Shown in pieces: positions 1 through 20,143 of a stretch of DNA of 20,143 bases. The position numbers were made by a program, and so were the translations under genes. Below the pieces are notes generated by a model. It ran no database searches. It saw only the letters and a list, made by a program, of their open reading frames with translations, and was not told the origin of the DNA. Where the stretch lies: the IMG/VR virus record IMGVR_UViG_3300006734_000053, positions 1 through 20,143 of that record, one strand, 5' to 3'. This stretch comes from a virus. The first letter of the stretch is position 1, and every line of letters begins with the position of its first letter.

Positions 1-264
1 CTCGGCCAGCGCCTCAAGGTCCACTTGCAGCGCCCCTGTGGCGTCGATGTAGGCGCTTTCCATGACCCGCCGTAGATCCGTCAGTAGCTTTTCCTGCCGC
101 GTGCGTGACAGGGCCGTTAGATCGTCCTCAAGCAGGCGCTCAACAATGCGCGTGTCCGACCGCTTGAGCAGTGCCAGCACCTTGCGAAGTGTGGCTGTGC
201 TATACCGGCGCAAATACACCTCATGGCGCGTTAAGGCGTCTAGCAGTTCGTCATTGACCGCCAT
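1..264 (-). CDS. Phage head morphogenesis / minor head protein, N-terminal part (cut by window edge)
   Basis: Only the first 88 codons are in the window; the gene runs off the left edge. The peptide is a charged, helical N-terminus (starts MAVNDELLDALTRHEVYLRR) of the kind found in minor head proteins of the SPP1 gp7 / Mu gpF type, which follow the portal gene in many phages. The start ATG overlaps the portal stop codon by one base (TAATG), so translation is probably coupled to the portal. The family call rests on position after the portal plus the general look of the N-terminus; no catalytic or diagnostic motif is visible in this fragment. Confidence 0.65.
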   Translation of the reverse strand, partial: MAVNDELLDALTRHEVYLRRYSTATLRKVLALLKRSDTRIVERLLEDDLTALSRTRQEKLLTDLRRVMESAYIDATGALQVDLEALAE

Positions 265-1658
265 TACTCAGTCCCGCCCATGCCCCCAAGGTCAGGGGCT
301 TCCGTTTCGATGGCTTCCAGTTCGTCGGCGGGGTTTAGGTCGTCACGAATAAACCCACGACGCGACATTTCCCGCAGGAACGTGGCCTTGCTCAGGTTGC
401 CCGTGTTCACCGCAGAAAGCAGCGCCGTCACGTCCTGGGCGGTCAGCATCGCCGTGCCGAACTCTTTGTTCACATTGGCCTCGACCGTGGCATCCTCGCC
501 GCCGTACTCGGCCATCCAGATCAGCGCTTGCTCTAGCGCGTCCTTGAGGGCATCGGCTGTCATTGCCAACGTGCTTGTCTCTTTCTTCGCGTCCAGCACC
601 TCGCCCGTGGCCGATTGCGCCCCGCTGGTGACCAGCAGTTGCAGCCCGTGGGTTTCCATCTGGAACTCAAGGTCCTTCAGGTCTTGCCGCCCTGCCCCGA
701 TGGCTTGGCCGCTATGCTCAACCCATTGCAGCTTGGCATCCGGCGCGGCGGCTGTGACCGCCATACCTGCCGAGATAACCAGCGGCTCGTCGTCTTGGCG
801 ACCGGACCCGAACAGGATCGGAACCCGTGCGAAGTGCAGGATATTGCGCTGGTCGCTTTGGCTCTGCCAGTGGGCGATATTCACATCTGCCAGATCGTCC
901 AGCAGCGGTGCGCCGATAAAGAACCCCTTGCGGTTGGCGTAGAATGGAATGACCGTGATCGCCTTGGCTTGGCTTTGGTATGTCTCGCCATACTGCACCC
1001 AATCGGCACCGTCTGCGCTTTCGCGGAACAGGCGGACATATACCGCGCCCTCGATCAGGTCCATGACGCGCACTTGCGCAATCTCAACCTCGTCAAACTC
1101 GTCGTCGGGGTCAGGTTCGCTGATCGTCTCCATGATGCGGATCTGCGTCAGAGTGGTGACGTTATCAATCGTTTCCGCACGCCAGCCCAGCACGTCCTCA
1201 ACTCGCAGATGCACCAAGTATGGGCGCAGGTTGCTTGCCCGTGCCTGCTCTTTGGTCACCTCGCCTTCACGCGGGGGCGCGTCTGCCATGATGTAGGACA
1301 CGCCGCAGCCGCTCAAGCCATCCTCGAACACCTCGCGTGCGAATGTGGATAGGTCGCGGCCCTGCATGTCTACGTTCGTACACCAGTCGTTAAGGCGCTG
1401 TGATGCGCCCTCTGCCAGCTCAACCGGCTTGTCAAACACGCGGCCCGTCATGTCCCGCGATGTCTTGCGGTATCCGTTGAACAGCCAGGACGATTCCAGC
1501 CGTGCGTTGTATGCCTCTTTGCTTTCGGCATCGAACTTGGGCAGGTACGTCTCGCCCGCCTTTCGCATAGCCGTTGTGCCGCCCATGAGCGCCCGACCCT
1601 TGGCGGCGGCGTGTAGCATCGCCTCCGATGCCTTGGATCGTTCTGCAACCTTGCTCAT
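264..1658 (-). CDS. Phage portal protein, DUF4055 type
   Basis: A 464-residue protein with the features I associate with the DUF4055 family: an early YLPKF segment followed by a Glu/Ala-rich stretch (around residues 38-55), then a helical region leading to GRVFDKPVELAEG. DUF4055 proteins lie directly after the large terminase gene and are taken to be portals: the dodecameric ring at the capsid vertex through which DNA is packaged and the neck attaches. Gene order here (terS, terL, this gene, head gene) fits that role. The ATG overlaps the terL stop as ATGA. Length is normal for the family and the frame is intact. Confidence 0.82.
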   Translation of the reverse strand: MSKVAERSKASEAMLHAAAKGRALMGGTTAMRKAGETYLPKFDAESKEAYNARLESSWLFNGYRKTSRDMTGRVFDKPVELAEGASQRLNDWCTNVDMQGRDLSTFAREVFEDGLSGCGVSYIMADAPPREGEVTKEQARASNLRPYLVHLRVEDVLGWRAETIDNVTTLTQIRIMETISEPDPDDEFDEVEIAQVRVMDLIEGAVYVRLFRESADGADWVQYGETYQSQAKAITVIPFYANRKGFFIGAPLLDDLADVNIAHWQSQSDQRNILHFARVPILFGSGRQDDEPLVISAGMAVTAAAPDAKLQWVEHSGQAIGAGRQDLKDLEFQMETHGLQLLVTSGAQSATGEVLDAKKETSTLAMTADALKDALEQALIWMAEYGGEDATVEANVNKEFGTAMLTAQDVTALLSAVNTGNLSKATFLREMSRRGFIRDDLNPADELEAIETEAPDLGGMGGTE

Positions 1659-2959
1659 AAACGCAATTCCTGTGATTTGAAGCTGGCACGATCAATCGGC
1701 CATTCACGGTGGACCATGTAGCCAATCGCTGTGGTGATGTGCTGGCTTTCGTTCTTCTGGTCCTCTTGGAATGTGCTGCCCTTTTGAAGCTGCACCGTTG
1801 CCAAGCCCTTGTGGCACATCGGTGCCTTTGTCGTGTTCACGAACAAGCTGCGCTCACCCGCTGCGTTGCATATCTTCGCCCGAACAGCGTTCTGCCGGTC
1901 CTTGATCGCTGGTGCTGACCGCGCAACCTTGCGGCTAAACGTCCATCCTGCATCGCGTAGCACGGCCTCAATCTCGGTATAATCCGATGCGTGACCGTGC
2001 TTTTCGCCTGCGCGTCCAGCGGGGTCACCGTAAATCAGCACCCGTTTGTTCTTGTGGTCCTTGTAGCGCTCCACGAATTCAACCGCTGACTGCCGCGAAA
2101 CCGCGCTGATAAGCACAATCTCGTCCAGCAGAAGCAGGTTGCCATTGCGCACCACCCCGATAGCCGACGAAAGCGGCGTAAAGTTCTGGTCGTGCATCCA
2201 ATGAAGTTGCTCGTGAGGCTGGATTTCCTCGGTCGTGTGGTTCGCCGTGCTGTAATCCTCGTAGATACGCCCGGTCGCGGTTTCAAAGCTGGCTTCGAAC
2301 TCCTGCTGAAACTGCTTTTTGCTCATGACCCGCTTAGCCGATGCAATCACATCAGAAGGCAGAATCTCCGAAGACTTCCAATGATACGCCGCCCACTCAG
2401 GATCGCCCGATGTGGTCGCATACTGGTACATGTCGTAATAGTGGTTCAGGCCGTCAGGCACGCCGATCAGCCAGCACCACGCCCGATAGTCAGGGCGTAG
2501 AGGCGAAACCGTGTTTAGGGCGGGCAGAATGTTCGCCTGCCAAGCGTCCTCTTTCACGTCTGCAATTTCGTCAATCACGCCGCCGGTCCAAGGAATGCCC
2601 TCGATCCGCTGCGGCTTGTCTAGCCCGATCAGGTGGATCTCCGACCCGTTCGGCATGAATATCTTTAGGTCACTCTCGCTTGGCGCTTTGGCGTGGGATG
2701 CTGAGAAGGTCATTGCCTTCATATCATCCCAGAAGATCTTCTTGACCTGATCCCGCGTAGGGGCAGCGCAGAAATAAAGCTCGTTCGCGTTTTTCATCGC
2801 CTGTTTGGCAACGTACCGCTTTGCCCGCTCTGTCTTGCCCGACCGGCGACCCGCTGGCACAACCTTGAACCGGACCTGCTCGTCCTTGAGCCTGACCTGT
2901 TCGGGGATGTCGATAAGCGGATACCAGCGCCCGGCTTGCCGATCTAGCTGGATGCTCAC
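1655..2959 (-). CDS. terL: Terminase large subunit (packaging ATPase/nuclease)
   Basis: The motor that cuts phage DNA and pumps it into the prohead. The 434-residue protein has an N-terminal ATPase domain with a Walker A loop GRRSGKTE (residues 37-44) and a Walker B strand ending VIDE (128-131, Glu as catalytic base). The C-terminal half should be the RNase H-like nuclease; acidic candidates lie in the segments LIYGDPAG and HASDYTEIE. The start is GTG at 2959, overlapping the terS stop as GTGA; no ATG fits better. It is the second gene of a coupled terS-terL-portal-head unit transcribed leftward. Length and motifs look complete. Confidence 0.93.
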   Translation of the reverse strand: MSIQLDRQAGRWYPLIDIPEQVRLKDEQVRFKVVPAGRRSGKTERAKRYVAKQAMKNANELYFCAAPTRDQVKKIFWDDMKAMTFSASHAKAPSESDLKIFMPNGSEIHLIGLDKPQRIEGIPWTGGVIDEIADVKEDAWQANILPALNTVSPLRPDYRAWCWLIGVPDGLNHYYDMYQYATTSGDPEWAAYHWKSSEILPSDVIASAKRVMSKKQFQQEFEASFETATGRIYEDYSTANHTTEEIQPHEQLHWMHDQNFTPLSSAIGVVRNGNLLLLDEIVLISAVSRQSAVEFVERYKDHKNKRVLIYGDPAGRAGEKHGHASDYTEIEAVLRDAGWTFSRKVARSAPAIKDRQNAVRAKICNAAGERSLFVNTTKAPMCHKGLATVQLQKGSTFQEDQKNESQHITTAIGYMVHREWPIDRASFKSQELRL

Positions 2960-3330
2960 CCTGGCAGCTTGTCAGCGATTTTGTTCAGCGCGTCTGCCAC
3001 CTCGTCGCCCCCGCCGCCTTGCTGGTCGTGGAAGTGTTGCCGCAACTGGCCCAATGCCGAGACACGGGCAGAGTGGCTAGTGCCTTCCCCTTCGCGCTCG
3101 GCCTCAATAGCCAACCGCTGGATAACGTAATCCATTGTGATGTGAGTGCGCTCTGTACGGTCTGCCTGTGCTTTTGCAATCGCGGCAGCAATGTCGGGTT
3201 TTGTTAGGTTCTCGGCACCCGTCGAACGCGCCGTCTTCTCGCTGTAGCCCGCCGCAGTAGCTGCGCGGGTAGCGTTCCCGTCGATTAGGTATTCCGCAAC
3301 AAAGCGCTCCTGCTTAGCAGTTAGCGCCAT
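2956..3330 (-). CDS. terS: Terminase small subunit
   Basis: A 124-residue protein matching the Terminase_2 family: it opens MALTAKQERFVAEYLIDGNA, followed by TRAATAAGYSEKTARSTGAE, the typical N-terminal helix-turn-helix, then a long helical part that would form the oligomer ring. The small subunit recognises the packaging site on phage DNA and hands it to TerL. A purine-rich GGGAAG lies upstream of the ATG. It is followed by terL with a GTGA overlap and preceded by a long gene-free interval that holds three 11-bp-spaced direct repeats, a plausible recognition site. Confidence 0.92.
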   Translation of the reverse strand: MALTAKQERFVAEYLIDGNATRAATAAGYSEKTARSTGAENLTKPDIAAAIAKAQADRTERTHITMDYVIQRLAIEAEREGEGTSHSARVSALGQLRQHFHDQQGGGGDEVADALNKIADKLPG

Positions 3331-4089
3331 ATCTAGACTTCCCGTCTGTTGTGCTGAGGTGAAGGGCTTCCCGCCCGGTGGTGCGTATCGCCGCCGCGTT
3401 GTGTCTCATGTGCTGAGAAAATGTCGAGTAACCGTCGACTAGGCGTCGAGTAAGTGACGCGCCTTAGCATCCATGCTTAGAAGGGTGCCATCCATGTTAC
3501 GGGCCTTTAATCCCCGCTCGGGCAGTCCTACTGAAAGCCGCCGACACTCACCCCGCTTTATAGGCGCAGGGCTTGACCGCCACATGGGCTACCTATCCGG
3601 GGCCAGTTAAGTGCCTCAACCCGGAACTGAGCAGATGACCCGCGCATGTCCGAGGCCGGAGCCAAGTGCAGAGGCGCGTGTCGTATGTTGAGCGGCGGGA
3701 CTTGATACCCGCTTCACCCTTTCGGGCTACCGAGTGTGTTGCAACTCTGCCTTTCCGGCTTTCGCCGCGCTCTGAAAGCCTCGACACGGCCAGTCTAGCC
3801 GACGTATTCTCGCAATAGGCGCTGTTGCTCCACATGCGATAGACGAAGCCACCAGAAAGCGGCTGTGTTGAGCGCGTCCGCCATTCGTTGGACAAAGGCC
3901 CCTGCGGTCGGGGTGCTAGCACTGCCATGTTGCCGCGCTCATGTGGTGTGCAACCTATGTCGCCGTTTTGCTATGCGGGGACGGCCAAGCCCTCAGATCA
4001 TGCACACCACATCAAAGCGGCTTGAATCGAAAAATGCGCCCAGATAAATCAAGACGCACTTCGAGTTTCGACAAGGCACGCGAAACTTG
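3331..4089 (-). ncRNA. Candidate large structured RNA / highly structured terminase leader (gene-free interval)
   Basis: No convincing coding frame exists on either strand between terS and the GIY-YIG gene. The interval is dense in stems: a 12-bp perfect inverted repeat (3941-3952 with 4001-4012), a 7-bp helix directly next to it (3870-3876 with 3934-3940), a 7-bp helix (3677-3683 with 3782-3788) closing a five-way junction, and hairpins at 3596-3625, 3551-3571 and 3899-3913. Two hairpins have GAAA loops when read on the minus strand. The stems at 3551-3571 and 3604-3618 have G.U pairs on the minus strand where the plus strand would have C.A mismatches. A promoter-like pair just upstream (4124-4096) would start transcription near 4089. 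No U-tract terminator is visible, so the transcript may run on into terS. Large phage RNAs such as GOLLD or ROOL are possible relatives, but I recognise no family signature. Confidence 0.5.
3423..3453. repeat. Three direct repeats with exact 11-bp period upstream of terS
   Basis: GTCGAGTAA (3423), GTCGACTAG (3434) and GTCGAGTAA (3445) follow each other at a spacing of exactly 11 bp, about one helical turn, so all three would face the same side of the DNA. They lie about 90 bp upstream of the terS start. Small terminase proteins bind phased repeats near their own gene in several phages (pac or cosB sites), so this is a candidate TerS binding site. That role is inferred from position and spacing only. 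Confidence 0.5.
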
Positions 4090-4095
4090 CCTCTG

Positions 4096-4124
4096 ACGAT
4101 AGGGCATTTTAAGCCCTGCGTCAA
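4096..4124 (-). promoter_or_regulatory. Sigma-70-like promoter for the structured interval and terS
   Basis: On the minus strand TTGACG (4124-4119) and TATCGT (4101-4096) are separated by 17 bp, which predicts a start near 4089, right after the GIY-YIG gene ends. The spacer contains a small inverted repeat, AGGGC-N7-GCCCT (4101-4117), which could be an operator or a weak terminator stem for the gene upstream. It has no T-run. Confidence 0.45.
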
Positions 4125-4660
4125 CCACGATTTAGCGTAAATGGGTCTTCCCAATACGCACGATCAACAGCGTTGTGGGCCTTGTGCTTCACGTCCATTT
4201 GGTTGGTGCGCAGATAGGCGTATTCGTCGGCTGGCTGTTCTTCCATAGGGGCACCAGCTTCAAACACCGGATTGACCCCAAGAAACTCGGCAGCGCCCTG
4301 TATCGCGGCGGCTCCATATGCGGGGTTTGCAAGTGACCACTCGCCTTCACACGGGAACTGCCTGCGCATCCGCAGCAAGGCGCACCGCTCCACTACCTTC
4401 GCATCATCCGTTGAAAACTCGGCCCAATAGCCGATGTGCAGATCTCGGCCAACAACGTCCTGTAGCTTCCGCATCCTATTCTTTAGCTGGGTGGTGCGCC
4501 CTATCTTCAAAAGCGGCATGTCCTCCAGCACTACGCAATAAACGACAGAACGCTGCTCATCGCGCTCACGGGATTGCCGTGCCGCATTCGCCGCCCAAGG
4601 TGCGCCTGCGTCTCTGGATGGACGAACGCCGCTGTTTGGTGCTATCTCATTTTTAGCCAT
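4121..4660 (-). CDS. GIY-YIG superfamily protein (T5orf172/MUG113-like)
   Basis: A 179-residue protein with a small nuclease-like domain in the middle: VYCVV (residues 40-44) stands for the GIY part, KIGRT (52-56) for the YIG-like strand, followed by NRMRKLQ (61-67) with the expected Arg, and a Glu near residue 91 in VVERC. This spacing matches the T5orf172/MUG113 branch of the GIY-YIG superfamily. The ATG at 4660 has AAGGA six bases upstream; a GTG 15 bases earlier is less likely. The position next to the packaging region recalls free-standing nucleases near terminase genes in other phages, but its target is unknown. It has its own promoter-like sequence upstream, and the C-terminal 80 residues are unassigned. 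Confidence 0.7.
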   Translation of the reverse strand: MAKNEIAPNSGVRPSRDAGAPWAANAARQSRERDEQRSVVYCVVLEDMPLLKIGRTTQLKNRMRKLQDVVGRDLHIGYWAEFSTDDAKVVERCALLRMRRQFPCEGEWSLANPAYGAAAIQGAAEFLGVNPVFEAGAPMEEQPADEYAYLRTNQMDVKHKAHNAVDRAYWEDPFTLNRG

Positions 4661-4728
4661 TTCGAATCCTTTCACATTCGATTTCGGTCAGGGCTGGCGA
4701 GGTGTGCAACCACCTTACCGGCCTGTTT

Positions 4729-4757
4729 TTTATAGCAAAAATGGACGCAATAGGCAA
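4729..4757 (-). promoter_or_regulatory. Sigma-70-like promoter upstream of the GIY-YIG gene
   Basis: On the minus strand TTGCCT (4757-4752) and TATAAA (4734-4729) are 17 bp apart. The predicted start near 4722 leaves a leader of about 60 bases. The leader contains a hairpin AGGTG-N6-CACCT (4700-4715), which carries an 11-mer also found at 3945-3955. It could be a late promoter, lying just downstream of the possible late regulator gene. Confidence 0.5.
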
Positions 4758-4760
4758 GCA

Positions 4761-5291
4761 TCAAGCACTTATCGCGTCCAAAGCGTCGCGCAATTTCCAC
4801 ACGGTCAAGCGCCCTGCCTGCTCCGGCGGCATGTCCAGCCCGACTTCAAGCACGCGCACCTGCGGCGGTGTTAGCTGGCGGGTGATGTGGCGGTATGCAC
4901 GGAACACTTCGGGGTTGCCGTCTCCGTCGTCGTGCCCGCCTACCCCACCGGCCAAGCATGAGCGATACCCCGACACGCCAAGCTCTGCCACGAATGCGGC
5001 GCGAACCTCCTGGAACGAACGTGCTGCCTCAAGCTGTGCTTCGGTTATCTCGCGGCGATGGTACAGCGTGCCTGCCATGTCCGACGCCAGATCCACGTCG
5101 GGCTGCTCTGCCTTGCCCTCTACCCACACGCCATGCGCCCGACGCTCGTCTGTGGGCTTCATGCTCTGCCGCTTTGCCACGGCGCGTAGGCTGCGCTCTT
5201 TGACGCCTGTGCGCTCGTTGGTCGCTACCTCTGGGGGGGTATACCCCTTGGCGCGTCGTTTGTTGCGGCGCTTCTGTGCTTTACTGCTCAT
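4761..5291 (-). CDS. Hypothetical phage protein, possible late-gene regulator
   Basis: 176 residues. The N-terminus is very basic (MSSKAQKRRNKRRAKGYTPP); the C-terminal part (about 90-176) is helical with a Gly/Asp loop GGHDDGDG, then a segment LTPPQVRVLEVGLDMPPEQA that reads like a helix-turn-helix of the sigma-region-4 / DUF6456 kind. Genes at this place, last of the early operon and just before terminase, often encode late activators or antiterminators (Q, ArpU and similar). The regulator role is inferred from position and the weak HTH look; I do not recognise a named family with certainty. The start overlaps the preceding gene by 11 bases. Confidence 0.6.
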   Translation of the reverse strand: MSSKAQKRRNKRRAKGYTPPEVATNERTGVKERSLRAVAKRQSMKPTDERRAHGVWVEGKAEQPDVDLASDMAGTLYHRREITEAQLEAARSFQEVRAAFVAELGVSGYRSCLAGGVGGHDDGDGNPEVFRAYRHITRQLTPPQVRVLEVGLDMPPEQAGRLTVWKLRDALDAISA

Positions 5292-5490
5292 TGAATAGCC
5301 TCTCTGCGATTGCCTGCGGTGTTGTCTGCGCCTCTAGCTCGGCTATGCGGTTGCGCTGCCATGTCACCATGCGTTGAAGTGTGTCGATCCGTACCGCCTG
5401 CGCTTCGGCCTTCACGCGAAGCTCACCGCGCTCTAGGCGGATGCGGTCGATTGTCTCGGCTTGGGTGGCGTTGCGGGCCGAGAGGTTCAT
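5281..5490 (-). CDS. Small coiled-coil protein
   Basis: 69 residues, almost entirely charged helix with heptad-like spacing (segments RIRLERGELRVKAEAQAVRI and WQRNRIAELEAQTT), so probably a coiled coil. No family recognised. The ATG overlaps the stop of the preceding gene as ATGA, and its own end overlaps the next gene by 11 bases, which supports it as a translated member of the leftward operon. Confidence 0.6.
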   Translation of the reverse strand: MNLSARNATQAETIDRIRLERGELRVKAEAQAVRIDTLQRMVTWQRNRIAELEAQTTPQAIAERLFNEQ

Positions 5491-5711
5491 GGGCGGGCCT
5501 CCTGCTGGTCTAGCCAGCGCGTCACCTCTGCCCCATCGAAGCAGGCGACAACCTCATAGCTGCACTCTGCCTGCTTCACGTTGCAGATCCGCCCCAACGG
5601 CCCGCTGCGTCCATTCAGGCGAACTGTTGCCCCCTTGGGTAAAGTCTTACGGGGCATTGTCAGGTAGCAGCCCTTGTTCTTCGCGGCGGCTCGAAGTTCG
5701 TCAAGCGTCAT
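5487..5711 (-). CDS. Hypothetical small phage protein
   Basis: 74 residues beginning MTLDELRAAAKNKGCYLTMP and continuing with a basic strand-rich centre (KGATVRLNGRSGPLGRI), possibly a small beta fold of SH3 type. Three cysteines but no CxxC pair. The start overlaps the stop of the gene before it as ATGA and the end overlaps the next start likewise. The function is unknown; the coding call rests on the coupled start and stop and on operon position. Confidence 0.6.
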   Translation of the reverse strand: MTLDELRAAAKNKGCYLTMPRKTLPKGATVRLNGRSGPLGRICNVKQAECSYEVVACFDGAEVTRWLDQQEARP

Positions 5712-5860
5712 GGCGTCTCTCCCTTGGGGGTTTCTGAGATAAGGGCGCGTTGGCGCTCAAGGTCGTCAATCACCGCCTGCAATCGTGGGCACCTAAAACC
5801 GTGTCCAAGGTTGGCGGTCTGGCGGCGAACGGCAAACGCAAGAACATCAGCGTTCAACAT
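5708..5860 (-). CDS. Small hypothetical protein, or 3' part of a frameshifted gene
   Basis: A 50-codon frame starting ATG at 5860 (MLNADVLAFAVRRQTANLGH) and stopping in an ATGA overlap with the next gene. The same frame stays open upstream of this ATG to a stop near 5950 and still reads like protein (EALPARLYRRFRLWHWN), but has no good start there. A coupled ATG in another frame lies at 5946. One base missing around 5885-5900 would join the two into a 79-residue protein. The 50-residue product could also be real on its own; the ribosome site before 5860 is weak. Confidence 0.5.
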   Translation of the reverse strand: MLNADVLAFAVRRQTANLGHGFRCPRLQAVIDDLERQRALISETPKGETP

Positions 5861-5946
5861 GTTCCAGTGCCAAAGCCGGAACCTGCGGTACAGGCGGGCT
5901 GGTAGCGCTTCTCTGCGGTTATCTCGTGGGTCTGGGTGGGGGTCAT
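5854..5946 (-). CDS. Short coupled reading frame, probable 5' part of a frameshifted gene
   Basis: 30 codons (MTPTQTHEITAEKRYQPACT and on) starting at an ATGA overlap with the gene upstream, the signature of true starts in this operon. The last dozen residues (CTAGSGFGTGTC) look unlike protein, while the -1 frame continues sensibly from the same place. I take it as the beginning of a gene that lost one base or uses a -1 shift; no classical slippery heptamer is visible. Confidence 0.35.
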   Translation of the reverse strand: MTPTQTHEITAEKRYQPACTAGSGFGTGTC

Positions 5947-6248
5947 GGCTTCACTTCGATCAATGCCAAGATGGCGGGGGCAGCTATCTTGTACTCGGTT
6001 TGTGAAATAGCCTCCGCCGCCTCGCGCAGCGCGGATTCTCTCGCCCTAATCCGCGCCATAGCAACGTCCTCACCTGCAATCTCCAGCCAACCCTCCAAGG
6101 CCACAATTCTGGAAGCCAAGGCAAGAAGTGTGTCGGCTGCGATAAACTCATCGTTTTCGCGCAGTTCTTCGACCGGCTCTTTGTGGTTCTGTCTTAGGCG
6201 CAAGGCCAACCGCTCAATCGCTTCTGGTGTGATATCTACCTCGCTCAT
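5943..6248 (-). CDS. Hypothetical phage protein, helical
   Basis: 101 residues from ATG 6248, chosen because it overlaps the preceding stop as ATGA; the frame is open further upstream but inside the neighbouring gene. The protein (MSEVDITPEAIERLALRLRQ at the start) is Ala/Glu/Arg-rich and helical, with a centre TLLALASRIVALEGWLEIAG and ending LIEVKP. It resembles the small ead/Ea22-like accessory proteins common in prophage operons, but the match is general only. Confidence 0.65.
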   Translation of the reverse strand: MSEVDITPEAIERLALRLRQNHKEPVEELRENDEFIAADTLLALASRIVALEGWLEIAGEDVAMARIRARESALREAAEAISQTEYKIAAPAILALIEVKP

Positions 6249-6625
6249 ACCCCGCCCTCCGCTTCTGCAATCGCCATCGCTAGGCGGTCGGATGTGGTCA
6301 GGCGTCCGCGACGGTTGAGGCACGGCGGGCACTGGCAAAGCTCGTTATGCGCGTGTGATTGGCAGACGCCCATCTTGTTCTTGGGGTCTAGCGCTTTGCC
6401 GCACGTTCCTACGGCGCAATGACGAACGGGCTTGGTGGGTTTGCTCACGCGGCGCTTGGTGCTTTTCTTCGCCGTCGCCACGTTCACCGTGCTGGACGCG
6501 CTGCGGGGGATATTCCGCATGATGCGTTCCCCGCGCCAGTCGTCGTCTACTGCGTCGATCTGCGGCTGCTTGGGAATAAAGCGCATCACGGGCGGACGGC
6601 CTAAAATGTCGGTGTGTTCAGTCAT
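6245..6625 (-). CDS. Hypothetical Cys-rich protein, probable zinc binding
   Basis: 126 residues from ATG 6625, which has AAGGAG upstream and overlaps the previous stop. The first half is basic and probably disordered (KKSTKRRVSKPTKPV); the second half holds a cluster of cysteines and histidines, HCAVGTCGKAL, then GVCQSHAHNELCQCPPC, that could bind one or two zinc ions. No catalytic motif of HNH type is complete. Function unknown; probably a small nucleic-acid-binding protein of the early operon. Confidence 0.6.
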   Translation of the reverse strand: MTEHTDILGRPPVMRFIPKQPQIDAVDDDWRGERIMRNIPRSASSTVNVATAKKSTKRRVSKPTKPVRHCAVGTCGKALDPKNKMGVCQSHAHNELCQCPPCLNRRGRLTTSDRLAMAIAEAEGGV

Positions 6626-7092
6626 TCTGCGGCTCCTTTGAACATGTTTTGGGTGTTGCCTACGCTGCGCCGAGGCAGGCCAGCCGATGCAGCAACGCGG
6701 CGAATTGTGCTGCCCGACACGTTTAGGGCGTCGGCCATCTTTTCCGTTGGCACGCAACCAAGCCATGCGGCGCGGAAGGCGGGACCGGCCTCAATCGTTC
6801 GGATGGTCGGGCCGATCTTGCGTTTTGGCAGACCAGCGTTTCGCGCCCACCTCGCAACGGTAATATTCGAGACGCCCAACTCTGCGGCCATCTCAACCGC
6901 TGGCACGCCCGCAGCCCAATCACGGCGGAACTTGGCACCCACGGGATATTCCAAGCTGTCACCGTCGATCTGGATCAGGTCAAACCCCAGCAGCTTGTAG
7001 ATCTGCACGATGTTGACCAAGTGCGTGTCGTCAGCGTTCACGCGGGCCGTGATGTCCGCCACCATGCGGGCGCGGGCGTCTTGCTCGTTCAT
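6622..7092 (-). CDS. Tandem helix-turn-helix protein
   Basis: 156 residues with two similar helix-turn-helix modules: FRRDWAAGVPAVEMAAELGV then SNITVARWARNAGLPKR (about 53-90), and FRAAWLGCVPTEKMADALNV then SGSTIRRVAASAGLPRR (about 105-142). The shared pattern is an aromatic helix, a short turn, a recognition helix, and a closing AGLPxR. Such tandem modules resemble GcrA-like or resolvase-type HTH domains and suggest DNA binding over two adjacent half sites. The N-terminal 45 residues are unassigned. It is coupled to both neighbours. A regulatory role is likely but its target is unknown. Confidence 0.65.
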   Translation of the reverse strand: MNEQDARARMVADITARVNADDTHLVNIVQIYKLLGFDLIQIDGDSLEYPVGAKFRRDWAAGVPAVEMAAELGVSNITVARWARNAGLPKRKIGPTIRTIEAGPAFRAAWLGCVPTEKMADALNVSGSTIRRVAASAGLPRRSVGNTQNMFKGAAE

Positions 7093-7229
7093 TGGGAACC
7101 CCCCAAGATTGATTTAACGTCAGGGACCGTGCGGCCCGTCATGCGGGCGATCCGCGACAGGTTGAAGCCGTACACGTCAAAGGCGCGGGCCATGTCAGGG
7201 CGGGTCCAGTGGGCGAATTGGCCGATCAT
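7089..7229 (-). CDS. Small HTH-like protein (46 residues)
   Basis: The start is ATG 7229, which overlaps the stop of the 55-residue gene upstream as ATGA; the frame can be read further upstream but only across that gene. The product, MIGQFAHWTRPDMARAFDVY followed by GFNLSRIARMTGRTVPDVKS, looks like a short helix-turn-helix unit. It ends in an ATGA overlap with the tandem HTH gene. Function unknown. Confidence 0.5.
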   Translation of the reverse strand: MIGQFAHWTRPDMARAFDVYGFNLSRIARMTGRTVPDVKSILGGSQ

Positions 7230-7393
7230 GCCACATCCCCCCAATAGGCAAGCGTCTGGCGTCCGTGGTCGGCCAATGCGCCGCCTTCCCGAACCCACCG
7301 CCGCGCCGTGGGCAGTACTTGGCTTTCAAGCGTTTGAAGCTGGTCGAATGTCAGGCGGCTGCGGTCGCCGTTGGATGGTTGAAAGTCCTTCAT
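7226..7393 (-). CDS. Small hypothetical protein (55 residues)
   Basis: A short gene with a strong ribosome site (GGAGGTGAG) before ATG 7393 and ATGA overlaps at both ends. The product starts MKDFQPSNGDRSRLTFDQLQ and ends AYWGDVA. No motif recognised. It fills what would otherwise be a gap between two coupled genes, and the reading quality (Arg/Asp/Gln-rich helix, aromatic end) supports it. Confidence 0.6.
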   Translation of the reverse strand: MKDFQPSNGDRSRLTFDQLQTLESQVLPTARRWVREGGALADHGRQTLAYWGDVA

Positions 7394-7827
7394 GCCTCAC
7401 CTCCGAACCGCTTGGGCGTGAAGCCCGCAGCCTCGCAGATTTCCTGCGCCGTCTTTGGGTCGCAGCGTTCTTTGACGGGTTCCGGCGGCAATGGCTGGTG
7501 CACCAGCTTGGGGCGCGGGCGTTTACTGAGAATGATGGCACGCAATGCGCCAGCGTCAGGCTTAGACAAGCGGCCTCGCGCCGTGCGGTTGTTCGGGTCG
7601 ATCTGGTAATCCCGCCATGCGTAGCGGATTTCCGAGTGGGAACAGTTTTCGAGAACGTCCATCCAGCCCTCTACTTCGATTGCCTTCTCAGCATCGTGAG
7701 TTTCGAGGTCTTGCCAGAATTGGCCGAGAATGGCCCGCGCTCTAACCCCAATCTTGGCGCGATGTGCCTGTTGCTGCTGCGGCGACAATGCGTTGAATCC
7801 GGTCGGGGTCGTGAGGTCGTTTGCCAT
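7390..7827 (-). CDS. Probable helicase loader (lambda P-like role)
   Basis: 145 residues with an all-helical layout: RARAILGQFWQDLETHDAEK, then VEGWMDVLENCSHSEIRYAW RDY, then GRLSKPDAGALRAIIL. The pattern of a Trp-containing helix, an EIRxAxRxY helix and a KPxxxxLRxxI segment is shared with N-terminal regions of phage helicase loaders and small replication proteins encoded after the initiator. It starts with AAGGAGG six bases before ATG 7827, the best ribosome site in the operon, and overlaps the DUF1376 gene by 86 bases. The loader role is inferred mostly from its place after the initiator; no ATPase motif is present. Confidence 0.55.
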   Translation of the reverse strand: MANDLTTPTGFNALSPQQQQAHRAKIGVRARAILGQFWQDLETHDAEKAIEVEGWMDVLENCSHSEIRYAWRDYQIDPNNRTARGRLSKPDAGALRAIILSKRPRPKLVHQPLPPEPVKERCDPKTAQEICEAAGFTPKRFGGEA

Positions 7828-8683
7828 TGTGGCCTCCTTCGATTGCGTTGAGTTGGGTTGGCGCTATTGCCGTGACTGCGGGGGCGTTCTTCGCCCCGGC
7901 GTACTGGCGCAGCGGGTCGGTGAAATATCTGAGGCTTTTGGCGGGTCCGTCGCGCTTGCGGGCTGCAATCTCGGTGACGACCTCAACCGCCTCTTTTTCG
8001 CTTAGACCAAGATCAGTGCGGGCCTTGTCGAATTCCGTGAACTCAACCTTGCCTCCGACGATCTTGCCATTTGCAGTGATGCCAGACGCGTCATGGCCTG
8101 CTGCGACCATAATCCGCTCTCTGAAAGTCAGGCCCTCGCCCGCGCTATCATCATCAATCATAACACTTGGTATCTTGGTATCTTGGGTAGGTTTCTCCCC
8201 AGACGGTTCCGCCGTTGTATCCACGGTTGATACCGGATTGTTATTTTCCAATGGGTTAGCGGAATTTACAGCCGTTTCCGTTTCTTGCGGTTGTGTTGCC
8301 TGAGTTCCTGCACATGTGTCACTTTCATTTCCGCTACCTGCTTTCCGGTCGCTCTGGCCCTTCAAGAACTTCTCAGTTTTCGCGGCCTCTTTCGAAAGTC
8401 TGGTGTTGGTCCAAAGACCTCCATCCACATTGAAAAACGGCTCAAGTGTCGGGCGAATGCGGGATTTCCACAGCTTAGTTGAACAGCGGGAAACCCGCGC
8501 AAGCTTGCGGTCGTCGTCGGGCATGTTGCAGGCTTCACGCGACCACATGGCGTACAGGATCAGGTGATAAGCGCCGAACTCATCTGCCTCTAGGTCAAGC
8601 GTGTCGCGCAGGAATGCATCTACCCAGATAGGGCAGGCATACTTGGTTCGCGCTTTCTGGGGATTGTAGGCGCTCTGGCTCAT
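7742..8683 (-). CDS. DUF1376 (YdaU-like) replication protein
   Basis: 313 residues. The N-terminal domain (about 12-100) carries the DUF1376 pattern: W-V-D-x-FLRDTLDLEADEFGAYHL, then LYAMW and a winged-helix-like part ending DGGLWTNTRLSKEA. Then comes a low-complexity linker rich in Thr, Asn, Pro and Ser (about 120-175) and a second small helical domain (about 185-260). DUF1376 proteins take the place of the phage replication initiator (lambda O-like), with the origin often inside the gene; three tandem 8-bp repeats lie in the linker-coding part at 8166-8189. The C-terminus overlaps the next gene by 86 bases. The start overlaps the rusA stop as ATGA. Confidence 0.82.
   Translation of the reverse strand: MSQSAYNPQKARTKYACPIWVDAFLRDTLDLEADEFGAYHLILYAMWSREACNMPDDDRKLARVSRCSTKLWKSRIRPTLEPFFNVDGGLWTNTRLSKEAAKTEKFLKGQSDRKAGSGNESDTCAGTQATQPQETETAVNSANPLENNNPVSTVDTTAEPSGEKPTQDTKIPSVMIDDDSAGEGLTFRERIMVAAGHDASGITANGKIVGGKVEFTEFDKARTDLGLSEKEAVEVVTEIAARKRDGPAKSLRYFTDPLRQYAGAKNAPAVTAIAPTQLNAIEGGHNGKRPHDPDRIQRIVAAAATGTSRQDWG
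8166..8189. repeat. Three tandem 8-bp repeats, candidate replication origin iterons
   Basis: CTTGGTAT, CTTGGTAT and CTTGGGTA follow one another without gaps inside the initiator gene, in an AT-richer part that encodes its linker. A DnaA-box-like TTGTATCCACG lies 26 bp to the right (8215-8225). Lambdoid origins sit inside the initiator gene in the same way. The stretch is short, so chance is possible. Confidence 0.35.
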
Positions 8684-9093
8684 GCAGCACCCCTAAGCGG
8701 GAATGTGGTCAGCGGCGTGACCTCAACGATGGTCTGCGCCTCACTGCCCCACATCTTGCGCTTATCCACCATGCAGACTTGGCTATCGTCCACATATGCG
8801 ATGCGGTTAAGACCGTCCAAGATGGCCTTTTCGATGTTGTCCAGATCCGGCTTTTGCGTGTGGGGGTTCCACATGGCAGCGGCCTTGCGTTTCTTGCTCC
8901 ACGATTGGGCAGGCTCGAACACCGCGACGATAGACAGGCGAACGGGGCCGTCCAACACAGGCAGGCCAGCGGCTACCGCGTACTGCCCGACCGTCCGTTC
9001 AAACGATACGGTTGCCGATGGCGTGTAGGTGCGGCCATTGGCAAAGCGGGGGCGCTGCTTGGCAAAGGGCTTGCCTGGAATAACGATCCTCAT
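8680..9093 (-). CDS. rusA: RusA family Holliday junction resolvase
   Basis: A 137-residue endonuclease of the RusA family, which cuts four-way DNA junctions formed during phage recombination and replication. Seen in the sequence: the N-terminal strand IPGKPFAKQRPRF (residues 5-17) and the core KPDLDNIEKAILDGLN followed by AYVDDSQV, giving the acidic set D83, D85, and D102/D103, with N86 and D93 in the expected places. Length is normal for the family. It is coupled by ATGA overlaps to the HTH gene before it and the replication gene after it. Confidence 0.93.
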   Translation of the reverse strand: MRIVIPGKPFAKQRPRFANGRTYTPSATVSFERTVGQYAVAAGLPVLDGPVRLSIVAVFEPAQSWSKKRKAAAMWNPHTQKPDLDNIEKAILDGLNRIAYVDDSQVCMVDKRKMWGSEAQTIVEVTPLTTFPLRGAA

Positions 9094-9293
9094 GCCTGCG
9101 CCTCCATCGAATAGGACGCCACGAAAGCGCCGGAGGGCGTCTCTACGCGGGCGGTGTGGATTTGGTGGCCTGCCTGTTTCAAATCATACACCCTGGCCCC
9201 AAGGCGCAGACAGCCGAAGCGGTTCAGCGCTTCGATAGGCGTGATGTGCTGGCCTGCCTTTAGGGCGGCGAGGATTTGGGTGGTCTGGGTCAT
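9090..9293 (-). CDS. Small helix-turn-helix protein (HTH_39 type)
   Basis: 67 residues that read through as one winged-helix unit: QILAALKAGQHITPIEALNR, then FGCLRLGARVYDLKQAGHQI, ending in a short beta wing (HTARVETPSGAFVASY). This is the pattern of the phage helix-turn-helix family PF14090. It probably binds DNA; the target is unknown. It lies between the methyltransferase and the resolvase gene with ATGA overlaps on both sides. Confidence 0.75.
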   Translation of the reverse strand: MTQTTQILAALKAGQHITPIEALNRFGCLRLGARVYDLKQAGHQIHTARVETPSGAFVASYSMEAQA

Positions 9294-9943
9294 AGGTCAA
9301 ATCCCTCCTGCTCTGCATCGGAACGGCTCAACATCAGCAGACGGGTATCCTCGGGTCGGGTCTTGCCATCCCAGACATACCAAGCGTTGAGCATGGGCGG
9401 CGCTCCGGCTCCGGTGAAATCGATACGCCAGCGCATGAGGTAGACACGGGCGGGGGGATTCCGCGCCCACAGGCCAGCCCGCGATTCAGCGCCCGGCCAG
9501 TTGAATGGCAGCAACAGGGCCATGTAATCAACGCCGAGAACGTCAAGCGCGTGGCGGTTCCATGCGCCTGTGTTGCACTCGCAAAACGGCGGATTGGTAA
9601 CGATTGCGTTTGCTGGTGCTGCTGAAAAGTCGTAGAATGAGCGCAGTTCAGCGCCCGCGCCACGGTCAACAAGGTCCGAGCATATGACGCTGTATCCTGC
9701 CGCCTCGATTTCGCGCGCCATAGCGCCGTCACCGCAGGCAGGCTCCCAGATGGTCGGGAACCGCTCAAGATACGCTTTCTCAGCCCTTAGAATGGCTCTC
9801 GTTGGCTCTGGCGGGGTTGGGTAGAAGTCGTCCTTCTCGCGCGGCACTTCGTCCACATAGACAGGAACGCCGTCGATAAGGTCCGCCATCACCGGATGCG
9901 CCGTTTTCCCAGTTGCTCTAAAAAGTCCGCGTGCGCTGCTCAT
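9290..9943 (-). CDS. Adenine-type DNA methyltransferase
   Basis: 217 residues. An N-terminal DFYPTPPE (39-46) leads to the AdoMet site WEPACGDG (66-73), an acidic strand end D90, and the catalytic NPPF (117-120) of N6-adenine methyltransferases. Phage proteins of this type modify their own DNA, either to escape host restriction or to mark it. The motif order is that of the gamma class, with no separate target-recognition domain; the C-terminal 60 residues are short. The start is ATG 9943, in an ATGA overlap with the small gene before it; a second ATG at codon 19 would leave all motifs intact. Its sequence specificity cannot be read from the sequence. Confidence 0.85.
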   Translation of the reverse strand: MSSARGLFRATGKTAHPVMADLIDGVPVYVDEVPREKDDFYPTPPEPTRAILRAEKAYLERFPTIWEPACGDGAMAREIEAAGYSVICSDLVDRGAGAELRSFYDFSAAPANAIVTNPPFCECNTGAWNRHALDVLGVDYMALLLPFNWPGAESRAGLWARNPPARVYLMRWRIDFTGAGAPPMLNAWYVWDGKTRPEDTRLLMLSRSDAEQEGFDL

Positions 9944-10083
9944 GCGTCACCTCGTGAGAAGAAAAGCGCAGAGGGAGCCGTGGGAAGCTCAACCTCTGCT
10001 AGTTGATCCGCGCTAGGGGATGAGGGAGCAGGCGCGGATACCCAGCCACAGGGAGGGCGGCTGAATGGGGGAAAGGGGGTCAT
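9940..10083 (-). CDS. Small Pro/Ser-rich protein (47 residues)
   Basis: A short frame with ATGA overlaps at both ends. The product begins MTPFPPFSRPPCGWVSAPAP and ends ALFFSRGDA; it is rich in proline and serine, with no fold visible. It may be a real peptide or mainly a translated bridge that carries ribosomes from the gene before into the methyltransferase gene. Confidence 0.45.
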   Translation of the reverse strand: MTPFPPFSRPPCGWVSAPAPSSPSADQLAEVELPTAPSALFFSRGDA

Positions 10084-10307
10084 GCTCGGTACGCCTTTTG
10101 CGCAAAGGACACGCCGCCAAGCGCTTCCTCAGAGTTGCCTTCGATGATATCAAGCGTGAGACGCGGGGCGCGGTCGCGGGACGTGTCCACCTTGCCTGTC
10201 AGGCTCAACGGGTTACGATTGGCGCAATTCGCGCAGTTGGCGGCGTCGGTGACCAGTTCGCGGCACTTCTTGCAGCGCTGGTACCCTTTGGGGTTGCGGA
10301 ACTTCAT
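10080..10307 (-). CDS. Small zinc-ribbon-like protein
   Basis: 75 residues. The N-terminus is basic and carries two CxxC pairs, CKKC and CANC (in RCKKCRELVTDAANCANCAN), which could form a small zinc ribbon; the rest is unassigned (LTLDIIEGNSEEALGG). It follows the Cro-like gene with an ATGA overlap. Early position and the zinc ribbon suggest a small nucleic-acid or protein-binding factor; no named family recognised. Confidence 0.6.
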   Translation of the reverse strand: MKFRNPKGYQRCKKCRELVTDAANCANCANRNPLSLTGKVDTSRDRAPRLTLDIIEGNSEEALGGVSFAQKAYRA

Positions 10308-10516
10308 GCTGCACCCCGCTTCGAGCGCTTTCGTGCTTGCCGATCATCTTTGATGAAGTCCAAGACGCGCTGCATAGTCCCGATGCTTGCAGTGCCTTTT
10401 CGGATACGTTCGCAGGCATGGCGGTTCTGCACCGCCATCTGCCCAATTGTCGGCTCACCAATGTTAAAGTCGGCGGCGTGGGCCTCGATGGCCTTGATAA
10501 CTTCTGAATTCTGCAT
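10304..10516 (-). CDS. Cro-like DNA-binding regulator
   Basis: 70 residues, first gene of the leftward operon and divergent from the repressor. The middle, IGEPTIGQMAVQNRHACERI, continues with RKGTASIGTMQRVLDFIKDD, a pattern seen in small phage regulators with one lambda-repressor-like helix-turn-helix and a basic tail. By position it is the Cro counterpart, expected to bind the same TTAGAC operators. The promoter in front of it leaves almost no leader: the -10 ends only five bases before the ATG, so the message may be leaderless or nearly so. Confidence 0.65.
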   Translation of the reverse strand: MQNSEVIKAIEAHAADFNIGEPTIGQMAVQNRHACERIRKGTASIGTMQRVLDFIKDDRQARKRSKRGAA

Positions 10517-10521
10517 ACCTA

Positions 10522-10550
10522 TGTTTAGACTTATGTCTAAGTGAGGTCAA
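10522..10550 (-). promoter_or_regulatory. Leftward early promoter (pR equivalent)
   Basis: On the minus strand TTGACC (10550-10545) and TAAACA (10527-10522) are 17 bp apart, and the operator at 10525-10540 covers the spacer and touches the -10. Repressor bound there would block polymerase directly. The predicted start falls at or next to the ATG at 10516. Confidence 0.6.
10525..10540. promoter_or_regulatory. Operator 1, perfect inverted repeat
   Basis: TTAGACTTATGTCTAA is a perfect 6-4-6 inverted repeat between the divergent Cro-like and repressor genes. The same element recurs on the other side of the repressor gene at 11048-11063 and 11077-11092, and as a half site at 10560-10565. Confidence 0.7.
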
Positions 10551-10559
10551 CAACAGATG

Positions 10560-10589
10560 TTAGACAATCGGCTTGTAGCCCCATATTTT
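10560..10589 (+). promoter_or_regulatory. Possible repressor-maintenance promoter with operator half site
   Basis: TTAGAC (10560-10565), a copy of the operator half site, could serve as a -35, with TATTTT (10584-10589) as -10 at 18 bp. The predicted start is near 10596, shortly before the repressor ATG at 10611. The match is weak, as is common for promoters that need activation. Confidence 0.35.
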
Positions 10590-10610
10590 CCGCCGTGCCA
10601 TTATTTGGCT

Positions 10611-10898
10611 ATGGCTGGAAAATCATTTAGAGACCGGGTTCTCGCTGAAATCAAAGAACGAAACATATCTAAGGCCGACCTGTCGCGCAGGTCGGGCGTT
10701 CCCTACCACGCAATAGACAAGTTTCTTAAGCGTGAAGGCGCAAGCACGAATGCTGAAAACGCGCGGGCGCTTGCTAATGTGCTGGGCCTTAGTGTTGACG
10801 ATGATCAGGCATACGAGGAACTTCGCGAACTGTTTTACCAGCTTGACGAAGAACAGCGCAAGTTTCTGATAGCAAGCGTGCGCGGCCTTGTTGGCTAA
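10611..10898 (+). CDS. Phage repressor, XRE-type helix-turn-helix (CI-like)
   Basis: 95 residues from ATG 10611 (an upstream ATG at 10557 would add 18 residues that do not look like protein and would cover an operator half site). The first half is a lambda-repressor-like domain: VLAEIKERNISKADLSRRSG, then VPYHAIDKFLKREGASTNAE, with the recognition helix in the second part. The C-terminal 35 residues (AYEELRELFYQLDEEQRKFL) form a helix, probably for dimerisation. There is no LexA-type protease domain, so induction would not be by self-cleavage; another route, such as an antirepressor, is needed. Operators flank it on both sides. Codons are more AT-rich than in the neighbours. Confidence 0.8.
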   Translation: MAGKSFRDRVLAEIKERNISKADLSRRSGVPYHAIDKFLKREGASTNAENARALANVLGLSVDDDQAYEELRELFYQLDEEQRKFLIASVRGLVG

Positions 10899-10974
10899 GA
10901 TCAGCCTTAATTGCTGTCGCGATGCCGTCGGGCGCGTCTTTCAAAACATCTAACAAATCATTGTATTCGTGCAA
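10789..10974 (-). CDS. Possible small gene antisense to the end of the repressor gene
   Basis: A 61-codon frame starting TTG 10974, with a strong ribosome site GGGAG seven bases upstream. The first 30 residues read like protein (MHEYNDLLDVLKDAPDGIAT with TTG as Met); the last 36 are antisense to the repressor coding region. TATAGA at 10991-10996 could be a -10, but the best -35 (TTGCAA) is 20 bp away, which is weak. Nothing similar is known to me. Either a real small regulator whose transcript also opposes the repressor message, or a chance frame. Confidence 0.35.
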   Translation of the reverse strand: MHEYNDLLDVLKDAPDGIATAIKADLSQQGRARLLSETCAVLRQAGKTVREVPRMPDHRQH

Positions 10975-11047
10975 TTTGGTACTCCCTTTGTTCTATAGTG
11001 AGCAAGGTTGTGATTCTTTGCAACCATAAGGTTACCTGACAACTGAA

Positions 11048-11063
11048 TTAGACACATGTCTAT
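11048..11063. promoter_or_regulatory. Operator 3
   Basis: TTAGACACATGTCTAT, an inverted repeat with 5 of 6 symmetric positions, same element as operator 1. It lies 29 bp (centre to centre, about three turns) from operator 4, just upstream of the -35 of the rightward promoter. Confidence 0.65.
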
Positions 11064-11071
11064 TTTAGGGG

Positions 11072-11100
11072 TTGCATTAGCCTTTTGTCTAATTTATCTT
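11072..11100 (+). promoter_or_regulatory. Rightward early promoter (pL equivalent)
   Basis: TTGCAT (11072-11077) and TATCTT (11095-11100) with a 17-bp spacer. Operator 4 occupies the spacer. The predicted start near 11107 gives a leader of about 26 bases to the first gene. It should drive the recombination and integration operon. Confidence 0.6.
11077..11092. promoter_or_regulatory. Operator 4
   Basis: TTAGCCTTTTGTCTAA, 5 of 6 symmetric positions, the same element as operator 1, placed between the -35 and -10 of the rightward promoter. Confidence 0.65.
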
Positions 11101-11132
11101 CATCCTCAACAACAACACGAGGATGAACGACA

Positions 11133-11330
11133 ATGACCCCGCATTTCTACAGCAACAGCGCAGGCAAGACGGCCACGCCCCAACAGATCGTGGCGCGGGT
11201 CAAGCCCTTCGCTACCGGCCTTCTGGTGAACACCGCTGCGCCCTGCCCCGCCCCCACTTCTAAGCTGATCACGCCCTCATGGGTAATAGAGCCGCATGTG
11301 ATCGACGCGGTGATCGGCGGTGCGTCGTGA
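11133..11330 (+). CDS. Hypothetical first gene of the rightward operon
   Basis: 65 residues (MTPHFYSNSAGKTATPQQIV at the start, ending HVIDAVIGGAS). GAGG lies ten bases before the ATG. A competing ATG at 11123 in another frame is too close to that site and its product reads poorly. The end overlaps the next start as GTGA, in line with the rest of the operon. In lambda this place holds the antiterminator N; this product is not Arg-rich like N and I see no RNA-binding motif, so the role is unknown. Confidence 0.5.
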   Translation: MTPHFYSNSAGKTATPQQIVARVKPFATGLLVNTAAPCPAPTSKLITPSWVIEPHVIDAVIGGAS

Positions 11331-11494
11331 TTGAAGTATGGATCAACGTTGAGTCTGTGGACGAGGGCAGCCAGCACTCCAAGGTTCACGGCCCTTACAA
11401 AAGTGAACGTGAGGCGCTTGAGGAGTCCAAAGACCTCTGCCGACTTGCGGGGAAAAGCATCTACGACTTCGAGCAGAAGCGGTTGGGCCTATGA
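11327..11494 (+). CDS. Small hypothetical protein (55 residues)
   Basis: Starts at GTG 11327 in a GTGA overlap; an ATG 48 bases upstream lies inside the preceding gene and its extra residues do not look like protein. The product VIEVWINVESVDEGSQHSKV continues with a charged helix (SEREALEESKDLCRLAGKSI) and ends YDFEQKRLGL: a short beta-strand part then a helix. Its layout suggests a compact alpha/beta peptide. Function unknown. Confidence 0.55.
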   Translation: MIEVWINVESVDEGSQHSKVHGPYKSEREALEESKDLCRLAGKSIYDFEQKRLGL

Positions 11495-11823
11495 GCTTCC
11501 AAACGCAAATATCCCCGCCTCTCTCTCGGCCCCCTCGCCTACGCCTCGACAAGATGCCCGCAGAGGACAGCACCGCTGATATCTCCGATGTCTGGGCTGA
11601 CGAGGTTGAGAACGAGGAAGGCGCAATCGTGACCGCGTATTTCCGGCACACCAGCGACGACCACGGCGGCTTTTACGCTGACCTTATCGGGGTTGGCGTC
11701 CTGACCAACACATCTGCTGTGCTCTACAGCCACGACGGCGCGGTTGCGTGGTTTGGCTGGGAGACGGTGAACCGGATTGAGAACGTACAGACGCAGGCAA
11801 TCGCAGACGGGGTGGCGACATGA
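11491..11823 (+). CDS. Hypothetical phage protein
   Basis: 110 residues. The first 25 are Pro/Arg-rich and probably flexible; the rest alternates short strands (GAIVTAYFRHTSDDHGGFYA, then TSAVLYSHDGAVAWFGWETV), which suggests a small beta-rich fold. The start and stop are coupled to the neighbours by ATGA overlaps. No family recognised. Confidence 0.6.
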   Translation: MSFQTQISPPLSRPPRLRLDKMPAEDSTADISDVWADEVENEEGAIVTAYFRHTSDDHGGFYADLIGVGVLTNTSAVLYSHDGAVAWFGWETVNRIENVQTQAIADGVAT

Positions 11824-11969
11824 TCCGCCGCATCCTCGCCAGCCTTCGCAGCATCAAGGCCGATGCCCAATACATGAACGACCTGAAATACGAGTTCGAC
11901 CGGATAGAGCGCAAGGCCATCCGAGACGCCGAACACAGCGCAGAGTTCCACGAGGAGAATGTGACATGA
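11820..11969 (+). CDS. Small hypothetical protein (49 residues)
   Basis: A short charged helical peptide (MIRRILASLRSIKADAQYMN, then a stretch ending EFHEENVT) with ATGA overlaps at both ends. It may form a single amphipathic helix or coiled coil. The coding call rests on the coupled ends and uniform composition. Confidence 0.55.
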   Translation: MIRRILASLRSIKADAQYMNDLKYEFDRIERKAIRDAEHSAEFHEENVT

Positions 11970-12067
11970 ACCGCTTTCTTGAATTCATTGCCGATGCTGT
12001 AGGGCTGTTGTGCCTTATCGCGCTTCTCTGGATGGCCTTGGTTATCGGCTACGGGATGGGCTGGTGA
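11966..12067 (+). CDS. Small single-span membrane protein (33 residues)
   Basis: MNRFLEFIADAVGLLCLIAL followed by LWMALVIGYGMGW: nearly the whole peptide is one hydrophobic helix of about 22 residues after a short N-terminus. The ATG overlaps the previous stop, and its stop overlaps the next start (TGATG). Small membrane peptides of early phage operons often act on host membrane proteins, but no function can be assigned here. Confidence 0.55.
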   Translation: MNRFLEFIADAVGLLCLIALLWMALVIGYGMGW

Positions 12068-12243
12068 TGGATTTTCAAGCCGCACTCCGCAAGCTGAATG
12101 ATGCCGCATATGAGGCATTCAAAGCTGCCCGCCCCGATACCGCAGATGCCAACGACCGCAACACGCTGTTGCAGATCCGACAGGCGACAGACCGCCTCTG
12201 CGACAAGCCTCGAACCGCACAACAACAGGAGGACGCAGCATGA
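12067..12243 (+). CDS. Small hypothetical protein (58 residues)
   Basis: Starts at ATG 12067 in a TGATG overlap; ends in an ATGA overlap with the ERF gene. The product (MDFQAALRKLNDAAYEAFKA, ending RTAQQQEDAA) is an Ala-rich helical peptide. An AACAACAGGAGG ribosome site for the next gene lies within its end. Its place directly before erf suggests a link with recombination, by position only. Confidence 0.55.
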   Translation: MDFQAALRKLNDAAYEAFKAARPDTADANDRNTLLQIRQATDRLCDKPRTAQQQEDAA

Positions 12244-12896
12244 ACGCCGTCACCGATATCAAAGCAGACCACAAGTCTATTGCCCAGGCTCTCGCCGCCG
12301 CGCAGATGAAGATGGGCAAGGCGTTGAAGTCTGCCAACAACCCGCATTTCAAAAGCAAGTATGCCGACCTCGCCAGCGTTGTCGATGCCTGTATGCCAGC
12401 GCTGAACGAGGCGGGTATTGCTGTGATCCAGCCGACCACCGACGACGATAGCGGGCGGTATGTTGAAACGATCCTTATTCACGGCGAGAGCGGCGAAACG
12501 CTAAAATGCCGCGTCCCGCTGATCGTGGGCAAGAACGATATGCAGGGGTATGGCAGCGCGGTCACATACGCCCGCCGCTACGGCCTTATGAGCATGTCAG
12601 GCATAGCCCCAGAGGACGACGACGGCAATGCAGCGGCCAAGTCACCACCACCCGAACAAGCCAAGCCGCGCCTTCTGACGCCCGACCAGTTCATCAAGCT
12701 GCGCGACAAGATCGAAGCGGCAGAGGTTGACGAGGCAAAGGTGCTTGAACGCTTCGGTGCTCCGTCTCTCCAGCAATTCCCCGCGATCAAGTTTGAAGCC
12801 GCGATGAAAAGCCTAGACGCCACGATTGCCGCCAAGGCCCCGCAAGAGAACGCCGATCTAGAAGGCGACAACATTCCAGAACACGAGGACGCATAA
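12240..12896 (+). CDS. erf: ERF family single-strand annealing protein
   Basis: 218 residues. The N-terminal domain shows the ERF family pattern: SIAQALAAAQMKMGKALKSA, then NPHFKSKYADLASVVDACMP, then NEAGIAVIQPT, then GYGSAVTYARRYGLMSMSGI and the acidic PEDDDGNAA. ERF proteins anneal complementary single strands and were first known from phage P22, where they circularise the genome and aid recombination. The C-terminal part (about 140-218) is a charged helix and linker. The neighbours, an exonuclease-like protein, SSB and NinB, fit a phage recombination module. AGGAGG lies upstream of the ATG. Confidence 0.92.
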   Translation: MNAVTDIKADHKSIAQALAAAQMKMGKALKSANNPHFKSKYADLASVVDACMPALNEAGIAVIQPTTDDDSGRYVETILIHGESGETLKCRVPLIVGKNDMQGYGSAVTYARRYGLMSMSGIAPEDDDGNAAAKSPPPEQAKPRLLTPDQFIKLRDKIEAAEVDEAKVLERFGAPSLQQFPAIKFEAAMKSLDATIAAKAPQENADLEGDNIPEHEDA

Positions 12897-12897
12897 C

Positions 12898-13608
12898 ATG
12901 AATGTGCAGACCAACATTGACCCCATTGCGGCGGTCTACAAATCAAGCCGGTTTGTCTATTTCGATATTGAGACAATTTGCAGCCAAGATGAGGACTACC
13001 GCCAGACGCTTGCCCGCAAAGTGACCGCGCCCGCAACGTTCAAAAAGCAGGACAGCATTGACAGGTGGCTTTCCGAGAACCGCGACAGCGCGGCAGACGA
13101 GGCGATGGCAAAGACTAGCTTTGACGGCGGGCGCGGCCATGTCTGCACAATCTCATGGGCAAAGAATGACAGCGGCATTGAAACCCGCCACGCCAAGACG
13201 ATCAGCGAAGAGCGCGAGGTGATTGGCGACTTCTTTGCGGATCTGGACCCCTACCACTCGGAAACGCTGGTGGGCCACAATATCACGGGCTTTGACCTGG
13301 CGTTCCTGAAAAAACGCGCCGTCTGCTTGGGCATCAAGATGCCAGCGCCGTCCAGCTTTCCACGCGACCCGAAGCCTTGGGACAAGTCGGTCCAAGACAC
13401 CATGAGCATGTGGGCTGGCGGCACGGGCCGGATCAGCATGGATAACCTGTGCAACATTCTCGGCATCAAGGGCAAGGAAGGCTTTGACGGGTCGATGGTG
13501 GCCGAAGCGTGGGCCAAAGGCGATCACGATACGATTGCGGAATACTGCCGCGACGACGTGTGGCGTACCCGCGAAATTCACAAGCGCTTTCTGATGGCGG
13601 GGTACTGA
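12898..13608 (+). CDS. DEDDy 3'-5' exonuclease (PolB-like predicted exonuclease)
   Basis: 236 residues of the RNase H-like DnaQ superfamily. The four acidic positions of a two-metal exonuclease are visible: D23 and E25 in VYFDIET, D133 in VGHNITGFDLAFL, and D220 in YCRDDVW with Y216 four residues before it, which makes it the DEDDy class. It resembles the family annotated as predicted 3'-5' exonuclease related to PolB. Placed between erf and gapR it probably trims DNA ends during annealing recombination, or proofreads. The start lies one base after the erf stop with a GAGG site upstream. Confidence 0.85.
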   Translation: MNVQTNIDPIAAVYKSSRFVYFDIETICSQDEDYRQTLARKVTAPATFKKQDSIDRWLSENRDSAADEAMAKTSFDGGRGHVCTISWAKNDSGIETRHAKTISEEREVIGDFFADLDPYHSETLVGHNITGFDLAFLKKRAVCLGIKMPAPSSFPRDPKPWDKSVQDTMSMWAGGTGRISMDNLCNILGIKGKEGFDGSMVAEAWAKGDHDTIAEYCRDDVWRTREIHKRFLMAGY

Positions 13609-13610
13609 GC

Positions 13611-13859
13611 ATGAGCGACGAAACCCACCGCGTGACCGCGAATGAGCTGCGTCAGTTCGTAGAGCGGATCGAAAATCTTGATGCGCAGAAGAAAGACCTC
13701 GCGGACCTGCGCAAGGACGTGTTCGCGGAAGCCAAGGCGCGAGGCTACGACGGCCCCGCCCTGACGGCCCTGATTAAGCTCCGCGCTGCCGATCCGGCCA
13801 AGCAATCTGAATTTGAAGCGGTGCTGGAGATGTACCGGAACGCCTTGGAGGGCAAGTAA
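13611..13859 (+). CDS. GapR-like DUF2312 protein
   Basis: 82 residues matching the DUF2312 family almost end to end: ANELRQFVERIENLDAQKKD, then LRKDVFAEAKARGYDGPALT, LIKLRAADP and a last helix EAVLEMYRNALEGK. The Caulobacter member GapR is a nucleoid-associated protein that clamps overtwisted DNA ahead of forks and polymerases and stimulates topoisomerases. A prophage copy in a recombination and replication module may serve phage replication or influence the host nucleoid; that is inference. It lies two bases after the exonuclease stop and one base before the next gene. Confidence 0.88.
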   Translation: MSDETHRVTANELRQFVERIENLDAQKKDLADLRKDVFAEAKARGYDGPALTALIKLRAADPAKQSEFEAVLEMYRNALEGK

Positions 13860-13860
13860 C

Positions 13861-14412
13861 ATGCAAGTTTTGATGATCGCAGGCAACGTGGGAATCCATG
13901 AGCTTTTGCGGTGTGACTTTTCTACAGGAGAGATAACCTGGAGGTTCAGGACCGAGGAGATGTTGATCAGGGCTGGTCGCGGTCAAGCACTAAACAAACT
14001 CCCAACTTGGAACTCAAGATATGCTGGAAGGAAAGGGTTCACCTGCATTGATGGGCATGGATACCTCATGGGTAGAATTTTCAGTAAGGCATACAAAGCG
14101 CACAGAGTAATTTGGGCACTGAAAAACGGTGAATGGCCTAATGATCAGATAGACCATTTGAATGGGGATCGAACGGACAACAGATTAATCAATCTAAGGT
14201 CGGTTTGCCAGTCCGAAAATAACCAAAACCTGAAAGCTAGAAGTGACAACAAAAGTGGTCACGTAGGGGTTTGCTTCGACCAGTCGAGGAAGAAGTGGCT
14301 AGCGACAATAAACACCAAATACATCGGACGGTTTGAAACTAAATGCGAAGCCATTGCGGCACGCCAAAACCATCCAGACGCACGCCAATTCACAGAAAGG
14401 CACGGTAACTGA
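13861..14412 (+). CDS. HNH homing endonuclease with AP2-like domain, fused to a copy of the SSB start
   Basis: 183 residues. The first 11 (MQVLMIAGNVG) match the start of the SSB encoded next (MQTLIIAGTCG). From residue 12 a typical HNH protein begins: IHELLRCDFSTGEITWRF. The HNH core lies around 80-111, with H81 in AHRVIWAL, D98-H99 and N101 in IDHLNGD, and N107 and N111. An AP2-like DNA-binding part follows (about 132-168: SGHVGVCFDQSRKKWLATIN). The body is visibly more AT-rich than its neighbours, a sign of recent transfer. It stops in a TGATG overlap with ssb. I read it as a mobile gene that inserted into ssb, took over its native start and supplied a recoded one behind it. Confidence 0.85.
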   Translation: MQVLMIAGNVGIHELLRCDFSTGEITWRFRTEEMLIRAGRGQALNKLPTWNSRYAGRKGFTCIDGHGYLMGRIFSKAYKAHRVIWALKNGEWPNDQIDHLNGDRTDNRLINLRSVCQSENNQNLKARSDNKSGHVGVCFDQSRKKWLATINTKYIGRFETKCEAIAARQNHPDARQFTERHGN

Positions 14413-14846
14413 TGCAAACTCTTATTATAGCAGGGACTTGTGGTCGCGACGCCGTATTGCGCCGAACACAGGCCGGTGACGCCGTGCTGGGGTTCTCGCT
14501 GGCCGTGGACAACGGCAAGGACAAGAACGGCAACAAGCGCGACAGCACTTGGTACGATTGCAGCGTGTGGGGCAAGCGGGCGGAAAGCCTAGAGCGCTTC
14601 ATCACGAAAGGAACCAAGCTGACCCTGACCGGACGCCCGACCGTGGACGCATACGAGGGCAAAGGCAAACTTGGCATTTCGGTGAACGAATTGACGTTCC
14701 AAGGCGGCGGCTCCGATAGCGGCGGCGGTCAGTCTGGCGGGGGCTATGACAGCGGCGCGTCTGGTGGCGGGTACGGCGGGGGGAACTCCGGCGGATCGCG
14801 TGATCTAGGAGATTCTATCCCGTTTGCCCCAGAGTGGCGCATCTGA
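14412..14846 (+). CDS. ssb: Single-stranded DNA-binding protein
   Basis: 144 residues with an OB fold: LIIAGTCGRDAVLRRTQAGD, then VLGFSLAVDNGKDKNG, STWYDCSVWGKRAESL and ITKGTKLTLTGRP. A Gly/Ser-rich flexible tail follows (about 100-130) and an end DLGDSIPFAPEWRI; the host-type tip DDDIPF is replaced by DSIPF with extra residues after it, so its contact with host partners may differ. SSB coats single strands during phage replication and annealing. The first 11 codons are AT-rich at third positions unlike the rest of the gene and seem to be a recoded start brought by the HNH gene upstream. Confidence 0.93.
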   Translation: MQTLIIAGTCGRDAVLRRTQAGDAVLGFSLAVDNGKDKNGNKRDSTWYDCSVWGKRAESLERFITKGTKLTLTGRPTVDAYEGKGKLGISVNELTFQGGGSDSGGGQSGGGYDSGASGGGYGGGNSGGSRDLGDSIPFAPEWRI

Positions 14847-15007
14847 CCCCTCACGGGAAAGCGCGGCTTATCGCCCGCATTAACGCCTTCACCAGCCTGA
14901 GCGACCTTGCAGGCTGGTGGGAAAACAACCTCGCGTATCCGTATCAGCGCGACCCCGACATCATTGCAGCGAAAGACGCGAAGAAAGGACAGCTAGATGG
15001 CACCTAG
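14834..15007 (+). CDS. Small hypothetical protein after SSB (57 residues)
   Basis: Starts at GTG 14834 inside the end of ssb (overlap 13 bases) and ends 11 bases into ninB. The product reads VAHLTPHGKARLIARINAFT, then SLSDLAGWWENNLAYPYQRD, ending KDAKKGQLDGT, a well-formed helical protein with a Trp pair. Without it there would be a 150-base hole in an otherwise gapless operon. No ribosome site stands before the GTG, so ribosomes finishing ssb probably restart here. Comparable short helical proteins follow ssb in other phages; function unknown. Confidence 0.65.
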   Translation: MAHLTPHGKARLIARINAFTSLSDLAGWWENNLAYPYQRDPDIIAAKDAKKGQLDGT

Positions 15008-15479
15008 AGTAATCATTCTGACCGGCGACATGCAGCGCACCCAAGCGAAATGCGTAGTCGATCAAGCGCCAGCGGGCGCGGTCCTCACGGTCACGCAGAA
15101 AGCCGAAATGCGCACCAACGCGCAGAACCGCCTTGTGCATCGCTGGTTCGCAGATATCGCCCGCCACCATTCGTTTGGTGAGAGCGAAGCGGATATCAAG
15201 GCAGAGTGCAACCTGATGTTTGGCCGGCCAATCCTGAGCCGCGACGACCCCGAATGGGAAAGCGTGTTCGGCTACATCTTCGACGCGCTGAACAAGCCGT
15301 CCAAGCTGAAAGCGATCCGCGTTCTGGACGTGCCGTTCACCCGCCGCATGGGGGTCAAGCAGCTTACAGAATATATGGATCAGATGTCCCGTTTTTACGC
15401 AGAGCAAGGCGTGATCCTGACGGACCCCGACGCCCGCCGCTATGAGCAGGATATGCAGCAAGAGGGGGCGCGGGCATGA
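14997..15479 (+). CDS. ninB: NinB-like recombination protein
   Basis: 160 residues fitting the NinB family: an early strand (VIILTGDMQRTQAKCVVDQA), the conserved region MRTNAQNRLVHRWFADIA, and the end FTRRMGVKQLTEYMDQMSRF. Lambda NinB (Orf) binds single-stranded DNA and SSB and takes the place of RecFOR in phage recombination, so its position right after SSB makes sense. AAGGA lies upstream of the ATG. It ends in an ATGA overlap with a small membrane protein gene. Confidence 0.82.
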   Translation: MAPRVIILTGDMQRTQAKCVVDQAPAGAVLTVTQKAEMRTNAQNRLVHRWFADIARHHSFGESEADIKAECNLMFGRPILSRDDPEWESVFGYIFDALNKPSKLKAIRVLDVPFTRRMGVKQLTEYMDQMSRFYAEQGVILTDPDARRYEQDMQQEGARA

Positions 15480-15625
15480 TTATGCTATTTTGCCTTTGCG
15501 CGACAGTTTGGGCGCAGGCGACCGATAGAGAAGCCGCATTCTGGGGCTTCGGTGCCGTAGTTGGTTTCATCGCAGATATTCTAATCGTCACTGCGCTTTT
15601 TGACGCCTTCGGGGGATGCCAATGA
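15476..15625 (+). CDS. Small membrane protein (49 residues)
   Basis: MIMLFCLCATVWAQATDREA followed by AFWGFGAVVGFIADILIVTA and LFDAFGGCQ. A short hydrophobic N-terminus resembles a signal peptide or first span, and residues 21-42 form a clear membrane helix. ATGA overlaps at both ends. Function unknown; it lies between two recombination genes. Confidence 0.55.
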   Translation: MIMLFCLCATVWAQATDREAAFWGFGAVVGFIADILIVTALFDAFGGCQ

Positions 15626-16062
15626 ACCAGATATCCCCCCGTGGCCCGCTTGGCCTCAAGGTGCCAAAGCCAAAGAGAGTTAAGAAAGGCCTAAGAAAGG
15701 TCTCCAAGAAACGATCCGCCCACCGGTCAACAAAAAAAGGGCAATGCGGCCTTTCTTACATGGGAGCAGTTAAGCAACTTCCCTGCGTTATCTGTGGTTC
15801 ACCGCCCCCGAATGACGCCCACCATTGCCAAAGCCGCCCGCCTGCCGACGAGCCGCACGGGTATGACCAGTTACCAGCAGCGGGTCGCAAGAGCGGTGAC
15901 CGTGACACGATCCCGCTTTGCCATTGGGATTGCCACCAAGAAGGCCCGAACGCCTACCACAAGAGCAAGCGGGCATGGGAGGCGAGAAACGGGCCGGATT
16001 ACGGGTTTATCCCAACTACCCGCGCAGCCGTTGCGGCGATGTTGGGCGAGATTGATTACTGA
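15622..16062 (+). CDS. Ref/DUF968-like HNH nuclease
   Basis: 146 residues. A very basic N-terminus (about 14-40, Lys/Arg-rich) is followed by a zinc-bound HNH-like fold: C55 and C58 in LPCVICGS, H67-H68 in DAHHC, then C100, H101, C104 and H105 in IPLCHWDCH, and H113. The pattern matches DUF968 and the RecA-dependent nuclease Ref of phage P1, which cuts DNA at RecA-made displacement loops. The neighbours, erf, ssb and ninB, fit a recombination role. Start ATG 15622 overlaps the preceding stop; an ATG two codons upstream is possible but uncoupled. Confidence 0.75.
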   Translation: MNQISPRGPLGLKVPKPKRVKKGLRKVSKKRSAHRSTKKGQCGLSYMGAVKQLPCVICGSPPPNDAHHCQSRPPADEPHGYDQLPAAGRKSGDRDTIPLCHWDCHQEGPNAYHKSKRAWEARNGPDYGFIPTTRAAVAAMLGEIDY

Positions 16063-16124
16063 GATTCCCGCTCTGGGGATAACGCGGCCACAGCGAACTA
16101 GTGGCGACAAGAAGCCCGATGGGC

Positions 16125-16202
16125 GTTTGTTGTAACCAAACTGACGCGCTACGTCACCCGCCCGTCGATCCGCGCCACCTCCACATGAGGGGATCGGCGG
16201 GC
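16125..16202 (+). other. Gene-free gap with two hairpins in the rightward operon
   Basis: The 156 bases between the Ref-like gene and the next start (16063-16218) hold no credible gene. They contain a hairpin GTTTG-N7-CAAAC (16125-16141) and a larger one: a 12-bp stem 16160-16171 with 16191-16202 (one G.U pair, allowed on the plus strand), with a small inner stem CCTC/GAGG (16178-16190). No T-run follows, so it is not a standard terminator; it may be an attenuator, an RNA-processing site or a regulatory RNA. Confidence 0.45.
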
Positions 16203-16218
16203 AACATAGGAGAGAGCA

Positions 16219-16320
16219 ATGAGCAAGCTTATTCACCGCGTCCGAGCGCTGTTTGCCACCGGATGCACCAGAGATTGCAACCAAGGGCGTGAGTGCCCGC
16301 TACGGAAGGCGAAGCCATGA
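16219..16320 (+). CDS. Small Cys-containing peptide (33 residues)
   Basis: MSKLIHRVRALFATGCTRDC followed by NQGRECPLRKAKP. It has three cysteines and a basic character. AGGAGAGAG precedes the ATG by a few bases, a good ribosome site placed right after the structured gap. The end overlaps the next start as ATGA. Function unknown. Confidence 0.5.
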   Translation: MSKLIHRVRALFATGCTRDCNQGRECPLRKAKP

Positions 16321-16511
16321 CCTACGACGACATGATCCTGCGCGGTCCAGAAGAGCGGAACGAGGTTGGCACCGAAGATGGCGACACCTGCGGGCGCTAC
16401 CCTGAGCCTGACGAGGATATGCCGCGAGGGTATAAGCCGAAGCCCTGCGCGGGCGTTATGATGGATTGGGCTAACGGTATAAAATGCGACACTTGCGGAG
16501 AGATAGCATGA
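16317..16511 (+). CDS. Small hypothetical protein with C-terminal CxxC (64 residues)
   Basis: Starts at ATG 16317 in an ATGA overlap. The product is acidic at first (MTYDDMILRGPEERNEVGTE) and has cysteines at DTCGRYP, KPCAGV and a final CDTCGEIA, enough for one zinc site. It ends coupled to the next gene. Such short zinc-binding proteins are frequent near phage integrase genes; no function known. Confidence 0.55.
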   Translation: MTYDDMILRGPEERNEVGTEDGDTCGRYPEPDEDMPRGYKPKPCAGVMMDWANGIKCDTCGEIA

Positions 16512-16894
16512 CACCGGACGAACAGACAGTAGAGCGCGTGGCAAAGGCTTTGTGGGCCTTGAACTGCGAAGAATACACATATGACGAAGCCAAGAAGGGC
16601 GCGGCCAACGGAGAGCAGAAACACGCGAACGCCGTTGAGTACATCCACGAACTTGCCGAGGCCGCTATAATCGCCATGAAAGAAGCGGGGATGGATCGCC
16701 TCGTAGCAGAGGGGCAGCAATGTGACGCCATCGCCATCGCCATCGCCCGCAATGACGCGCTGCGCGAGGCGGCGCATGAATGTGAGCAAGTGGCTTACAG
16801 CGGTAAATATCCGCAAGACGACCAGAGCGAATTGGGTTGTCTTAGATGCCGCGACAACGTCCTCGCCATGATCGAAGGAGACACCAATGATTGA
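16508..16894 (+). CDS. Hypothetical phage protein sharing a 40-bp repeat with the next gene
   Basis: 128 residues from ATG 16508 (ATGA overlap). The N-terminal part (TVERVAKALWALNCEEYTYD) resembles short accessory domains found in many prophage proteins; the centre holds MDRLVAEGQQCDA, coded by a 40-bp stretch that recurs with three changes in the next gene, and the end has CLRCRDN. Ala/Glu-rich and helical. It overlaps the next gene by 8 bases. Function unknown; it looks like part of a module-shuffled family. Confidence 0.6.
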   Translation: MTPDEQTVERVAKALWALNCEEYTYDEAKKGAANGEQKHANAVEYIHELAEAAIIAMKEAGMDRLVAEGQQCDAIAIAIARNDALREAAHECEQVAYSGKYPQDDQSELGCLRCRDNVLAMIEGDTND

Positions 16895-17630
16895 GCAACT
16901 AAAGCCCTGCCCGTTCTGCGGAGGTGAGGCGGATATAATGACACCCGAAGCAGATAACATGAGGTTTGCCACCGTCATGTGTATGGGCTGCTACGTCACG
17001 GGCAAGGGATGCGAGATTATAGCCGAGGCCGTTGAGGCATGGAACGCCCGCGCCGCTATCGCAGCCATGCGCAATGACGCCGCTATGGATCGCCTAGTAG
17101 CCGAGGGGCAGCGATGTGACGCCATGACACCGCAGGATGATCGAAGCCTGCCGGGCCGTATCATGGTTTGGCACAGCAGCCCTACGCTTAACCATTTGGG
17201 GACGTGGGCAACTACGCGTTACCCAGACGACGCCGTTGCTTACGTTCCGGAATCATTAGAGGCACCGACCGCAGTATTGGACGAAACATCACCAAGGGCA
17301 GCAATCGGTGAAATCGGGAACCAGATGCACAATTTGGCTTGTGAATTTCAGAGCAACGAAGACTTGGCCGAAAGGCTGGGAGGCTTCGCTTGTGAACTTT
17401 GGCGTGTTGCGCAGTCTGCATCATCCGAGCCTATACCCACCATGACACCGCAGGAGGCGGCGAAGGTATCCGCCGAAGACCGCGAAAACATCGTGGATGA
17501 AATCGAGAGCATCATCTGTGAGACGCACGAAATGGATGTGCGCGATATAGATTACGCCGAAAACATCGTTTCATGGCTAGAGCGGCACCACCCCGCCGCC
17601 CTACGCGCTATCTCGGAGGACAGCCAATGA
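16887..17630 (+). CDS. Lar-like zinc-ribbon protein with variable tail
   Basis: 247 residues. The N-terminus is a zinc ribbon of the Lar restriction-alleviation type: LKPCPFCGGEADIM with C8 and C11, then MCMGCYVTGKG with C32 and C35, ending EAVEAWNARA. Lar of the Rac prophage lowers type I restriction by the host. The rest is a mosaic: a repeat MDRLVAEGQRCDA (about 67-79) shared with the gene before, a DUF551-like stretch (MVWHSSPTLNHLGTWATTRY), and an acidic helical C-terminus. Many phage proteins join a Lar ribbon to unrelated tails, so real anti-restriction activity is uncertain. Confidence 0.65.
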   Translation: MIEQLKPCPFCGGEADIMTPEADNMRFATVMCMGCYVTGKGCEIIAEAVEAWNARAAIAAMRNDAAMDRLVAEGQRCDAMTPQDDRSLPGRIMVWHSSPTLNHLGTWATTRYPDDAVAYVPESLEAPTAVLDETSPRAAIGEIGNQMHNLACEFQSNEDLAERLGGFACELWRVAQSASSEPIPTMTPQEAAKVSAEDRENIVDEIESIICETHEMDVRDIDYAENIVSWLERHHPAALRAISEDSQ

Positions 17631-17890
17631 CCACATGGACCGAAGCCCAGATCGACCGCCACTTGCACCTTTGGGAGCATAGGCACGGGCCAGACAGCCC
17701 GGAAGCGGGGATTGTGCGGCAGTTGCGGGCGGAGCGGGATATCGCGCGGGAGTCTGCGGCGGACTATAGCGATATCCCTGACACGCCAGAACAGCGGGCA
17801 TTTATCGCGCAGCATAATGAGGAAATGAAGCGCAGGCACCCTAACCTCAAAAGCATATACCCCACCACACAGGAGACACCCCATGAGTGA
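17627..17890 (+). CDS. Hypothetical phage protein (87 residues)
   Basis: From ATG 17627 (ATGA overlap). MTTWTEAQIDRHLHLWEHRH, then SPEAGIVRQLRAERDIARES, a charged helical protein ending in TPHE. The end is encoded by a 17-bp stretch that also forms the end of the next gene. No family recognised. Confidence 0.55.
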   Translation: MTTWTEAQIDRHLHLWEHRHGPDSPEAGIVRQLRAERDIARESAADYSDIPDTPEQRAFIAQHNEEMKRRHPNLKSIYPTTQETPHE

Positions 17891-18119
17891 TCGACGGAGA
17901 CTTTCTAATGCAATAAGAAGGGCAGCCCAGTCAGCGGGCGAATACCGAGAGGCCCAAAAAGAAATGCACGAGGCGTTCGAGGCAGTATACGGTTTCGACC
18001 TCTGCATTGAAGAGCTTAACGACGACTGGACTGATCCGCTGGTTTATGGCGACGGGCCTTACCCATCGCTGGCCCAATTTGATCAAGCCGTCAATAAGAT
18101 GAGGACACCCCATGAGTGA
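17883..18119 (+). CDS. Hypothetical phage protein (78 residues)
   Basis: Starts at ATG 17883, 8 bases inside the preceding gene. MSDRRRLSNAIRRAAQSAGE leads into a helical region with an acidic, aromatic end (DLCIEELNDDWTDPLVYGDG). It closes with the same TPHE end as the gene before, because both junctions use the same 17-bp stop-start sequence. Function unknown. Confidence 0.55.
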   Translation: MSDRRRLSNAIRRAAQSAGEYREAQKEMHEAFEAVYGFDLCIEELNDDWTDPLVYGDGPYPSLAQFDQAVNKMRTPHE

Positions 18120-18447
18120 TATGCGCGACACGCTAACGGGGATCATTGCCCGCGAGGTCATGGACGCGGAAGCAACCGCAGACGCAATCATTGCCGCGCT
18201 GCCGGGGCGGGTTCTGCCGTTGGAGTGGTTAGGTGGTGGAAAGCGCCATCACGCTGGGAATTACGTGATTGAGGATATTAGCACCCCACGGCGGGAAATC
18301 CGACGCTTGCTACACGCCTCATTCGGCACAACCTACTTGGCAGACTTTGGAGGTGATCGCCCCCTAAAAGCCGCCAAAGCCGCTGCACAAGCCCACCACA
18401 CCGCCGCCATCCTATCGGCCTTCGGGGTACAGGGAGGGGAGGCATGA
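18112..18447 (+). CDS. Hypothetical phage accessory protein
   Basis: 111 residues. It has the shape of a widespread prophage accessory type: a helical start (MSDMRDTLTGIIAREVMDAE), a centre with LPLEWLGGGKRHHAGNYVIE resembling a small substrate-like beta unit, and an end KAAAQAHHTAAILSAFG. No biochemical function is known to me for these. It starts 8 bases inside the gene before and ends in an ATGA overlap. Confidence 0.6.
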   Translation: MSDMRDTLTGIIAREVMDAEATADAIIAALPGRVLPLEWLGGGKRHHAGNYVIEDISTPRREIRRLLHASFGTTYLADFGGDRPLKAAKAAAQAHHTAAILSAFGVQGGEA

Positions 18448-18620
18448 GCCAGCCGACAGCCTGCACGCGCTGCAAATGGTGGCAGCAGGGCCGGTCAGTT
18501 CTGATTGGCGAGTGCCGCCGGATGCCGCCCGTATTCATCGACAACCCCACCGAAGCCCGCGCTTGGCCTCATACGAAGCGCGGCGATTGGTGCGGAGAGT
18601 TTAAGGAGCGTGAAGAATGA
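18444..18620 (+). CDS. Small Cys/Trp-rich protein (58 residues)
   Basis: MSQPTACTRCKWWQQGRSVL then IGECRRMPPVF and a final KRGDWCGEFKEREE. Four cysteines in a CxxC...C...C layout with conserved-looking WW, RMPP and WCGEF segments make a likely zinc-binding mini-protein; short proteins with these segments are common in alphaproteobacterial prophages. ATGA overlaps at both ends. Function unknown. Confidence 0.6.
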   Translation: MSQPTACTRCKWWQQGRSVLIGECRRMPPVFIDNPTEARAWPHTKRGDWCGEFKEREE

Positions 18621-18883
18621 GCAAAGTTCACAACAAACGAGCCGGAACCGCACCTCGTGACGCCGTTTACATTGGCCGGGGTAGCCCTTGGGGTAATCCG
18701 TTTGTCATTGGCAAAGACGGAACCCGCGATGAAGTCTGCGACAAGTTTGAACGCGAAACATTGCCGACGCTAGATATTGAGCCGCTACGGGGCAAGCATC
18801 TTGTCTGCTATTGCAAACCTGCACGATGCCACGGCGACGCGATCTTAGCTGCCCTGTCATTGCCAAAGGAGGGCGCAGAATGA
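18617..18883 (+). CDS. DUF4326 protein
   Basis: 88 residues with the DUF4326 signature: VYIGRGSPWGNPFVIGKDGT then RDEVCDKFE, and LRGKHLVCYCKPARCHGDAI near the end. The conserved Cys and His in the last part suggest a metal or substrate site. The family occurs in phages and bacteria; its biochemical role is not settled. Length is normal and the gene is coupled on both sides. Confidence 0.82.
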   Translation: MSKVHNKRAGTAPRDAVYIGRGSPWGNPFVIGKDGTRDEVCDKFERETLPTLDIEPLRGKHLVCYCKPARCHGDAILAALSLPKEGAE

Positions 18884-19092
18884 GCCAAGCACGACTAATG
18901 AAGATCCACGACGCAGCCACCTATCTTGGCATGAGCGTGACCAAGCTGAAATCCAAGGGCCTGCCCGTCCGGCGCGACGGCGGCAACGTCCTCTATGACC
19001 GCCTGGACCTTGACGACTACGCGGACAACCTGCCGTATGACGGTAAACAGCAATCGGAGGGCGTAGAGGAATGGCAAAAGGCGTTCGACTAA
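18880..19092 (+). CDS. xis: Excisionase-type helix-turn-helix protein
   Basis: 70 residues from ATG 18880 (ATGA overlap). It is a MerR-like winged helix: MKIHDAATYLGMSVTKLKSK, then GLPVRRDGGNVLYDRLDLDD, the pattern of excisionases and AlpA-type regulators. Its place directly before the integrase, which it overlaps by 22 bases, supports a role as recombination directionality factor. A regulator of the integrase is the alternative. Confidence 0.75.
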   Translation: MSQARLMKIHDAATYLGMSVTKLKSKGLPVRRDGGNVLYDRLDLDDYADNLPYDGKQQSEGVEEWQKAFD

Positions 19093-20102
19093 AAGGCATC
19101 AAGGTCGTCACGAAGCCCAACGGCAAGCGGTATGTTTACCGCCGCGTAAGGGGGCAATTCGTATCGCTGCCGGACCTGCCGGAGAACCACCCCGACTTTC
19201 TGCGGGCCTATGTCGATGCCGAGCATTACGCCCCGACAGACGGGACGCTTGCCAGCACGATCAAGCTATTCATTGCCTCGAATGACTTTAAACAGCGCAA
19301 GGAAAGCACCCGCAAGGTATGGAGGCGCAGGCTTGAGAAGATCGCAATGCAGTACGGCAGTTCGCCTATCGACAAGCTGACGACCGATCTAGTGAACAAG
19401 GCTATTCGCAAGGTATCCCCCGGCGCACAGCGGGGAGAGCGCACTATCTGGCGGGCTATCTTTGCCTTTGCGCAGTCCGAGTTCCTACGCAGTGACAACC
19501 CGGCCAAAGACGCCATGATAGGCAAGACAAAGGCCGTACCGCATGGCACATGGACGCCGGAGGACGTTGCCACCTTCCGCGCCCGCTGGCCTGTAGGGTC
19601 ACCAGAGCGCCAAGCCTTCGAGGTGATATACTGGACCGCTGCGCGATGCGTAGATGCGGCTGTGATAGGCTGGCAGCACGTTTCAGACGGGGTGCTGGAG
19701 TTCGTACAGGAGAAAACAGGGGGCACAGCCGTTGTGCCGATCACCGCGCCCGTCGCGTCGTATTTAGAGGCTGACCGCCGCTTGTTCCTGGAAGCCGCGT
19801 CACCTGATCTGCTTTTCATCCTCACGACCACGGGAAAGGGCCGATCTGTCAAAGCCCTAAGTCAGTTCGTAAGCCGCGCCGCCCGTGATGCTGGACTAGA
19901 GAGCCGGACAGCTCACGGCCTGCGCCGCGCACGCGCCGTAATCCTCGCTGAAAACGGGTGGACGCCTCACCAAATCGGTGCATGGACGGGGCATGAATCC
20001 TTGGCCGAGGTCAGCCATTACACCCGCGATGCGAACAAAAGGAGCATGGTTGTTGGCAACCACGTTGGAAACTCCGGCAATGTGAAGCGGTTTCCGTCAT
20101 AA
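19071..20102 (+). CDS. int: Tyrosine recombinase (phage integrase)
   Basis: 343 residues that join phage and host DNA at the attachment site. The C-terminal catalytic domain shows the full set: R192 (TAARCVDAAV), K215 (QEKTGG), H282 and R285 (HGLRR), H308 (TGHES) and the nucleophile Y317 (HYTRDA). Before it are an N-terminal arm part (about 1-60) and a core-binding helical domain (about 60-160: STIKLFIASNDFKQRKESTR). GGAGG precedes the ATG. Int is last in the rightward operon and ends 24 bases before a probable attachment site. Confidence 0.93.
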   Translation: MAKGVRLKGIKVVTKPNGKRYVYRRVRGQFVSLPDLPENHPDFLRAYVDAEHYAPTDGTLASTIKLFIASNDFKQRKESTRKVWRRRLEKIAMQYGSSPIDKLTTDLVNKAIRKVSPGAQRGERTIWRAIFAFAQSEFLRSDNPAKDAMIGKTKAVPHGTWTPEDVATFRARWPVGSPERQAFEVIYWTAARCVDAAVIGWQHVSDGVLEFVQEKTGGTAVVPITAPVASYLEADRRLFLEAASPDLLFILTTTGKGRSVKALSQFVSRAARDAGLESRTAHGLRRARAVILAENGWTPHQIGAWTGHESLAEVSHYTRDANKRSMVVGNHVGNSGNVKRFPS

Positions 20103-20126
20103 AAATAAGGGGTTTGAAGGCGTTTA

Positions 20127-20143
20127 TGGCGGACCCTAGAGGA
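20127..20143 (-). other. Probable attachment site: 3' end of a tRNA gene (cut by window edge)
   Basis: Read on the minus strand, the last 17 bases are TCCTCTAGGGTCCGCCA, which has the form of a tRNA 3' end: part of the T stem, an acceptor strand AGGGTCC, a discriminator G and an encoded CCA. Integrases commonly use tRNA 3' ends as attachment sites, and this one lies right behind int. The rest of the tRNA is outside the window, so its identity cannot be given. Confidence 0.55.

Follow-up and report, generated by a model that had tools for sequence, protein, structure and literature searches.

We describe a phage RNA family that is absent from Rfam and represents a new RNA family on a tRNA-like theme, which we call tRNA-like RNA (TLR). 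The family and its structure are almost certainly real. One member lies on the minus strand (3688..3774) of an IMG/VR fragment of 20,143 bases, which is referred to hereafter as the window. The phage of the window is a marine, temperate roseophage, and the interval that surrounds its TLR appears, from sequence comparison, to be a modular noncoding RNA locus heading the packaging operon of roseophages. No description of TLR was found in the literature searched, which lay mainly beyond subscription papers.

A gene-free interval with a conserved promoter-like sequence

On the minus strand of the window, 790 bases (3331-4120) without a credible gene are bounded by the terminase small subunit gene terS (2956-3330; PF03592, 5.7e-27; phrog_51, 4.5e-29) and a T5orf172 (GIY-YIG-type) gene (4121-4675; PF10544, 3.5e-5). 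The gap is conspicuous by contrast with terS, terL and the portal gene, which overlap by 4 bases each. There is, however, also a spacing of 85 bases between the two genes upstream of the interval. The absence of genes from the interval itself was borne out. Its longest ORF (3593-3928, minus strand, 111 aa) matched no Pfam or PHROG family, and the DNA under this ORF is exchanged for unrelated cargo or tRNAs in sister phages. Relatives of terS from IMG/VR have about 100 nt around the terS start in common and do not share the interval.

A promoter had been proposed for the minus strand, and the pair TTGACG (4124-4119) and TATCGT (4101-4096), spaced by 17 nt, is indeed found at 4096..4124. Taken alone, such a sigma-70-like pair is weak evidence, since 1.9 kb contained two sites where 0.8 would be expected. 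In sister phages, however, the equivalent place is again marked by TTGAC-17-T(A), with its position conserved in no fewer than four further contexts (L030, L084, L090 and L085/L088/L094). The structure of the interval is likewise specific to the minus strand, as had been suggested: folding gave z = −2.09 with none of 20 shuffles as low, versus z = −0.32 and 9 of 20 shuffles for the plus strand. Both hairpins with GAAA loops that had been noticed earlier (3767-3756 and 3727-3716) are genuine and are parts of the TLR. The minimum-energy fold of the full interval mispairs the TLR with downstream sequence, and the TLR structure was revealed only by comparison and by folding of the module alone.

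Membership in the GOLLD or ROOL families, put forward as one possibility, was not borne out: region 3200-4300 of the window matched no Rfam family, either at gathering thresholds or in a permissive search at E ≤ 10, in which FMR1-AS1_2 (E 5.1) and mir-27 (E 3.2) were dismissed as chance matches, and two sister intervals searched at E ≤ 5 yielded nothing besides tRNAs. Neither ARAGORN nor the RF00005 covariance model called a tRNA in the window, and the tmRNA models RF01849 and RF04321 had no match there.

Identification and covariation of the TLR family

Comparison of the interval with phage DNA records provided two short matches, one of 49 nt (98%) located near terS in temperate Sulfitobacter phages and the other of 51 nt (80%) located between two tRNA genes of Vibrio phage KVP40. 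A pattern search based on the KVP40 match led to another phage tRNA array (L033) and to a permuted tmRNA (L032), where the match lies between the two tmRNA pieces. Stepwise widening of the pattern, with the flanking pairing checked, gave more than 20 loci, all of them viral. Pattern hits in L049-L053 and in several of L055-L083 were dismissed as chance. Searching 731 kb with a covariance model (R1) built from seven loci, the window being excluded, returned 21 loci, namely the window (77.2 bits, E 8.6e-17) and 20 other phage loci.

TLRs are 84-87 nt long and share a plan that reads, from 5′ to 3′, a 7-bp closing stem (P1), hairpin arm1, the joint GAAANGCA, arm2, GGUA, arm3, GAAG, a T-arm and the return strand of P1. 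Arm2 typically has a GAGN stem and the loop UGNAACAY; GAAG overlaps the T-stem, and the T-arm consists of 5 bp closed by a 7-nt UUCAANU loop or by a loop of 8 nt. The invariant core is thus GAAANGCA, UGNAACAY, GGUA and GAAG. Two features depart from a tRNA: the 8-nt UGNAACAY loop stands in for a 7-nt anticodon loop, and the window encodes no CCA. In the window, P1 is formed by 3774-3768 and 3694-3688, followed by arm1 (3767-3756), GAAAGGCA (3755-3748), arm2 (3747-3732), GGTA (3731-3728), arm3 (3727-3716) and the T-arm (3712-3695), all on the minus strand. This copy has the five-helix layout, the covarying stems and every invariant segment that define the family, and adopts the family structure when folded in isolation (z = −3.28). 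Only 5 of the 7 positions of its P1 are paired and the T-loop has 8 nt, so that RNase P might cut the copy of the window less canonically.

Covariation among homologues, for which the preliminary description had proposed a test, was found for the TLR. In the 21-row alignment 96.4% of cells pair, and for 17 of the 23 base pairs both partners have changed in one or more sequences. Compensated cells number 105; column shuffles give 27.7 ± 4.3, and a control with slid partners never exceeds 18. Fitting of the alignment to the structure favors this count, but the margin is large. A second model (R2), made from all 21 members, scores the window at 84.6 bits and gives at least 69 bits to every known member searched. 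Below these scores, R2 matches mostly tRNA genes (14-28 bits), headed by class-II tRNAs that align from end to end. Because of this alignment, we equate arm1, arm2, arm3 and arm4 of the TLR with the D, anticodon, variable and T arms, respectively.

Distribution and genomic contexts of TLRs

TLR carriers range from phages of about 40 kb to giants of 280 kb, and each phage record searched whole contains one strong copy. Isolates with a TLR are KVP40 and its close relatives (13 records) and DSS3_MAL1. No plasmid with a TLR was found in a plasmid search. A scan of 84,980 bacterial and archaeal genomes, which used the UGCAACA variant of the pattern only and says nothing of the UGAAACA variant in cells, gave nine matches, all attributable to chance on inspection as arms were missing.

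Ten of the 21 members have a tRNA within 2-12 nt and another lies 98 nt from one; four, including that of the window, have no tRNA called nearby. Another five lie within permuted tmRNAs according to ARAGORN, and L065, which has the same flanks, makes a sixth; the permuted tmRNA of L032 is supported by Rfam (RF04321/RF01849). TLRs also occur in front of terminase genes (L073) and upstream of a major capsid gene (L081). A 3′ CCA is encoded by two of the 21 members (L036 and L037, as ACCA) and is missing from the other 19; the TLR of L037 follows an ACCA end.

Several further loci came to light during this survey. L032, L038, L056, L060, L064 and L079 are phage contigs with a permuted tmRNA of alphaproteobacterial type (tags ANDN.../ANVN...), each with a TLR in its spacer. 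L036 (3098-3222, minus strand) contains a further unannotated tRNA-like unit with GUCUGGG/CCUAGAC, ACCA and a hairpin loop around UUGAAACAA, which scores 22.8 bits with R2 and is perhaps a divergent second TLR of the same 285-kb phage. Another unannotated tRNA-like unit, found within a 22-tRNA array (L083, 7721-7806, minus strand), has an acceptor-like AGTAGTG/CACTACT stem, a T-arm-like hairpin, a long variable arm and neither a CCA nor the TLR core.

A modular locus in roseophages

Sister roseophages have a comparable interval at the front of the packaging operon, in which the promoter position, the pairing of a helix A, a helix B and a terminal block are kept while the cargo is swapped. In the window, all these elements are on the minus strand. 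A 5′ hairpin (TGCGTCT...TGGGCGCA) followed by TTTTTCGATTC occupies 4035..4058; a 53-nt block here is 96% shared with L090, and other sisters have equivalent hairpins of different sequence. In unit 1, the constant AAGCCGCTTT (4023-4014), the counterpart of AAGCCG(C/G)TTT in sisters, precedes the 12-bp helix A (4012-4001/3952-3941; unit segment 3941..4023), whose duplex energy is −23.9 kcal/mol. The position of helix A is kept with a different sequence in L001, L030/L090, L084/L089/L092 and L094/L088/L085. Among 2000 shuffles, those as good as the real pairing numbered 1 for unit 1 of the window, 16 for L001, 2 for L030, 8 for L084 and 0 for L088.

Helix B of unit 1 (GAGCGCG, 3940-3934; CGCGCTC, 3876-3870) brackets a 57-nt cargo at 3870..3940, and the same helix brackets other cargo in sisters. 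A second unit follows in tandem, with a copy of the 5′ part at 3775..3864 (AGCCGCTTT at 3864-3856). Helix A of this second unit is weak and no better than shuffles (308 of 2000 as good). Here the TLR is the cargo, and helix B doubles as its P1. In L090, an Rfam-supported tRNA (37 bits) takes the helix-B position where the window has its TLR, and tRNA-Met, Ser, Ala or Gly-like genes are found elsewhere in the interval of other sisters. In the Sulfitobacter plasmid-borne phage locus L084, Rfam calls a tRNA of 138 nt (5141-5278), about twice the normal length, which points to an insertion or an intron.

Downstream of the units, the 58-nt block B (3633..3690) is 98% identical in the plasmid-borne phage region of L084 and in others. 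Block C (3359..3428, 49-66 nt) is 97-98% identical in L001, L030 and L031, upstream of unrelated first genes, and its core CAACGCGGCGGCGATACGCA is present in all 15 roseophage loci examined. A sequence resembling GGCGGCGA lies within it, ahead of terS, and the block could be a packaging site of the cos type. We also considered block C as an attP site; it has no tRNA end, and phage A of this group integrates at the 3′ end of a tRNA-Leu (PMC7305329). As for the neighboring genes, the T5orf172/GIY-YIG-type gene that separates the upstream gene from the RNA locus in the window is missing from L090, and a different GIY-YIG-like gene directly follows block C in L001 and L092.

Proposed function and alternative interpretations

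We favor, and consider moderately probable, an explanation in which the minus strand encodes a locus of noncoding RNA and the TLR is excised from its transcript like a tRNA to act as an uncharged mimic or decoy. The interval would be transcribed from its own promoter, and the primary transcript would be cut in the manner of tRNA precursors, with RNase P cleaving 5′ of the 12-bp stack of acceptor and T-arm and other RNases acting on the 3′ side, presumably freeing a stable RNA of about 85 nt. The involvement of tRNA-maturation enzymes is suggested because this stack is the recognition element of bacterial RNase P, and tRNA-like processing seems quite likely to us. We take the TLR to be uncharged because 19 of the 21 members encode no CCA; charging is possible for L036 and L037. 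The usual view of phage tRNA clusters is that they counter tRNA-targeting defences or fit codon usage. By mimicking a tRNA, the TLR could act in trans on some tRNA-handling protein of the host, and its most plausible role would be that of a decoy against a tRNA-targeting defence or tRNA turnover, preferred because tRNAs of phages are known to compensate for defences of this kind (PMC13096335). A decoy directed against defence, proposed here by analogy, is nonetheless a tentative and rather doubtful assignment.

A large noncoding RNA with a promoter of its own had been envisaged in the preliminary description. The noncoding locus and its promoter are supported, and covariation was found, but the best-defined part is the 84-87 nt TLR rather than one large RNA. 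The interval could still be a single modular giant RNA, the founder of a new ornate family like GOLLD and ROOL, in which helix A/B units form a scaffold that carries TLR or tRNA cargo and delivers or protects it during infection. We hold this to be possible while inclining against it. The promoter of conserved position, the compensation that keeps helix A across five sequence types, the constant helix B around changing cargo, the conserved 3′ block C and the minus-strand folding are consistent with one RNA, as are tRNAs within the locus, since tRNAs are reported to occur sometimes in the GOLLD linker (PMC12286853). However, no terminator separates the interval from terS, the loci are mosaic, so that the alignments cover only part of their length, helix A of unit 2 is not significant in the window, and the TLR exists independently of the scaffold in other phages.

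The extreme conservation of block C beside different first genes, the GIY-YIG-type genes that flank the locus and the mosaic blocks could alternatively reflect a DNA element, either a cos or packaging-initiation site or the target of the neighboring GIY-YIG nucleases, with recombination debris around it. We find this unlikely, as it leaves the covariation of the TLR, the promoter and the compensation in helix A unexplained. Somewhat less likely still is a cis-acting role as a long 5′ leader controlling either the translation of terS or the transcription of the late operon. The interval does lie directly upstream of terS with no clear terminator, and block C, which precedes the first gene by 30-100 nt, hardly varies. 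Against this, the block stays constant while the downstream genes differ among sisters, and TLRs also occur away from terS in tRNA arrays and tmRNA intervening segments. The leader suggested earlier is possible only insofar as the packaging operon has this locus at its 5′ end.

The layout of class-II tRNAs, the location of TLRs in tRNA arrays and the ACCA of L036 and L037 would fit an unusual functional tRNA engaged in decoding or suppression. This is very improbable given that the TLR lacks a canonical anticodon loop, that its UGNAACAY loop is nearly invariant whereas the acceptor stems vary freely, that most members encode no CCA, and that ARAGORN and Rfam make no tRNA call on it. Finally, a small protein encoded by the 111-aa ORF is essentially refuted already, because this open frame has no family match, is replaced by other DNA in sister loci and overlaps the TLR, whose pairs covary irrespective of codons.

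With the TLR as an excised, tRNA-shaped RNA, a conserved and apparently uncharged molecule that is found even within tmRNA spacers would be an unrecognised player in the contest over tRNA-based defence. Cultured phages that carry it, namely KVP40 with its relatives and DSS3_MAL1, make it a defined object for experiments. If the surrounding locus were one RNA, it would add another to the giant phage RNAs, of which there are to our knowledge very few, and its swapped tRNA cargo would hint at what these RNAs do.

Comparison with known systems

TLRs can be compared with class-II tRNAs of the Leu, Ser and Tyr type, with which they share a 7-bp acceptor-like stem set directly on a 5-bp T-arm, the UUCAANU T-loop and a long hairpin resembling a variable arm. 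They differ by the lack of a 2-nt spacer before the D-arm-like hairpin, by the invariant joint GAAANGCA, by the 8-nt UGNAACAY loop in place of the anticodon loop and by the usual absence of CCA. RNA C and RNA D of T4 (species 1 and 2), which the TLR would somewhat resemble in its working, are stable RNAs whose annotated place is next to a tRNA cluster of the phage, and the fold of RNA C also combines a T-arm adjoining the closing stem with a variable-arm-like hairpin. The conserved TLR core is absent from both, and no significant TLR match was found in the whole of T4, where the best scores with filters off were 12.7 bits for tRNA-Leu and 12.4 bits across tRNA-Arg/RNA D; we therefore excluded RNA C and RNA D from the family.

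GOLLD and ROOL, which are large and structured phage RNAs of unknown function, occur like TLRs near tRNA islands (PMC12286853); the window has no Rfam match to them. In permuted, two-piece tmRNAs of phages, six TLRs lie between the two pieces, as an extra domain of the spacer outside the mature tmRNA. Finally, the GIY-YIG-type genes bordering the locus look like homing beside an RNA array, by analogy with T4 SegB, where a gene of this type also lies beside a mosaic phage tRNA/RNA array (PMC13096335); the nuclease of the window differs in being a weak T5orf172 match only, with a putative cleavage activity.

Follow-up and report, generated by a model that had tools for sequence, protein, structure and literature searches.

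The closest described systems to the locus analyzed here are the mobile ORFs of fungal mitochondria, which replace the C-termini of their host genes with diverged, mostly synonymous copies (PMC3630166). In these systems (Allomyces atp6; Glomus atp6, atp9, cox2, and nad3), as in the phage cases described below, a free-standing endonuclease ORF lies near a gene end together with a diverged replacement end (PMC3630166). The fungal endonucleases are of the LAGLIDADG or GIY-YIG type and mitochondrial, only 3′ ends have been described, and the native end, displaced beyond the ORF, was reported as displaced and not as reused for the end of the enzyme (PMC3630166). In the phage cases, by contrast, the endonuclease is of the HNH type, mainly 5′ ends are involved, and the enzyme incorporates the displaced native end.

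In phages, free-standing endonucleases have been reviewed as occupying intergenic sites with distant cut sites, or as splitting genes (PMC2988022). The free-standing HNH genes (the mob genes of T4, the HNN-AP2 genes of Xanthomonas phages, and the I-HmuI-like genes of Skunavirus) resemble the gene studied here in their HNH type (with an AP2-like DNA-binding part that is only weakly indicated in the window protein), in their patchy distribution, and in often overlapping their neighbors (PMC2988022, PMC2248197, PMC12724721), but differ in being either intergenic with cut sites that are often far off, or in splitting a gene (mobE in nrdA). The Xanthomonas phage HNN-AP2 genes showed no conserved flanking sequence (PMC2248197), and a 2025 Skunavirus survey lists insertion locations without mention of duplication (PMC12724721). 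In the relevant sections of these three papers, we found no description of gene-end capture with a recoded replacement. The ShiLan insertion in phage methylases is likewise an HNH gene inserted in a phage gene without an intron or intein, but it lies mid-gene and out of frame, the host protein is read through the insert, and there is no captured start (PMC11855218). Read in the host frame, it opens with 11 residues similar to the 11 that follow the insertion site, a likeness read by the authors (Section 3.1) as a possible sign of an intron (PMC11855218); it could instead be a replacement segment following the same logic mid-gene. Start capture by phage HNH genes was not described in the literature we searched, although most subscription papers lay outside that search and its absence from the literature is unproven.

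The locus lies in a 20,143 bp stretch of viral DNA, referred to in full as the window (IMG/VR record IMGVR_UViG_3300006734_000053), and comprises the following features, all on the forward strand:

13611–13859 (+): upstream GapR-like gene of the operon (PF10073, E = 1.4e-24); DUF2312 also lies directly before ssb in Sulfitobacter phage NYA-2014a
13844–13852 (+): native ssb ribosome-binding region, containing GGAGGG and now serving the HNH gene; the same sequence precedes ssb in NYA-2014a
13861–13892 (+): native ssb 5′ end (codons 1–11, 32 nt), now the HNH N-terminus MQVLMIAGNVG
13861–14412 (+): HNH endonuclease gene (183 a.a.; HNH_3, PF13392, E = 1.5e-15), possibly with an AP2-like C-terminal part; the headless body runs from codon 12
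13893–14450 (+): inserted or replaced unit, 558 bp in place of 7 bp (CAAAGAT), from the empty-site comparison with NYA-2014a
14412–14450 (+): recoded copy of ssb codons 1–13 (MQTLIIAGTCGRD), with AT-rich third positions
14412–14846 (+): restored ssb (144 a.a.; Pfam PF00436), native in sequence from codon 14

The HNH and SSB ORFs begin MQVLMIAGNVG and MQTLIIAGTCG, respectively, sharing 7 of 11 residues. At the nucleotide level, the two 33-nt starts are identical at only 20 positions, and codon choice differs at four of the six degenerate residues they have in common. GC at third positions (GC3) is 0.64 for the captured start and 0.51 for the HNH body; ssb codons 1–13 have a GC3 of 0.31, against 0.75 for the remainder of the gene and 0.77 for the upstream gapR. 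The two ORFs are in different frames and overlap at the stop and start codons (TGATG), and the SSB encoded downstream is complete, beginning at a methionine of its own.

An empty version of this site is present in Sulfitobacter phage NYA-2014a (KM233261), where ssb directly follows the DUF2312/GapR gene with no HNH gene between them. The uninterrupted ssb start of NYA-2014a matches the codons at 13861 of the window at 32/33 nt and joins the downstream ssb of the window at codon 14, while the restored start of the window matches this empty allele at 20/33 nt. Using blastn, the left-hand identity between the two phages stops exactly at 13892 (278 bp, 94%) and the right-hand identity restarts exactly at 14451 (358 bp, 97%), with the 7 bp CAAAGAT of the empty allele missing from the window. 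From codon 21 onward, the two ssb genes agree at no fewer than 29/30 nt in each ten-codon bin. Another IMG/VR record (L005) is identical in this region and may represent the same phage. While empty at ssb, NYA-2014a carries another relative of the window HNH elsewhere in its genome (KM233261, 20220–20732).

Across the starts of 69 SSB relatives from phages and IMG/VR, the codons found at 14412 were absent from all 69 (best match 24/33 nt). No HNH gene of the window type was detectable at these 69 SSB loci, and none lay in front of ssb in the IMG/VR relatives. A single-protein search with the HNH returned no hit in genome contigs and one distant relative in viral contigs, so that no second instance of the exact HNH-ssb pair was identified.

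These comparisons bear on the initial annotation of the window, which had been made from the sequence alone. Its description of the two similar N-termini with contrasting third positions held, as assessed by ORFs, Pfam, and GC3. It had placed the unit at about 13893 to 14444 with native codon use from SSB codon 12; the left end was right, but the right end lies six bases further, at 14450, and recoding spans codons 1–13 with native sequence from 14. The prediction that an HNH-free relative would carry an uninterrupted ssb with the 13861-type codons was borne out by NYA-2014a (32/33 nt). Neither observation named as refuting it was made: HNH-free relatives with the 14412-type codons numbered 0/69 (best 24/33), and an N-terminus like MQVLMIAGNVG was seen in no HNH protein encoded away from ssb. 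Use of the ssb start signals by the HNH gene is supported by the native GGAGGG Shine-Dalgarno sequence, identical in NYA-2014a, and the claimed distinction from an intron or intein held as well, given the complete downstream SSB and the replacement of 7 bp of host sequence. The suggestion that recoding protects the new allele from the enzyme remains an inference, without activity or cleavage data.

The window HNH protein is a member of the HNH_3 family by score (57 bits against a curated cut-off of 24.8), and H81, D98-H99, N107, and N111 are invariant columns in our HNH alignment (A1). Its AP2 score (14.8 bits) is below the cut-off of 33.3; the family profile also matches the AP2 protein 7wq5 weakly (E = 0.0023). 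The family profile also matches I-HmuI over the HNH core (PDB 1u3e, E = 1.4e-7), while a single-sequence search with the window HNH gave no hit. I-HmuI is intron-encoded, unlike the window HNH. Of 372 loci with other HNH proteins, 185 align from residue 12 of the window protein and only 18 from an earlier residue, and the match to phrog_99 covers residues 12–170. Given that homology begins mostly at residue 12, residues 1–11 do not belong to the HNH family proper, which is what an ssb start would predict.

To assess how general such captures are, the N-terminus of each related HNH gene was compared with that of the next gene. The survey grew from 91 sites to 255 with a next ORF and 193 with a start no more than 30 nt from the HNH stop, and finally covered 292 distinct HNH genes, 216 of them with an adjacent start. 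Among the 193, three pairs (the window included) scored ≥28, where 0.2 were expected from shuffled pairs. The window and three other loci (L215, L152, and L440) stood above shuffled pairs, and with Agrobacterium phage OLIVR4 there are four further clear start captures beyond the window. Gene-end capture is not the rule for the family, as it is absent from ~97% of the 216 HNH genes that are directly followed by another gene. Five of 394 genomes from the family of a Ruegeria genome carried HNH relatives, none of them among the captures.

Several other candidates were rejected. L261 scored 40, but its matching start lies 221 nt downstream, within another gene; L302, L157, and L137 (MTN... before a zinc-ribbon gene) share only ~3 residues, the remainder being a normal HNH N-terminus; the matches in L326 and L305 were short or misplaced; and the HNH of Streptomyces phage Shawty, which precedes a primase, has no start in common with it. 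We also noted a decaying copy in Stenotrophomonas phage CUB19 (L086, 2001–2549), where an HNH gene between two tail genes contains an internal stop and is annotated as two genes.

In one of the four further captures, at a DUF968 gene in a Sphingobium MAG (L215), 20 codons are involved (MLPRRILKPEKRASRWRSQA vs. MLPRRIPKAPKRASRWRSQA), with 17/20 residues but only 35/60 nt the same; the restored start is not AT-rich, and empty relatives do not clearly favor either copy. An IMG/VR contig (L152) shows 19 codons captured from a DNA-primase-like gene (MKTEAFLSRLQKVKPHGKG vs. MRVDEFLSKLNKVRSHGKG; 30/57 nt identity), with an empty relative, Phipami28, at the protein level only. In genome G1067, from the family of a Rhizobium genome, 13 codons of a RuvC-like resolvase gene were captured (MTRILTFESKTSN vs. 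MTRILSFDQSTKN; 24/39 nt; L440), and 297 genomes from the family of G404 yielded no empty relative at the DNA level.

OLIVR4, an isolate, shows a seven-codon capture from a methyltransferase gene (MTVVASG vs. MTVVKSK), which scored low owing to its shortness. Its relatives Milano and 7-7-1 lack the HNH gene, and their methyltransferases start MTVVASG in the HNH-type codons (Milano, ATGACCGTCGTCGCATCGGGA). Over methyltransferase codons 1–10, Milano and 7-7-1 agree at 28/30 nt, while the restored OLIVR4 gene matches either at 20/30. The restored gene is recoded over ~27 codons, agreement rising only after about codon 27, and GC3 is 0.32 in the restored start, 0.37 in the HNH gene, and 0.59 in the rest of the methyltransferase gene. 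Two related loci (L135, 1932–2641; L209, 2435–3144) are possible start captures, with an HNH gene having five codons (MIDPR) in common with the gene that follows; Caulobacter phage GB2A carries the empty version of the latter. In L135, the captured 15 nt are identical in both copies, indicating that recoding is not universal at short overlaps.

A mirror-image capture was found at 3′ gene ends. The HNH protein at L147 ends PDFQALSGEWMAE, resembling the end of the preceding gene, PDFKALSGEWMSE, which belongs to phrog_3704 and is annotated as ferredoxin (PurM in some cyanophage records). In 203 of 370 loci, homology of the L147 HNH protein to its relatives stops at residue 184–185 of 198, immediately ahead of the captured end. 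We compared 51 relatives of the phrog_3704 gene, 46 without and five with an HNH gene. The 46 empty alleles end CGG CCT GAT TTC ... TCT GGC GAA TGG ATG GCG GAA TAA or variants thereof, and the gene end is rewritten in all five HNH-bearing alleles (CGC CCA GAC TTT AAG GCG CTA TCC GGT ... in most, with other recodings in L470 and L501), its stop overlapping the HNH start in each; the recoded end occurs in none of the 46 empty alleles. At L468 (same contig as L147), where the recoded tract spans roughly the last 35 codons, and at L469, the HNH gene ends with native gene-end codons, and the same HNH-recoded block precedes different native ends and downstream flanks, as a moving cassette would give.

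Three further 3′ arrangements were noted. At L501 (1165–1760), the HNH ends HGRPDFVRPVWRVYG, only RPDF is left of the native end, and the end of the preceding gene is recoded differently. At L470 (710–1281) and L514 (337–908), the HNH gene lies behind a recoded gene end and has no native end (ending HGRVTTA before the stop); these two could be later stages or a second insertion mode.

The cases share a common anatomy: an HNH body without a terminus of its own is fused in frame to a native gene end, and is accompanied by a second, synonymously diverged version of the same end, in which the recoding covers the whole length of the captured piece and often continues past it (the short L135 overlap excepted). 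An overlapping or touching stop and start between the HNH and the restored gene is also common to the cases, and across all of them, degenerate codons for conserved residues differ between the captured and restored copies in 45 of 62 instances. Empty alleles carry the captured-type and not the restored-type codons in the window, OLIVR4, and 3′ cases, the L215 comparison not being decisive. As is expected of homing endonucleases, the gene is also present in some close relatives and absent from others at one fixed site (the window against NYA-2014a, OLIVR4 against Milano and 7-7-1, and, in the 3′ case, five of 51 alleles). What is shown is the anatomy, the empty site, and the repeated independent occurrence at 5′ and 3′ gene ends. 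The initial interpretation is supported and largely right, and independent cases in other genes bear out its wording of an insertion strategy; the phenomenon is broader than it recognized, extending to several genes, several host groups, and both gene ends.

We consider it very likely that these loci reflect a mobile HNH cassette that invades host-gene ends and carries a recoded replacement end along with it, though cleavage, homing, and protection are inferred, with no cleavage, homing, or expression data. In the window, the cassette lacks a translation start of its own and, joined in frame to the native ssb 5′ end, would obtain from ssb its start codon, its ribosome-binding site, and its initial 11 residues. 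The recoded ssb codons 1–13 behind the HNH stop rebuild the full SSB, which would be started by termination-reinitiation at TGATG; in 5′ cases generally, the native end would supply expression to the HNH gene, with SSB here relying on reinitiation. From established homing biology, the HNH protein is inferred to cut the uninterrupted gene near the junction, and repair from the cassette allele, pairing on the left via the native end and on the right beyond the recoded stretch, would copy the HNH gene and recoded stretch as a unit. Were the copy native in sequence, the cut site would arise again at the far junction, repair could take a short route that bypasses the HNH gene, and recombination between the direct repeats could delete the cassette; recoding would prevent recutting, remove that route, and block that deletion. 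Of the features of fungal mobile ORFs, the diverged gene-end copy beside an endonuclease is present (ssb codons 1–13; the 3′ case), while a LAGLIDADG or GIY-YIG enzyme and a mitochondrial setting are not; the phage cassette works like a fungal mobile ORF with a replacement end but is not a member of that group.

The strongest competing explanation is ordinary homologous recombination with a diverged donor that carried a free-standing HNH gene before its own ssb, in which case the recoded start would be that of the donor, without selection for divergence. This remains possible. At the protein level, the restored SSB start resembles that of distant relatives (MQTLIIAGNVG in L033, L036, and L056), the recoded tracts extending past the captured part (27 codons in OLIVR4, ~35 in L468) look like co-conversion tracts, and transfer from foreign species was the explanation given for the fungal cases (PMC3630166). 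However, the left junction falls within ssb, at codon 11, and the HNH is fused there in frame, an arrangement that a donor with an intergenic HNH would not produce, and the recoded start occurs in no relative compared (best 24/33), nor the recoded end in any of the 46 empty 3′-case alleles. The recombination and cassette readings differ mainly in the first origin of the recoded segment and not in the anatomy.

The remaining alternatives carry far less weight. Tandem duplication of the gene end by illegitimate joining of the HNH, followed by neutral drift of the copies, would fit the identical 15-nt duplication flanking the L135 HNH, but the upstream copy and ssb body of the window are nearly unchanged relative to NYA-2014a (32/33 nt; 29–30/30 per bin) while 13/33 nt are changed in the restored copy, and drift limited to one 39-nt stretch is not credible; we regard this as very unlikely. 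HNH genes often sit in group I introns and inteins, and the HNH could be imagined as spliced out, or SSB as working in two pieces. Yet the complete SSB with its own methionine, the overlapping stop and start, and the different frames leave nothing in need of splicing (on the basis of ORFs, with no search for splicing motifs), and the window unit does not meet the criterion of a continuous host frame after removal, so that this explanation is practically ruled out. The same applies to an assembly chimera or a chance likeness of two N-termini. The record containing the window does come from a metagenome-type virus collection, but the same anatomy is found in an isolate genome (OLIVR4), bacterial assemblies, and five separate metagenome contigs, and the pair scores exceed those of shuffled pairs.

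On a bolder reading, towards which we lean by a narrow margin, these start-less or end-less cassettes represent a general third invasion route for phage HNH endonucleases besides introns and inteins, in which the cassette takes the native end of an essential gene and pays with a pre-recoded copy inferred to be cleavage-proof. If true, this would be a natural, phage counterpart to the logic of engineered rescue (recoded) gene drives, and would explain how free-standing endonuclease genes come to lie inside essential conserved genes without splicing or harm, as well as the source of their expression. The signature is searchable in all phage genomes, namely an enzyme terminus equal to the terminus of its neighbor, a synonymously diverged restored copy, and an overlapping stop and start. 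The anatomy also predicts the HNH target site to within a few bases, making the specificity directly testable. For annotation, caution is warranted, as neither such HNH N-termini nor the gene-end codons of the neighboring gene are native.

Elsewhere in the window, a gene with a T5orf172 domain (4121–4675, reverse strand; PF10544, E = 3.5e-5) is possibly a second mobile nuclease; the T5orf172 family is related to GIY-YIG nucleases. At the right end lies a gene of the phage integrase family (19071–20102), from which the phage is likely temperate.
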